A DNA stretch of 64,000 bases from Pseudomonas sp. DTU_2021_1001937_2_SI_NGA_ILE_001. Its GTDB lineage: Bacteria; Pseudomonadota; Gammaproteobacteria; Pseudomonadales; Pseudomonadaceae. Positions 1 to 64,000 of this stretch are shown piece by piece. The stretch lies in assembly GCF_032463525.1 (NCBI RefSeq), contig NZ_CP135971.1, forward strand, positions 2,604,001 to 2,668,000, given 5' to 3'. The translations under genes and the position numbers were made by a program. Under the pieces are notes generated by a model. That model was not told the DNA's origin and did no database searches. It worked only from the letters and a program-made list of their open reading frames with translations. The stretch's first letter is position 1, and each line of letters begins with the position of its first letter.

Positions 1-1845
1 AATGAACGCGCGCTGAACTCGCCCGCCGACGCCCAGGCCCTGCTGCACGAACTCAAGAGCTACGGCCCGCTGCGCGCAGCGGCAGTCTACGACAACGACG
101 GCACGCGCCTGGCCCAGTTGCAGCAAGGGCAGGACCTGGAGCTGCCGCATCACTACAAGGACATCGAAGGCTGGCGCCTCACCGAGTTCCGCAACACCCA
201 GGTGATTCCGGTGCCCAAGGGCGAGCAATCCCCCGGCCACCTGCTGCTGGTGGCCAGCAGCGAGCTGCCGCCAGCGTTCTACAGCGGCACCCTGACCGCC
301 AGCCTGGGCATTCTGGTGTTCAGCATTCTGCTGTGGGTGGTGGTCGCCCGACAGATCCGCCGGCTGATCACCGAGCCGATCTACCAGCTCGAAGAGCTGT
401 CCCGGCAGGTCACCCGCGAAGAGAACTACGCCCTGCGCGTGCGCACCGGCAACAAGGACGAGATCGGCAGCCTGGCCTCGGCGTTCAACACCATGCTGGC
501 GCGTATCGAAGCCCGCGAGCAGCAGCTCAAGCGCGCCCGCGACGAATCCCAGGAAGCCTACGACCAGGCTCGCGGGCTGGCCGAAGAAACACGTCGCACC
601 AACCGCAAGCTGGAGCTGGAAGTGCAGGTGCGCAGCAAGATCGAGAAGAAGCTAACCGGCTTTCAGAACTACCTCAACAGCATCATCGACTCGATGCCCT
701 CGGCCATGATCGCCCTGGACGAACAGCTGTATGTCACCCAATGGAATCAGGAGGCCAGCACCCTGTCGGGCACCACGCTGGACGAGGCACTCAACCAGCC
801 GATCTTTCTCGCCTTCGAGCCGATGCGCAGCTTCATGCCCGAACTCAAGCAGACGGTGGAACAGCACCGCGTCACGCACATCGAGCGGGTCACCTGGATC
901 AAGCATGATGTGCCCCGCCATTACGCGATGACCTTTTACCCGCTGGTGGGCGATGCCGGGCGCGGGGTGGTGATCCGCATCGACGACATCACCCAGCGCA
1001 TCTCCCTGGAAGAGATGATGGTGCAGTCGGAAAAGATGCTCTCGGTGGGCGGCCTGGCTGCCGGCATGGCCCACGAGATCAACAACCCGCTGGGGGCGAT
1101 CCTGCACAACGTGCAGAACATCCGCCGTCGCCTTTCCCCCGAGCTGCCCAAGAACCTGGAACAGGCACAGAGCGACGGAATCGACCTGGAGCGGGTCAAC
1201 CGCTACCTGGCCGGCCGCGGCGTGCCGCAACTGCTCGACGGTATCCAGCAGGCTGGCGGGCGGGCCGCCAAGATCGTCAGCCACATGCTCAACTTCAGCC
1301 GCCTGAGCACTCGGCAGCTGTCGCCCTGCGACCTGCCGGCGCTGATCGACCAGGCCCTGGAAATCGCCAGCAACGACTTCGACCTTACGGTCGGCTTCGA
1401 CTTCAAGGGCCAGAACATCGTGCGCCAGTTCGACCCGGAACTGGGTCCGGTGCCGTGCATCGCCAACGAGCTGGAGCAGGTGCTGCTCAACCTGCTGAAG
1501 AACGCCGCACAGGCCATTCACCAGCGCGAGGACGACAGCGAACCGGGGCGCATCACTCTGCGCACACGTCTCAACCCGCCCTGGGCGGAGATCCAGGTCG
1601 AAGACAACGGCATCGGCATGTCGGAAACCGTGCGCAAGCGCACCTTCGAGCCGTTTTTCACCACCAAGGAAATCGGTCAGGGCACCGGGCTCGGGCTGTC
1701 GGTGTCGTATTTCATCATCACCAATAACCACAAGGGTCAGATGGAGGTGCAATCGGCCGTCGGCACGGGCACCTGCTTCACCCTGCGCCTGCCGCTGGAA
1801 GCCCCGGCGGTGGAAGTGCCCCAGCAAACCATCAGTACACATTGA
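1..1845 (+). CDS. Sensor histidine kinase (5' end outside window)
   Basis: The reading frame is open from the first base, so the N-terminus lies outside the window. The visible part ends a periplasmic or sensory region. One membrane helix follows (about 295-345, ending in ILLWVVVARQ), then a HAMP linker, a charged coiled coil, a PAS domain (about 660-1000), and a histidine kinase core. The H-box is AAGMAHEINNPL (His at about 1072), the N-box NLLKNAAQAI, and the G-boxes VEDNGIGM and GQGTGLGL. It should autophosphorylate and pass phosphate to a response regulator that is not seen here, so it may be an orphan kinase or its partner lies upstream. It ends 13 bp before the adenosyltransferase gene on the same strand, and the two may be cotranscribed. 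The signal it senses cannot be read from sequence. Confidence 0.9.
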   Translation, partial: NERALNSPADAQALLHELKSYGPLRAAAVYDNDGTRLAQLQQGQDLELPHHYKDIEGWRLTEFRNTQVIPVPKGEQSPGHLLLVASSELPPAFYSGTLTASLGILVFSILLWVVVARQIRRLITEPIYQLEELSRQVTREENYALRVRTGNKDEIGSLASAFNTMLARIEAREQQLKRARDESQEAYDQARGLAEETRRTNRKLELEVQVRSKIEKKLTGFQNYLNSIIDSMPSAMIALDEQLYVTQWNQEASTLSGTTLDEALNQPIFLAFEPMRSFMPELKQTVEQHRVTHIERVTWIKHDVPRHYAMTFYPLVGDAGRGVVIRIDDITQRISLEEMMVQSEKMLSVGGLAAGMAHEINNPLGAILHNVQNIRRRLSPELPKNLEQAQSDGIDLERVNRYLAGRGVPQLLDGIQQAGGRAAKIVSHMLNFSRLSTRQLSPCDLPALIDQALEIASNDFDLTVGFDFKGQNIVRQFDPELGPVPCIANELEQVLLNLLKNAAQAIHQREDDSEPGRITLRTRLNPPWAEIQVEDNGIGMSETVRKRTFEPFFTTKEIGQGTGLGLSVSYFIITNNHKGQMEVQSAVGTGTCFTLRLPLEAPAVEVPQQTISTH

Positions 1846-1858
1846 ACAGGAGCCAGCC

Positions 1859-2440
1859 ATGGGCTTTCGTCTGTCGAAGATCTACACACGCCAGGGAGAC
1901 AGCGGCGAAACCGGCCTCGGCGATGGCCGCCGAGTGCCCAAGGACCACCCGCGCATCGAAGCCATAGGCGAGGTCGATACCCTCAACAGCCAGCTGGGGC
2001 TGCTGCTTGCCGGCCTCGCTGAACAGGCTGTGCAGCACCCCGCGCTGCACGAGGTCATCGAGGTTCTAGCGCCCTGCCAGCACCGCCTGTTCGATCTTGG
2101 CGGCGAGCTGGCGATGCCGGCCTATCAGGCCCTGAACACCAACGAGATCGAACGCCTGGAAGCGGCCATCGACCGCTGGAACGAAGAGCTGGGCCCGCTG
2201 GAAAACTTCATCCTGCCCGGAGGCTCGCAACTGCTGGCCCAGGCCCACGTGTGCCGCAGCCTGGCGCGCGGTGCCGAACGCCGCTGCCAGCAGCTCAATG
2301 CCATCGAACCCCTGCAAGGTGTCGGGCTGGCCTACATCAACCGGCTGTCGGACCTGCTGTTCGTCGCCGCGCGCCTGATCGGCCGCCGCCAGGGCATCGC
2401 GGAAATCCTTTGGCAACCGGCGGCCAAACCGGCGTCTTGA
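1859..2440 (+). CDS. ATP:cob(I)alamin adenosyltransferase, PduO type
   Basis: This 193-residue protein fits the PduO-type corrinoid adenosyltransferases. They transfer the 5'-deoxyadenosyl group of ATP to cob(I)alamin to make adenosylcobalamin. The N-terminal ATP-binding signature is clear: IYTRQGDSGETGLGDGRRV followed by KDHPRIEAIGEVDTLNSQLG. A late conserved block, LSDLLFVAAR, is also present. The ATG is preceded by CAGGAG at a normal distance. It lies 13 bp downstream of the sensor kinase on the same strand. No cobalamin biosynthesis gene is near, so the enzyme probably serves salvage or general cofactor supply. The family call is firm; the choice among symbols such as pduO, cobO-like or btuR is left open. 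Confidence 0.9.
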   Translation: MGFRLSKIYTRQGDSGETGLGDGRRVPKDHPRIEAIGEVDTLNSQLGLLLAGLAEQAVQHPALHEVIEVLAPCQHRLFDLGGELAMPAYQALNTNEIERLEAAIDRWNEELGPLENFILPGGSQLLAQAHVCRSLARGAERRCQQLNAIEPLQGVGLAYINRLSDLLFVAARLIGRRQGIAEILWQPAAKPAS

Positions 2441-2560
2441 GCGACGCCTGGCTTTTGACTACGCAACGGGTAGAAAGGGCTTGCGCGCAGCAACCTCAAG
2501 TTCACGGCAGAGGCGGTGAACTTACCGGCCATTTAGCGGCTGAAGCTCTACAGGTGAATC

Positions 2561-3505
2561 TCAGCCAGCCGGCCAGAAGGCGCGGATGCCGGCCACGCCT
2601 TGGGCGCCGCACTCCCAGGCCTGCTGCAACTGCTGCGGGCCGACACCGCCGAGCAGGAACACCGGCTGGGTGAAACCGCCGATTAGCTGCGCCGCCTGTT
2701 CCCAGCCCAGCGGCGACGCGTCAGGGTGGGTCTGGGTCGGCTGGACCGGCGACAGGGTCACGAAATCAACGCCCATCTGCTCGGCCAGGGCCAATTCCTC
2801 GGCGTTGTGGCAGGAAGCTGCCAGCCAGCGCTCGGTGGGGAATGGTCGCCCCTTGGGCGCGTACTTGCGCAGTTGCTCGGCGGTCAGGTGCCAACCGGCC
2901 GAGGGGAAGTCGCCCAGCCACTCCAGCGGCCCCTTGAGCATCAACTGCGCCTTGCCGGCACACAGCCCTACGGCATCCACCGCCAGGTCGCGATAGGCCG
3001 GGTCGTAGCCGCCCGGTGCACGCAGCTGGATCAGCTTGGCGCCCTGGGCAATGGCTTTCTGCATGCCACGCAGCAGTTCACCGTTCTCCAGGCCATCCGG
3101 GGTGATGAGGTACTCGCCGGGCAGCCGCGCAGCGGCCACGATCGGCCGGTTGGCGGCGGGGAATTCGTAGTCGGGCAATTCACGGCCGGTGACCCAGGCC
3201 AGCGGCTGGCCTTCGGCGCCATGCGGCTCACCGCCGAATGCCGAAACCTCCCAGACATCCAGCAGCACGTGCTTGTCGGGGTAGTCATGCTGCACCTTGA
3301 TCAGCGGGCGCGCCGCCTCGACCTGGATGCCCAACTCTTCCTGCAGCTCACGCCCCAGCGCCACGCGAGGGGCTTCGCCCTCCTCGACCTTGCCGCCGGG
3401 AAACTCCCAGAGCCCGCCCTGATGCTGGGTGTCGGCACGCCGGGCAATGAGAATACGGCCATCCTGGCCACGGATCACGGCGGCCACTACGTGTATGCGT
3501 TTCAC
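2561..3505 (-). CDS. Nudix hydrolase fused to a thiamine-phosphate-synthase-like domain
   Basis: This is a 314-residue two-domain protein. Residues 1-130 are a MutT-type Nudix domain with an intact box (Gly38 to Ile60, containing RELQEELGI). That arrangement normally hydrolyses nucleoside diphosphate derivatives such as 8-oxo-dGTP. Residues from about 135 to the end resemble the ThiE/TenI TIM barrel (for example VDFVTLSPVQPTQTHP and FLLGGVG). The start is GTG, 16 bases after a strong AGGAGG, and no upstream in-frame ATG is better placed. It follows argJ on the same strand with about 100 bp between them. The fused architecture is known in Pseudomonas; whether the ThiE-like half is catalytic cannot be told. 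No thiamine gene is nearby. Confidence 0.88.
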   Translation of the reverse strand: MKRIHVVAAVIRGQDGRILIARRADTQHQGGLWEFPGGKVEEGEAPRVALGRELQEELGIQVEAARPLIKVQHDYPDKHVLLDVWEVSAFGGEPHGAEGQPLAWVTGRELPDYEFPAANRPIVAAARLPGEYLITPDGLENGELLRGMQKAIAQGAKLIQLRAPGGYDPAYRDLAVDAVGLCAGKAQLMLKGPLEWLGDFPSAGWHLTAEQLRKYAPKGRPFPTERWLAASCHNAEELALAEQMGVDFVTLSPVQPTQTHPDASPLGWEQAAQLIGGFTQPVFLLGGVGPQQLQQAWECGAQGVAGIRAFWPAG

Positions 3506-3567
3506 GGTTCAAGTTCCTCCTGACCGCCTGCCGACAATGCGGGAAGACAGGCGGACGTCGCGAATTC

Positions 3568-3602
3568 AATAAGGCCCCGGCTGTTGCGCAGATACCGGGG
3601 CC
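3568..3602 (-). terminator. Stem-loop downstream of argJ
   Basis: A perfect 8-bp inverted repeat (GGCCCCGG at 3573-3580 with CCGGGGCC at 3595-3602) lies just after the argJ stop. On the minus strand it is followed by CTTATTGAATT, a weak U-rich tail. It is a possible intrinsic terminator or a 3'-end stabilising hairpin between argJ and the Nudix gene. Confidence 0.45.
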
Positions 3603-3611
3603 GCGCAGACC

Positions 3612-4829
3612 TCAGGTCCGGTATTCGGCGTTGATCTTCACGTACTCGTGTGACAGGTCGGTGGTCCAGATGGTCTCGCTGCAATCACCACGACCCAGTT
3701 CGATACGGATGGTGATTTCCTCGCGAGCCATGACCTCGGCGCCCTGGGCCTCGGTGTAGCTGGCGGCACGGCCACCCTTGCTGGCGATGCAGACTTCGCC
3801 AAGGAACACGTCAATCTTGCTCACGTCCAGTTCTGGCACGCCGGCACGGCCCACGGCGGCCAGGATACGGCCCCAGTTCGGGTCGGAGGCGAACAGCGCG
3901 GTCTTGATCAGCGGCGAGTGGGCCACGGCGTAACCGACGTCCAGGCACTCCTGATGATTGCCACCGCCGTTGACTTCGACGGTGACGAACTTGGTCGCGC
4001 CTTCGCCGTCACGCACGATGGCCTGGGCCACTTCCATGCACACTTCGAACACGGCTTTCTTCAAGGCCTCGAACAGCGCCCCCTTGGCTTCGGTCACTTC
4101 CGGGACATTGGCCTGGCCAGTGGCGATGAGCATGCAGCAGTCGTTGGTCGAGGTGTCGCCATCGATGGTGATGCGGTTGAACGACTTGTTGGCGCCGTCG
4201 CGGATCAGGTCCTGCAGCACGTTCTGGGAAACCTTGGCGTCGGTGGCGATGTAGCCGAGCATGGTGGCCATGTTCGGACGGATCATGCCGGCGCCCTTGC
4301 TGATGCCGGTGACGGTGACGGTCACGCCATCGTGCTGGAACTGGCGGCTGGCCCCCTTGGGCAGGGTGTCGGTGGTCATGATGCCGGTGGCCGCAGCGGC
4401 CCAGTTGTCTTCCGAGAGGTCGTCGAGGGCGGCCTGCAGGGCGCCTTCGATCTTCTCGACCGGCAGAGGCTCGCCGATCACCCCGGTGGAGAACGGCAGC
4501 ACCGCGTCAGTGGCTACGCCGGTCAGCTGGGCCAGCGCGTCACAGGTGCGCTTGGCCGCAGCCAGACCCGGCTCGCCGGTACCGGCGTTGGCATTGCCGG
4601 TGTTGGTCAGCAGGTAGCGCACGGTGCCCTGTACGCGCTGCTTGGCGAGGATCACCGGCGCCGCACAGAAAGCGTTGAGGGTGAATACGCCCGCCACGCT
4701 GGAGCCTTCGGCACAGCGCATGACCACTACATCCTTGCGCCCGGGGCGCTTGATACCGGCCGAGGCGATACCCAGTTCGAAACCGGGCACCGGGTGCAAT
4801 GTAGGCAAAGGACCAAGACCAACAGCCAT
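3612..4829 (-). CDS. argJ: Bifunctional ornithine acetyltransferase / N-acetylglutamate synthase
   Basis: ArgJ recycles the acetyl group from N-acetylornithine to glutamate in the cyclic arginine pathway, and can also use acetyl-CoA. The 405-residue proprotein cuts itself at the conserved [14 protein letters not shown] segment; Thr189 becomes the N-terminal nucleophile of the beta chain. The C-terminus ends in the usual family form ([12 protein letters not shown]). I chose ATG 4829 (MAVGLGPLP...) because AAGGAG lies 7 bases upstream; the frame is open for 13 more codons but has no better start there. The gene follows secA on the same strand, separated by a terminator-like hairpin, so it is probably transcribed on its own. 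Confidence 0.95.
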
Positions 4830-4889
4830 GCGTGCGCTCCTTGAGCTCTCTGTGCGCCGTCCGCCCATCGGTACGGCGCTCGATAATGG

Positions 4890-4923
4890 TAAAACGCCGC
4901 GACGGCGGGGCCGGTCGCGGCGT
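4890..4923 (-). terminator. Intrinsic terminator after secA
   Basis: A 10-bp perfect inverted repeat (ACGCCGCGAC at 4894-4903 and GTCGCGGCGT at 4914-4923) has a GC-rich loop. On the minus strand it is followed directly by TTTT. It lies between the secA stop and the argJ start and so should end secA transcription. Confidence 0.7.
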
Positions 4924-4942
4924 GGGTGTCAACGGCCTGGAC

Positions 4943-7678
4943 TCAGCTGATCTGGCCGTGGCAATGCTTGAACTTCTTGCCCGAACCGCACCAGCACAGC
5001 TCGTTGCGGCCCAGCTTCTGGTCGTTGCGCACCGGTGCGGAGGCCACGGCGACTTCGCCTTCCTCCTCGGTGGCAACTGCCTGCTCCAGGCCGGGGGCCT
5101 CGGCGTGCTGGAACTGCATGCGCTGGGCCAGCTCTTCGGCTTCACGACGCAGACGCGCTTCTTCTTCCTCGGGGTCTTCGCGACGCACCTGGACATGAGA
5201 CAGGACGCGGATGGTGTCGCGCTTGATCGAGTCGAGCAGCTCCTGGAACAGCGTGAAGGATTCGCGCTTGTACTCCTGCTTCGGGTTCTTCTGCGCGTAG
5301 CCACGCAGGTGGATACCGTGGCGCAGATGATCCATGGTCGACAGGTGGTCTTTCCACAGGTCGTCCAGCACGCGCAGCAGGATCTGCTTCTCGAACGTGC
5401 GCAGCGCCTCGGCACTGGCCTGTTCTTCCTTCTCGTTGTAGGCCGCCAGCAGCTCCTGCAAGAGCTTCTCGCGCAGGGTTTCCTCGTGCAGGTGGTCGTC
5501 TTCGTCGAGCCACTGCTGGACCGGCAGACGCACGCCGAAGTCCGACAGCAGGGAGGCCTCCAGGCCGGCGACGTCCCACTGCTCGGGCAGCGACTGTGGC
5601 GGAATGTGCTGGCTGATGAGGTTGTTCAGCACTTCTTCGCGGAACTCGGCGATGGTGTCGCCGATGTTGGTGGCTGCCAGCAGGCTGTTGCGCATGTGGT
5701 AGATCACCTTGCGCTGCTCGTTGGCGACGTCGTCGAATTCCAGCAGTTGCTTACGAATGTCGAAGTTGCGGCCTTCGACCTTGCGCTGCGCCTTCTCGAT
5801 GGCGTTGGTGACCATGCGGTGCTCGATGGCTTCGCCGGACTGCATGCCCAGGGCCTTCATGAAGTTCTTCACCCGGTCGGAGGCGAAGATGCGCATCAGG
5901 CTGTCTTCCAGCGACAGGTAGAAGCGGCTCGAACCCGGGTCGCCCTGACGGCCGGCACGGCCACGCAGCTGGTTGTCGATACGCCGCGATTCGTGGCGCT
6001 CGGAGGCGATCACGTGCAGGCCGCCGGACTCGATGACCTGCTGGTGACGCTTCTGCCAGTCGGCCTTGATCTGCGCGATCTGCTCGGGGGTGGGGTTCTC
6101 CAGGCCGGCGACTTCGACTTCCCAGTTGCCGCCCAGCAGAATGTCGGTACCGCGACCGGCCATGTTGGTGGCGATGGTCAGCGCACCGGGACGGCCCGCC
6201 TGGGCGATGATCTCGGCTTCCTTTTCGTGGAACTTGGCGTTGAGGACCTTGTGGTCGATGCCTTCCTTGCGCAGCAGGGCCGACATGTGCTCGGAGGTCT
6301 CGATGGTCGCGGTCCCCACCAGCACCGGACGGTTCTCCGCCACGCAGGCCTTGATGTCAGCAATGATGGCCGCGTACTTCTCTTCGGCGGTCAGGTACAC
6401 CAGATCGTTGAAGTCCTTGCGCGCCAGTGGCTTGTTCGGCGGGATGACCATCACTTCCAGATTGTAGATCTGCTGGAATTCGAAGGCTTCGGTGTCGGCG
6501 GTACCGGTCATGCCGGACAGCTTGGTGTACAGACGGAAGTAGTTCTGGAAGGTGGTCGAAGCCAGGGTCTGGCTTTCGGCCTGGATGTTGAGGTGTTCCT
6601 TGGCCTCGATGGCCTGGTGCAGGCCCTCGGACAGGCGACGGCCGGGCATGGTACGGCCGGTGTGCTCGTCGACCAGCAGCACCTGGCCGTCCTGGACGAT
6701 GTACTCAACGTTGCGGTTGAACAGCTTGTGCGCACGCAGGCCGGCATAGACGTGGGTCAGCAGGCCCAGGTTGTGCGCCGAGTAGAGACTCTCGCCCTCG
6801 GCCAACAGGCCGGCTTCGGTGAGCATTTCCTCGATGAACTGGTGCCCGGCTTCGTTGAGTTCGACCTGGCGGGCCTTTTCGTCGATGGTGAAGTGGCCAG
6901 CCTGGGTGACTTCGCCTTCCACAGCCTCGATGTGCTGCTGCAGCTTGGGAATCAGGCGGTTGATCTCGGTGTACAGCCGCGAGCTGTCTTCGGCCTGGCC
7001 GGAGATGATCAGCGGTGTACGGGCCTCGTCGATGAGGATGGAGTCGACTTCGTCGATGACCGCGAAGTTGAGTTCACGCTGGAACTTGTCTTCCAGGCTG
7101 AACGCCATGTTGTCGCGCAGGTAGTCGAAACCGAATTCGTTGTTGGTGCCGTAGGTGATGTCGGCGGCATAGGCGGCGCGCTTCTCTTCCGGCGGCTGGA
7201 AGGGCGAGACGATGCCGACGGTCAGGCCGAGGAATTCGTACAGCGGACGCATCCAGTTGGCGTCGCGGCGGGCCAGGTAATCGTTGACCGTGACCACGTG
7301 CACGCCCTTGCCGGACAGCGCATTGAGGTACACCGCCAGGGTACCCACGAGGGTCTTGCCCTCACCGGTACGCATCTCGGCGATCTTGCCCTCGTGCAGG
7401 GTCATACCGCCGATCAGCTGGACGTCGAAGTGACGCATGCCCATGACCCGCTTACCGGCCTCACGGGCCACGGCGAAGGCTTCTGGGAGCAGTTGGTCGA
7501 GGGTTTCGCCTTTGGCTATGCGGGCTTTGAACTCTTCGGTCTTGGCGCGCAGCTGCTCGTCCGAAAGGGCCACCATTTGCTCTTCGAAGGCATTGACGAT
7601 CTGTACCGTCTTGAGCATGCGCTTGACTTCACGCTCGTTCTTGCTTCCAAAAAGTTTTTTTAACAAAGGCGCAAACAT
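4943..7678 (-). CDS. secA: Preprotein translocase ATPase SecA
   Basis: SecA is the cytosolic motor that drives unfolded preproteins through SecYEG. The 911-residue protein is full length. It carries the Walker A segment [10 protein letters not shown], the [13 protein letters not shown] motif, the preprotein cross-linking domain and the helicase-like second nucleotide-binding fold ([14 protein letters not shown]). The C-terminal zinc and SecB-binding tail has the CWC-(8)-CH pattern in [16 protein letters not shown]. The start is ATG 7678 ([17 protein letters not shown]), which matches the family N-terminus; a frame-continuous GTG at 7696 is less likely. It is divergent from dciA across about 300 bp. 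Confidence 0.97.
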
Positions 7679-7985
7679 ATCGACAGGATCTTCCACACAT
7701 AGGAATGGAGGGCGGCCCCGTGAGTCGCCCGTGCGGCCCTCATGGCCGCATGCGAACGAGCATTCTACCCGGAAACGATGGTGAGGAAAGTGGCGTTAAT
7801 CCACGATGCTGGCACAGCGCTGTAAGGGGGCACGGTCACAATGGGGTCTTTTTGCCCGACTTCAACCCTGATAAACATGAAACTTGCCTGCCTGGTCGCG
7901 AGGGACACAGCCCTGGCGAGCCTGGCGACACTTTCTGATAACATTGGCCCGCTCCAGCAACCCGACTTCCCAAGGCAGCCTCGTC
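7679..7985. promoter_or_regulatory. Divergent secA/dciA intergenic region
   Basis: This 307-bp stretch holds no convincing gene. On the minus strand, TAGAAT (7762-7767) is a plausible -10 for secA, although its -35 is weak. On the plus strand, TGATAACAT near 7935 has the form of an extended -10 for dciA. No terminator or strong repeat was seen. Both promoter calls are eye-made guesses. Confidence 0.35.
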
Positions 7986-8441
7986 ATGGCCTTTCGTCCC
8001 CTCGATGCCCGCTCCCCCGCCGCCCTGCTGCGCGATGCCCGGCCATTGCGGGCGATCTTCCGCCAGGCCGAACGACTCAGCCACTTGCAGAAACTGCTGG
8101 AGAGCCAGTTGCAACCGGCTGCGCGAGAACACTGCAAGGTCGCGTCCTGGCGCGAGGGCTGCCTGCTGCTGGTGGTCACCGATGGCCACTGGGCCACGCG
8201 CCTGCGCTACCAGCAACGCCGCCTGCAACGGCAACTGGCGCTGTTCGACGAGTTCGCCAGCCTGACCCGCATCCAGTTCAAGGTCCAGCCATCGACACTG
8301 CAGCAGGGCGCCGCGACTCACACCCTCGACCTGTCCCACAGCGCGGCAGAGAACATCCAGGCAACCGCTGAAGGCATCACCGACCCCAAGCTGCGCGCCG
8401 CCCTGGAGCGCCTGGCCAGCCACGCCAAAGATCGTTCCTGA
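7986..8441 (+). CDS. dciA: DciA-type replicative helicase loader (DUF721)
   Basis: The 151-residue protein belongs to the DUF721/DciA family. This family is ancestral to DnaC/DnaI-type loaders and helps load DnaB helicase in most bacteria, including Pseudomonas. The N-terminal half carries the conserved basic segment (LLRDARPLRAIFRQAERLSHLQKLLESQL) and the short beta-rich KH-like part (CLLLVVTDGHWATRLRYQQRRLQRQL). The C-terminus is flexible. I chose ATG 7986; the 34 upstream codons that stay open look like noncoding intergenic sequence. The gene lies between secA (divergent) and lpxC (convergent), its usual neighbourhood in pseudomonads. Confidence 0.88.
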   Translation: MAFRPLDARSPAALLRDARPLRAIFRQAERLSHLQKLLESQLQPAAREHCKVASWREGCLLLVVTDGHWATRLRYQQRRLQRQLALFDEFASLTRIQFKVQPSTLQQGAATHTLDLSHSAAENIQATAEGITDPKLRAALERLASHAKDRS

Positions 8442-8587
8442 GCCAAACAGAGTCTGACTGGCCAGCAGCATCTGCCGTCAGGGCATGCGACGCCTGGATG
8501 CTTTCTGCTGCCTCGCCGCCCGTGAACCAAAGGGGTGTATGGGACCGCAATCCGCTTACTCGCCAGGTACCGGCACTTTCCGTCCCT

Positions 8588-8616
8588 ATAAAAAAGGGCC
8601 ACCCGAAGGCAGCCCT
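8588..8616 (-). terminator. Intrinsic terminator after lpxC
   Basis: On the minus strand AGGGCTGCC and GGTGGCCCT pair around a TTCG tetraloop (8595-8616), followed by six T residues. This is a strong intrinsic terminator. It ends the dcw-lpxC transcript and sits in the convergent gap with dciA. Confidence 0.82.
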
Positions 8617-8649
8617 GAAAGAATAAGGAAAGAGAGTAAAGCTTTTTTA

Positions 8650-9597
<948 letters not shown>

Positions 9598-9601
9598 TCA
9601 A

Positions 9602-9635
9602 CAAAGGCTGGCGATAATAGCAGACCGAGCCTTTG
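9602..9635. repeat. Inverted repeat in the ftsZ-lpxC gap
   Basis: CAAAGGCT (9602-9609) and AGCCTTTG (9628-9635) form perfect 8-bp arms around an 18-nt loop. On the minus strand no T-run follows, so it is not a standard terminator. The loop contains TATTAT on the minus strand, a possible -10 for an lpxC promoter, with only a poor -35 (TTCAGC, 15 bp away). It may be an operator or a partial attenuator. Confidence 0.4.
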
Positions 9636-9673
9636 CTGAACACCAATCAGCCTAATCCCCCTGATAAATTCCA

Positions 9674-10870
9674 TCAATCGGCCTGGCGACGCAGGAAGGC
9701 CGGGATGTCCAGATAGTCCAGATCATCGTTGGGGTTGAGCTTGGTCGCAGCGCTGGCGCCGGCGTGTGCCTGGTTGCGCATCACGGTCGGACGCTCCAGG
9801 TCACGGTAGTTCACCGCGGCCGGTTCACGCACGGTAGCAGCCGGTTGCTGAACCTGCTGTTGCGGCGCAGCGCTCTGCAGGGTGTTGTCGATGACCTTGA
9901 CCGGCTTCTCGATACGCGCACCCAGACCGGTGGCCACTACGGTAACGTGCAGCTCGTCGCGCATGTCCGGATCGATAACGGTACCGACCTTGACCATCGC
10001 GTGCTCGGAAGCGAAAGCCTCGATGATGCTACCCACGTCGGAGTACTCACCCAGCGACAGGTCGGGACCTGCGGTGATGTTGACCAGGATGCCGCGAGCG
10101 CCCTGCAGGTTGACGTCTTCGAGCAGCGGGTTGCGGATTGCCGCTTCGGTGGCCTCGCGTGCACGGTTCGGACCGCTGGCGGCACCGGTGCCCATCATGG
10201 CCATGCCCATCTCGCTCATCACGGTACGTACGTCGGCGAAGTCGACGTTGATCATGCCGGGACGCTTGATGATGTCGGAGATACCGCGAACGGCACCGGC
10301 CAGTACGTCGTCGGCCTTGGCGAAGGCGGACAGCAGGCTGGCATCCTTGCCCAGGATGGTCAGCAGCTTCTCGTTGGGGATGGTGATCAGCGAGTCGACG
10401 CTTTCGGCCAGCATGCGGATGCCTTCATCGGCGATCTGCATACGTTTGCGACCTTCGAACGGGAACGGACGGGTCACCACCGCAACGGTGAGGATACCCA
10501 GCTCCTTGGCCACTTCGGCGATGATCGGCGCAGCACCGGTACCGGTACCGCCGCCCATGCCGGTAGTGATGAACACCATGTTGGTGCCCTGCAGGACTTC
10601 CGCGATGCGCTCGCGGTCTTCCAGCGCAGCCTGGCGGCCGACTTCAGGGTTGGCGCCAGCGCCGAGGCCCTTGGTCACACCGGTACCCAGTTGCAGGATG
10701 GTGCGCGCGCCGATGTTCTTCAGCGCTTGTGCATCGGTGTTGGCGCAGATGAATTCGACGCCTTCGATGCTGCTCTTGACCATGTGGTTGACCGCGTTGC
10801 CGCCACCACCACCCACGCCGATAACTTTGATTACCGGGCTTTGCGGGACATTGTCTACGAGTTCGAACAT
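9674..10870 (-). CDS. ftsZ: Cell division protein FtsZ
   Basis: FtsZ is the tubulin-like GTPase that polymerises into the Z ring and recruits the divisome. The 398-residue protein has the tubulin signature GGGTGTG (residues 106-112), the T7 loop region NVDFADVRTVM, a long variable linker, and the C-terminal conserved peptide DYLDIPAFLRRQAD that binds FtsA and ZipA. It lies 71 bp after ftsA in the dcw cluster. The ATG is preceded by GGAGAGGGAA. All functional motifs are intact. Confidence 0.98.
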   Translation of the reverse strand: MFELVDNVPQSPVIKVIGVGGGGGNAVNHMVKSSIEGVEFICANTDAQALKNIGARTILQLGTGVTKGLGAGANPEVGRQAALEDRERIAEVLQGTNMVFITTGMGGGTGTGAAPIIAEVAKELGILTVAVVTRPFPFEGRKRMQIADEGIRMLAESVDSLITIPNEKLLTILGKDASLLSAFAKADDVLAGAVRGISDIIKRPGMINVDFADVRTVMSEMGMAMMGTGAASGPNRAREATEAAIRNPLLEDVNLQGARGILVNITAGPDLSLGEYSDVGSIIEAFASEHAMVKVGTVIDPDMRDELHVTVVATGLGARIEKPVKVIDNTLQSAAPQQQVQQPAATVREPAAVNYRDLERPTVMRNQAHAGASAATKLNPNDDLDYLDIPAFLRRQAD

Positions 10871-10941
10871 TTTCCCTCTCCTTCAGCTCTCTATTTTATT
10901 TACGCCTATCGCCTGCCGTTACCACTGGCCAAGCGTGGGGT

Positions 10942-12201
10942 TCAGAAGTTGCCCTGGACCCAGCGCTTGAAGCGCTCCAGTACCGGAGCCTTTGGTTCAT
11001 CGCCATAAGAACCGTTACCAACACCGAGACCGGACAGCGAAATGCCATCCGATTGTTTCTGCAGCCCGTACTGCAGCAAACCTACACCCGTGGAATAGAT
11101 CGGGTTGCGCACGACGTCGGCCAGTCCCTTGACGCTGTGTGGTACGCCCAGGCGTACCGGCATGTGGAAGATCTCCTCGGCCAACTCGACCGCGCCTTCC
11201 ATTTTCGAGGTCCCGCCGGTCAGCACGATGCCCGCCGGGATCAGGTCTTCATAGCCGCTGCGACGCAGTTCGGCCTGGATCAGGGTGAACAGCTCGTCGT
11301 AACGAGGTTCGACCACTTCGGCCAGGGCCTGGCGCGACAGCTCGCGAGGTGGACGGTCGCCCACGCTCGGTACTTTGATGGTTTCACCGGCGCCGGCCAG
11401 TTTGGCCAGGGCGCAGGCATAGCGAATCTTGATTTCCTCGGCGTACTGGGTCGGCGTACGCAGGGCCATGGCGATGTCGTTGGTGACCTGGTCACCGGCG
11501 ATCGGAATCACCGCCGTATGGCGAATGGCGCCTTCGGTGAAGATGGCGATGTCGGTGGTACCGCCACCGATGTCCACCAGGCACACGCCCAGCTCTTTCT
11601 CGTCGTCGGTCAGCACCGAATAGGCCGATGCCAGTTGCTCGAGGATGATGTCATCGACTTCCAGTCCGCAGCGACGCACGCACTTTTCGATGTTCTGTGC
11701 AGCGTTCACCGCGCAGGTGACTACATGCACCTTGGCTTCCAGGCGCACGCCCGACATGCCGAGCGGCTCGCGCACGCCCTCCTGGTTATCGATCACGTAG
11801 TCCTGCGGCAGCGTGTGCAGCACACGCTGGTCGGCCGGGATGGCCACGGCCTGGGCGGCATCCAGTACGCGCTCCAGGTCGGCAGAACTGACCTCGCGAT
11901 CGCGGATCGCCACGATGCCGTGGGAGTTCAGGCTGCGGATGTGATTGCCGGCCACGCCGACGAACGCCGAGTGGATACGGCAGCCGGCCATGATCTGCGC
12001 TTCTTCGACCGCACGCTGGATCGACTGGACGGTGGACTCGATGTTCACCACGACGCCCTTCTTCAGGCCGCGGGACGGATGGGTACCGATCCCGACGATC
12101 TCCAGCGAACCATCGGCCGCGACTTCGCCTACCAGCGCCACCACCTTGGAGGTGCCGATATCCAGTCCGACGATCATTTTGCCGCTTTGCACATTTGCCA
12201 T
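10942..12201 (-). CDS. ftsA: Cell division protein FtsA
   Basis: FtsA is an actin-like ATPase that tethers FtsZ to the inner membrane and recruits later divisome proteins. The 419-residue protein shows the phosphate-1 segment VGLDIGTSKVVAL, the phosphate-2 segment CLVDIGGGTTDIAIF, the adenosine segment IVLTGGTSKMEG, and the C-terminal amphipathic membrane-targeting helix PVLERFKRWVQGNF. I chose ATG 12201, 7 bases after AGAGG. A start six codons further upstream would overlap the end of ftsQ by a few bases. Confidence 0.97.
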   Translation of the reverse strand: MANVQSGKMIVGLDIGTSKVVALVGEVAADGSLEIVGIGTHPSRGLKKGVVVNIESTVQSIQRAVEEAQIMAGCRIHSAFVGVAGNHIRSLNSHGIVAIRDREVSSADLERVLDAAQAVAIPADQRVLHTLPQDYVIDNQEGVREPLGMSGVRLEAKVHVVTCAVNAAQNIEKCVRRCGLEVDDIILEQLASAYSVLTDDEKELGVCLVDIGGGTTDIAIFTEGAIRHTAVIPIAGDQVTNDIAMALRTPTQYAEEIKIRYACALAKLAGAGETIKVPSVGDRPPRELSRQALAEVVEPRYDELFTLIQAELRRSGYEDLIPAGIVLTGGTSKMEGAVELAEEIFHMPVRLGVPHSVKGLADVVRNPIYSTGVGLLQYGLQKQSDGISLSGLGVGNGSYGDEPKAPVLERFKRWVQGNF

Positions 12202-12215
12202 GGTTCTGCCTCTAG

Positions 12216-13082
12216 TCAATTCTTCGCAACGGCGGGTTTGTCCGTCGCCGGCGCTGCCTGCTCACGCCATCCGACCGCAAGGCCGTTGGAATAGCGCAAG
12301 TCGACGCGCGCAATATTCGTAATTTGTTCTTTCAGCGTCTTGTCGTAGATCGAGATGAAGCGGCGCATCTTCTCGACCAGATGGTCACGCCCCAGCAACA
12401 GCTCGATCCCTGGTCCCGCACTGCCAGCCCCCGTGGTCAGGAACCAGCTGCCTCGCTCACGCAATTCCAGGCGCGCGATGGAAAAGCCCAGCGGTCGCAG
12501 CATCTGGCTCAACACCTGGTACTGCTGCATCACCTGCTGCTGGGCCCGCTGCGGGCCGAACAGCTGCGGAAGATGCTCGTAATTGGACAATTCACGCGGG
12601 GTGAACGCCTGTCCCTGGTTGTTCAGCAATGCCTCATCGCCCCAGCGCGCCACCGGGAGTTGCTCCTCCAGGCGGATCACCACCTGGTCCGGCCACACCC
12701 GCCGAACCTCGGCATGGGCGATCCATGGCATCTGTTCCAGCTCGGTACGCATGCCGGTCAGGTCGATGGTGAAGAACCTCGCCGCCACATAGGGCGCGAT
12801 ACGCTGCTGCACCGCCTGCTGGCTGATGTAGCTCAGGTCGCCCTGCACGTTGATCCGGCTGATCGGTCGGTCGACGTACGGCAGCAGGTACTGCGCGCCG
12901 TAATAGGTGCCGAAGCCGAGACCTACCAGCATCACCGGCCACATCAGACGCTTGAAGAATCCTGCGCTGGGCTTGGGCATGCGCGCCGACAGCGGCTCCT
13001 TGGCCACCATGCGGCTCGCACCCCGTGGTGCCGGCTTGCGGCCGGAAACCGGGGGCTGATGACGTGCCGATGCGCCGTGCAT
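12216..13082 (-). CDS. ftsQ: Cell division protein FtsQ
   Basis: FtsQ is a bitopic inner-membrane divisome protein that links early and late division proteins and binds FtsB/FtsL. The 288-residue protein has a basic cytoplasmic tail and one membrane helix (about residues 45-68, [20 protein letters not shown]). A POTRA domain ([21 protein letters not shown]) and the beta domain that ends the protein follow. ATG 13082 is preceded by GCGAGG at 6 bases; a TTG two codons upstream would overlap the ddlB stop. It lies immediately downstream of ddlB. Confidence 0.95.
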
Positions 13083-13084
13083 GC

Positions 13085-15493
<2,409 letters not shown>

Positions 15494-15501
<8 letters not shown>

Positions 15502-16564
15502 GGGCCACCTCCACACAGGTATCGACGACGGTACGGGTAGCATCGGGCATGGCCAGTCGGCGGGCGGTCCGGGCCATGCTGTTCATTTGTTCGGGCTGCA
15601 TCAGAACCTCTTTCAGGCGGCTGGCCATTTCGGCGGCGCCAGTTGTCGCTTGTGGCATGACGAAGGCAGCGCCTTCGCGGGCCAGATAATCGGCATTGCG
15701 GGACTGGTGGTCGTCGATCGCATGGGGCAGCGGGATCAGCAGCGCAGGCAGGCCGGCGGCCGCCAGTTCACTGATGGTCAGCGCGCCGGCACGGCACACC
15801 ACCAGGTCGGCCCAGGCATAGGCCTGGGCCATGTCCTGGATGAAAGGCGCGACCTGGGCCTGCACACCGGCACTGCGGTAGCGCTCGGCGGTCACCTGGT
15901 CGTGCTGCTTGCCGGCCTGGTGGAAGATTTCCGGGCGGATCTCTTCCGGCACCAGGGCCAGGGCCTCGGGCAGCAGTTTGTTCAAGGGTTCGGCCCCCAG
16001 GCTGCCGCCCAGCACCAGCAAGCGTGCCTTGCGGCCGGCCAGGGGCTGTCGCGGCGTCTCGAAGAACAGCTCGACACGCACCGGGTTACCGGTAGTGCGG
16101 CGCTTGGCGGACGCGGCAAAGGTATCTGGGAAGGCTTCGCAGATACGGCTGGCGAACGAAGCCAGGCTGCGGTTGGCGGTACCGGCCACGGCGTTCTGCT
16201 CGTGGATGATCAGCGGCACGCCGGCCAGTTTCGCGGCCAGGCCGCCCGGCCCAGTGACATAACCGCCAAAGCCGACCACGAATGCCGGTTTGAGCTGACG
16301 CATGATGCGCCGCGCCTGCAGCAGTGACTTGAGCAGCATGAACGGCGCCTTGAGCAGCGACAGGCGCCCCTTGCCGCGCAGGCCGGTGGCATCGATGCGG
16401 TGCAGGGTGATACCGGCCTGCGGCACCAGGTCGTTCTCGATGCCGCGCGGCGTGCCCAGCCAGTGGACCTTGTAGCCACGGTCGCGGAACTCGCGAGCGC
16501 AGGCCAGCGCCGGGAACACGTGCCCGCCGGTGCCGCCGGCCATGATCAGCACGTTAGCGTCCAT
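15494..16564 (-). CDS. murG: Lipid II synthase (undecaprenyl-PP-MurNAc-pentapeptide GlcNAc transferase)
   Basis: MurG is a peripheral membrane GT-B glycosyltransferase that converts lipid I to lipid II. The 356-residue protein has the glycine-rich loop [14 protein letters not shown], a second loop [16 protein letters not shown], the [12 protein letters not shown] segment, and the UDP-GlcNAc-binding stretch [25 protein letters not shown] chose ATG 16564 ([11 protein letters not shown]); it overlaps the ftsW end by 11 bases. The longer frame upstream lies inside ftsW. Confidence 0.96.
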
Positions 16565-17768
16565 GGGGCGGCTCCTCGGCAAAATCGCTTTCCTTGAATT
16601 CGGTTTCCTCACTGCCCATGTTGTTGCGCGATTCCCATTCGATGCGCAGCAACAGGCCCAGGCTGGCGCAGCAGATCACCAGCGAGCTGCCACCGTAGCT
16701 GAGGAATGGCAGGGTCAGGCCCTTGGTCGGCAACAGGCCGACGTTCACGCCGATGTTGATCAGGAACTGGCCGATCCACAGGAACGACAGGCCATAGGCG
16801 GTGTAGGCACCGAAGAACTGCTTGGCACGCTCGGCCCAGAAGCCGATGTACATGCCACGGATACTGACGAACAGGAACAGAGCGACGGTAATCAGCGAAC
16901 CGACCACGCCAAGCTCTTCGGCCAATACCGAGAACACGAAGTCGGTGTGCGCCTCAGGCAGGTAGAACTGCTTCTGCACACTGTTGCCCAGGCCCACGCC
17001 GAACCATTCGCCACGACCAAAGGCGATCAGCGCCTGGGTCAGCTGGTAGCCCGAACCGTACTGGTCGGCCCAGGGGTCGGTGAAGTTGGTCAGACGCGCC
17101 ATGCGGTAAGGCTGGGCCTGCACCAGGACGAACACGGCCACCACCGCCAGCACCACCATCAGCGAGAAGCGGAACAAGCCGACGCCCCCCAGAAACAGCA
17201 TCGCCGCCGCCGCGCCCATCATCACCACGGTAGCCCCGAAGTCCGGCTCCATCAGCAACAGGCCGGCCATCGGCAGCAGGACGATGAACGGCTTGAAGAA
17301 GCCCATCCAGCTTTCCCGTACTTCCTGCTGACGACGCACCAGGTAACCGGCCAGGAACAGCACCACGAACACCTTGGCGATTTCAGAGGGCTGCACGTTG
17401 AACGCGCCGAAGCCGATCCAGCGCATCGAGCCGTTGACCTCACGACCGATGCCCGGTACCAGCACCATCAGCAACAGGCCGAAGGCGCCGAGCAGCATCA
17501 TCCAGCCCATGCGTTGCCAGGTGGCGACCGGGACCATCATGGTGGCGCCACAGGCCCCCAGGCCGATGAGCAGGTAGACCAGATGCCGGGTCATCATGTA
17601 CAGGCTGTTGCCCGACTGCGCCGCCGCGACTTCCGACGACGACGAGGTGATCATCACCAGGCCCAGGCCCAGCAGTGCCAGGCAGCCGGCCAGCATCGGG
17701 AAGTCCACGTCGATGCCACGGCCGCTGATCAACGGCGAAGGGTAAGGTTTGAGGACGCCGAAGATCAT
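16554..17768 (-). CDS. ftsW: Septal peptidoglycan polymerase FtsW
   Basis: FtsW is a SEDS-family polytopic protein that polymerises lipid II at the septum together with FtsI. The 404-residue protein shows about ten hydrophobic segments and the family motifs around DPWADQYGSGYQLTQALIAFGRG and AHTDFVFSVLAEELG, the latter close to the catalytic Asp region. The start ATG overlaps the murD stop (ATGA). The C-terminus is a short acidic cytoplasmic tail. Membrane segments were judged by eye. Confidence 0.96.
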   Translation of the reverse strand: MIFGVLKPYPSPLISGRGIDVDFPMLAGCLALLGLGLVMITSSSSEVAAAQSGNSLYMMTRHLVYLLIGLGACGATMMVPVATWQRMGWMMLLGAFGLLLMVLVPGIGREVNGSMRWIGFGAFNVQPSEIAKVFVVLFLAGYLVRRQQEVRESWMGFFKPFIVLLPMAGLLLMEPDFGATVVMMGAAAAMLFLGGVGLFRFSLMVVLAVVAVFVLVQAQPYRMARLTNFTDPWADQYGSGYQLTQALIAFGRGEWFGVGLGNSVQKQFYLPEAHTDFVFSVLAEELGVVGSLITVALFLFVSIRGMYIGFWAERAKQFFGAYTAYGLSFLWIGQFLINIGVNVGLLPTKGLTLPFLSYGGSSLVICCASLGLLLRIEWESRNNMGSEETEFKESDFAEEPPHGR

Positions 17769-19111
17769 GCCAGCGCCTCCACGGCCTGGGCGAACAGACG
17801 CCCACGCTCTTCATAGTTCTTGAACATGTCCAGACTCGCGCAGGCCGGCGACAGCAGTACCGCATCGCCGGCCTGGGCCAGCTCCGCACTGCGCTGCACG
17901 GCTTCTTCAAGGGTGGCCACACGTACCAGCGGCAGCGCATCCCCCAGGGCTTGGGCGAGGCGTTCGGCATCCCGCCCGAGCAGCACCACGGCGCGGCAAT
18001 GGGCCGCCACGGGTGCGCGCAGGCCGCTGAAGTCGGCACCCTTGCCATCGCCACCGGCGATCAGCACCAGCTTGCCGGTGATGTCCGCGCCCAGGCCTTC
18101 GATAGCCGCCAGCGCGGCACCGACGTTGGTGGCCTTGGAGTCGTTGTAGTACTGCACGCCAGCGCGCTCACGCACCCACTGGCAACGATGCTCCAGGCCG
18201 GTGAAGGTGCGCAGGCTGGCCAGCATGGCGTCCATCGGCAACCCGGCGGCATGCCCCAAGGCCAGCGCGGCCAGGGCATTGGCCTGGTTGTGTGCACCGC
18301 GTACTTTCAGCTCACTGGCCGGCATCAGCAGGTCGAACTGGAAGGCCAGGTATTTCTCGCCGTTTTCCTCGCGGATACCGAAGGCATGGAAGTCTGGCTT
18401 GTTCAGGCCGAAGGTCCAGCATGGCAAGCCCTCGCCGATCAGCGGCCGCGACAGGGCGTCCTGGCGGTTGACCACCACTTGCCTGGCACCACGGAAGATC
18501 CGGTGCTTGGCCAGGTGGTAGGCCGGCAGGCCGCTGTAGCGGTCCATGTGGTCTTCGCTGATGTTCAGCACGGTGGCCACTTCGGCGTTCAGCTGGTCGG
18601 TGGTTTCCAGCTGGAAGCTGGACAGCTCCATCACGTACAGCTCCACCGCGTCGTCCAGCAGATCCAGCGCCGGAGTACCGAGGTTGCCGCCCACGGCGAC
18701 ACGCTTGCCCGCTGCGGCGGCCATTTCGCCGACCAGCGTGGTGACCGTGCTCTTGGCATTGGAGCCGGTGATGGCCACGATCGGTGCCTTGGCATGCCGG
18801 GCAAACAATTCGATGTCACCGGACAGCCGCACGCCACGGGCCTGGGCCTGCTGCAGCGCCGGTGTAGCCAGTGCCAGGCCGGGGCTGACGTACAGCTCAC
18901 TGGCGCGGCAGAGGAACTCGACGTCCAGTTCGCCACACCGAACCTCCACCTGCGGATACTCGCGACGCAGGGTCGCCAGCTCCGGGGGATTGTCCCGCGT
19001 GTCGGCCACGGCAAAGGCGACGCCCTGGTTCGCCAGGAAGCGAACCAGGGACATGCCGCTCTTGCCGAGGCCGACAACGATGCGGAACTGGTCGGTAACG
19101 ATCAAAGACAC
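17765..19111 (-). CDS. murD: UDP-N-acetylmuramoylalanine--D-glutamate ligase
   Basis: MurD adds D-glutamate to UDP-MurNAc-L-Ala. The 448-residue protein has the N-terminal IVVGLGKSGMSLVRFLA, the ATP loop ITGSNAKSTVTTLVGEMA, the central ELSSFQLETTDQLNAEVATVLNISEDHMDRY stretch, and the C-terminal LIAGGDGKGADF. The start is GTG 19111, a few bases after the mraY stop, with GAGGTAA as ribosome-binding site. It is part of the continuous dcw transcription unit. Confidence 0.96.
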   Translation of the reverse strand: MSLIVTDQFRIVVGLGKSGMSLVRFLANQGVAFAVADTRDNPPELATLRREYPQVEVRCGELDVEFLCRASELYVSPGLALATPALQQAQARGVRLSGDIELFARHAKAPIVAITGSNAKSTVTTLVGEMAAAAGKRVAVGGNLGTPALDLLDDAVELYVMELSSFQLETTDQLNAEVATVLNISEDHMDRYSGLPAYHLAKHRIFRGARQVVVNRQDALSRPLIGEGLPCWTFGLNKPDFHAFGIREENGEKYLAFQFDLLMPASELKVRGAHNQANALAALALGHAAGLPMDAMLASLRTFTGLEHRCQWVRERAGVQYYNDSKATNVGAALAAIEGLGADITGKLVLIAGGDGKGADFSGLRAPVAAHCRAVVLLGRDAERLAQALGDALPLVRVATLEEAVQRSAELAQAGDAVLLSPACASLDMFKNYEERGRLFAQAVEALA

Positions 19112-19117
19112 TCGCGA

Positions 19118-20200
19118 TTACCTCAGTTTCAGCGTGGCAAGGCCGATCAGCACGAGAATCACGGTGATGATCCAGAAACGGACGATCACCCGAGGCTCGG
19201 GCCAGCCCTTGAGTTCGAAATGGTGGTGAATGGGCGCCATGCGGAACACGCGGCGACCGGTCAGTTTGAACGAAGCCACCTGAATGACCACTGAAAGGGT
19301 TTCCATGACGAACACGCCGCCCATGATGAACAGCACGATTTCCTGGCGCACGATCACCGCGATGGTGCCCAGCGCGGCACCCAGCGCCAGGGCGCCGACG
19401 TCGCCCATGAACACCTGGGCCGGATAGGTGTTGAACCACAGGAAGCCCAGGCCGGCACCGATCAGCGCGCTGCAGAACACGATCAGCTCGCCCGCGCCTG
19501 GCACGTAGGGAATCAGCAGGTATTCGGCGAATTTCACGTTACCCGACAGGTAGCAGAAAATGCCCAGGGCACCGCCGACCATCACCGTCGGCATGATCGC
19601 CAGGCCGTCCAGGCCATCGGTGAGGTTGACGGCGTTGCTGGAGCCGACGATGACGAAATAGGTCAGTACCACGAAGCCGATACCCAGCTGCCAGTGCATG
19701 TCCTTGAACATCGGCACGATCAGGGTGGTCTCGACCGGCGATTGCGCGGTGACGAACAGGAAGATGGCGGCGCACAGGCCGAACACCGACTGCCAGAAAT
19801 ATTTCCAGCGGCTCGGCAGGCCACGGGAGTTCTTCTCGATGACCTTGCGGTAGTCGTCGACCCAGCCGATGCCACCGAACAGCAGGGTCACCAGCAGTAC
19901 CACCCACACGTAGCGGTTAGTCAGATCGGCCCACAGCAGGGTGCTCACCGCGATGGACGAAAGGATCAGCGCACCGCCCATGGTCGGGGTGCCGGACTTG
20001 GACAGGTGCGATTGCGGACCGTCGTTACGCACCGCCTGGCCGATCTGACGGATCTGCAGGGTGCGGATCATCCATGGCCCGAGCCACAACGACAGGCTCA
20101 GCGCAGTCAGCACACCCAGAATCCCGCGCAGGGTCAGGTACTGAAAGACTGCGAAGCCTTTATAGAACTGTTGTAGAAATTCGGCCAACAGCAACAGCAT
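19118..20200 (-). CDS. mraY: Phospho-MurNAc-pentapeptide translocase (lipid I synthase)
   Basis: MraY transfers phospho-MurNAc-pentapeptide from UDP to undecaprenyl phosphate in the inner membrane. The 360-residue, ten-helix protein has the signatures [19 protein letters not shown] (the conserved Asp-Asp pair), [13 protein letters not shown] and the C-terminal [17 protein letters not shown] chose ATG 20200 ([16 protein letters not shown]), which shares one base with the murF stop (TGATG). This explains the tight coupling to murF. Confidence 0.97.
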
Positions 20201-21570
20201 CAATGTTTCTCCAGGCTGGAGCCGCACAAGGCCGCGACGACATGTTCCATGGCGGCGCTGCGCGATCCCTTGATCAATAAAGTGGTGTTTGAATCTTGTT
20301 CGCCTTGCAGCGCAGCGATCAGCTCGGCCTGGGTTGCGAAGTGCCGGGCCTGCGGGCCGAAGGCCTCGGCGGCATGGCGCATCAGCGGGCCGACGGCATA
20401 CAGGGCATCGACCTTGCCGACGGCATAGGCGCCCACTTCACGGTGGCCCTGCTCGGCCCACTCGCCCAGTTCGCCGATGTCGCCCAGCACCAGGACGCGC
20501 CGGCCGTCGAAACCGGCCAACACGTCGGTAGCGGCCTTGATCGAGCCCGGGTTGGCGTTGTAGGTGTCGTCGATGACCCGCTGGCCGTTGGCGGCGATCT
20601 GCGCCACGGCACGGCCCTTGACTGGCTGCAAGGCTTCGAGGCCGGCGACGATGCCGTCCAGGCTGACGCCCATTGCATGGGCCGCTGCAGCAGAGGCCAG
20701 GGCGTTGCTGACGTTATGTACGCCCAGCAGGTTCAATTGCACCCGCGCCGAGCCTTGAGGGCCCTGCAGCACGAACACCGGGCAACCGCGTGCATCACGA
20801 CCCAGCTCGTTGGCGTGGAAATCGGCCTGGGGGTTTTCCAGGGCGAAGCTCAGTACCTTGCGGTCACCGGCACGCATGACCCACAGCGGGTAGGCTTTGT
20901 CGTCCAGGTTCAGTACCGCGACACCCTGGCTGTCCAGCCCCTCGATGATCTCGCCCTTGGCCTCGACGATGCGCTCAGGACCGCCGAATTCACCCACATG
21001 AGCGGTGCCGGCGTTGGTCAGGATGGACACGTGGGGCTTGGTCAGGCTTGCGGTGTAGGCAATCTCGCCGACCCGCGAAGCGCCCAGCTCGATGACTGCC
21101 GCCGTGTGCTCGGGCGCCAGTTCCAGCAGGGTCAGCGGTACGCCGAGGTCGTTGTTCAGGTTGCCACGGGTCGCCAGGACCGGCCCACGGGTGCGCAGGA
21201 TGCTGGCGAGCATCTCCTTGACCGTGGTCTTGCCACTGGAGCCGGTAACGGCAGCCACCGGGCGGTCGACGAAGGCGTTGCGATTCAGGGCACCCAGCTG
21301 TGCCAGGGCCTTGCGCGTGTCGAGCACCACCAGTTGCGGCAGGTCGACGCCTGGCACCTCGCGCTCGACCAACGCACCGACGGCGCCCTTGGCAGCCACC
21401 TGGGCAAGGTAGTCATGACCGTCGAAACGCGGGCCGGTCAGGGCCACGAACAATTGCCCGGGGGCGATGCTACGGCTGTCGGTGCTGACCCCGGAGAAAC
21501 GGCAGTCGGCACCGGTGCGGCGGGCGTCCAGCGGGGTCAGCAGTTCGCTGAAGCTCAGGGCGTCAAACAT
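20200..21570 (-). CDS. murF: UDP-MurNAc-tripeptide--D-alanyl-D-alanine ligase
   Basis: MurF adds D-Ala-D-Ala to complete the UDP-MurNAc-pentapeptide. The 456-residue protein shows the N-terminal [26 protein letters not shown] region, the ATP loop [25 protein letters not shown], and the late [18 protein letters not shown] motif typical of MurF. I chose ATG 21570 ([11 protein letters not shown]), with GGGAGG 6 bases upstream. It overlaps the murE end by 8 bases. The frame stays open upstream only as a shadow of murE. Confidence 0.96.
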
Positions 21571-23025
21571 GCGCAGCCTCCCAGGCAGCCAGGGCGATAC
21601 CGGCCTGTTCAAGATCGGAGAACGGATGACGCTGGCCATCGATCTCCTGGTAGTCTTCGTGTCCCTTGCCAGCCAGCAGCACCACGTCGTCGGCGCCAGC
21701 AGCGGCAACGAACTCGGCAATGGCCTGACCACGCCCCTCAACGAAACGCACCTGGTTGGCGTTGGCGAAACCGGCACGAATGTCGTCGAAGATCTGCGCA
21801 GGCGCTTCGCTGCGCGGGTTGTCATCGGTGACCAGCACGCTGTCGGCCAGGCGTTCGGCAACCTCGGCCATCAACGGGCGCTTGCCACGGTCACGGTCAC
21901 CACCGCAACCGAACAGGCACAGCAGGCGACCCTTGGCATGCGGACGCAAGGCTTCGAGCACCTTCTCCAAAGCGTCTGGGGTGTGCGCATAGTCGACCAC
22001 CACCAGCGGCTGCTTGCCGCCACCCAGACGCTGCATACGGCCAACCGGGCCGACCAGTTGCGGCAGCACCTTGAGGATTTCGTCCAGGGCATAGTCCAGC
22101 CCCAGCAGTGCGCCGATGGCCGCCAGTACGTTGCTCAGGTTGAAACGGCCGAGCAGACTGCTGCGCAGGAAGTGTTCGCCCTGCGGCGTGACCAGCGTGG
22201 CGCGCACGCCATCGTCATCGAACCGCGCATCGCGACAGAACAGGTAGGCGCTCTTGTCGGTCAGGCTATAGGTAATCAGCTTCGAGCGATGCGGCGCGTC
22301 GGCCAGCTCACGACCAAAGGCGTCGTCCAGGTTGATGACCCGGCAGCTCAGGTCTGGCCAGGCGAACAGCTTGGCCTTGGCGGCGCCATAGGCTTCCATG
22401 GTGCCGTGGTAGTCGAGGTGATCACGAGACAGGTTGGTGAACACCGCAACGTCGAATTCAACGGCCTTGACCCGGCCCTGCTCCAGGCCATGGGACGAGA
22501 CCTCCATGGCCACGGCACGCGCTTCGGCCTGCTTGAGGTCAGCCAGAGTGGCCTGCACGGCAATCGGATCAGGGGTTGTGTGACGGCCGCTTTCCAGGGC
22601 GCCATAGAAGCCGGTGCCGAGCGTGCCGACGATACCGCAGCGCTGGCCCAGCAGGTCGAGGGCCTGGGCCACCAGCTGGGTCACGCTGGTCTTGCCGTTG
22701 GTGCCGGTAACCCCCACCAGGTTCAGGCGGCGGCTCGGTTCGCCGTAGAAACGCCCGGCGATGGCCGACAGCTGGCCGACCAGGCCCTTGACCGGGATCA
22801 GCGGCACCTCGGTAAGTGGCAGCACGCTGGAGCCTTCGGCTTCATAGGCCACGGCAGCAGCACCACGTTGCAGGGCGTCGGCGATGTGCTCGCGACCATC
22901 GACCCGGATACCCGGCACGGCCAGGAACAGGTCGCCCGGACGCACCTTGCGGCTGTCCAGGGTCAGTTCGCGGATCAGCGGGTCACGGTCGGTGCCCGGG
23001 AAGATCTTGCTCAGATTGAACGACA

Positions 23026-23026
<1 letters not shown>
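21563..23026 (-). CDS. murE: UDP-MurNAc-L-Ala-D-Glu--meso-diaminopimelate ligase
   Basis: MurE adds meso-diaminopimelate, the third stem residue. The 487-residue protein has the N-terminal LTLDSRKVRPGDLFLAVPG, the ATP loop VTGTNGKTSVTQLVAQAL, the central MEVSSHGLEQGRV and the DAP-specificity segment DNPRSEAPAQIFDDI (the DNPR motif), which marks the enzyme as DAP- rather than Lys-adding. The ATG shares one base with the ftsI stop (TGATG). No anomalies. Confidence 0.97.
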
Positions 23027-25039
<2,013 letters not shown>

Positions 25040-25043
<4 letters not shown>

Positions 25044-25987
25044 CGGAGCTTCTCCGCTACGCGCATGACAGCGCTGCGCGAACGCGGATTGGCACGGGTT
25101 TCTGCCTCGGAAGCGAACTGCGCCTTGCCGACCAGACGCACGCGTGGCTCGAAGATCTTGGCCTGGATCGGCAGGTTACGCGGCATGTTGTCCGCCTCGC
25201 CCTTGACCAGCTTGCGCATGAACAGCTTGACGATACGATCTTCCAGCGAATGGAAGCTGATGACCACCAGGCGGCCGCCCACTTCAAGGGCGTCGAGCGC
25301 GGCCTCCAGACCGGCTTCCAGATCACCCAGTTCGTTGTTGACGTGGATGCGCAGGCCCTGGAAAGCACGGGTCGCAGGGTGCTTGCCCTTCTCCCAGGCC
25401 GGATTGGCGGCCTTGAGCACTTCGGCCAGGTCGGCGGTACGCTCGAACGGCTGGACCTGGCGACGCTCGACGACGGCATTGGCCATACGACGAGCGAAGC
25501 GCTCTTCACCATATTCCTTGAAGACGCGCGCCAGCTCTTCGGCCGACGCGGTGGCGACGAACTCGGCGGCACTGATGCCCTGCCCCGGATTCATGCGCAT
25601 GTCCAGGGGGCCGTCGTTCATGAAACTGAAGCCACGCTCAGGGTCGTCGAGCTGTGGCGAAGAAACACCAAGGTCGAGCAGCACGCCACTGACCTGGCCT
25701 TGCAGGCCACGCGCCGCAACTTCTTCGCCCAGTTCGGCAAAGCTGCGCTGCACAATGACAAAGCGGCCGTCTTCGGCCGCCAGCGTTTGCCCTGTGGCAA
25801 TCGCTTGAGGGTCCTTGTCGAAGCCCAGCAGCCGACCGTCCGGCCCCAGGTGTTCGAGCACCCGGCGACTGTGACCGCCACGCCCGAACGTGCCGTCCAG
25901 ATAGCAGCCATCGGCGCGCACGGCCAGAGCCTCTACGGCTTCTTCCAGCAGTACGGTGATGTGGGTAAAACCGCCATTCATAGTCAC
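25040..25987 (-). CDS. rsmH: 16S rRNA (cytosine1402-N4)-methyltransferase
   Basis: RsmH (MraW) methylates N4 of C1402 in the 16S rRNA decoding centre with SAM. The 315-residue protein has the SAM motif [42 protein letters not shown] and the late [19 protein letters not shown] 25987 gives an N-terminus ([18 protein letters not shown]) that fits the family, and it overlaps the mraZ stop; the ATG two codons later (25981) is an alternative. RsmI, encoded nearby at 27184-28056, adds the 2'-O-methyl group to the same nucleotide. Confidence 0.96.
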
Positions 25988-26439
25988 AGGATCAGGTCAC
26001 GTAAATCATCGGGCATCGCGCCAGGTTGCTGAATGGCCGCCAGGTCCGCATCGGCAAGAGCGTTCCAGGCGTCCTCGTCCCACAGTTGAAACTTGTTGAG
26101 CTGGCCCACCAGCATCACGCGCTTATCCAACTTGGCGTATTCGCGTAAACGGGGCGGCACCAGAAAACGTCCGCTGCCATCCAGCTCCAGGTCGACCGCA
26201 TTACCAATCAGGAGCCGCTGCAAGCGGCGGTTCTCTTCACGGAAGGTGGCGAGCTCACGCAGCTTCGCCTCGATCAACTCCCACTCGGAAAGCGGATAAA
26301 TGCACAAGCAGGGATCTATGGCATCGATGGTGACGATCAACTGACCGGCACTACGCGAATCAAGCTCGTCACGATACCGGCTCGGCATAGCGAGACGACC
26401 CTTGGCATCGAGATTGATTGCGTTGGCACCACGGAACAC
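25984..26439 (-). CDS. mraZ: Transcriptional regulator MraZ
   Basis: MraZ is the first gene of the dcw cluster and, in E. coli, represses its own promoter by binding TGGG-type repeats. The 151-residue protein consists of two AbrB-like SpoVT halves: [24 protein letters not shown] and, later, [23 protein letters not shown]. The start is GTG, 8 bases after GGAGAG. Three 10-bp-spaced boxes are present upstream (26480-26504), which supports autoregulation. Confidence 0.96.
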
Positions 26440-26479
26440 AGGCGCGCTCTCCGAATTCTACTTTTTTGCGCTACAAAAA

Positions 26480-26504
26480 CCCACTTCGTGCCACTTTCTG
26501 CCAC
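26480..26504 (-). promoter_or_regulatory. MraZ operator: three boxes at 10-bp spacing
   Basis: Read on the minus strand, GTGGC (26500-26504), GTGGC (26490-26494) and GTGGG (26480-26484) repeat with exactly 10-bp periodicity. E. coli MraZ recognises TGGG-type boxes separated by 5 bp. A degenerate fourth unit may lie at 26510-26514. The boxes begin just after the predicted transcription start, so bound MraZ would block initiation or escape. Identity as the MraZ site is inferred from position and spacing. Confidence 0.75.
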
Positions 26505-26512
26505 TTGCGCAC

Positions 26513-26542
26513 ACTATAGGAACGCGCCCACCACACCGTCAA
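26513..26542 (-). promoter_or_regulatory. Sigma70 promoter of the mraZ/dcw operon
   Basis: On the minus strand a -35 TTGACG (26537-26542), an 18-bp spacer and a -10 TATAGT (26513-26518) form a near-consensus sigma70 promoter. The expected start is near 26506, about 70 bp before mraZ and at the edge of the MraZ boxes. It is the only strong promoter I found for the cluster. Confidence 0.8.
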
Positions 26543-26748
26543 GGTAGGGCTCTAAGGAAAACCCTTACAGAACGGCAATTTAGGAGTGGTATTGGATAAG
26601 CGGAGAGGAATTTGCGAGGACGCTGCGCAAATAAAACGACGCACCACAAAGCGATGAGAATCGAAGTTAAAGTGATTTATGAAGTTTAAGATTTTTTTGA
26701 TATTACGAAGCGCGTCACGACCATGAAACGCGGATAAAGGAGGGATGG
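26543..26748. other. AT-rich gap between rnpB and the mra promoter
   Basis: About 200 bp, distinctly AT-richer than the surroundings (for example an AAGATTTTTTTGATATTACGA stretch near 26690-26708), with no convincing gene. It may hold the 3' end or processing region of rnpB and upstream elements for the mra promoter. I found no standard terminator; a 5-bp CGCGT/ACGCG pair near 26711-26732 lacks a T-run. Confidence 0.4.
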
Positions 26749-27102
26749 AGAGTCGATCTGTAAGCCGGGTTCTGTCGAGGACAGTCATTCCTCTACGACG
26801 GCCATCACTGGACGTCTTTAGCAACCTACCCGGTTCCAGCGCGGGCCACGCCTTGGAACCCTATTTGGTCTTGCTCCGAGTGGGGTTTACCTAGCCACGA
26901 ACTGTTACCAGACGTGCGGTGCGCTCTTACCGCACCTTTTCACCCTTACCGGCACCGAAGTGCTTAGGCGGTTGTTTTCTGTGGCACTTTCCGTAGGCTC
27001 GCGCCTCCCAGGCGTTACCTGGCACTCCGCCCTATGGAGCCCGGACTTTCCTCCCCCACCTGTTGCGGAACAACAAGCGGCAGCGACTGTCCAATCGACT
27101 CT
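26749..27102 (-). ncRNA. rnpB: RNase P RNA, bacterial type A
   Basis: The roughly 354-nt minus-strand RNA is the catalytic subunit of RNase P, which trims tRNA 5' ends. Conserved blocks include the CR-I region GGAGGAAAGTCCGGGCTCC (near 27040), the AGGTAACGCCTGGGAGG stretch, GGTAAACCCCA-type and CAGAACCCGGCTTAC near the 3' end. The 5' end (AGAGTCGATTGG) pairs with the 3' end (GATCGACTCT) to make helix P1. The ends were set from this pairing and could be off by a few bases. It lies between rsmI and mraZ. Confidence 0.95.
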
Positions 27103-27111
27103 CCGCCGCCA

Positions 27112-27140
27112 AGGTTAACGGCACGGGCGCCCAAGAACAA
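27112..27140 (-). promoter_or_regulatory. Candidate rnpB promoter
   Basis: On the minus strand TTGTTC (27135-27140), a 17-bp spacer and TAACCT (27112-27117) place a start at about 27103-27105, which agrees with the rnpB 5' end. The hexamers are only moderately close to consensus. The position is what makes it credible. Confidence 0.5.
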
Positions 27141-27183
27141 GCTTTAAAAGCCTGAAGCCCGCTGCGCCCGCCATGAAAGTGCC

Positions 27184-28056
27184 TTATTTCTTCTGCTGTT
27201 CTTCGAGCGCCAGCTGGTAGAGCAGATTCTTGCGCACGCCGGTGATTTCCGCCGCCAAGGCTGCCGCCCGCTTGACCGGCAGGTCCTCCAGCAGCAATCC
27301 CAGAATCCGACGCGCCTCGCTGCCGATGGCATCATCCCCCTGCGGCTCGCTCCAGCCTGCCACCAGCACCACGCACTCACCGCGCTGCTGATTGCCATCG
27401 GCCTCGACGAATGCGCGCAGCTGCGCCAATGGCAAGCCCTTGAGCGTCTCGAAGGTTTTCGTCAATTCGCGGGCCAGCACTGCCGGACGCTCGCCGCCGA
27501 ACACCGCCTCCATATCCTGCAGGCATTCCAGGATCCGATGCGGCGCTTCGTAGAAGATCAGGGTACGCGGCTCTTCGCAAAGCTGCTCGAGACGGGTCTT
27601 GCGCCCCACGGCCTTGGCCGGCAGAAAACCTTCGAAGATGAAGCGGTCCGACGGCAAGCCCGCCGCCGACAAGGCCGCGATCAACGCACAGGGCCCCGGC
27701 ACCGGAACCACCGGCACCCCGGCGGCACGCGCCTGGCGCACCAGGTGGTAGCCCGGATCGGAAATCAGCGGTGTACCCGCATCGGAGATCAGCGCCACAT
27801 CCTCGCCCGCCAGCAATTTCTCGATGAAGCGTCCGCCTTCGTTGCGCTCGTTATGCTCGTGGCAGGCCGCCAGCGGCGTGGCTATGCCAAAGTGTTGCAT
27901 CAGACGCAATGAATGCCGGGTATCCTCAGCCGCAATGAGAGCGACCTCGCGCAGCACCTTGAGCGCACGCACGCTCATGTCGTCCAGGTTGCCAATTGGC
28001 GTGGCCACGACATAAAGCGATCCCGTGGCGGAATTCGAAGCAGCCGCAACAGTCAA
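27184..28056 (-). CDS. rsmI: 16S rRNA (cytidine1402-2'-O)-methyltransferase
   Basis: RsmI methylates the 2'-OH of C1402, the nucleotide also modified by RsmH. It is a tetrapyrrole-methylase-fold protein with GSLYVVATPIGNLDDMSVRALKVL, AAEDTRHSLRLMQHFGI, LISDAGTPLISDPGYHLV and the PVPGPCALIAALSAAGLP motif. The start is uncertain. TTG 28056, 6 bases after GGGGTG, gives a protein of about 290 residues beginning near the usual family N-terminus; GTG 28065 is a close alternative. It is divergent from lpoA, as in E. coli (yraL/yraM). Confidence 0.9.
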   Translation of the reverse strand: MTVAAASNSATGSLYVVATPIGNLDDMSVRALKVLREVALIAAEDTRHSLRLMQHFGIATPLAACHEHNERNEGGRFIEKLLAGEDVALISDAGTPLISDPGYHLVRQARAAGVPVVPVPGPCALIAALSAAGLPSDRFIFEGFLPAKAVGRKTRLEQLCEEPRTLIFYEAPHRILECLQDMEAVFGGERPAVLARELTKTFETLKGLPLAQLRAFVEADGNQQRGECVVLVAGWSEPQGDDAIGSEARRILGLLLEDLPVKRAAALAAEITGVRKNLLYQLALEEQQKK

Positions 28057-28267
28057 AACGCACACCCCATGTTCATGACTCCACACATATATAAAGAAAG
28101 CATTGTACAGACTCCATGCCCTGACAGGAGTCCGCACCCCGACAGGCCTGCAAAAGGAAGCCAAGGCATGAGAGTCCCGCCCCCTTCACGACGATAACAC
28201 CCCCTCGCGCTGCGCTCAGGTTGCGGCCGCGCACGCCTTCGAAGTCGCACCCCGGCCAGTGCTTGGG

Positions 28268-28273
28268 TACAAT
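28268..28273 (+). promoter_or_regulatory. Candidate -10 box of lpoA
   Basis: TACAAT lies 37 bp upstream of the lpoA ATG in the 253-bp rsmI/lpoA divergent region. No good -35 is seen (TCGCAC at 17 bp). The rest of the region shows no gene or repeat. Confidence 0.35.
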
Positions 28274-28309
28274 TCCCCGCTAATTCGCTTGAGTACCAGG
28301 AACATATAC

Positions 28310-30124
28310 ATGATCGCTTGCCTGCGGCTGTTATCTGCCCTCTGCCTCGCTGCCCTGCTGGCGGCCTGCGCCAGCTCTCCTTCGTCGAACCTCGGTGAAC
28401 TGCCGCGCACGCCCGACGCCAGCATCGAACAGCTGCTGGAACAGGCGGCCAACGCCAAGACACCGGACAAGGCCGCCACCCTGCGCCTGAGCGCCGCGGA
28501 CCTGGCCAACCGCCAGGGCAATCCGGGCCGCGCCGCGCAATTGCTAGCACAAGTGCAGATCGACCAACTGCCGCCAGGCCTGCAGGTCTTCGCCAGCACC
28601 CTGTCCGCCGAACTGGCCCTGGGCCGCAACCAGCCCAAGGCAGCGCTCGAGGCCTTGGCCCACCCAAGCATGCAACGCCTGGGCGAGCTGTCGACCGAGC
28701 AGCAGGTGCGTACCCACATGGTGCATGCCAAGGCACTCGAGCAGGACGGCCAGATCCTCCCGGCAGTGCGCGAGCGCGTGTTCGCCGGCCCGCTGCTCGA
28801 AGGCCAGGATGCCAGCAGCAACAACGACGCCATCTGGAAGCTGGTCTCCGCACTGCCGCCTGAACAGCTGCAGGCCACTGGCAACGATGACCTGAGCGGC
28901 TGGCTGAACCTGGCCAGCGCCATCAAGAACGCCGGCACCCTGGAGCAACAGCAGGCCGCCATCGACAACTGGAAAGCGCAGAACCCGAAACACCCGGCCG
29001 CCCAGCAGCTGCCCACCGCACTGGCGCAGCTGCGCTCGCTGACCAGTGAACCGCTGACCCGCATCGCGCTGCTGCTGCCTCAGGAAGGCCCGCTGGCCAA
29101 CGTCGCCAAGGCGCTGCGTGAAGGCTTCCTGGCCGCCCACTACCAGGCCCAACAGGCTGGCCAGAATCCGCCGGCCATCCAGGTCTTCGACAGCTCTCGA
29201 GTGACCTCCATGGACGATTTCTACCGCCAGGCCAAGGCTGCCGGCGTACAGCTGGTGGTCGGCCCTCTTGAAAAGGAACTGGTCAAGCAGCTCAGCAGCC
29301 GCCCTCAACTGCCCATCACCACCCTGGCCCTGAACTACAGCGACAGCCCTACCGCTGGCCCGCAGGAACTGTTCCAGTTCGGCTTGGCCGCCGAGGACGA
29401 AGCTCGCGAAGTGGCTCGCCGCGCCTGGTCGGAAGGCAAGCGTACTGCCGTGGCGATGGTGCCCAAGGGCGAATGGGGCGACCGTGTACTGACCGCCTTC
29501 AACAACAGCTGGCGCGCCAAGGGCGGCACTCTGGTCGCCGTCGAGCGTATCGACCAGCCCGTCGACCTGGCCCGCCAGATCGCCGACATGTTCCAGCTGC
29601 GCTCCAGCGAAGGCCGCGCCCAGCGTCTGCAGGCCGCCACCGGCAGCCAGGTCGCGACCCAGCCTTCGCGCCGCCAGGACATCGACTTCATGTTCCTGGT
29701 CGCCACCCCGCAACTGGCCCAGCAGATCAAACCGACCATGGTCTTCCAGTACGCAGGTGATGTACCGGTGTACGCCACCTCGCAGCTGTTCACCAACAGC
29801 AACGATCACGCCCAGTACATGGACCTCAATGGCGTTCGCTTCTGCGACACACCATGGCTGCTCAATGCCAACGACCCGCTGCGCCAGCAGGTGGTCGCCC
29901 AGTGGCCACAGGCAGCGGGCAGCCTGGGCCGCCTCTATGCCATGGGCGTCGACGCCTACCGCCTGGCGCCGCGTCTCACACAGCTCAAGGCCCTGCCTGA
30001 CAGCCGCCTCGACGGCCTGTCCGGCAGCCTGAGCCTGAACCAGAACCGTCGCGTTGAACGTCAACTGCCCTGGGCCGAGTTCGTCAACGGCCAGGTCCAG
30101 CGCCTGCCGGACACCGCGCCTTGA
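28310..30124 (+). CDS. lpoA: Penicillin-binding protein activator LpoA-like lipoprotein
   Basis: In enteric bacteria LpoA is an outer-membrane lipoprotein that activates PBP1A from the periplasm. The 604-residue protein has a lipoprotein signal peptide with lipobox LLAAC (Cys20), an N-terminal helical TPR-like half, and a C-terminal periplasmic-binding-protein-like domain from about residue 250 (RIALLLPQEGPLANVAKALREGFLAA...). I chose ATG 28310, with AGGA upstream; 17 more in-frame codons upstream lie in the promoter region. It is followed by yraN with overlapping stop and start. Activation of a PBP in this organism is inferred from homology. Confidence 0.88.
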   Translation: MIACLRLLSALCLAALLAACASSPSSNLGELPRTPDASIEQLLEQAANAKTPDKAATLRLSAADLANRQGNPGRAAQLLAQVQIDQLPPGLQVFASTLSAELALGRNQPKAALEALAHPSMQRLGELSTEQQVRTHMVHAKALEQDGQILPAVRERVFAGPLLEGQDASSNNDAIWKLVSALPPEQLQATGNDDLSGWLNLASAIKNAGTLEQQQAAIDNWKAQNPKHPAAQQLPTALAQLRSLTSEPLTRIALLLPQEGPLANVAKALREGFLAAHYQAQQAGQNPPAIQVFDSSRVTSMDDFYRQAKAAGVQLVVGPLEKELVKQLSSRPQLPITTLALNYSDSPTAGPQELFQFGLAAEDEAREVARRAWSEGKRTAVAMVPKGEWGDRVLTAFNNSWRAKGGTLVAVERIDQPVDLARQIADMFQLRSSEGRAQRLQAATGSQVATQPSRRQDIDFMFLVATPQLAQQIKPTMVFQYAGDVPVYATSQLFTNSNDHAQYMDLNGVRFCDTPWLLNANDPLRQQVVAQWPQAAGSLGRLYAMGVDAYRLAPRLTQLKALPDSRLDGLSGSLSLNQNRRVERQLPWAEFVNGQVQRLPDTAP

Positions 30125-30489
30125 GACCAGGCAGCCAGGTTGCAGGGCGCGAGGCTGAAACCTTCGCCCTGCAGCATCTGCAACAGCATGGCCTGCAACT
30201 GCTGGCACGCAACTGGACATGCCGACGCGGCGAGCTTGATCTGGTCATGCTGGACGACTCTACAGTAGTATTCGTCGAAGTCCGCTACCGCCGCCAGAAC
30301 GGCTGGGGCAGCGCCATGGAAAGCATCGATGCACGCAAGCAGGAACGGCTGATCGCCGCCGCGCAGCAGTTTCTCCATGAACAGCCGCGCTGGGCCGAAA
30401 GCCCCTGCCGTTTCGATGTCATCGCGGTCGAGGGGACGCCTGGCGAGGGCAATGTGTTGAACTGGCTGAAGAGCGCCTTCGACAGCTGA
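30121..30489 (+). CDS. yraN: YraN family putative endonuclease (UPF0102)
   Basis: The 122-residue protein belongs to UPF0102, whose members have a PD-(D/E)XK nuclease-like fold. The visible motif is GELDLVMLDDSTVVFVEVRYRR, with the Glu/Asp and Glu-Val-Arg pattern of the active site, plus the later KQERLIAAAQQFL and PCRFDVIAV. The likely start is TTG 30121, which overlaps the lpoA stop (TTGA), indicating translational coupling. The biological role is unknown. Synteny with lpoA and dolP is shared with E. coli. Confidence 0.85.
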   Translation: MRPGSQVAGREAETFALQHLQQHGLQLLARNWTCRRGELDLVMLDDSTVVFVEVRYRRQNGWGSAMESIDARKQERLIAAAQQFLHEQPRWAESPCRFDVIAVEGTPGEGNVLNWLKSAFDS

Positions 30490-30615
30490 GCCGTCGCCAC
30501 CCCGAGCACCCACCGAATCCAACACCGTTTTTTCGTTTGCCGCGCCGGCCAACCCGATGATGCAGGGCGCCTGCGGCGATTGCCCAGGGCGCCGAACCGC
30601 GACCCGACGCGCTAA

Positions 30616-31799
<1,184 letters not shown>

Positions 31800-31859
31800 C
31801 CATGAGCCGCTTCGCCGGGCTGGCAGGCTATCGGCAATCAGGCCCAGGCGGCATCCTGA

Positions 31860-31897
31860 AATGAAAAAAGGCGATCCGCAGATCGCCTTTTTTTCAT
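31860..31897. terminator. Bidirectional terminator between dolP and sspB
   Basis: GGCGATC and GATCGCC pair around CGCA, with the stem extended by an A-run on the left and a T-run on the right, so both strands have a hairpin followed by U residues. The sspB stop codon lies inside the minus-strand right arm. It serves the convergent lpoA-dolP and sspAB units. Confidence 0.88.
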
Positions 31898-32313
31898 TTC
31901 ACGACTTTCAGGCTCGGCCTGCCGCTGGGGCGCGGCGGCTCACTGTCGGGTGGCGAGTTGTCGTCGTCCATGTCGATTTCTTCGACATCCCGCTCCTCCA
32001 GGGCCGGCTCCAGGTCAAAGACCATGCCCTGGCCATTCTCACGAGCGTAAATGCCCAGGATCGCACCGACCGGCACGTACAAGGTGTGCGGCACGCCACC
32101 GAAGCGGCCCTCGAAGCTCACTGCTTCGTTATCCATGTGCAGCTGGCGCACCGCACTCGGCGATACGTTGAGGACGATCTGCCCGTCATTGGCGAAACCC
32201 TGGGGCACCTGCACCGAGGGATACTCGGCATTGACCAGGATATGAGGGGTGCAATCGTTATCTACAATCCACTCGTAAAGAGCACGAATCAGATAAGGGC
32301 GACTGGAGTTCAT
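31894..32313 (-). CDS. sspB: ClpXP adaptor SspB
   Basis: SspB delivers ssrA-tagged proteins to ClpXP. The 139-residue protein has the globular ssrA-binding domain (MNSSRPYLIRALYEWIVDNDCTPHILV ... GQIVLNVSPSAVRQLHMDNEAVSFEGRFGGVPHTLYVPVGAILGIYAREN). An acidic linker follows, then the short basic C-terminal ClpX-binding tail (RPSLKVVK). ATG 32313 has GGAG 7 bases upstream; the TTG one codon earlier is not needed. It lies 17 bp after sspA, as in E. coli. Confidence 0.95.
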   Translation of the reverse strand: MNSSRPYLIRALYEWIVDNDCTPHILVNAEYPSVQVPQGFANDGQIVLNVSPSAVRQLHMDNEAVSFEGRFGGVPHTLYVPVGAILGIYARENGQGMVFDLEPALEERDVEEIDMDDDNSPPDSEPPRPSGRPSLKVVK

Positions 32314-32330
32314 CAACGGCTCCTTAGGCC

Positions 32331-32948
32331 TTAGCGCATTTCACGCTCGGCAGCAGACAGGCTTGCCTGGAATGCCTCACGCGCGAACTGGCGTTCCATG
32401 TAGTCGAGCAACGGCTTGGCTTGCCGTGGCAATTCGATACCCAAAACCGGCAAACGCCAGAGTATGGGCAGTAGACAGCAATCGACGAGACTTAGCTCAT
32501 CACTGAGAAAAAACGGCTTGTCAGCGAACAGTGGCGATACCCCTGTCAGACTCTCGCGCAGCTCCTTGCGCGCCTGGACCCGATCACTCTCCTTGCAGCG
32601 CGGATCCAGGATCTTGTCCACCAGACCGCACCAGTCCCGCTGTATGCGATGTGCCAGCAGCCGGGTATTGGCCCTGGCCACCGGATAAACCGGCATCAGT
32701 GGTGGATGCGGGTAGCGCTCCTCCAGGTACTCCATCACCACGGTCGGCTCGTACAACGCCAGATCCCGATCAACCAGAGTCGGCAGGCTTCCATAGGGAT
32801 TCACCTCGACCAGCTGCGGCGGCAGGCGATCAGCCACGACATCGATGATCTCGGCGATGACGCCCTTCTCGGCGAGCACGATGCGCACGCGGTGGGAATA
32901 GTGGTCGGCGGGGTCGGAATAACAGGCCAACCGATTGGTCACGCCCAT
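32331..32948 (-). CDS. sspA: Stringent starvation protein A
   Basis: SspA is a glutathione-S-transferase-fold protein that binds RNA polymerase and affects stationary-phase and stress transcription. The 205-residue protein shows the thioredoxin-like N-terminus ([24 protein letters not shown]), the [35 protein letters not shown] stretch and a helical C-terminal domain. GAGGATCACC precedes the ATG. It is cotranscribed with sspB. The 258-bp upstream gap contains TATAGT on the minus strand (33096-33101), a possible -10 with a weak -35. Confidence 0.95.
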
Positions 32949-33206
32949 GGTGATCCTCCTCGCTTGTAGATATGAGTGTAACGACGGCGCAAATACGCCC
33001 TGACATGCCTGCGTGGATGCACGCTGGCAGCAGGGCGTCGATACGCGAACAGGATAGCTTATTCACCTGAGGCAAATTTGCAATCTTGCTCCGCTACTAT
33101 ACTCGCAACGCGGGTCTTTTTCCTGAAAGCGCTACCGCCTGGTGCTCTGCTGAAACGAATATGCGCCCTATTATCCGCGCCTGTCCCCGGAAAGCTGGCC
33201 AAGCGA

Positions 33207-33986
33207 TCAGTGCACGTCCTTCCAGTATTCGCGCTTGAGCAGCCAGGCGAACACAAAGAAGAATGCCAGGTACAGCAGCACCCAGGTGCCAATACGCTGG
33301 AGTTCCAGCTTCATCGGGTTGGCCGAGTAGGCCAGGAAGGTCACCAGGTTACGGATCTTCTCATCGAACTGCTCCTGGCTCAGGCTGCCGGTGTTGGGCA
33401 ACACGGTCAACTGGTCACAGGCTTCATGGGTCAGGACCGCACCCGTGAGCGGGTCGTACTGTTTCTTGCCGCTTTCGACCACCGGTACCTGCTTGCAGCC
33501 GATCACCTGGCGCCCCTGCAGGCCGACCAGCACATTGGGCATGCCGACATTGGGGAAGACACGGTTGTTCACCCCCAACGGCCGGGACGGGTCTTCGTAG
33601 AACGAGCGCAGGTAGTGATACAACCAATCGGTCCCACGCACCCGCGCCACCAGGGTCAGATCCGGAGGTTCGGCACCGAACCAGGCCTTGGCATCGGCCG
33701 GTCGCATGCTGCTGGTCATGTGATCACCGATCTTCGCCCCGGTGAACACCAGCTTCTCGAGCATCAGCTCATGAGGAATGCCCAGGTCATCGGCCACCCG
33801 CTCGTAACGCTGGTACTTGGCCCCGTGACACCCCATGCAATAGTTGACGAAGGTTCGCGCACCATCCTGCATCGCCGCCTTGTCGGAGACGTCGATCTTC
33901 ACCGGCTCCAGCTCGGCAACCTGTTCGGCCGCCGTGCAGAGCACCGGCAGCCAGGCCAGCATCAATACCGCCAATAGCTTGTTCAT
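33207..33986 (-). CDS. petC: Cytochrome c1 of the bc1 complex
   Basis: Cytochrome c1 carries electrons from the Rieske centre to cytochrome c in respiratory complex III. The 259-residue protein has an N-terminal signal peptide (MNKLLAVLMLAWLPVLCTAAEQ), a single heme motif CMGCH, and a C-terminal membrane anchor (TWVLLYLAFFFVFAWLL) ending in KREYWKDVH. I chose ATG 33986, which shares one base with the petB stop (TGATG). It is the last gene of petABC. No strong terminator was seen after it. Confidence 0.96.
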   Translation of the reverse strand: MNKLLAVLMLAWLPVLCTAAEQVAELEPVKIDVSDKAAMQDGARTFVNYCMGCHGAKYQRYERVADDLGIPHELMLEKLVFTGAKIGDHMTSSMRPADAKAWFGAEPPDLTLVARVRGTDWLYHYLRSFYEDPSRPLGVNNRVFPNVGMPNVLVGLQGRQVIGCKQVPVVESGKKQYDPLTGAVLTHEACDQLTVLPNTGSLSQEQFDEKIRNLVTFLAYSANPMKLELQRIGTWVLLYLAFFFVFAWLLKREYWKDVH

Positions 33987-35197
33987 CAGCCTGTTACCCT
34001 CTCTGGCACCGGTTTGGTTTTCTCGAGCCGGGTATAGAACGGCATCAGAATGAAATACGCGAAGTACAGGAAGGTGCAGACCTGCGACAACAAGGTCCGT
34101 CCCGGCGTGGGCGGCTGTACACCCAGCACGCCGAGCGTCACGAAGGCCAGGCAGAACACCGCCAGCCACAAACGACTGAGCCAGCCCTTGTAGCGCATCG
34201 AGCGCACCGGGCTGCGGTCCAGCCAGGGCAGCACGAACAGCACGGCGATCGCAGCCCCCATGGCCATTACCCCCATAAGCTTGTCAGGGATGGCGCGCAA
34301 GATGGCGTAGAACGGCGTGAAGTACCACACCGGCGCGATGTGTTCGGGTGTCTTGAACGGATTGGCGGCCTCGAAGTTAGGCTTTTCCAGGAAATAGCCG
34401 CCCATTTCCGGGAAGAAGAACACGATGGTGCAGAACACGAAGAGAAACACCGCCACGCCGACGATGTCCTTTACCGTGTAGTAAGGGTGGAATGGAATGC
34501 CATCCAGCGGCTTGCCGTTCTCGTCCTTGAGCTTCTTGATATCGATACCGTCCGGGTTGTTCGACCCCACCTCATGCAAGGCCAGGATGTGCAGCACCAC
34601 CAGGCCGAGAATGACGATGGGCAGCGCGATGACATGCAGGGCGAAGAAGCGGTTCAAGGTAATGCCGGAGATCAGATAGTCGCCGCGTATCCACTCGGTC
34701 AGCGCATCACCGATGAAGGGAATCGCGCCGAACAACGAGATGATCACCTGGGCCCCCCAATAGGACATCTGCCCCCACGGCAGCAGGTAGCCCATGAAGG
34801 CCTCGGCCATCAGCGCCAGGTAGATGAACATGCCAAATATCCACACCAGCTCACGCGGCTTCTGGTACGAGCCATACAACAGCCCCCGGAACATGTGCAG
34901 GTACACCACGATGAAGAACGCCGAGGCACCGGTGGAGTGCAGCAGACGCAAGATGGCGCCGTATTCCACATCACGCATGATCGTCTCGACAGAGGCGAAA
35001 GCCTCTTCCGCCGTCGGCGTGTAGTTCATGGTCAACCAAACGCCGGTCGCCAGCTGATTGACCAGAACCAGCAGCGCCAACGAGCCGAAGAAATAGAAGA
35101 AGTTGAAGTTCTTCGGTGCGTAGTACTTGCTCAGATGCTCTTCCCACATCCTGGTGGCAGGAAAACGCGCATCGATCCAATCCATGAACTTGCTCAT
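33986..35197 (-). CDS. petB: Cytochrome b of the bc1 complex
   Basis: This is the diheme membrane subunit that oxidises and reduces quinones in complex III. The 403-residue protein has eight or so membrane segments, the paired heme-ligand histidines of helices B and D (RLLHSTGASAFFIVVYLHMFR and NRFFALHVIALPIVILGLVVLHILALH), and the Qo-site PEWY-like segment APVWYFTPFYAILRAIP, where PVWY replaces the common PEWY. ATG 35197 overlaps the petA stop by one base and follows AGGAGG. Confidence 0.96.
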   Translation of the reverse strand: MSKFMDWIDARFPATRMWEEHLSKYYAPKNFNFFYFFGSLALLVLVNQLATGVWLTMNYTPTAEEAFASVETIMRDVEYGAILRLLHSTGASAFFIVVYLHMFRGLLYGSYQKPRELVWIFGMFIYLALMAEAFMGYLLPWGQMSYWGAQVIISLFGAIPFIGDALTEWIRGDYLISGITLNRFFALHVIALPIVILGLVVLHILALHEVGSNNPDGIDIKKLKDENGKPLDGIPFHPYYTVKDIVGVAVFLFVFCTIVFFFPEMGGYFLEKPNFEAANPFKTPEHIAPVWYFTPFYAILRAIPDKLMGVMAMGAAIAVLFVLPWLDRSPVRSMRYKGWLSRLWLAVFCLAFVTLGVLGVQPPTPGRTLLSQVCTFLYFAYFILMPFYTRLEKTKPVPERVTG

Positions 35198-35790
35198 CAC
35201 GCCCCCTCCTGATCGACGCCAATGACAATGACCGTGTCCGACTCATAGCTGTGCGGCGGTACCGGCAGGTTCAATGGCGCAGGTTGTGATTTGTAGACGC
35301 GGCCGGCCAGGTCGTAGCGCGAGCCGTGGCATGGGCAGAAGTAGCCGCCGACCCACTCCGGCCCCAGGTCGGCAGGCGCCACCTCCGGACGGAAGGTCGG
35401 CGAGCAGCCCAGGTGGGTGCACAGACCGACCAGCAGCAGGATCTCTGGCTTGATCGAACGCAGGGCATGGTCGACATAGCCCGGCTGCACGGACTGTTTC
35501 GATTCAGGATCCGCCAACTGGCCGCCTATCCTGCCCAAACCCTCAAGGATCTGGCTCGTTCGGCGCAGGATGAACACCGGCTGCCCGCGCCACTCGGCAA
35601 CCATCTGCTGGCCCGGCTCGATCTTGCCGATGTTGACCTTGACCGGCGCGCCCGCGGCCTTGGCCTTGGCGCTGGGAAACCACGATCCTACAAACGGGAC
35701 CGCAGCCCCTACCGCCCCCGCCGCGCCCACCACCGAGGTAGCCGCTACCAGGAAGCGACGCCGGCCCGCATTGACGCCGTCATTGCTCAT
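35197..35790 (-). CDS. petA: Ubiquinol-cytochrome c reductase, Rieske iron-sulfur subunit
   Basis: The Rieske protein passes electrons from ubiquinol to cytochrome c1. The 197-residue protein has a twin-arginine-type N-terminus (GRRRFLVAATSVVGAAGAVGAAVPFV) that serves as export signal and membrane anchor. The [2Fe-2S] boxes CTHLGC and CPCHGSRYD follow. I chose ATG 35790, preceded by GGGAG; the frame upstream is intergenic. It is the first gene of petABC. The upstream region contains two perfect palindromes. Confidence 0.96.
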   Translation of the reverse strand: MSNDGVNAGRRRFLVAATSVVGAAGAVGAAVPFVGSWFPSAKAKAAGAPVKVNIGKIEPGQQMVAEWRGQPVFILRRTSQILEGLGRIGGQLADPESKQSVQPGYVDHALRSIKPEILLLVGLCTHLGCSPTFRPEVAPADLGPEWVGGYFCPCHGSRYDLAGRVYKSQPAPLNLPVPPHSYESDTVIVIGVDQEGA

Positions 35791-35898
35791 TCCGCCCTCT
35801 CCCGTCCACGCAGGCCTGATCAATCAGGAACCTGCTCGATAACAATCTAGTCATTGCCAAGTGGCCGGGATGGTAAATAATGCCCCTTCTGTCAACAA

Positions 35899-35910
35899 GG
35901 TCTTAAGACC
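35899..35910. repeat. 12-bp palindrome upstream of petA
   Basis: GGTCTTAAGACC is a perfect palindrome about 110 bp before the petA start. TTGACA (minus strand, just downstream of it in the direction of petA) has no well-spaced -10. It could be an operator half-site pair. No function is shown by sequence. Confidence 0.4.
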
Positions 35911-35950
35911 CTTCAAAAGGTAGGAATAGGTGTAAACATTGACTTGCAGC

Positions 35951-35971
35951 AGTGAGGCAGATTGCCTCACT
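35951..35971. repeat. Perfect 9+3+9 palindrome upstream of petA
   Basis: AGTGAGGCA (35951-35959), spacer GAT, then TGCCTCACT (35963-35971). The arms are perfect. The 3-nt loop and lack of a following T-run on either strand argue against a terminator. It lies between the rpsI terminator and petA, about 160 bp from petA, and looks like a binding site for a dimeric regulator. Confidence 0.45.
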
Positions 35972-36032
35972 GGATAAACACCGATGTATCAACAACGAAC
36001 ATTTCGCCCTGCCCCGAAAAAATCGTGGGCAT

Positions 36033-36066
36033 AAAAAAACGCCCGACTTCCGGAGAAGCGGGCGTT
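36033..36066 (-). terminator. Intrinsic terminator after rplM-rpsI
   Basis: On the minus strand AACGCCCG plus CTTC pairs with GAAG plus CGGGCGTT around TCCG (one bulged T), followed by a run of T. It lies about 22 bp after the rpsI stop and ends the ribosomal transcript before the petABC promoter region. Confidence 0.87.
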
Positions 36067-36088
36067 CTTCTTGAAACGTAAGCGCGTA

Positions 36089-36481
36089 TTAACGCTTGGA
36101 GTACTGCGGACGCTTACGCGCTTTACGCAGACCCACTTTCTTACGCTCAACTTCACGGGCGTCACGAGTGACGTAGCCGGCTTTACGCAGCGGGCTGCGC
36201 AGCGACTCGTCGTATTGCATCAGCGCGCGAGTGATGCCGTGGCGGATTGCGCCAGCCTGGCCACTTACGCCGCCACCGATAACGGTGACGTAGATGTCGA
36301 ATTTCTCGGTGGTCTCGGTCAGTTCCAGAGGCTGGCGAACTACCATGCGGGCAGTTTCACGGCCAAAGAACACGTCCAGCGAACGGTTGTTGATCGAGAT
36401 GTTACCAGTGCCCGGACGCAGGAAAACGCGAGCGGTTGCGGTCTTGCGACGGCCAGTGCCGTAATTTTGAGTCGCCGACAT
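36089..36481 (-). CDS. rpsI: 30S ribosomal protein S9
   Basis: S9 is a small-subunit head protein whose C-terminal tail reaches the P-site tRNA. The 130-residue protein has the typical N-terminus ([24 protein letters not shown]), [19 protein letters not shown], and the basic tail ending [15 protein letters not shown] 36481 is the family start; two extra upstream codons are possible but unlikely. It lies 14 bp after rplM, the universal rplM-rpsI pair. Confidence 0.98.
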
Positions 36482-36495
36482 AATCAACTATTCCG

Positions 36496-36924
36496 TTAAA
36501 ACTTCAGTTCTTGGGGCTGCTGAGCGGTATGAGGGTGCACAGCGCCCGCATAGACTTTCAGCTTACGGTACATGTCGCGACCCAGCGGGTTCTTAGGCAG
36601 CATGCCTTTTACCGCAGTCTCGATCACGCGCTCAGGAGCCTTGTCGATCAGCTTTTCGAAGTTGATCGACTTGATGCCGCCAGGGAAGCCGGAGTGAGAG
36701 TAGTAGATCTTGTCGGAGGACTTGGCACCGGTCACACGAATCTGCTCGGCATTGATCACGACGATGTAGTCGCCAGTGTCAACGTGCGGAGTGTATTCAG
36801 GCTTGTGCTTGCCACGCAGACGGCTCGCGATTTCGGTGGCCAGACGACCCAGGGTCTGGCCAGCAGCGTCGACGACGAACCAGTCGCGCTTAACTGTTTC
36901 CGGTTTAGCAGTAAAAGTTTTCAT
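36496..36924 (-). CDS. rplM: 50S ribosomal protein L13
   Basis: L13 is an early-assembly large-subunit protein. The 142-residue protein matches the family in full, with [51 protein letters not shown] and the late [31 protein letters not shown]. It is cotranscribed with rpsI from a promoter at 37114-37141, with an unusually long leader of about 180 nt. In E. coli, L13 represses its own mRNA; the same is plausible here but not shown. Confidence 0.98.
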
Positions 36925-37107
36925 TCTTTATAGCCTCAGGGGCCGCCTTGAAAAATAGACGGCGGAGCTTACTGAATAGTGCAATCCCTGACAAGCCAGA
37001 GGCCCGCCAGTGGCAGCCGGAAACAGACGCTATCGGGGGCTCGGGTCAGCGCGTCCGTATACGGCGAAATCTTTAGCAGGCGGGGCATCACTCCCTCTGC
37101 CAAGAGG
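36925..37107 (-). promoter_or_regulatory. Long 5' leader of rplM-rpsI
   Basis: The predicted start near 37107 leaves about 183 nt before the rplM ATG. The leader contains a possible 39-codon upstream frame (ATG 37088, stop 36969). Its GGGAG is only 2 nt from the ATG, so translation is doubtful. GC-rich segments may fold. Autoregulation by L13 is known in E. coli; here it is only a hypothesis. No other gene is seen between rplM and the araC-type gene. Confidence 0.4.
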
Positions 37108-37113
37108 TGCGCA

Positions 37114-37141
37114 ATTATACAGGCTGCAACGAGAAGCTCAA
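37114..37141 (-). promoter_or_regulatory. Promoter of rplM-rpsI
   Basis: On the minus strand TTGAGC (37136-37141), a 16-bp spacer and a perfect TATAAT (37114-37119) form a strong sigma70 promoter, as expected for a ribosomal protein operon. Confidence 0.75.
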
Positions 37142-37271
37142 CCTCAATTTCATCTCTGCCTTCACCTTTGGCCCGCCCCCGGCGACAGAGCGGTCGAGGC
37201 TGGACAGAGCGGAAAAAACATAAGACGATTCAGCCGCTGTTTGACCACTATTACCTATAAGAACAAAGACT

Positions 37272-38267
37272 ATGCCGATCCCACCCTCCGCCGTTCTGCG
37301 GCGCGTGAGCATCCTGGCCATCGACCGGGTGTTCGCTTCGACCCTGATGCAAGCCAAGGATTTCTTCCACCTGGCCAGCCTGCGCTACAGCAAGCAACTC
37401 GGCCACGGCATCAAGCCCGCCTTCGAGATCCGCCTGGTCAGCCCTGACGGTCTTCCCGTGAACAGCTTCAGCGATGTCATGCTGCCGGTCGACGGCGGTC
37501 TGGAATCCAGCGACATCATCGTGCTGCCGGCCTTCTGGGATGACTTCGACGCACTCTGCGAACGCTACCCGCAGGTCCTGCCCTGGCTGCGCGACCAGCA
37601 TGCCCAGGGTGCGGTGCTCTGCGCCGAGGCCAGCGGTGTGTTCTGGCTGGCCGCCAGCGGCCTGCTGGACGGCAAGGAAGCCACCACCTACTGGCGCTTC
37701 TTCAACGAGTTCAGCGAACGCTTCCCCAAGGTGCTGCTCAACCAGGACAAGCACATCATCGACGCCGACAACCTGTATTGCGCCGGTGGCAGTACCTCGG
37801 CCTGCGACCTGTACATCTACATGATCGAGCGCTTCTGCGGTGCCAACGTGGCCCAGGCCGTGGCCCGCGACATCCTCTACGAAGTGCGGCGCAACTATGC
37901 ACCGGGGCGCATCGGCTTCGGCGGGCAGAAGCTGCACCAGGACATGAGCATCCTGCAGATCCAGCAATGGCTGGAAGAACACTTCGCCGACAAGTTCCGC
38001 TTCGAAGACGTGGCCCGCGAACATGGCATGAGCATCCGCAACTTCATGCGCCGCTTCCAGAGCGCCACCGGCGACAAGCCCCTGCACTACCTGCAGCGCC
38101 TGCGCATCGAGACCGCCAAGGGCCTGCTCTCGGCCACCAGCAAGAGCATCAAGACCATCAGCTATGAAGTGGGCTACGACGACGCCAGCTTCTTCGCCCG
38201 GCTGTTCCGCCAGCACACCGAGCTGTCGCCCAACCAGTACCGGCAGCAGTACCAGCAGGCCGCCTGA
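37272..38267 (+). CDS. AraC-family transcriptional regulator with PfpI/GATase1-like N-domain
   Basis: The 331-residue protein combines an N-terminal DJ-1/PfpI (class I glutamine amidotransferase-like) sensor domain with a C-terminal AraC DNA-binding domain. The N-domain is at residues 10-190; Cys is in LCAEASGVFWLAASGLLDGKEATTYW. The C-domain is at residues 220-331 and has two helix-turn-helix motifs: FEDVAREHGMSIRNFMRRF and IKTISYEVGYDDASFFARLFRQHTELSPNQYR. It resembles FtrA/CdhR-type regulators that respond to small nitrogenous molecules. It is flanked by rplM (divergent) and zapE (convergent), so its target operon is not adjacent. The effector is unknown. Confidence 0.87.
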   Translation: MPIPPSAVLRRVSILAIDRVFASTLMQAKDFFHLASLRYSKQLGHGIKPAFEIRLVSPDGLPVNSFSDVMLPVDGGLESSDIIVLPAFWDDFDALCERYPQVLPWLRDQHAQGAVLCAEASGVFWLAASGLLDGKEATTYWRFFNEFSERFPKVLLNQDKHIIDADNLYCAGGSTSACDLYIYMIERFCGANVAQAVARDILYEVRRNYAPGRIGFGGQKLHQDMSILQIQQWLEEHFADKFRFEDVAREHGMSIRNFMRRFQSATGDKPLHYLQRLRIETAKGLLSATSKSIKTISYEVGYDDASFFARLFRQHTELSPNQYRQQYQQAA

Positions 38268-38285
38268 GTCGCTTGCAGGCACCGC

Positions 38286-38337
38286 GTAGGAGCGGCTTCA
38301 GGCGGTCAAAGATTTTCGCGGCTGAAGCCGCTCCTAC
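38286..38337. repeat. REP-type inverted pair (REPIN-like)
   Basis: GTAGGAGCGGCTTCAG (38286-38301) and CTGAAGCCGCTCCTAC (38322-38337) are perfect 16-bp inverted arms around 20 nt. GTAGGAGCGGC is the head of the common Pseudomonas REP sequence, with TTTTCGCGG inside the right member. It lies in the convergent gap between the araC-type gene and zapE, where it may also stabilise or end transcripts. Confidence 0.8.
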
Positions 38338-38348
38338 AGCCGCTGCCT

Positions 38349-39443
38349 TCAGGGCTTGTGGGCGCGGGACAGGAATTCGTGGGACTGCATTTCCAGCAGG
38401 CGGCTGAGGGTGCGCTGGAACTCGAAGTTCAGGCGGCCACCCGAGTAGAGGTCCTTGAGTTCGACCTCGGCAGAAATGATCAGCTTGACGTTGCGATCGT
38501 AGAACTCATCGACCATGTTGATGAAGCGTCGAGCGATGTCGTCGGTGGTCACGCTCATCTGCTCCACGTCGCTGAGCAGCACGGCGTGGAAGATCTTGCC
38601 CAGCTCGATGTAGTCGTTCTGGCTACGCGGGCCGTCGCACAGGTCGCGGAAGTTGAACCAGGCCACGTCGTCGCAGGTGCGCACCGCACGGATCTCGCGG
38701 TTCTCGATGATCAGCACGTCGTTCTCGACGGTTTCCGCGCAGTCGGGCGTCAGGGCCTTGAAGCTGGCCTTCAGGCTTTGGTGCGCCGCTTCGTCCAGCG
38801 GGTAGTGGAACAGCTCGGCCTGCTCCAGATGGCGCAGGCGGTAGTCCACGCCGCTGTCGACGTTGACCACGTCGGTATGCTGTTTGATCAGGGCGATGGC
38901 CGGCAGGAAGCGCGCGCGTTGCAGGCCGTCCTTGTACAGGCCGTCTGGCACGATGTTCGAGGTGGCGACCAGCGATACACCATTCTTGAACAGCTCTTCC
39001 ATCAGGGTGCCGAGGATCATGGCATCGGTGATGTCGGAGACGAAGAACTCGTCGAAGCAGATCACCCGGGCTTCCTCGGAGAAGCGCTTGGCGATCACCG
39101 TCAGGGGGTTCTTCTCACCCTTGAGGGTCTTCATTTCTTCGTGCACACGCTTCATGAAGCGGTGGAAGTGCGTACGCATCTTCTGCTTGAACGGCAGCGC
39201 GTCGAAGAAGGTGTCGACCAGGTAGGTCTTGCCCCGCCCTACGCCACCCCAGAAGTACAGGCCCTTGACGACCTCGGGCTCCTTCTTGCCGAACAGCTTG
39301 CCGAGCAGGCCAGGCTTGTTGTTCTGCGCGGCGATCAGGTCATCGTACAGACGCTGCAGGTGACGCACGGCGTTTTCCTGCGCGGCGTCGTGAAAGAAGT
39401 CCGGGCGTTTAAGGTCGGCTTGATATCGTTCCAGGGGCGTCAT
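38349..39443 (-). CDS. zapE: Cell division ATPase ZapE
   Basis: ZapE is an AFG1-like P-loop ATPase that associates with the Z ring late in division in E. coli. The 364-residue protein has Walker A (YFWGGVGRGKTYLVDTFF), Walker B (ARVICFDEFFVSDITDAM), a sensor segment (GVSLVATSNIVPDGLYKDGLQRARFLPAI), and the conserved end FEFQRTLSRLLEMQSHEFL. The order zapE near rplM-rpsI is conserved with E. coli and P. aeruginosa. It lies 61 bp after trpS on the same strand. Confidence 0.94.
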   Translation of the reverse strand: MTPLERYQADLKRPDFFHDAAQENAVRHLQRLYDDLIAAQNNKPGLLGKLFGKKEPEVVKGLYFWGGVGRGKTYLVDTFFDALPFKQKMRTHFHRFMKRVHEEMKTLKGEKNPLTVIAKRFSEEARVICFDEFFVSDITDAMILGTLMEELFKNGVSLVATSNIVPDGLYKDGLQRARFLPAIALIKQHTDVVNVDSGVDYRLRHLEQAELFHYPLDEAAHQSLKASFKALTPDCAETVENDVLIIENREIRAVRTCDDVAWFNFRDLCDGPRSQNDYIELGKIFHAVLLSDVEQMSVTTDDIARRFINMVDEFYDRNVKLIISAEVELKDLYSGGRLNFEFQRTLSRLLEMQSHEFLSRAHKP

Positions 39444-39504
39444 AGGTCATCAGCGGGCAATAAAAGCGGGCCGACACTGTAGCGACGGCCCTGGCGATTG
39501 GCAA

Positions 39505-40854
39505 TCAGTCCTGTTGCGGGGCCAGTGCCGACTTGAGGTTTTCGATAGCCAGGTCACGCGCAGCGGTATCGGCGTACACCGGGCTTTCGCCCACGCAGAC
39601 GCCATCGAGCCACAGGCTGAAGCGGTCGCTTTCGGGACGGATGTCCAGCTCGCCACCCTGCTGCAACTGCTTGCTTACCGCTCCGGCGGCCTTGCCGTCA
39701 GGGAAAGCATGGGACAACAGCAGTTGTTCACCGTCGGCGGCCAGCAGGCGGAAACGGAAGCTGCCATCGTCTTCGCGGAAGCTGACGAAACGTGCAGCCT
39801 TGGCGGCCTTCTTCTTGCCGGTGTCAGCCGCTTGCACCGCACTGCGGAACGAGCGCAGGCCAACGGCTTCGCGCAGCGATTCGAGGAACGGCGTCGCGAT
39901 GCGACGAGCCTTCTGGGCGCCGGCCAGGAGGATGTCCTCCAGGTCAGCCGGGCGCGCGATCAGCCCCTGATAGATTTCCCGCGGGCCGCTCAGCTCGGCG
40001 TCCAGCAGGCTGAACAACCGCGCCTTGGCTTCGCCCCAGCCCAGGCCATCGAGCAGCTCGGCACGGAACGCCGCGCTCTGCGCGGGGGTGGAGAACGCCT
40101 GGTAAAGGGTGAACAGGTGCGAGTTGTCCGGGTCCTTGGCTTCGCCCGGCGCGCGCGAGTCGGTGACGATGCGCGAGATGGCGTCCTTGAGTTCCTTGGG
40201 GCTGCTGAACAGCGGAATGGTGTTGTCGTAGCTCTTGGACATCTTGCGCCCGTCCAGGCCCGGCAGGGTTGCCACGCTTTCTTCGATCAGCGCTTCGGGC
40301 AGGGCAAAGAAATCCTTGCCGTTGCCGAACAGGTGGTTGAAGCGCTGGGCGATGTCACGGGCCATTTCCACGTGCTGGATCTGGTCGCGGCCCACCGGAA
40401 TCTTGTGGGCGTTGAACATCAGGATGTCGGCGGCCATCAGCACCGGGTAGCTGTACAGGCCCATGGTCACGCCGGCATCGGGGTCTTCACCGGCTTCAAC
40501 GTTCTTGTCCACCGAGGCCTTGTAGGCGTGGGCACGGTTGAGCAGGCCCTTGGCCGATACGCAGGTCAGCAGCCAGGTCAGCTCGGGAATCTCGGGGATG
40601 TCCGACTGCCGATAGAAGGTCACGCGCTCCGGGTCCAGACCGGCGGCCAGCCAGGTGGCGGCGATTTCCAGGCGCGAACGCTGGATGCGCAGCGGATCGT
40701 CGCACTTGATCAGGGCGTGGTAGTCGGCCAGGAAGTAGAACGAGTCGACGCCGGGCTGGCGGCTGGCGACCACCGCCGGACGGATCGCGCCGGCGTAGTT
40801 GCCCAGGTGGGGAGTACCGGTGGTGGTGATACCGGTCAGGATACGAGTGGTCAT
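39505..40854 (-). CDS. trpS: Tryptophanyl-tRNA synthetase with C-terminal DUF1508-like extension
   Basis: TrpRS charges tRNA-Trp. The 449-residue protein has the class I signatures HLGN (residues 16-19, in [12 protein letters not shown]) and KMSKS (204-208). The catalytic core ends at about residue 345. A further 100 or so residues follow, absent from the roughly 334-residue E. coli enzyme. They include [32 protein letters not shown], which resembles YegP/DUF1508 repeats, and a second weaker copy. Similar long TrpS proteins occur in other pseudomonads, as far as I recall. The extension's role is unknown. No leader peptide or T-box was seen upstream. Confidence 0.94.
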
Positions 40855-40897
40855 GGCGGGTCGCTTAATCAGTGGGCTGCATCGGTAGAAGGCGGTG

Positions 40898-41536
40898 TCA
40901 AACGGGCTCGGCCAGCAGCCGTGGCATCACCAGGTCCTTGAGATCGGTGAGCTTGCCGTGGAAGAAGTGTCCGCATTCTGCCACTTTCAGCAGCTCATGG
41001 GGACGTTGCAATGCGCCAGACCAGTCATACACCACACCAGGTTCGATGACTTCGTCGGCCTCGGGCTGAATGATGGTCAGCGGTACGCTCTGCGCCAGCG
41101 CATCGGCCTCCTTGAAGCGCGCCGCGGCCGGGGCGATGAGGAACACCTGGCGCAGGCGCTCGCCTGCCGCTTCCAGCTCGCCACTGAGGGCGCCGGCCAC
41201 GTAGCCGCCGAAGGAGAAGCCGAACAGCGTCATGGGCAGCTCGGGTTGGGCCTGGCGCAGCCAGCGGGCAGCGGCGCGTGCATCGTCGATCTCCTCGACA
41301 CCGGCCACCGAGGTGCCGGCACTGGCCCCGACGCCGCGATAATTGAAGCGCAAGGTGGCGAAACCGGCATCGCGCGCGGCCCGCTGCAGGGTGGAGACCA
41401 CCTTGTTGAGCATCGTCCCGCCCTGAATCGGGTTAGGATGGCAGATCAGCGCCACGCCCTTGGCATCGGGCAGGTCCTGGTAGAGGGCTTCGAGCGGGCC
41501 TTGCGGGCCATCGATGAAGACAGGGGTTTCGCGCAT
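40898..41536 (-). CDS. Alpha/beta hydrolase (KANL3/Tex30-like)
   Basis: The 212-residue protein has the compact alpha/beta-hydrolase fold. Visible elements are [17 protein letters not shown] near the oxyanion region, [11 protein letters not shown], the nucleophile elbow GFSFGGY (Ser), an acidic residue in QPEADEVI and a late His in CGHFFHGK, so a Ser-Asp-His triad is complete. I chose ATG 41536 ([11 protein letters not shown]); the SD (GGAG) is rather far, so another start is possible. Substrate unknown. It lies 43 bp upstream of trpS on the same strand, divergent from zapG. Confidence 0.82.
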
Positions 41537-41680
41537 GGCAGGAAAGAACTCCGTGACCCCATGGTGGGTCGACTCGTCTAGCTGATTGTCTGTGGCTGGC
41601 ATATCGGCGACGCGTCGCGGGTATACAGCGCCTGTTCGAGCCGTTAACGTAAAGCAAAGCCGTTTATAGAGGAAGGACTC

Positions 41681-42115
41681 GTGGAACACTCGCTCTTAGT
41701 TTGGTTGTTGCCGACTCTTGCCCTGGTTGCCGGTGTCGTCATTGGTTTCCTGGTCGCGCGTCTGCTGCCCAACGCCGCTCCGAACAGCACCCAGCGTCAG
41801 CTGGATGACGTTCAGGAACGTTTCGATACCTATCAGAACGAGGTGGTCACCCACTTCAATGCCACGGCCAGCCTGATCCAGAAACTCAGCCAGCAGTATC
41901 ATGAAGTTCAGGAACATCTCGCCGAAGGCGCCAACCGCCTGGCGCTGGACGAACTGACCCGCCAACGCCTGCTGGCCGCCATGCATCCCGAGGCCCAGCA
42001 CGCGCCACGCGAACGCATCACCCCGCCGCACTACACCGAGGCGCCGAAAGACTACGCGCCCAAGGCACCGAATGCTCCCGGCATGCTGGATGAGCACTAC
42101 GGCTTGAAGAAGTAA
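41681..42115 (+). CDS. zapG: ZapG/YhcB (DUF1043) membrane protein
   Basis: The 144-residue protein has an N-terminal membrane helix (LLVWLLPTLALVAGVVIGFLVARLL) followed by a coiled coil (QLDDVQERFDTYQNEVVTHFNATASLIQKLSQQYHEVQEHLAEGANRL) and a proline-rich tail. This matches DUF1043, named ZapG/YhcB, linked in E. coli to coordination of envelope growth and division. The GTG start has AGAGGAAGG upstream. It ends at a strong bidirectional terminator shared with cysNC. Confidence 0.88.
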   Translation: MEHSLLVWLLPTLALVAGVVIGFLVARLLPNAAPNSTQRQLDDVQERFDTYQNEVVTHFNATASLIQKLSQQYHEVQEHLAEGANRLALDELTRQRLLAAMHPEAQHAPRERITPPHYTEAPKDYAPKAPNAPGMLDEHYGLKK

Positions 42116-42129
42116 CGAAGCACACAAAG

Positions 42130-42163
42130 AAAAGCCCCCGCGCCGCAAGGCCGGGGGCTTTTT
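42130..42163. terminator. Bidirectional terminator between zapG and cysNC
   Basis: AAAAGCCCCCG (42130-42140) and CGGGGGCTTTT (42152-42162) are perfect 11-bp arms. Both strands end in U-rich tails, so it should terminate both convergent genes. Confidence 0.88.
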
Positions 42164-42227
42164 CTTGACTGCCGTCTGGTGTGGACGGCGGGGTCGCGAA
42201 GCTTTCGCGCCCAGCCGTCAACCCGCC

Positions 42228-44129
42228 TCAGATCGCGCCGCGCTTGCGCAGCACTTCCAGCACCTGACGCACGCCCTCTTCCACACCCACCTGTTGGGTA
42301 TCGATCACCAGGTCGGCATCCAGCGGCACATCGTAGGCAAAGGATTCGCCCGGGATGTTGTCGCCACCGGCGGCGTACAGGCCCTGCGGGTCACGCTCAC
42401 GGCATACGGTTGGCGATGCCTGCACGTAGACGGTGACCAGACGATCCTTGCCGATCAACACCTTGGCCTGCTCGCGGCCTTCGGCATCCGGCGCGACGAA
42501 GGCGGCCAGGGTCAACAGACCGGCTTCGTTGAACTGACGCGCCACGTGGGCGGCACGACGCCAGTTCTCGGTACGCCCGGCACGATCCTGCGGCAGGCCC
42601 TTGTTCAGGTCATGACGCAGGTTCTGGCCGTCGAGCACGTAGACCGCACGGCCCATGTCGAACAGTTTGCGCTCCACGGCATAGGCCAGGGTGCTCTTGC
42701 CCGCACCGGACAGGCCGCTGAACAGCACGGTGGCTGGCTGCTGGCCGAAACGCAGCGCGCGCTCTTCGGTGGACACATGAGCCTGCTTGCCGTGCTGGCC
42801 ATTGCCACCGTGCGGTAGCACCGGCGGAGCGATGATCATGCCGGCACCCACGGTGCCGTTGGTCAGGCGGTCGATGACGATGAAGGCACCGGTGGTGCGG
42901 TTGCTCTCGTAGCCGTCCAGAGCAATGGAGGCATCCAGAGCCACCTTGATCCGACCGATCTCGTTGAGCTGCAGCGCGCTGGCCGCGCCCTTCTCCAGCG
43001 TGTTCACATCGACCTTGTGGGTGATGCTGGCAATCGAGCCCGGCACGTAGCTGGTGGCGCGCTTGATGTCGTACTTCTTGCCCGGCAGCATCGGTTCTTC
43101 GGCCATCCACACCAACATGGCGTCGAACTGATCGGTGACCGGCGGAACGTTGTCGGCGTGCACCAGCAGGTCGCCACGCGAGATATCGATCTCGTCTTCC
43201 ATGGTCAGGGTCACGGCCTGGCCAGGACCGGCCTGCTCCAGCTCGCCTTCATAGGTGACGATGGATTTGACGCGGCTGCTCTTGCCCGACGGCAACACCA
43301 CCACTTCGTCGCCCTTGTGCACGATGCCGCTGGCCAGGGTGCCGGCGAAGCCGCGGAAGTTCAGGTTCGGACGGTTGACGTACTGCACCGGGAAACGCAG
43401 GTCGGTGAAGTTACGGTCGGCGGCGACTTCCACGGTTTCGAGGATTTCCATCAGCGCCGGGCCTGTGTACCACGGCGAGCGCTCGCTGCGGTTGACCACG
43501 TTGTCACCCTTGAGCGCCGACATCGGCACGAAGTGCAGGCTGCTCGGCGTCAGGTCGATGGCCTCGGCGAACTTAAGGTAGTCGGCCTTGATCGACTCGA
43601 AGACCTGCTCGTCGAAGCCTTTGAGGTCCATCTTGTTGACCGCCACGACGATGTGCTTGATGCCCAGCAGCGAGGCGATGTAGCTGTGCCGACGGGTCTG
43701 GGTCTGCACGCCGTAGCGGGCGTCGACCAGGATGATCGCCAGGTCGCAGGTCGAGGCGCCGGTGGCCATGTTGCGGGTGTACTGCTCGTGGCCCGGGGTG
43801 TCGGCGATGATGAACTTGCGCTTGGCGGTGGAGAAGTAGCGGTACGCCACGTCGATGGTGATGCCCTGCTCACGCTCGGCCTGCAGGCCGTCGACCAGCA
43901 GCGCCAGGTCGACTTCTTCACCGGTGGTGCCGCTCTTCTTCGAATCACGGGTGATGGCCTCGAGGTGGTCCTCGTAGATCATCTTGGAATCGTGCAGCAG
44001 GCGCCCGATCAGGGTGCTCTTGCCGTCGTCGACGTTGCCGCAGGTCAGGAAACGCAGCAGTTCCTTGCGCTCGTGCTGGGCCAGGTAGGCGAGGATGTCC
44101 TCGCTGATCAGATCAGATTGGTGACTCAT
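42228..44129 (-). CDS. cysNC: Sulfate adenylyltransferase subunit 1 / APS kinase fusion
   Basis: CysN is the GTPase subunit of ATP sulfurylase; it couples GTP hydrolysis to APS formation by CysD. The fused CysC phosphorylates APS to PAPS. The 633-residue protein has EF-Tu-like motifs [17 protein letters not shown] and NKMD, then beta-barrel domains, and from about residue 450 the kinase P-loop GLSGAGKST with [14 protein letters not shown] chose ATG 44129 ([13 protein letters not shown]). Its apparent SD, GGAG (44139-44142, 9 nt away), lies in the inverted repeat of the inserted element upstream. cysD, its partner, lies beyond that element. Confidence 0.96.
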
Positions 44130-44132
44130 GGG

Positions 44133-44166
44133 TTCAAGCTCCAAGCTGTAAGCTTCAAGCTGCAAG
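44133..44166. repeat. Inner-cysNC-side inverted end (heptamer array)
   Basis: Five tandem heptamers on the plus strand (TCAAGCT, CCAAGCT, GTAAGCT, TCAAGCT, GCAAGCT; 44134-44168). On the sense strand the second-last unit reads AGCTTGG AGCTTGA and so creates GGAG, the apparent cysNC ribosome-binding site. Confidence 0.8.
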
Positions 44167-44181
44167 CTTGTCGGCGTACAG

Positions 44182-44523
44182 CTAGTTAGAAATTTTGTTG
44201 ATCAGCCCGCTGAGCATTCTCGACAGCTGGCGAGTTTCATTAATCCACTTGTCAGCCAGTTCAGCAGATAGATAGCCGATCTCGGCAGCGATGATCAGTT
44301 GCGTGCGCAGCTCTGCACAGGAAGCCTTTGCAACGCCGAGAAGCCAGACCTTTTCTCTCCAACTCAGACGTTCCATGCCTTCGGCAATGTTGGAAGGGAT
44401 GGACACCGCCGAGCGGGTAATCTGACCTTTGAAACCAAAGTCTCGGCATTCCTTGAACACCTGATAGACACCGACTGCCAGATCCTTGCTTCTCCGCCAA
44501 ACCGACAACTTCTCAAAATCCAC
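44182..44523 (-). CDS. Four-helix-bundle protein (S23/IVP/Avd-like family)
   Basis: The 113-residue protein shows the family pattern: an N-terminal [21 protein letters not shown], the highly conserved [18 protein letters not shown] (residues 36-52), then helical [18 protein letters not shown]. Such proteins are encoded in 23S rRNA intervening sequences and, as Avd, in diversity-generating retroelements; they form basic pentameric four-helix bundles and bind nucleic acid in known cases. I chose GTG 44523, 8 nt after AGGGAG. An open frame continues upstream into cysD but has no ATG in the element. No reverse transcriptase or rRNA is nearby. Its role here is unknown. Confidence 0.85.
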
Positions 44524-44597
44524 TGCGGCCACTCCCTGTGAGCCCGCAGAGCAGGCTGCAAACGACAAAAGCCAGAAACTACTCGCTCCGTTGGCGT

Positions 44598-44631
44598 CTT
44601 GCAGCTTGCCGCTTGTAACTTGAAGCTTAGA
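44598..44631. repeat. cysD-side inverted end (heptamer array)
   Basis: The plus strand reads CTTGCAG, CTTGCCG, CTTGTAA, CTTGAAG, CTTAGA, the inverted and more diverged partner of the 44133-44166 array. The cysD stop codon (44627-44629) lies inside it. As sense RNA the two ends could pair at 29 of 34 positions, counting three G-U pairs. Confidence 0.78.
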
Positions 44632-45544
44632 AGTAGCCTTGACGTTTCTTGTCTTCCATCGAGCCGGCGCCATCGTGGTCGATGACACGGCCCTGGCGCT
44701 CGGACGTACGGGTCAGGAGCATTTCCTGGATGATGTCCGTCAGGGTCTCGGCCTGCGACTCGACGGCGCCGGTCAGCGGGTAGCAGCCGAGGGTACGGAA
44801 ACGCACCTTCTTCTTGACGATGCGCGCTTTCTCTTCCTCGGAGAGGTGCTCGAGGATGCGTTCGTCGTCGATCATGATCAGGGTGCCGTTCTTCTCGATG
44901 ACCTCACGCTCGGCGGCGAAGTACAGCGGCACGATCGGGATGCCTTCGAGGTAGATGTACTGCCAGATGTCCAGCTCGGTCCAGTTCGACAGCGGGAACA
45001 CGCGGATCGACTCGCCCTTGTTGACCTTGCCGTTGTAGACGTTCCACAGCTCGGGACGCTGGTTCTTGGGGTCCCAGCGGTGCTTGCTGTCGCGGAACGA
45101 GTAGACGCGCTCCTTGGCCCGCGACTTCTCTTCGTCGCGCCGTGCGCCGCCGAACGCGGCATCGAAGCCGTGCTTGTCCAGTGCCTGCTTGAGGCCCTGG
45201 GTCTTCATGATGTCGGTGTGCTTGGCACTGCCGTGAGTGAAGGGGTTGATACCCTGTGCAACGCCCTCGGGGTTGACGTGGGTGATCAGCTCCAGGCCCA
45301 TTTCCTCGACCATCTTGTCGCGGAAGCGGTACATCTCCTGGAATTTCCAGCGGGTGTCGACATGCATCACCGGGAACGGCAATTTGCCCGGGAAGAAGGC
45401 CTTGCGTGCCAGATGCAGCATCACGGCCGAATCCTTGCCGATCGAGTACAGCATCACCGGGTTATCGAACTCGGCGGCGACCTCGCGGATGATGTGGATG
45501 CTTTCCGCCTCCAGCTGTTTCAGATGCGTCAGTTTGTCAACCAT
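44627..45544 (-). CDS. cysD: Sulfate adenylyltransferase subunit 2
   Basis: CysD is the PP-loop catalytic subunit that forms APS from sulfate and ATP, with CysN as GTPase partner. The 305-residue protein has the PP-loop motif [58 protein letters not shown] and [14 protein letters not shown]. The C-terminus ends in KKRQGYF, the usual family ending, so the protein is intact even though its stop codon lies within the inserted element's inverted end. About 230 bp upstream separate it from the Nif3-like gene and probably hold its promoter. Confidence 0.97.
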
Positions 45545-45704
45545 GGCTACTCACGGATTGCTGGTGTTGGGTTCGGACCGCCGGGTATCGCAAGGCGCCA
45601 TCGCGGCGCGAGCCCACCCGGAAACCGAGTCCTGTTGCGGCCTACGGGCCGTATTCGAGCCGCGCACTTTATCATGCCGTGGCGGCTCACTTCAGCGCGT
45701 CAGG

Positions 45705-45721
45705 TAGATCGAAACGATCTA
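45705..45721. repeat. Palindrome upstream of cysD
   Basis: TAGATCG, spacer AAA, CGATCTA: perfect 7-bp arms about 160 bp before cysD. The minus strand has TATATC just upstream of it and TGATAAAGT closer to the gene, each a possible -10. It may be an operator for a sulfur-responsive regulator, but no known consensus is matched with confidence. Confidence 0.35.
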
Positions 45722-45776
45722 ACGATATAGCCGCCCGTTCGGTGTGAAGACCCGGCCTGGGCGGCCATGCGGCGGA

Positions 45777-46535
45777 TCACACCGGGTTCGGGCAGTCGAT
45801 GAACAGGTGCTCGACCGCAAACCGGCGCGCCAGGTAGTCGCCCAGTGCCTGCACGCCATAACGCTCGGTGGCGTGGTGTCCGGCAGCGATGAAACTGACG
45901 CCGTTCTCCTGGGCGCTGTGGAAGGTCTGCTCCGAGGCCTCGCCGCTGAAATACAGGTCCACGCCTTCGGCGATCGCCCGGTCGATGTAGCCCTGGCCAC
46001 CACCGGAACACCAGCCCACGCGCTGGACCATGCGCTGACCTTCGATGAGCAGCGGCTCGCGGCCCAGCACTTCCTGGATTCGGCGGGCGAAATCCCGCGC
46101 GCTGACCGGTTCGGCCAGCGAGCCGACCAGGCCCACCACCTTGGCGTCATTGGGATCGAGCGGACCTTCGACGGTAATGTCCAGTTGCCGGGCCAGCTGC
46201 ACGTTGTTGCCCACTTCGGGGTGCACGTCCAGCGGCAGGTGGTAGGCGAGCAGGCTGATGTCGTGCTTGAGCAGGGTCTTCAGGCGCCGCTGCTTCATGC
46301 CTACCACGCAGGGGTTCTCGCCTTTCCAGAAATAGCCATGATGGACCAGCACCAGATCCGCCTGGGCCTCCACCGCTGCATCCAGCAGTGCCTGGCTGGC
46401 GGTGACGCCACTGACGATACGCATCACCTGCGGTCGACCTTCGACCTGCAGACCATTGGGGCAGTAATCCTGGATACGCGCACTGTTGAGGTAGCGGTCG
46501 GCTTCTTCGACCAGCGTGCTGAGGGCGACGGCCAT
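45777..46535 (-). CDS. Nif3-like dinuclear metal centre protein (YbgI/DUF34 family)
   Basis: The 252-residue protein belongs to the widespread NIF3/YbgI family. Visible motifs are NGLQVEGRPQVMRIVSGVTAS, VLVHHGYFWKGE (metal-binding His pair), LLAYHLPLDVHPEVGNNVQLA, and a late IAAGHHATERYGVQALGDYL that completes the metal site. It is often annotated as GTP cyclohydrolase I type 2, but the cellular function is unsettled. GAGGAACC precedes the ATG. It lies upstream of cysD on the same strand and divergent from algW. Confidence 0.9.
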   Translation of the reverse strand: MAVALSTLVEEADRYLNSARIQDYCPNGLQVEGRPQVMRIVSGVTASQALLDAAVEAQADLVLVHHGYFWKGENPCVVGMKQRRLKTLLKHDISLLAYHLPLDVHPEVGNNVQLARQLDITVEGPLDPNDAKVVGLVGSLAEPVSARDFARRIQEVLGREPLLIEGQRMVQRVGWCSGGGQGYIDRAIAEGVDLYFSGEASEQTFHSAQENGVSFIAAGHHATERYGVQALGDYLARRFAVEHLFIDCPNPV

Positions 46536-46631
46536 GGAGAGGTTCCTCGATCAAGAGTTGGGTAAGGGCAAAGACAGCGTCGTAGACGGGTTAATTGCAC
46601 ACGAATAGAGAGACAGCGCCCACAGGGCTCG

Positions 46632-46637
46632 TATAAT
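46632..46637 (+). promoter_or_regulatory. Candidate -10 box of algW
   Basis: A perfect TATAAT lies 65 bp before the algW ATG. No good -35 is present at 16-18 bp. GCCATTATGGC follows at 46642-46652 close to the expected start. The rest of the 167-bp nif3-like/algW gap shows nothing else. Confidence 0.45.
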
Positions 46638-46702
46638 GCCCGCCATTATGGCGCACCCCGGCTGCAAAATTCTGCGCCCATCACCATCCAGGACTTCTTC
46701 GA

Positions 46703-47866
<1,164 letters not shown>

Positions 47867-47885
47867 CCCTGCTCAGGACGGGACA

Positions 47886-47926
47886 ACACACAAAAAAGCC
47901 GCCCAAGGGGCGGCTTTTTTGTGTGT
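47886..47926. terminator. Bidirectional terminator between algW and hisC
   Basis: ACACACAAAAAAGCCGCCC and its exact complement flank an AAG loop: a 19-bp perfect stem with GC core and U-rich tails on both strands. It ends the convergent algW and his transcripts. Confidence 0.92.
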
Positions 47927-47936
47927 GGCAAGCGGC

Positions 47937-48989
47937 TCAGAGATCGCTCAGCCCGTCCAGCAGCGCCTGGTTCTGCTCCGGCGTGCCGATGCTGATGCGC
48001 AGGAACTGCGCGATACGCGCCTGCTTGAAGTGCCGTACGATCACGCCCTGCTCGCGCAGGCGCGCCGCCAGACCAGCAGCGTCGTGCTGCGGGTGGCGGG
48101 CGAAGATGAAGTTGGCTGCCGATGGCAGCACCTCGAAGCCCTTGCCCTGCAGCGCAGCAGTCAACGCCTCGCGGCTGGCAATCACCGCCTGGCGGGTGCT
48201 GTCGAAGTGCGCCTGGTCGTCGAAAGCGGCGGCCGCGCCGGCGATCGCCACACGGTCCAGCGGGTAGGAGTTGAAGCTGTTCTTGACCCGCTCCAGCGCC
48301 TCGATCAGGTCCGGATGCCCGACCGCCAGGCCGACCCGCAGGCCGGCCAGCGAGCGTGACTTGGACAGGGTCTGGGTCACCAGCAGGTTCGGGTAGCGGT
48401 CCACCAGGGTAATGGCCGTTTCGCCGCCAAAGTCGATGTACGCCTCGTCCACCACCACGACCGAGTCAGGACTGGCCTGGAGGATCTGTTCCACGGCCTC
48501 CAGGGCCAGCAGGCAACCGGTCGGCGCGTTGGGGTTGGGGAAGATGATGCCGCCATTGGGGCGCGCATAGTCGGCCGGGCGGATGCGGAACTGCTCGTCC
48601 AGCGCGACCGCCTCATGCTCGATGCCGTAGAGGCCGCAATATACCGGGTAAAAGCTGTAGCTGATGTCCGGAAACAGCAGCGGCAGATCGTGCTGGAACA
48701 GGCCGTGGAAGATGTGCGCCAGCACCTCGTCCGAACCATTGCCCAGGAACACCTGCTCAGGCTGCACCTGATAGTAGCGGGCCACCGCCTGCTTGAGCAG
48801 GTCGCTGTTGGGGTCCGGGTACAGACGCAGGTTGTCCGACAGCTCGGCGCGCATCGCCTCCAGCGCCTTCGGCGAAGGCCCGTAGGGGTTCTCGTTGGTG
48901 TTGAGCTTGACCAGCTTGGTCAGCTTGGGCTGCTCGCCCGGCACGTAGGGCACCAGGCTCTTGACGAAGGGACTCCAGAATTTGCTCAT
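47937..48989 (-). CDS. hisC: Histidinol-phosphate aminotransferase
   Basis: HisC is a PLP fold-type I enzyme that makes histidinol phosphate. The 350-residue protein has [14 protein letters not shown], the [12 protein letters not shown] segment, [22 protein letters not shown] and the PLP lysine in [15 protein letters not shown] chose ATG 48989 ([10 protein letters not shown]); a GTG two codons upstream overlaps the hisD stop. It is the last gene of hisG-hisD-hisC. A second hisC paralogue is common in Pseudomonas, so this would be hisC1. Confidence 0.94.
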
Positions 48990-48991
48990 GT

Positions 48992-50338
48992 TCACTCGCC
49001 TTGTTCGTTACGGCCTGGCTTGAAGCCGGGGTCGGTGATTCGGTACTCGGCACTGCGCGCGTGACCGCTCAGCGATTCGCCACGGGCCAGCACCGAGGCC
49101 GTCTTGCCCAGTTCGGACGCGCCCTGCGGCGAACAGAAGATGATCGACGAGCGCTTCTGGAAGTCATAAACCCCCAGCGGCGAGGAGAAACGCGCGGTGC
49201 CGGAGGTCGGCAACACGTGATTGGGGCCGGCACAGTAGTCGCCCAGCGCCTCGGAGGTGTGACGCCCCATGAAGATCGCGCCGGCGTGGCGGATCTGTGG
49301 CAGCCAGGCCTGCGGGTCTTCCACCGACAGCTCCAGGTGCTCGGGCGCGATGCGGTTGGCGACGTCGATGGCCTGCTGCATGTCGGCCACCTTGATCAGC
49401 GCGCCACGGCCGTTGATCGAGGTCTCGATGATCGCGGCGCGGTCCATGGTCGGCAGCAGCCGGGCGATGCTCGCCGCGACACGGTCGAGGAATTCACCGT
49501 CCGGGCTGACCAGGATGGCCTGTGCATCTTCGTCGTGCTCGGCCTGGGAAAACAGGTCCATGGCGATCCAGTCGGGGTCGGTCTGGCCGTCGCAGACCAC
49601 CAGGATCTCCGACGGGCCGGCGATCATGTCGATACCGACCTGGCCGAACACATGGCGCTTGGCGGTGGCCACATAGATGTTGCCGGGGCCGACCACCTTG
49701 TCGACCTGCGGCACGCTTTCGGTACCGTAGGCCAGTGCGGCGACGGCCTGGGCACCACCGATGGTGAACACGCGGTCGACCCCGGCGATGCACGCGGCGG
49801 CCAGTACCAGCTCGTTGATTTCACCGCGTGGCGTCGGCACCACCATGACCACTTCGGCCACCCCGGCAACCTTGGCCGGAATCGCGTTCATCAGTACCGA
49901 AGACGGGTAGGAAGCCTTGCCACCGGGCACATAGAGACCGGCGCGGTCGAGCGGCGTGACCTTCTGGCCCAGCACGGTGCCGTCCGCCTCGGTGTAGCTC
50001 CAGGAATCCTGCTTCTGCTTTTCGTGGTAGCTGCGCACCCGCTGGGCGGCCACTTCCAGGGCCTGGCGCTGGGCCGGTGAAATACGCGTCAGGGCCTGCT
50101 CCAGGCGCTCGCGCGGCAGGATCAGGTCAGCCATGCGGGTAGCCTGCACCGCGTCGAAGCGCTGGGTGAATTCCACCAGGGCGGCATCGCCACGCTCGCG
50201 CACGGCCTTGATGATGTCCAGCACCCGCTGGTTGACCGCGTCGTCGGACACACTTTCCCAGCTCAGCAGATGATCCAGATGTCGGGCGAAATCCGGGTCG
50301 GCAGCATCGAGTCGGCGTATTGCGGTGGACGTGGTCAT
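48992..50338 (-). CDS. hisD: Histidinol dehydrogenase
   Basis: HisD oxidises histidinol to histidine in two NAD-dependent steps at a zinc site. The 448-residue protein has the signature region around [56 protein letters not shown], and the catalytic [10 protein letters not shown] (Glu-His). I chose ATG 50338 ([14 protein letters not shown]) with GAGG upstream; 13 further in-frame codons lie in the leader. The 175-bp gap to hisG contains strong potential RNA structure. Confidence 0.95.
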
Positions 50339-50366
50339 AGCGAGGGCCTCAGTAATTGGCGAATGC

Positions 50367-50433
50367 TCAGGTGCCATAAGCTACCAAGCTATCCGCGCTG
50401 GCACCTGAACAATCTGGCTATGACACGGATAGC
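50367..50433 (-). promoter_or_regulatory. Predicted H-type RNA pseudoknot in the hisG-hisD interval
   Basis: On the minus-strand RNA, GCUAUCCG (50426-50433) can pair with CGGAUAGC (50388-50395), and UCAGGUGCCA (50399-50408) with UGGCACCUGA (50367-50376). The pairs interlock: 8-bp stem 1, 10-bp stem 2, with joining segments of 17, 3 and 11 nt. Both stems are perfect. The last arm ends 28 nt before the hisD AUG. This is the topology of a cis-regulatory pseudoknot, but no ligand or family is recognised. The two stems could also be alternative hairpins. Confidence 0.6.
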
Positions 50434-50463
50434 GGGGCGCGACACGAGGGCCGCGCGATCAGA

Positions 50464-50515
50464 AGCAGGTCAGTGAAGGGCTCCGGCTTTACAGCCGTCT
50501 CTTCAAAGACCTGCT
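50464..50515 (-). other. Extended hairpin at the hisG 3' end
   Basis: AGCAGGTC/GACCTGCT (outer 8 bp), TGAAG/CTTCA and CGGCT/AGCCG (apical, 4-nt loop) nest in one 52-nt hairpin. It includes the first bases of the hisG stop codon. No U-run follows on the minus strand, so it is more likely an mRNA stabiliser, processing site or attenuator than a terminator. Confidence 0.5.
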
Positions 50516-51149
50516 AGCTATGGTGTCGGGACTCGACGGCGTTGCGCAGGGTGTCGATCAGCGCCTGGATGCGCGCGTGCTGCATCTTCATGGAGGCCTT
50601 GTTGACCACCAGGCGGGAACTGACGGTGGCGATCAGCTCTTGGGGTTCGAGACCGTTGGCACGCAGGGTGTTGCCGGTGTCGACCACGTCGATGATCTTG
50701 TCCGCCAGGCCGACCAGCGGCGCCAGCTCCATGGAGCCGTAGAGCTTGATGATGTCGACCTGACGCCCCTGCTCGGCGTAGTAGCGCTTGGCGACATTGA
50801 CGAACTTGGTCGCCACGCGCAGGCGCCCCTTGGGCTCGGGCGCACCGATGGCGCCAGCGGTCATCAGCTTGCAGCGGGCGATCTCGAGGTCCAGCGGCTC
50901 GTAAAGGCCCTGGCCGCCGAATTCCATCAGCACGTCCTTGCCGGCCACGCCCAGGTCCGCCGCACCATGCTCGACATAGGTCGGCACATCGGTGGCACGC
51001 ACGATCAGCAGGCGGACATCCTCCTGGGTCGTGGGAATGATGAGCTTGCGGCTCTTGTCCGGATTCTCGGTCGGCACGATGCCCGCTGCGGCGAGCAGCG
51101 GCAGGGTGTCGTCGAGGATGCGGCCCTTGGACAATGCGATGGTCAGCAT
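50514..51149 (-). CDS. hisG: ATP phosphoribosyltransferase, short form
   Basis: HisG starts histidine synthesis by condensing ATP and PRPP. The 211-residue protein is the short form, which lacks the C-terminal regulatory domain and needs HisZ, not encoded here. It shows [28 protein letters not shown] and the PRPP loop region DIIDVV-type [21 protein letters not shown]. It follows murA by 155 bp on the same strand and precedes hisD by 175 bp. Confidence 0.95.
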
Positions 51150-51265
51150 GGGGAAACTCGGGTCCTTATCAGGAAGCTCATGCCCTGGTGGCGAACCCCA
51201 GAGCTTACCCGATACGCAGGGACATTGCGCGATCAGGCAAAGGAAATCTCGGCGCTACATGGAAC

Positions 51266-51298
51266 GACGGCCCCGATACCGGTGGCATCGGGGCCGTC
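51266..51298 (-). other. Stem-loop after murA
   Basis: GACGGCCCCGAT (51266-51277) and ATCGGGGCCGTC (51287-51298) are perfect 12-bp arms directly after the murA stop. On the minus strand only GTTCC follows, so the U-tract is poor. It may be a weak terminator or an intercistronic hairpin protecting the murA mRNA while hisG is cotranscribed. Confidence 0.5.
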
Positions 51299-51304
51299 TG
51301 TTCA

Positions 51305-52832
<1,528 letters not shown>

Positions 52833-52876
52833 GCTTAACCTCGATCGGCGCCCTGTGCGCGCGGGTCGGCCATGAT

Positions 52877-52919
52877 ACAAAAAAGCCCCTGCAATGCGAA
52901 CCCCGCACGGACAGGGGGC
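52877..52919 (-). terminator. Intrinsic terminator after the mla operon
   Basis: On the minus strand CCCCTG and CAGGGG pair, with an inner TGCG/CGCA stem, followed by CTTTTTTG. It separates the mla operon from ibaG-murA. Confidence 0.8.
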
Positions 52920-52926
52920 GTGCCCG

Positions 52927-53241
52927 TCAGGCCGGGGTCGGCGTGGCGAATAGCTCGCTGGCCCCGGAAACCTCGGCAATCTTGCGCATGTCCTCGGGCA
53001 TGGAATGCACACTGACCGACTTGCCCGCCACAGCGGCATCACGCATGAAGGCCAGCAGCAGGGCCAGGCCAACGCTGGTGGACCGGCTGACCCCGGAACA
53101 GTCGATGACCAGTGTCGGCAGCGTGCTGGAACGGATCAGCGCCGCGCCCTGCTTGCGCAGCAGCGGGCCGGTGCTGTAGTCCAGCACGCCGACCAGCCGC
53201 AGCTCGCCAGCCCCGATCAGGCGTACGGCAGACTCGGTCAT
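52927..53241 (-). CDS. mlaB: STAS-domain protein MlaB
   Basis: MlaB is a cytosolic STAS-domain protein that stabilises the MlaFE ABC complex. The 104-residue protein has GELRLVGVLDYSTGPLLRKQG, the STAS core TLVIDCSGVSRSTSVGLALLLAFMRDA (the SxxST-type loop), and VHSMPEDMRKIAEVSGASELF. ATG 53241 overlaps the mlaC stop. The homologue in P. putida is Ttg2E, linked to toluene tolerance by genetic studies. Confidence 0.9.
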   Translation of the reverse strand: MTESAVRLIGAGELRLVGVLDYSTGPLLRKQGAALIRSSTLPTLVIDCSGVSRSTSVGLALLLAFMRDAAVAGKSVSVHSMPEDMRKIAEVSGASELFATPTPA

Positions 53242-53900
53242 TGCGCCGACTTCTCGGTGGCCTGATCGGTGACTTCCTTGGCCTTGGCGACTTCGCCGGC
53301 CCAACCATCGATGGTCTTGTCCAGGTCGTTGCCGTTGCGCTGCATGGCGTCGGCGAACTGGTCACGGAACAGCTTGCCGATGTTGATGCCGTTGATGATC
53401 ACGTTGCGCACCTTCCACTGGCCGTTGATCTTCTCCAGCGTGTAGGAAACCGGATAGACCGCACCGTTGTTGCCCTTGACCTGCATGTCGACACTGGTGC
53501 GGTCGCCGCTTTCATCCTTGGCAGGCGAAACGGTGATGCCCTGGTTGTTGTACTCCAGCAGCGCGTTGCCATAGAACTGCATCAGGCTGCGCTTGAAGTT
53601 TTCCTGGAAACGCTGCATCTGCTCGGGCGTCGCCTTGCGCGAGTACTTCACGGTCATGATGCTGCGCGAAATGCCATCGGCATCCACCACCGGCCCGACG
53701 ATGCGGTTCAGCGCGTCGTAGAAGGCGTTGGGGTTGGCCTTGTATTGCTCGCGGTTGGCCGACAGGTCGCTGAGCAACTGGTCGGTGGTCCCCTTCACCA
53801 GATCATGGGCCGACGGGGCGGCCGCCGCGTTGGCCAGCATCGGCAACACGGCCAGCAGGACCAGCAGGACCAGCAGACTGCGACGCAGGATAGAGATCAT
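53238..53900 (-). CDS. mlaC: Periplasmic phospholipid-binding protein MlaC
   Basis: MlaC shuttles phospholipids between the outer-membrane MlaA complex and MlaFEDB. The 220-residue protein has a cleavable signal peptide (RRSLLVLLVLLAVLPMLANAAAA) and the family domain (about residues 35-200, with ANPNAFYDALNRIVGPVVDADGISRSIM and WKVRNVIINGINIGKLFRDQF). It corresponds to P. putida Ttg2D. It is tightly coupled to mlaB and 10 bp from mlaD. Confidence 0.94.
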   Translation of the reverse strand: MISILRRSLLVLLVLLAVLPMLANAAAAPSAHDLVKGTTDQLLSDLSANREQYKANPNAFYDALNRIVGPVVDADGISRSIMTVKYSRKATPEQMQRFQENFKRSLMQFYGNALLEYNNQGITVSPAKDESGDRTSVDMQVKGNNGAVYPVSYTLEKINGQWKVRNVIINGINIGKLFRDQFADAMQRNGNDLDKTIDGWAGEVAKAKEVTDQATEKSAQ

Positions 53901-53910
53901 GGAAAGCTCC

Positions 53911-54378
53911 TTATTTGGCTTCTTTGCTCACGGTGTTGAGCAGGAATTTACCGATCAGGTCTTCGAGCACCAGGGACGACTGGGTGTCGTGGATCGTTCC
54001 GCCATCCTTGAGCAGGGTGTTGTCGCCACCCACGCTGATACCGACATATTTCTCACCCAGCAGACCGGCGGTGAGGATCGAAGCCGTGGAATCGGAAGGC
54101 AGGTTGTCGACCGACTTCTGGATTTCCATGGTCACCCGACCGGTGAAGGTGTCACGATCCAGATCGATCGCCGTCACCCGGCCGATGGTCACACCTGCCA
54201 TGCTCACCTTGGCTCTGACAGTCAAACCGGCGATATTGTCGAAGTAGGCGTAAAGTTTATAGGTGTCGCTGGTCGCGCTGGTGCTCAGACCACTGACACG
54301 CAGGGCCAGCAGGAGCAGGGCCAGGATGCCGGCCAGCAGGAACAGTCCGACACCGGTTTCGATGGCGCGGTTTTGCAT
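53911..54378 (-). CDS. mlaD: Mla substrate-binding protein MlaD
   Basis: MlaD is an inner-membrane-anchored MCE protein that forms a hexameric ring for lipid transfer. The 155-residue protein has one membrane anchor (ETGVGLFLLAGILALLLLALRVSG) and the MCE domain (YKLYAYFDNIAGLTVRAKVSMAGVTIGRVTAI ... LLGEKYVGISVGG). It corresponds to P. putida Ttg2C. Its ATG is immediately at the mlaE stop. Confidence 0.94.
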   Translation of the reverse strand: MQNRAIETGVGLFLLAGILALLLLALRVSGLSTSATSDTYKLYAYFDNIAGLTVRAKVSMAGVTIGRVTAIDLDRDTFTGRVTMEIQKSVDNLPSDSTASILTAGLLGEKYVGISVGGDNTLLKDGGTIHDTQSSLVLEDLIGKFLLNTVSKEAK

Positions 54379-55175
54379 CAGAAGTCTCCAAACATCAAGG
54401 CGGTCAGAATAAAGTCCAGGCCCAGCACTGCCAGCGAGGCGTATACCACGGTCCGGGTCGTGGCCCGACTGATCCCCTCGGAGGTGGGATCGCAGTCATA
54501 ACCCTGGAAAACGGCGATCCAGGTCACTACCAAGGCAAATACGACGCTTTTGATGAGGCCATTGAGCACATCGTCGGTAAAGGAAACGCTGCTCTGCATG
54601 TTGGACCAGAACGATCCTTCATAGACGCCGAGCCAGTCGATGGCCACCCACGAGCCTCCCCAGATCCCCACCACGCTGAAAATCAGGGTCAGCACCGGCA
54701 GCGAGATGAAGCCGGCCCAAAGGCGCGGCGCAATGATGTACTTGAGCGGGTCGACACCGATCATTTCCAGGCTCGACAGCTGCTCGGTGGATTTCATGTT
54801 GCCGATTTCGGCGGTCAGTGCCGAACCGGCACGCCCGGCGAACAGCAGCGCAGCGACCACCGGGGCCAGCTCGCGCAGCAGGGTCAGGGCGACCATCTGC
54901 CCCACCGCCTGCTCCGAACCGTACTTGGTGAGGATGCTGAAGCCCTGCAAGGCCAGCACCATGCCGATGAACATGCCCGAAACGACGATGATGATCAGCG
55001 ACATCACCCCTACCGAATACAGCTGCCGAACCAGCAGTTGGAAACCGCTGCCGACGCTGCTGCGCCCGAGCAGGGCATTGGCCAGGAAGATGCCGGAACG
55101 ACCGAGCACGGTCACCACATCGATGGCCGAGCGCCCGAGCAGGCGGATACGCTCCATGATTGATTTCTTGCGCAT
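54378..55175 (-). CDS. mlaE: Mla ABC permease MlaE
   Basis: MlaE is the polytopic permease of the lipid-asymmetry ABC transporter. The 265-residue protein has about five or six hydrophobic segments and the family motifs [78 protein letters not shown]. It corresponds to P. putida Ttg2B. Its start shares a base with the mlaF stop. The membrane topology was judged by eye. Confidence 0.95.
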
Positions 55176-55984
55176 CAGCGCTTCCCCAACAGGTCTTCGC
55201 GAAAATCCGAGGCCGGATAGTGAAAAGGTACGGGACCATCCGGCTCACCGGTCATGAACTGGCGAATGCGCGGGTTATCCGAGGCCATCAGCTCTTGCGG
55301 CGTACCCTGCCCCAGCACCTGGCCATCGCCGACCACATAGAGGTAATCGGCGATGCTCGCGGTTTCGGTCAGATCGTGGGAGACCACGATGCTGGTGATT
55401 CCCAGGGCATCGTTGAGTAGACGGATAAGACGCACCAGAACGCCCATGGCAATGGGGTCCTGGCCGACGAACGGCTCGTCGTACATCAGGATCTCGGGGT
55501 CCATGGCGATGGCACGGGCCAGGGCGACCCGGCGCTTCATGCCGCCGGACAGCTCGTCGGGCATCAGTTCGACCGCACCGCGCAGACCAACGGCCTGCAG
55601 CTTGAGCAGCACGATGTCGCGGATCATGTCCTCCGGCAGTTCGGTGTGCACCCGCAGGGGGAAGGCCACGTTCTCGAACACGTCCAGGTCGGTGAACAAC
55701 GCGCCACTCTGGAACAGCACGCCCATGCGCTTGCGCGCATCGAACAGGTCGCCACGCGACAATTGCGGCAGGTTCTGGCCATTGACCCAGACCTCACCGG
55801 TATCCGGGCGCAGCTGGGCGCCCATCAGGCGCAGCAGCGTGGTCTTACCACAGCCCGATGGGCCCATGATCCCGGTGACCTTGCCCTTGGGAATACGGAT
55901 ATCGACATCGTTGAAAATGCTGCGGGCACCGCGCTTGAAGGTAACGCCCTTCAATTCGACCGCGTAAGCGTCATCGGCACTCAT
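55175..55984 (-). CDS. mlaF: Mla ABC ATPase MlaF
   Basis: MlaF powers the Mla system. The 269-residue protein has Walker A ([18 protein letters not shown]), the Q-loop [23 protein letters not shown], the signature [16 protein letters not shown], Walker [14 protein letters not shown] and the H-loop VVSHDL. AAGGAG precedes ATG 55984. It corresponds to P. putida Ttg2A and is first in mlaFEDCB, behind a promoter at 56073-56102. It is divergent from kdsD. Confidence 0.96.
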
Positions 55985-56072
55985 CTAAACTCCTTGCGAT
56001 ACGACCCAGTCATGGCGCCACCTCCGCCAGAGCGAAGGCAAGAGCGGCCTGAACGGGCCGGACAAGCCGCGC

Positions 56073-56102
56073 ACTATATCATCGCCACGGCACACCACCC
56101 AA
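56073..56102 (-). promoter_or_regulatory. Candidate promoter of the mla operon
   Basis: On the minus strand TTGGGT (56097-56102), an 18-bp spacer and TATAGT (56073-56078) give a likely start near 56066, about 80 bp before mlaF. This is within the 286-bp mlaF/kdsD divergent region, which contains no gene. Confidence 0.55.
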
Positions 56103-56232
56103 GCACGGAACCGGCGCACCGCCTCCGCTTTCATATCCATTTGCTACAGCGCCGCCCGGCCTCGTCACGCACCGGGAACACATCGGCGAACGGCTGCGAC
56201 GATCAGGGCGTGAGCCGGATCGACATTACGGC

Positions 56233-56238
56233 TATAAT
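56233..56238 (+). promoter_or_regulatory. Candidate -10 box of the kdsD operon
   Basis: TATAAT lies 32 bp before the kdsD ATG. The -35 is poor (GTGAGC at 17 bp). Its position suits the kdsD-kdsC-lptC-lptA-lptB transcript. Confidence 0.45.
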
Positions 56239-56270
56239 CCCCGCCTTTTCCCAGTCTGACCGACCCTGAC

Positions 56271-57245
56271 ATGAGCCAATCCAGCGACCTGATCCAATCC
56301 GCACAGCGCACCATCCGCCTAGAGATAGAAGCCATCGAGAGCCTGCTGGGACACATCGATGGCGATTTCGTGCGTGCCTGCGAGCTGATCCTGGCCAGCA
56401 AAGGCCGGGTCGTGGTGGTCGGCATGGGCAAGTCGGGACACATCGGCAACAAGATCGCCGCCACCCTGGCCAGCACCGGAACCCCGGCGTTCTTCGTCCA
56501 CCCTGCCGAAGCCAGCCATGGCGACATGGGGATGATCACGCGTGACGATATCATTCTGGCCCTGTCCAATTCTGGAACCACCAGCGAGATCGTCACCCTG
56601 CTGCCGCTGATCAAGCGCCTGGGCATCCGCATGATCAGCCTGACCGGCAATCCGGAGTCGACCCTGGCCAAGGCCGCCGACGTCAACCTCAATGCGCGCG
56701 TCGAACAGGAAGCCTGCCCGCTGAACCTGGCACCGACCTCCTCGACCACCGCCGCCCTGGTGATGGGCGACGCACTGGCTGTCGCACTGCTCGAAGCGCG
56801 TGGCTTCACCGCCGAGGATTTCGCTTTCTCGCACCCCGGCGGTGCGCTGGGGCGGCGCCTGCTGCTCAAGGTCGAACACGTCATGCACAGCGGTGACACC
56901 CTGCCCAGCGTCCCGCGCGGCACCTCGCTGCGCGACGCCCTGCTGGAAATGACCCGCAAGGGCCTGGGCATGACCGCCATCGTCGAACCCGACGGCCGCC
57001 TGGCCGGAATATTTACCGACGGCGACCTGCGCCGCACCCTGGACCGCGCCCTGGACATCCGCCAGGCCAGCATCGACCAGGTGATGACCGTGCACGGCAA
57101 GACGGTGCGCGCCGAGATGCTCGCCGCCGAGGCGCTGAAGATCATGGAAGATCACAAGATCAACGCACTGATCGTCGTCGACCAGGAAGATCGCCCGGTG
57201 GGCGCCTTCAACCTGCAGGACCTGGTCAGAGCCGGGGTGATGTAA
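56271..57245 (+). CDS. kdsD: Arabinose-5-phosphate isomerase
   Basis: KdsD makes arabinose 5-phosphate for Kdo synthesis. The 324-residue protein has a SIS domain (VVVVGMGKSGHIGNKIAATLASTGTPAFFVHPAEASHGDMGMI, then LSNSGTTSEIVTLLPLIK) and a pair of CBS domains from about residue 205 (VEHVMHSGDTLPSVP and IDQVMTVHGKTV). The length and domain order match the KdsD family. The stop overlaps the kdsC start (TAATG). Confidence 0.95.
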   Translation: MSQSSDLIQSAQRTIRLEIEAIESLLGHIDGDFVRACELILASKGRVVVVGMGKSGHIGNKIAATLASTGTPAFFVHPAEASHGDMGMITRDDIILALSNSGTTSEIVTLLPLIKRLGIRMISLTGNPESTLAKAADVNLNARVEQEACPLNLAPTSSTTAALVMGDALAVALLEARGFTAEDFAFSHPGGALGRRLLLKVEHVMHSGDTLPSVPRGTSLRDALLEMTRKGLGMTAIVEPDGRLAGIFTDGDLRRTLDRALDIRQASIDQVMTVHGKTVRAEMLAAEALKIMEDHKINALIVVDQEDRPVGAFNLQDLVRAGVM

Positions 57246-57784
57246 TGGAGAATCACGCAGTGAACGAACAATTGCAGCAACGCGGCCAACGCATCCGCCT
57301 GGCAGTCTTCGACGTCGATGGAGTACTGACCGACGGCCGTCTGTACTTCTTGGAAGACGGCAGCGAATTCAAGACCTTCAACACCCTCGACGGCCAGGGC
57401 ATCAAGATGCTCATCGCTTCGGGTGTCACAACGGCTATCATTAGCGGACGCAAGACACCGGTGGTCGAGCGCCGAGCGAAGAATCTCGGCATCGCGCACC
57501 TGTACCAGGGCCGCGAAGACAAACTGGTGGTACTCGACCAGCTGCTTGGCGAACTGAACCTGACCTACGAAGAAGTCGCCTACCTGGGTGACGATCTGCC
57601 AGACTTGCCGGTGATCCGCCGCGTCGGTTTGGGGATGGCCGTGGCCAATGCCGCGCCCTTCGTTCGCCAGCACGCCCATGGCGTGACCCAGGCTCGCGGT
57701 GGCGAAGGTGCCGCACGCGAGTTCTGCGAACTGATTCTCGCTGCCCAGGGCAAGCTGGATGCCGCCCTGGCCGCTTATCTGTAG
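57245..57784 (+). CDS. kdsC: 3-deoxy-D-manno-octulosonate 8-phosphate phosphatase
   Basis: KdsC dephosphorylates Kdo 8-phosphate. It is a small HAD-superfamily phosphatase of 179 residues with motif I FDVDGVLTDG, ISGRKTPVVERRAKNLGI, and the late YLGDDLPDLPVI motif IV, without a large cap domain. It is translationally coupled to kdsD. lptC follows after 26 bp. Confidence 0.95.
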   Translation: MENHAVNEQLQQRGQRIRLAVFDVDGVLTDGRLYFLEDGSEFKTFNTLDGQGIKMLIASGVTTAIISGRKTPVVERRAKNLGIAHLYQGREDKLVVLDQLLGELNLTYEEVAYLGDDLPDLPVIRRVGLGMAVANAAPFVRQHAHGVTQARGGEGAAREFCELILAAQGKLDAALAAYL

Positions 57785-57810
57785 AAACCGTCTTTTTATA
57801 GAAGCCGCAT

Positions 57811-58383
57811 ATGCTCAGCAAAAAGATCCGCACTTACCTGGTTCTCGGCGCTCTCGCCCTGCTGCTGGCTGCAGCCGGCTACTGGAACGTCAGCCCGGAA
57901 AGTTTCATGGACCAGCCGGCACAAGTGGCCGACGACACGGCCATCGACTATTACGTCATCAATGCGCGCAGCGTGCAGTACCTGCCCGACGGCAAGGTCC
58001 AGTACGAGATGACCGCCGACAAGGTCGAGCACCTGAAGGCCACCGAGGTGTCCCTGGTGACCACCCCGGACCTGCAGATGTACCGTGGCACGCTCTACCC
58101 CTGGCATGTGCAGAGTACCCGTGCCGAGGTCTCGCCCTCCGGGGACCAGGTGGAGCTGATCGACAACGTTCGCGTGGCGCGCACCGATGAAAAGCAACGC
58201 GCGACCATCATCACCAGCAGTCGGATGACTGTATTCCCACAGAAGCAATATGCGCAGACCGAGCAAGCCGTTAAAATCGACGCCGCCGGCGGTGTCAGCA
58301 CGGCGGTCGGGATGAAAGCCTATTTGAAAGACGGCAGGATGGACCTGTTGTCCAAAGTAAGAGGACAGTATGACGCTCGTTAA
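57811..58383 (+). CDS. lptC: LPS export system protein LptC
   Basis: LptC is the bitopic inner-membrane component that receives LPS from LptBFG and hands it to LptA. The 190-residue protein has an N-terminal membrane helix (TYLVLGALALLLAAAGYW) and a periplasmic beta-jellyroll domain (ATEVSLVTTPDLQMYRG ... TSSRMTVFPQKQYAQTEQAVKI). It overlaps lptA by 14 bases, a sign of coupling. Confidence 0.93.
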   Translation: MLSKKIRTYLVLGALALLLAAAGYWNVSPESFMDQPAQVADDTAIDYYVINARSVQYLPDGKVQYEMTADKVEHLKATEVSLVTTPDLQMYRGTLYPWHVQSTRAEVSPSGDQVELIDNVRVARTDEKQRATIITSSRMTVFPQKQYAQTEQAVKIDAAGGVSTAVGMKAYLKDGRMDLLSKVRGQYDAR

Positions 58384-58915
58384 AACCCTCCCTTTATTGC
58401 TCGGCCTGGGCGCAGCACTGGGAAGCGCGAGCGCCTGGTCCCTGCCGACCGACCGTGATCAGCCGATCCACATCCAGTCCGACGACGCGCAGCTGGACGA
58501 CAAAAAAGGCATCGCCACCTATAAAGGCAACGTAATCATCACCCAGGGCTCGATGAAGATCACCGGCAACACCGTGACCATCACCCGCAATGCCCAGGGC
58601 GAAGTCGACGTGTTCACTTCGGTGGGCAACCTGGCCTATTACGAGCAGAAGCCCGCGGTGGACAAGCCCATCGTCCAGGCCTATGCCGTCACCATCCAGT
58701 ACTACGCGGCGCAGGATCGCATCGTGCTGATCGACAAGGCCAAGGTCATCAACGACGGCAACACCTCCGAAGGCGAGAAGATCGTCTACGACACCGTGCG
58801 CCAGGTCGTCAGTGCCGGCCGCGCCACAGGCAACCAGGTCACCGCGCCACGTCCGCGCATCGACATGGTCATCCAGCCGAAAAAGAAAACCGAACAGCAG
58901 CAGAAGGCGCAGTAA
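58370..58915 (+). CDS. lptA: LPS periplasmic bridge protein LptA
   Basis: LptA polymerises as a beta-jellyroll bridge carrying LPS across the periplasm. The 181-residue protein has a signal peptide (LVKTLPLLLGLGAALGSASAWS) and the OstA-like repeat region (QPIHIQSDDAQLDDKKGIATYKGNVIITQGSMKITGNTVTI). The C-terminus is a basic and glutamine-rich tail. It ends immediately before lptB. Confidence 0.94.
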   Translation: MTLVKTLPLLLGLGAALGSASAWSLPTDRDQPIHIQSDDAQLDDKKGIATYKGNVIITQGSMKITGNTVTITRNAQGEVDVFTSVGNLAYYEQKPAVDKPIVQAYAVTIQYYAAQDRIVLIDKAKVINDGNTSEGEKIVYDTVRQVVSAGRATGNQVTAPRPRIDMVIQPKKKTEQQQKAQ

Positions 58916-59641
58916 ATGGCGACGCTTAAAGCCCAGCACCTGGCCAAGAGCTACAAGAGCCGCCAGGTCGTACGCGATGTCAGCCTGTCCATCGACAGCG
59001 GTCAGATCGTCGGCCTGCTGGGCCCCAATGGCGCCGGCAAGACGACCTGCTTCTACATGATTGTCGGCCTGGTCCAGGCCGACCAGGGCCGCGTACTGAT
59101 CGACGACCTGGACGTCAGTCACCAGCCCATGCACGGCCGCGCCCGTGCCGGCATCGGCTATCTGCCACAGGAAGCCTCGATCTTCCGCAAGCTGAGCGTG
59201 GCCGACAACATCATGGCGATCCTCGAGACCCGCAAGGAACTCGATGCCGCCGCCCGCCGCAAGGAACTGGAAAGCCTCCTGCAGGAATTCCACATCACCC
59301 ACATCCGCGACAGCCTCGGCATGAGCCTGTCCGGTGGTGAACGCCGCCGCGTGGAGATCGCCCGCGCCCTGGCCACCTCGCCGAAGTTCATCCTGCTCGA
59401 CGAACCCTTCGCCGGTGTAGACCCGATTTCGGTCGGCGACATCAAGCAGATCATCCATCACCTCAAGGCCAAGGGCATCGGTGTCCTGATCACCGACCAC
59501 AACGTGCGTGAGACCCTGGACATCTGCGAAACCGCCTACATCGTCAACGACGGCCAGCTGATCGCCGAAGGCGATGCCGAGACCATCCTGGCCAACCAGC
59601 TGGTGAAAGAGGTTTACCTGGGCCACGAATTCCGCCTCTGA
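58916..59641 (+). CDS. lptB: LPS export ABC ATPase LptB
   Basis: LptB is the ATPase of LptB2FG. The 241-residue protein has Walker [20 protein letters not shown], the Q-loop [23 protein letters not shown], the signature [16 protein letters not shown], Walker [17 protein letters not shown] and the H-loop TDHNVRETL. lptF and lptG are not in the window, as usual. It is last in the kdsD operon; rpoN follows after 155 bp. Confidence 0.97.
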
Positions 59642-59709
59642 CAGCGCTCAGGCTGTTGACAACAGATTATTTGTCATGACGCTCTAGGCAAGCACTCGGG
59701 CTTCAGGCA

Positions 59710-59715
59710 TATAAT
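59710..59715 (+). promoter_or_regulatory. Candidate -10 box of rpoN
   Basis: TATAAT lies about 80 bp before rpoN, with a second TATAAG nearby. The -35 is weak. TTGACA at 59656-59661 is too far to pair with it; it is part of an inverted repeat TGACAA/TTGTCA (59657-59676). No gene is seen in the 155-bp gap. Confidence 0.4.
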
Positions 59716-59796
59716 TTGCTTATAAGGCGGCGCCCAGGCGCCCTGTAGTGGATGGCGCTCTCCGGCGCCGGCGAATGAAGGTGTTGAGCAACTGCC

Positions 59797-61290
59797 ATGA
59801 AACCATCGCTAGTCTTGAGAATGGGCCAGCAGCTGACGATGACGCCGCAGCTGCAACAGGCCATCCGCTTGCTTCAGCTCTCGACCCTGGATCTGCAACA
59901 AGAGATCCAGGAAGCGCTGGAATCCAACCCGATGCTGGAACGCCAGGAAGAAGGCGACGACTTCGACAATTCCGACCCCATGGCGGACAACGTCGAGAAC
60001 AAGGTGACCAGCGAGCCACAGGAACCGACCTTCCAGGAAACCGCCACCACGGTGGACAACCTCGAGGAAGGCGACTGGAACGAGCGCATCCCCAATGAGC
60101 TGCCGGTCGACACCGCCTGGGAAGACATCTACCAGACCAGTGCCAGCAGCCTGCCCAGCAGCGACGACGATGACTGGGACTTCACCACCCGCACCTCGGT
60201 CGGCGAGAGCCTGCAAAGCCATCTGCTCTGGCAGCTCAACGTCGCACCGATGTCCGACACCGATCGCCTGATCGCCGTCACCCTCATCGACTGCATCAAC
60301 GACCAGGGCTACCTGGAAGAATCCCTCGACGAACTGCTGGAAGCCTTCGACCCGGAGCTGGATATCGAGCTCGATGAGATCGAGGCCGTGCTGCATCGCA
60401 TCCAGCAGTTCGAACCGGCCGGGGTGGGGGCGCGCACCCTCGGCGAATGCCTGTTGCTGCAACTGCGCCAGCTGCCCGCCAAGACCCCTTGGCTGAGCGA
60501 AGCCCAGCGCCTGGTCAGCGACTTCATCGACCTGCTCGGCGGTCGCGACTATTCGCAGCTGATGCGGCGCATGAAGCTCAAGGAAGACGAACTGCGCCAG
60601 GTCATCGAACTGGTGCAGAGCCTCAACCCCCGCCCTGGTTCGCAGATCGAGTCCAGCGAGCCGGAGTACGTGGTGCCTGACGTGATCGTGCGCAAGGACA
60701 GCGACCGCTGGCTGGTGGAGCTGAACCAGGAGGCGGTGCCACGCCTGCGCGTCAACCCGCAGTACGCCGGTTTCGTACGCCGCGCCGACACCAGCGCCGA
60801 CAACACCTTCATGCGCAACCAGTTGCAGGAAGCGCGCTGGTTCATCAAGAGCCTGCAGAGCCGCAACGAAACGCTGATGAAGGTCGCCACGCAGATCGTC
60901 GAGCACCAGCGCGGCTTCCTGGAGTACGGCGACGAAGCCATGAAACCGCTGGTCCTGCACGACATCGCCGAAGCGGTAGGCATGCACGAATCGACCATTT
61001 CCCGGGTCACCACGCAGAAGTTCATGCATACGCCACGCGGCATATACGAGTTGAAATACTTCTTCTCCAGCCACGTCAGCACCTCCGAAGGCGGCGAATG
61101 CTCGTCCACGGCGATCCGCGCCATCATCAAGAAACTGGTGGCCGCGGAAAATCAGAAAAAGCCATTGAGTGACAGCAAGATCGCTGGTTTACTGGAGGCA
61201 CAAGGCATTCAAGTCGCCCGTCGCACCGTCGCCAAGTACCGCGAATCGCTGGGCATTGCACCCTCCAGCGAGCGCAAGCGGCTGATGTGA
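59797..61290 (+). CDS. rpoN: RNA polymerase sigma-54 factor
   Basis: Sigma-54 directs RNA polymerase to -24/-12 promoters and needs AAA+ activators. The 497-residue protein has the Gln/Leu-rich region I ([42 protein letters not shown]), an acidic region II, the core-binding domain, a helix-turn-helix ([30 protein letters not shown]) and the C-terminal RpoN box [10 protein letters not shown]. It heads the conserved hpf-ptsN-rapZ-ptsO group. Confidence 0.98.
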
Positions 61291-61354
61291 CCGATGGGGT
61301 TCAGGCGGCGATCCCGAGCTCGATCGCAGCCGAACCCGGCCAAAGCGTTCCAGT

Positions 61355-61371
61355 GGCAGGCACGGCCTGCC
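61355..61371 (+). other. Hairpin between rpoN and hpf
   Basis: GGCAGGC, ACG, GCCTGCC: a 7-bp perfect GC-rich stem with 3-nt loop, followed by TCTTATGC. The U-tract is too poor for a clear terminator. It may reduce readthrough or mark an mRNA processing point upstream of hpf. Confidence 0.4.
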
Positions 61372-61400
61372 TCTTATGCACAGGCAAAGGAGAGAGCAGT

Positions 61401-61709
61401 ATGCAAGTCAACATCAGTGGACACCAACTGGAAGTGACCAAGCCCCTGCGCGAATATGTGGAGCTCAAACTCAAGAAACTCGAAGGACATTACGACAAGA
61501 TCACCAATGTCCAGGTCACCATGACGGTCGAGAAGCTGAAACAGAAAATCGAAGCCACGATGCATATCCCTGGTGGTGAAGTGGTGGCCAACGCCGAACA
61601 TGACGACATGTATGCGGCCATCGACCTGCTCACCGACAAGCTCGACAGACAATTGCTCAAGCACAAGGAAAAGCAGCAAAGCATCCTCAAGGGTGCGACC
61701 GCTCGCTAA
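61401..61709 (+). CDS. hpf: Ribosome hibernation promoting factor
   Basis: Hpf binds the 30S decoding centre in stationary phase and helps form inactive 100S ribosomes. The 102-residue short-form protein has MQVNISGHQLEVTKPLREYVELKLKKLEGHYDKITNVQVTMTVEKLKQKIEATMHIPGGEVVANAEHDDMYAAIDLLTDKLDRQLLKHKEK. I chose ATG 61401, with AAAGGAGAG upstream; the frame further upstream is a noncoding gap. It sits directly after rpoN, as in most Gammaproteobacteria. Confidence 0.95.
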   Translation: MQVNISGHQLEVTKPLREYVELKLKKLEGHYDKITNVQVTMTVEKLKQKIEATMHIPGGEVVANAEHDDMYAAIDLLTDKLDRQLLKHKEKQQSILKGATAR

Positions 61710-61721
61710 CACACCCGACCC

Positions 61722-62186
61722 ATGATCCGACTTGAAGATATCCTGACCCCCGGCCGTTCCCTGGTGAACGTGCCGGGCGGCAGCAAGAAGCGCGTACTCG
61801 AACAGATTGCCAACCTGATCGGCCGTGAAGTACCGCAACTCGAAGCCAATACCGTATTCGAAAGCCTCGTGGCCCGTGAAAAGCTCGGCTCCACGGGCTT
61901 TGGCAATGGCATTGCCATTCCCCACTGCCGCCTCGCCAACTGCTCATCGCCGGTCAGTGCGGTGCTGCACCTGGAAACCCCGGTCGACTTCGACGCCATC
62001 GACGGCGCGCCCGTCGACCTGCTGTTCGTGCTGCTGGTCCCCGAGGCTGCCACCAACGAGCACCTCGAACTGCTGCGCCAGATCGCCAGCATGCTCGACC
62101 GCGACGAGGTCCGCCGGCAGCTGCGCGCCGCGCCAAGCAGCGATGCGCTGTACCAGGCAGTGCTGAAAGAACTCAAGGGCCATTGA
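61722..62186 (+). CDS. ptsN: Nitrogen-related PTS enzyme IIA (EIIA-Ntr)
   Basis: PtsN receives phosphate from NPr (PtsO) in the PTS-Ntr regulatory chain. The 154-residue protein has the EIIA fold with the phosphorylatable His in the segment [15 protein letters not shown]. In P. putida, PtsN is known to affect carbon/nitrogen balance and polyhydroxyalkanoate and TOL regulation. It is separated by 12 bp from hpf, and its stop is followed closely by rapZ. Confidence 0.96.
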
Positions 62187-62188
62187 CC

Positions 62189-63052
62189 ATGAGCCCGCGC
62201 ATGATCGTCGTCAGTGGTCGTTCCGGTTCCGGCAAGAGCACTGCGCTCGACATGCTGGAAGACAACGGTTTCTACTGCGTCGACAATCTGCCAGCGGGCC
62301 TGCTGCCCGAGCTGGCGGAACGCGCACTGCTCAACACCGAACAGACCGAGCCGCTGCTGGCGGTCTCGATCGACGCGCGCAACATGCCCAGCCATCTGAG
62401 CCGCTTTCCGCAGATCCTGGAAGAACTCCGCGCCCGACATATCCAGTGCGACGTGCTCTACCTGGACGCCGATGATGCCACCCTGCTCAAGCGTTTTTCG
62501 GAAACCCGTCGCCGCCATCCGTTGAGCAGCTCGCAGCGCTCCCTGGCCGAAGCCATCCACGACGAGAGCCTGCTGCTCGGCCCGATCGTCGACCTGGCCG
62601 ACCTGAAGATCAACACCACGCACCTGAACCTTTACCAGCTGCGCGACACCATCAAGTTGCGCCTGCTGAACAAGCCGGAACCCGGCACCGCGTTTCTCAT
62701 CGAATCCTTCGGCTTCAAGCGCGGCATGCCGGTGGATGCCGATCTGGTGTTCGACGTGCGATGTCTGCCCAACCCTTACTGGAAGCCGGAGCTGCGCGAG
62801 CATTCCGGTCTGGACCCGGTGGTGGCCGAGTACCTGGCAGCGCAGCCAGACGTAGAAGAGATGTTCCAGGACATCTTCGCCTATCTGAACAAATGGCTGC
62901 CGCGCTTCGCGGCCAGCAACCGTTCCTATGTCACCATTGCCATTGGCTGCACCGGCGGGCACCACCGCTCGGTCTACCTGACCGAACGCCTGGGCCAGAT
63001 CCTGCAACAAACACTCAAGAACGTTCAGGTCCGTCACCGCGACCTCAGCTGA
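62189..63052 (+). CDS. rapZ: RNase adapter protein RapZ
   Basis: RapZ (YvcJ/YhbJ family) is a P-loop protein; in E. coli it directs RNase E to the GlmZ sRNA. The 287-residue protein has Walker [53 protein letters not shown], and the C-terminal [17 protein letters not shown] domain that binds metabolite and RNA in E. coli. I chose ATG 62189; a TTG two codons earlier overlaps the ptsN stop. No glmY or glmZ homologue is visible here. Confidence 0.94.
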
Positions 63053-63067
63053 AGGACTTTCACTGCG

Positions 63068-63340
63068 ATGCCCGTTCGTCAAATCACCATCATCAACAAA
63101 CTGGGCCTGCACGCCCGGGCCGCTGCCAAGTTCGTCGGCGTGGCCGGCAAGTTCCCCTGCCAGATCAAGGTCGGCCGCTCGCCGGAGAGCCTGGTGGACG
63201 GCAAGAGCATCATGGCCGTCATGATGCTGGCCGCTGGCAAGGGCACCGACATCCACCTGTTCGCCGAAGGCGAACAGGACGAGCAGGCTCTCGATGGCCT
63301 GGTCGAGCTGATCAACAACAAGTTCGATGAAGGCGAGTGA
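63068..63340 (+). CDS. ptsO: Phosphocarrier NPr of the PTS-Ntr system
   Basis: NPr is an HPr-like phosphocarrier between EI-Ntr (PtsP) and PtsN. The 90-residue protein has the active-site His in NKLGLHARAAAKFVG and the conserved SIMAVMMLAAGKG stretch around the regulatory Ser position. It ends the rpoN group and is followed by a strong bidirectional terminator. Confidence 0.96.
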   Translation: MPVRQITIINKLGLHARAAAKFVGVAGKFPCQIKVGRSPESLVDGKSIMAVMMLAAGKGTDIHLFAEGEQDEQALDGLVELINNKFDEGE

Positions 63341-63356
63341 CCACGCCAGCGAGCAC

Positions 63357-63389
63357 AAAAAAGGGGATGCCACACGGTATCCCCTTTTT
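63357..63389. terminator. Bidirectional terminator between ptsO and the sodA unit
   Basis: AAAAAGGGGATGCC and GGTATCCCCTTTTT form a stem with an ACAC loop (one G-U pair). Both strands end in U-rich tails, so it terminates ptsO and the small gene after sodA. Confidence 0.88.
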
Positions 63390-63406
63390 CGTGATCGCCT
63401 GGGCGT

Positions 63407-63555
63407 CTAGGCACCCAGCCATGTGACCGCGTGGGCCACCAGCAGGACAACTCCGCCAAACAACAACAGGCTGCCCAGAACCCGGCGCAAGCGCTTGAGA
63501 CGCACGCCCGCAGTACTTGAACCTCTACCCTGCGCGGCTTTTTCCACCACGAGCA

Positions 63556-63556
<1 letters not shown>
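63407..63556 (-). CDS. Small single-span membrane protein coupled to sodA
   Basis: A 49-codon frame starts at an ATG that shares one base with the sodA stop (TGATG) and ends 18 bp before the terminator. The predicted protein has a basic N-terminal half (GVRLKRLRRVLG) and one hydrophobic segment (SLLLFGGVVLLVAHAVTWL). The strict coupling and the position before the terminator support its being a real gene. No family or function is recognised. Confidence 0.65.

Positions 63557-64000
<444 letters not shown>

Follow-up and report, generated by a model that had tools for sequence, protein, structure and literature searches.

Introduction

The closest described systems are the intervening sequences (IVSs) of 23S rRNA genes in Leptospira and Coxiella, which carry an S23p open reading frame (ORF) in sense orientation inside terminal inverted repeats and are sporadically distributed. 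In the Coxiella IVS, according to the available part of the published account, the S23p ORF is preceded by tandem heptamers (GACAGAT, plus a variant) whose number varies between strains, and the authors regard expression of S23p as improbable and its ORF as decaying and attach more weight to the RNA, a view which speaks for an RNA role in Coxiella (PMC4990558). Whether the S23p ORF has a role in IVS mobility has, on the same account, been a question since the early 1990s. Avd, which is related to PF05635 and belongs to the same superfamily as the IVP protein, is essential, with the reverse transcriptase, for retrohoming in diversity-generating retroelements (PMC10053308, available part). The cassette described here differs from those retroelements in that neither a reverse transcriptase nor template and variable repeats are known within it and in that it has heptamer ends. 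REP/RAYT systems and MITEs are small hairpins in the gaps between genes, which occur in many copies, carry no gene and depend on a protein encoded elsewhere. The gene-less hairpins described below are likewise small, intergenic, multi-copy and devoid of a gene, whereas the ends of IVP elements are heptamer arrays.

Heptamer arrays have a literature of their own, comprising TAACTGA arrays in Beggiatoaceae, Cyanobacteria and Bacteroidetes (PMC4679880), GGGAATC of Xanthomonas and GGGGA(C/T)T of Nostoc (PMC4692102), and the four-unit heptamer elements of Geobacter (PMC2700814). As far as the available text of these three papers goes, the arrays are, like the arms of IVP elements, mostly intergenic and patchy across phyla, with inverted pairs noted in Xanthomonas, and the explanations offered are translational or global regulation, G-quadruplexes and slippage; for the bacterial excess of heptameric repeats the available part of PMC4692102 holds a slippage hypothesis only. 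The terms S23, helix bundle, intervening and Avd were all absent from the main text of PMC4679880, in the part that could be searched. S23p-bearing rRNA IVSs, Avd and heptamer arrays lacking a settled explanation are therefore in print separately, to judge from the available parts of these sources. S23/IVP genes outside rRNA joined to heptamer ends were not found in the open-licence literature searched, beyond the Coxiella rRNA IVS heptamers, and the IVS literature searched described no operon copies, no paired heptamer arms as a general rule and no gene-less derivatives.

Here we describe an IVP cassette in a Pseudomonas sulphate-assimilation operon, which we regard as reasonably probable to be a long-resident member of a widespread family of IVS-type mobile elements, with heptamer ends recognised by its own protein and with non-autonomous derivatives. 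The shared design, one gene with inverted heptamer arrays, in operons as well as in rRNA and with gene-less derivatives, joins the puzzle of S23p mobility to that of the heptamer excess and, if true, would give a function to the common uncharacterised family TIGR02436.

The cassette between cysD and cysNC

The window (the whole stretch of 64,000 nt that was analysed) carries on its minus strand a gap of 497 nt between the cysD TAA (44629-44627) and the cysNC ATG (44129), with the following features:

44627..45544, minus strand: cysD, upstream host gene (ORF boundaries, comparison of cys loci)
44598..44628, minus strand: 5' arm, heptamer array AAGCTTC AAGTTAC AAGCGGC AAGCTGC AAG on the gene strand (arm alignment, lag-7 score)
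44182..44523, minus strand: S23/IVP/four-helix-bundle gene, 113 aa from a GTG that is Val4 of the longer reading, pI 9.3 (PF05635 and TIGR02436 profiles, 2gsc match, start-codon comparison)
44135..44168, minus strand: 3' arm, heptamer array in inverted orientation, reading CAAGCTN inwards (arm alignment, lag-7 score)
44139..44142, minus strand: GGAG within the 3' arm, 9 nt ahead of the cysNC start codon (sequence)
42228..44129, minus strand: cysNC, downstream host gene (ORF boundaries, comparison of cys loci)

The 5' arm begins within the stop codon of cysD. The arms, 31-34 nt long overall, are 81% complementary over 31 nt (44598-44628 against 44136-44166), and both this match, equalled by 2 of 5000 first-order Markov resamplings, and the 7-nt period, whose lag-7 scores in the two arms were reached in 3/5000 and 0/5000 resamplings, are beyond chance. 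These results confirmed the initial annotation, which had placed an S23/IVP gene within inverted heptamer arms in a gap counted there as 499 bp and had put the arm identity at 26/34, near the computed value. Its description of the cassette as IVS-like is supported as well, by the inverted repeats that bound a sense S23p ORF at its two ends and by the same architecture in a 23S rRNA copy described below; in contrast to the rRNA IVSs, the cassette lies in an mRNA operon, at the cysD-cysNC gap, and not inside an rRNA gene. The IVP protein is the sole recognised product of the cassette, in which no transposase, recombinase or reverse transcriptase gene was found. Inspection by eye showed no clear target-site duplication at the cys junctions, at the Pseudomonas sites A-C or at the Scalindua ends treated below. 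Through its GGAG the 3' arm seems, from the sequence, to supply the cysNC ribosome-binding site.

The family named in the initial annotation was borne out by the profile searches (PF05635, E 9.5e-30, 103.4 bits against a curated cut-off of 33.8; TIGR02436, E 4.7e-31, 107.2 bits against 24), and PF05635 had this single gene in the source genome. The solved structure 2gsc (protein XCC0516) was matched with an E of 1.4e-14 and 2rld weakly (0.0036), each entry having five chains. The GTG at 44523 is preceded by AGGGAG, and an alternative GTG at 44532 would give 116 codons; at the position of 44523, ATG was found in 74 and GTG in 16 of 94 Pseudomonas-type loci, and no codon was found in four. The IVP gene is under purifying selection in Pseudomonas, with a median dN/dS of 0.084 and no value above 1 in 798 pairs (drawn from 87 loci of the same length, pairs 2-25% apart in nucleotides).

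Heptamer arrays across the IVP family

The IVP loci compared are a non-random sample, made up of the best matches in genus and phylum samples (298 and 299 genomes, respectively), 80 of 150 close relatives, most of the further matches in 17 genomes selected for holding such relatives, and three plasmids. Of 250 profile matches, 231 were of full length and flanked by 250 nt on either side, and these were condensed to 73 representatives less than 60% identical, which come from several phyla and include cyanobacterial and Bacteroidota plasmids.

A lag-7 array (score of at least 10) was present on at least one side in 62 of the 73 representatives (upstream in 48, downstream in 44, on both sides in 30) and missing on both sides in 11, as compared with 14 of 283 distal control pieces taken 650-1150 nt away. 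The best lag in high-scoring flanks was 7 in 61 and 8, the next that is not a multiple, in five, and 7 was still the commonest best lag in the high-scoring distal controls (5/15). At one locus (L175, genome G488) the best period was 8, with scores of 14 and 15 against lag-7 scores of 6 and 5, an octamer variant of the ends. When the upstream arm was compared with the reverse-complemented downstream arm, the median was 29 within loci and 16 across loci; the inverted match reached the cross-locus 99th percentile in 46/73, the direct orientation in 12 and the reversed-only control in 3 (0 of 10000 permutations), and significantly inverted arms were missing in the other 27.

Arrays had a median length of 4.5 units and a mode of 4 (34 of 92 arrays, the score floor removing short ones); a correspondence of one array, of five units, to one pentamer is suggestive only. 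A fixed 5+2 layout of the heptamer was dropped as a rule, its signal being weak: the two most variable phases were adjacent in 17/35 where one third was expected, and the circular autocorrelation was null. Units of different elements include gtaggca, agtagtg, gtgaggn, ggcttan, aactgan, aaaaggg and caaatnn, and the aactgan type, which flanks several IVP genes here, may be compared with the TAACTGA arrays in the available text of PMC4679880. Read inwards, the upstream arm is poor in C and rich in G (10% and 37%, respectively, in 46 elements).

In the same number of elements, arm mismatches comprised 46 of the wobble type and 39 of the A-C type (p 0.52), besides 94 transversions. Tested by wobble asymmetry, the idea that the arms are constrained chiefly by selection for RNA pairing was thus not supported, and with no G-U bias RNA pairing is not clearly what maintains their similarity.

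Heptamer unit and protein

The heptamer unit goes with the protein and not with the host. Between genomes, mean unit identity was 0.53-0.56 for proteins less than 55% identical, 0.71 at 55-70% and 0.78 at 70-85% protein identity, and it reached 1.0 above 85% (nine pairs); the corresponding values within a genome were 0.40-0.58 below 55% and 0.86 above 85% (one pair). In 207 pairs at least 55% identical that carry arrays on both members and whose flanks have no detectable homology, the mean was 0.67 against the background of 0.53-0.56, and in 107 pairs with flank homology it was 0.83, the pairs of this comparison not being independent. That the heptamers are a property of the host genome was rejected, because 105 same-genome pairs of divergent IVPs (<55%) do not share units above the background level.

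These data bear on the idea that hairpins in gaps grow by 7-nt slippage and have their arms equalised by template switching, the IVP genes being passengers of a DNA repair artefact. Slippage growth and template switching could make such arms with no binding protein at all, array lengths are dynamic, the arm mismatches are unbiased, and the heptameric repeat excess of bacteria is known, polymerase slippage having been proposed for it (PMC4692102, available part). We nevertheless hold this explanation to be quite improbable, as distal controls show period 7 far less often than IVP flanks do, in which no other lag comes near it, as the units are tied to the protein and common to unrelated loci, and as dispersed copies with a fixed end exist (see below).

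Genomic positions of IVP genes

The IVP gene was co-directional with both neighbours in 51/73 representatives, as judged with a rough ORF caller, which makes mistakes in GC-rich loci, including the window's own cysD. Neighbouring proteins matched Pfam in 17 of the 20 searched, and the gaps so named include pyrK-pyrD, exbD-exbD, wzm-wzt, lysA-dapA and serS-surE; for rfbB-rfbA, manC-manB, sulphate permease-cysC and groEL, the naming relied in whole or in part on inspection of the translated neighbours by eye. Two different IVP genes (L244 and L189) stand in tandem just before an rfbA-like gene, identified by eye, in genome G601.

Two identical IVP copies (L215 and L216) were located inside 23S rRNA of genome G513 in sense orientation, the only ones in 23S rRNA among 12 other loci scanned with Rfam. 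Their arms consist of TCAGGAA TCAGAGT TCAGGAA TTAGGTA TCAGA and, in inverse orientation, an imperfect counterpart; this genome has two more IVP copies, outside rRNA, with other units. As heptamers are found in this rRNA copy and in the Coxiella IVS, as in the cassette, the rRNA and operon forms look, by their sequences, like one kind of element.

Such a likeness would suit an element that acts purely as RNA, whose arms pair in the transcript so that RNase III excises the cassette and leaves it harmless, the heptamers being mere slippage products of the hairpin. When the window cassette was folded as RNA, the whole of it was closed by the arms (MFE -200.9 kcal/mol, z -3.18, 0/100 shuffles as low), and the same architecture recurs in the 23S rRNA copy. 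According to the available part of PMC4990558, RNase III cuts a published rRNA IVS in vitro, one in which heptamers precede the S23p ORF, and the authors weigh the RNA above the protein. The co-directional placement in 51/73 also agrees. Against this stand the lack of G-U bias in the arm mismatches (46 versus 39, p 0.52, with 94 transversions) and the purifying selection on the protein in Pseudomonas, and neither the linkage of unit and protein nor the gene-less families with a fixed end would be explained, so that we rate a purely RNA-level IVS as possible though doubtful.

Distribution and inheritance in Pseudomonas

PF05635 was present in 34 of 298 Pseudomonas genomes (the source genome included) and absent in 264. 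In all 34 (30 loci and the other four genomes) the gene is in the cysD-cysN gap, and it is interrupted or only partly matched in four (G020, G055, G086 and G155). Empty sites, in line with the initial annotation, were found in 18 of 20 IVP-less Pseudomonas junctions inspected, where 2-15 nt separate cysD from cysN; the remaining two (L134 and L139) hold degraded remnants with the 3' arm. In these decayed cassettes the gene and the 5' arm are both largely gone, and the 3' arm with the likely cysN ribosome-binding site is kept.

In a 50-genome cysD/N tree (IVP present in 30, absent in 20), 15 presence changes were counted, 11 of which are forced by well-supported branches, about the same as the mean of 15.9 obtained with shuffled labels. 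The IVP protein distance tracks the cysD/N distance (30 genomes, Mantel rho 0.54, 0/2000 permutations). These two results and the purifying selection indicate largely vertical inheritance with repeated loss and with function mostly kept: the Pseudomonas cys copy is an old resident. Recent hopping of this copy within Pseudomonas was rejected, all 34 being at one site. The source genome yielded no second full cassette, an outcome that the initial annotation had listed among those refuting its view, and hence no pair of copies that agree throughout between differing flanks, and the Pseudomonas sample yielded no second site. The order cysD-IVP-cysN was found outside Pseudomonas too, in Halopseudomonas, Marinobacterium, Exilibacterium and Deltaproteobacteria, and cysD is beside the IVP gene in 68 of the 80 loci from the 150 close relatives; plasmid searches for relatives gave 21 records, all below 60% identity and none from Pseudomonas, and phage searches gave no match. 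The mobility proposed in the initial annotation accordingly holds for the family elsewhere, in the Scalindua copies below, and is not supported as a fresh or mobile insertion in this Pseudomonas lineage, given the single site, the Mantel correlation and the order cysD-IVP-cysN beyond the genus.

An IVP protein that serves the sulphate-assimilation operon, for example by tuning cysN translation through the 3' arm, with the arms being regulatory, is in our judgement unlikely. Its absence from 264/298 Pseudomonas genomes is hard to reconcile with such a host function, and members of the same subfamily occur at manC-manB, at sulphate permease-cysC, after groEL and between sugar-nucleotide genes (names partly by eye), with distant members in pyrK-pyrD, exbD-exbD, wzm-wzt, lysA-dapA and other gaps. 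What speaks for it is the recurrence of cysD-IVP-cysN in Pseudomonas and the four other groups listed above, the clustering of cys-site IVPs in a poorly resolved tree (10 rows, five changes, 0/500 shuffles as low), the dN/dS of 0.08 and the likely Shine-Dalgarno sequence in the 3' arm.

Copies in Candidatus Scalindua

In a Candidatus Scalindua MAG (G597), copies agree over their full length and, some shared repeats aside, have unrelated flanks. Two of its IVP loci (L280 and L284) share 88% identity in an alignment of 423 columns that starts shortly before the gene and runs through the 3' arm to its last base, and their 5' arms are 86% alike over 37 nt; some 50 nt beyond the 3' arm are still alike (76-77%), and the flanks are otherwise unrelated.

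A query of 261 nt holding a gene-less form of 151 bp gave 51 matches in G597, partial ones and the arms of the IVP copies included. Together, 30 of these matches and L280/L284 contain at least 22 different gene-less copies of full length (130-157 nt, 72-100% identity), and in 22/22 the left end is TAAGCACC or differs from it by one change. They fall into 10 groups by left flank and eight by right flank; as the largest groups have 9 and 13 members, nesting with other repeats also occurs. The 151-bp element (L284:2821-2971, L385-L413) is often followed by a conserved taatttt..tggttctggctcgtcc, and another repeat stands before it.

Gene-less hairpins in Pseudomonas

In the source genome the pattern CAAGCNNCAAGCNNCAAGC gave 15 matches at nine places (0 for the reversed control), and both inverted arms, by a simple pattern, were present at five of the nine. 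Counts of CAAGCNN, which are overlapping pattern matches and not arrays, were at least 8 in 34/34 IVP-positive genomes (8-255, median 45) and in 14 of 42 IVP-negative ones (up to 133, median 2; p 5e-8), 76 genomes in all. With independent pairs on the tree and a threshold of 10, 5.7 of 11 pairs went in the same direction and about 0 in the opposite one (median p 0.03); the median p was 0.03 at thresholds 8, 10, 20 and 36 and 0.06 at 30. The association between IVP and gene-less arrays is thus a correlation.

CAAGCNN numbers differ strongly between sister species, as in G215 and G157, both IVP-positive, with 249 and 8 matches, respectively. Comparison of a 19-kb stretch of G215 with six relatives revealed presence or absence of hairpins at three sites, and in some relatives the heptamer hairpin of sites B and C is replaced by a repeat judged REP-like by eye. 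The gene-less hairpins are about 80-200 bp long, often contain AAAAGC...GCTTTT and may act as terminators. G113, G110, G170 and G215 have up to 255 CAAGCNN triple-unit matches per genome, many of them in short inverted hairpins, and the frequent AAAAGC..GCTTTT cores of these resemble bidirectional terminators.

At the ahcY-metF junction (L285-L309), an IVP-less spacer with heptamer arms and a very variable interior was present in 12 of the 15 readable Pseudomonas loci, and heptamer arms were absent in the other three (G012, G008 and G014). With 15 of 25 loci readable, nothing was concluded on this hairpin as a clean insertion site.

Discussion

Matching ends, the linkage of ends and protein, copies alike from end to end and gene-less copies that keep the ends together point to a mobile element with an end-recognising protein. 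Such an element comprises one gene, for a small basic protein of the four-helix-bundle family, between inverted arrays of about 4-5 heptamers, and resides in transcribed gaps, of operons or of 23S rRNA, mostly in sense orientation, presumably being expressed from the host transcript. The arrays are the ends of the element, with its own unit on both and that unit tied to the protein, which we infer to bind the array of its own element and to promote movement with host enzymes, rarely of full copies and more often, in trans, of gene-less hairpins. No catalytic domain was found in the IVP protein, so cutting and joining would fall to the host, and no nuclease is known in the IVP protein family. 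Because the copies are in transcribed sense positions, an RNA or cDNA intermediate would be attractive, and the cassette transcript may itself be processed.

Several observations count against a mobile element: the IVP-less genomes with at least 8 CAAGCNN matches, the contrast between G215 and G157, the p of 0.06 at threshold 30, the 27/73 representatives lacking significantly inverted arms and the 11 with no array on either side, lag 7 as the commonest best lag in the controls and the flank shared by L280 and L284. To these are added the lack, in the cassette, of a transposase, recombinase or reverse transcriptase gene and of a clear target duplication, the single Pseudomonas site with one full copy in the source genome, and the view of the Coxiella authors on S23p.

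There is a substantial chance that IVP-heptamer elements deserve a class of their own. A broader proposal, to which we give somewhat less than even credence, is that S23/IVP genes constitute a large mobile class devoid of transposases, in which a ring-forming protein would read the heptamers of the ends, with roughly one unit per subunit, and, together with host enzymes, would propagate both full and gene-less copies; rRNA IVSs would then be those members that had inserted into rRNA, and some of the bacterial heptanucleotide excess would be the footprint of the class.

Heptamer arrays beside IVP genes might have been mistaken for CRISPR arrays. In the available part of a CRISPR survey, the legend of a figure on association scores names '23S rRNA IVP' (PMC10910872).
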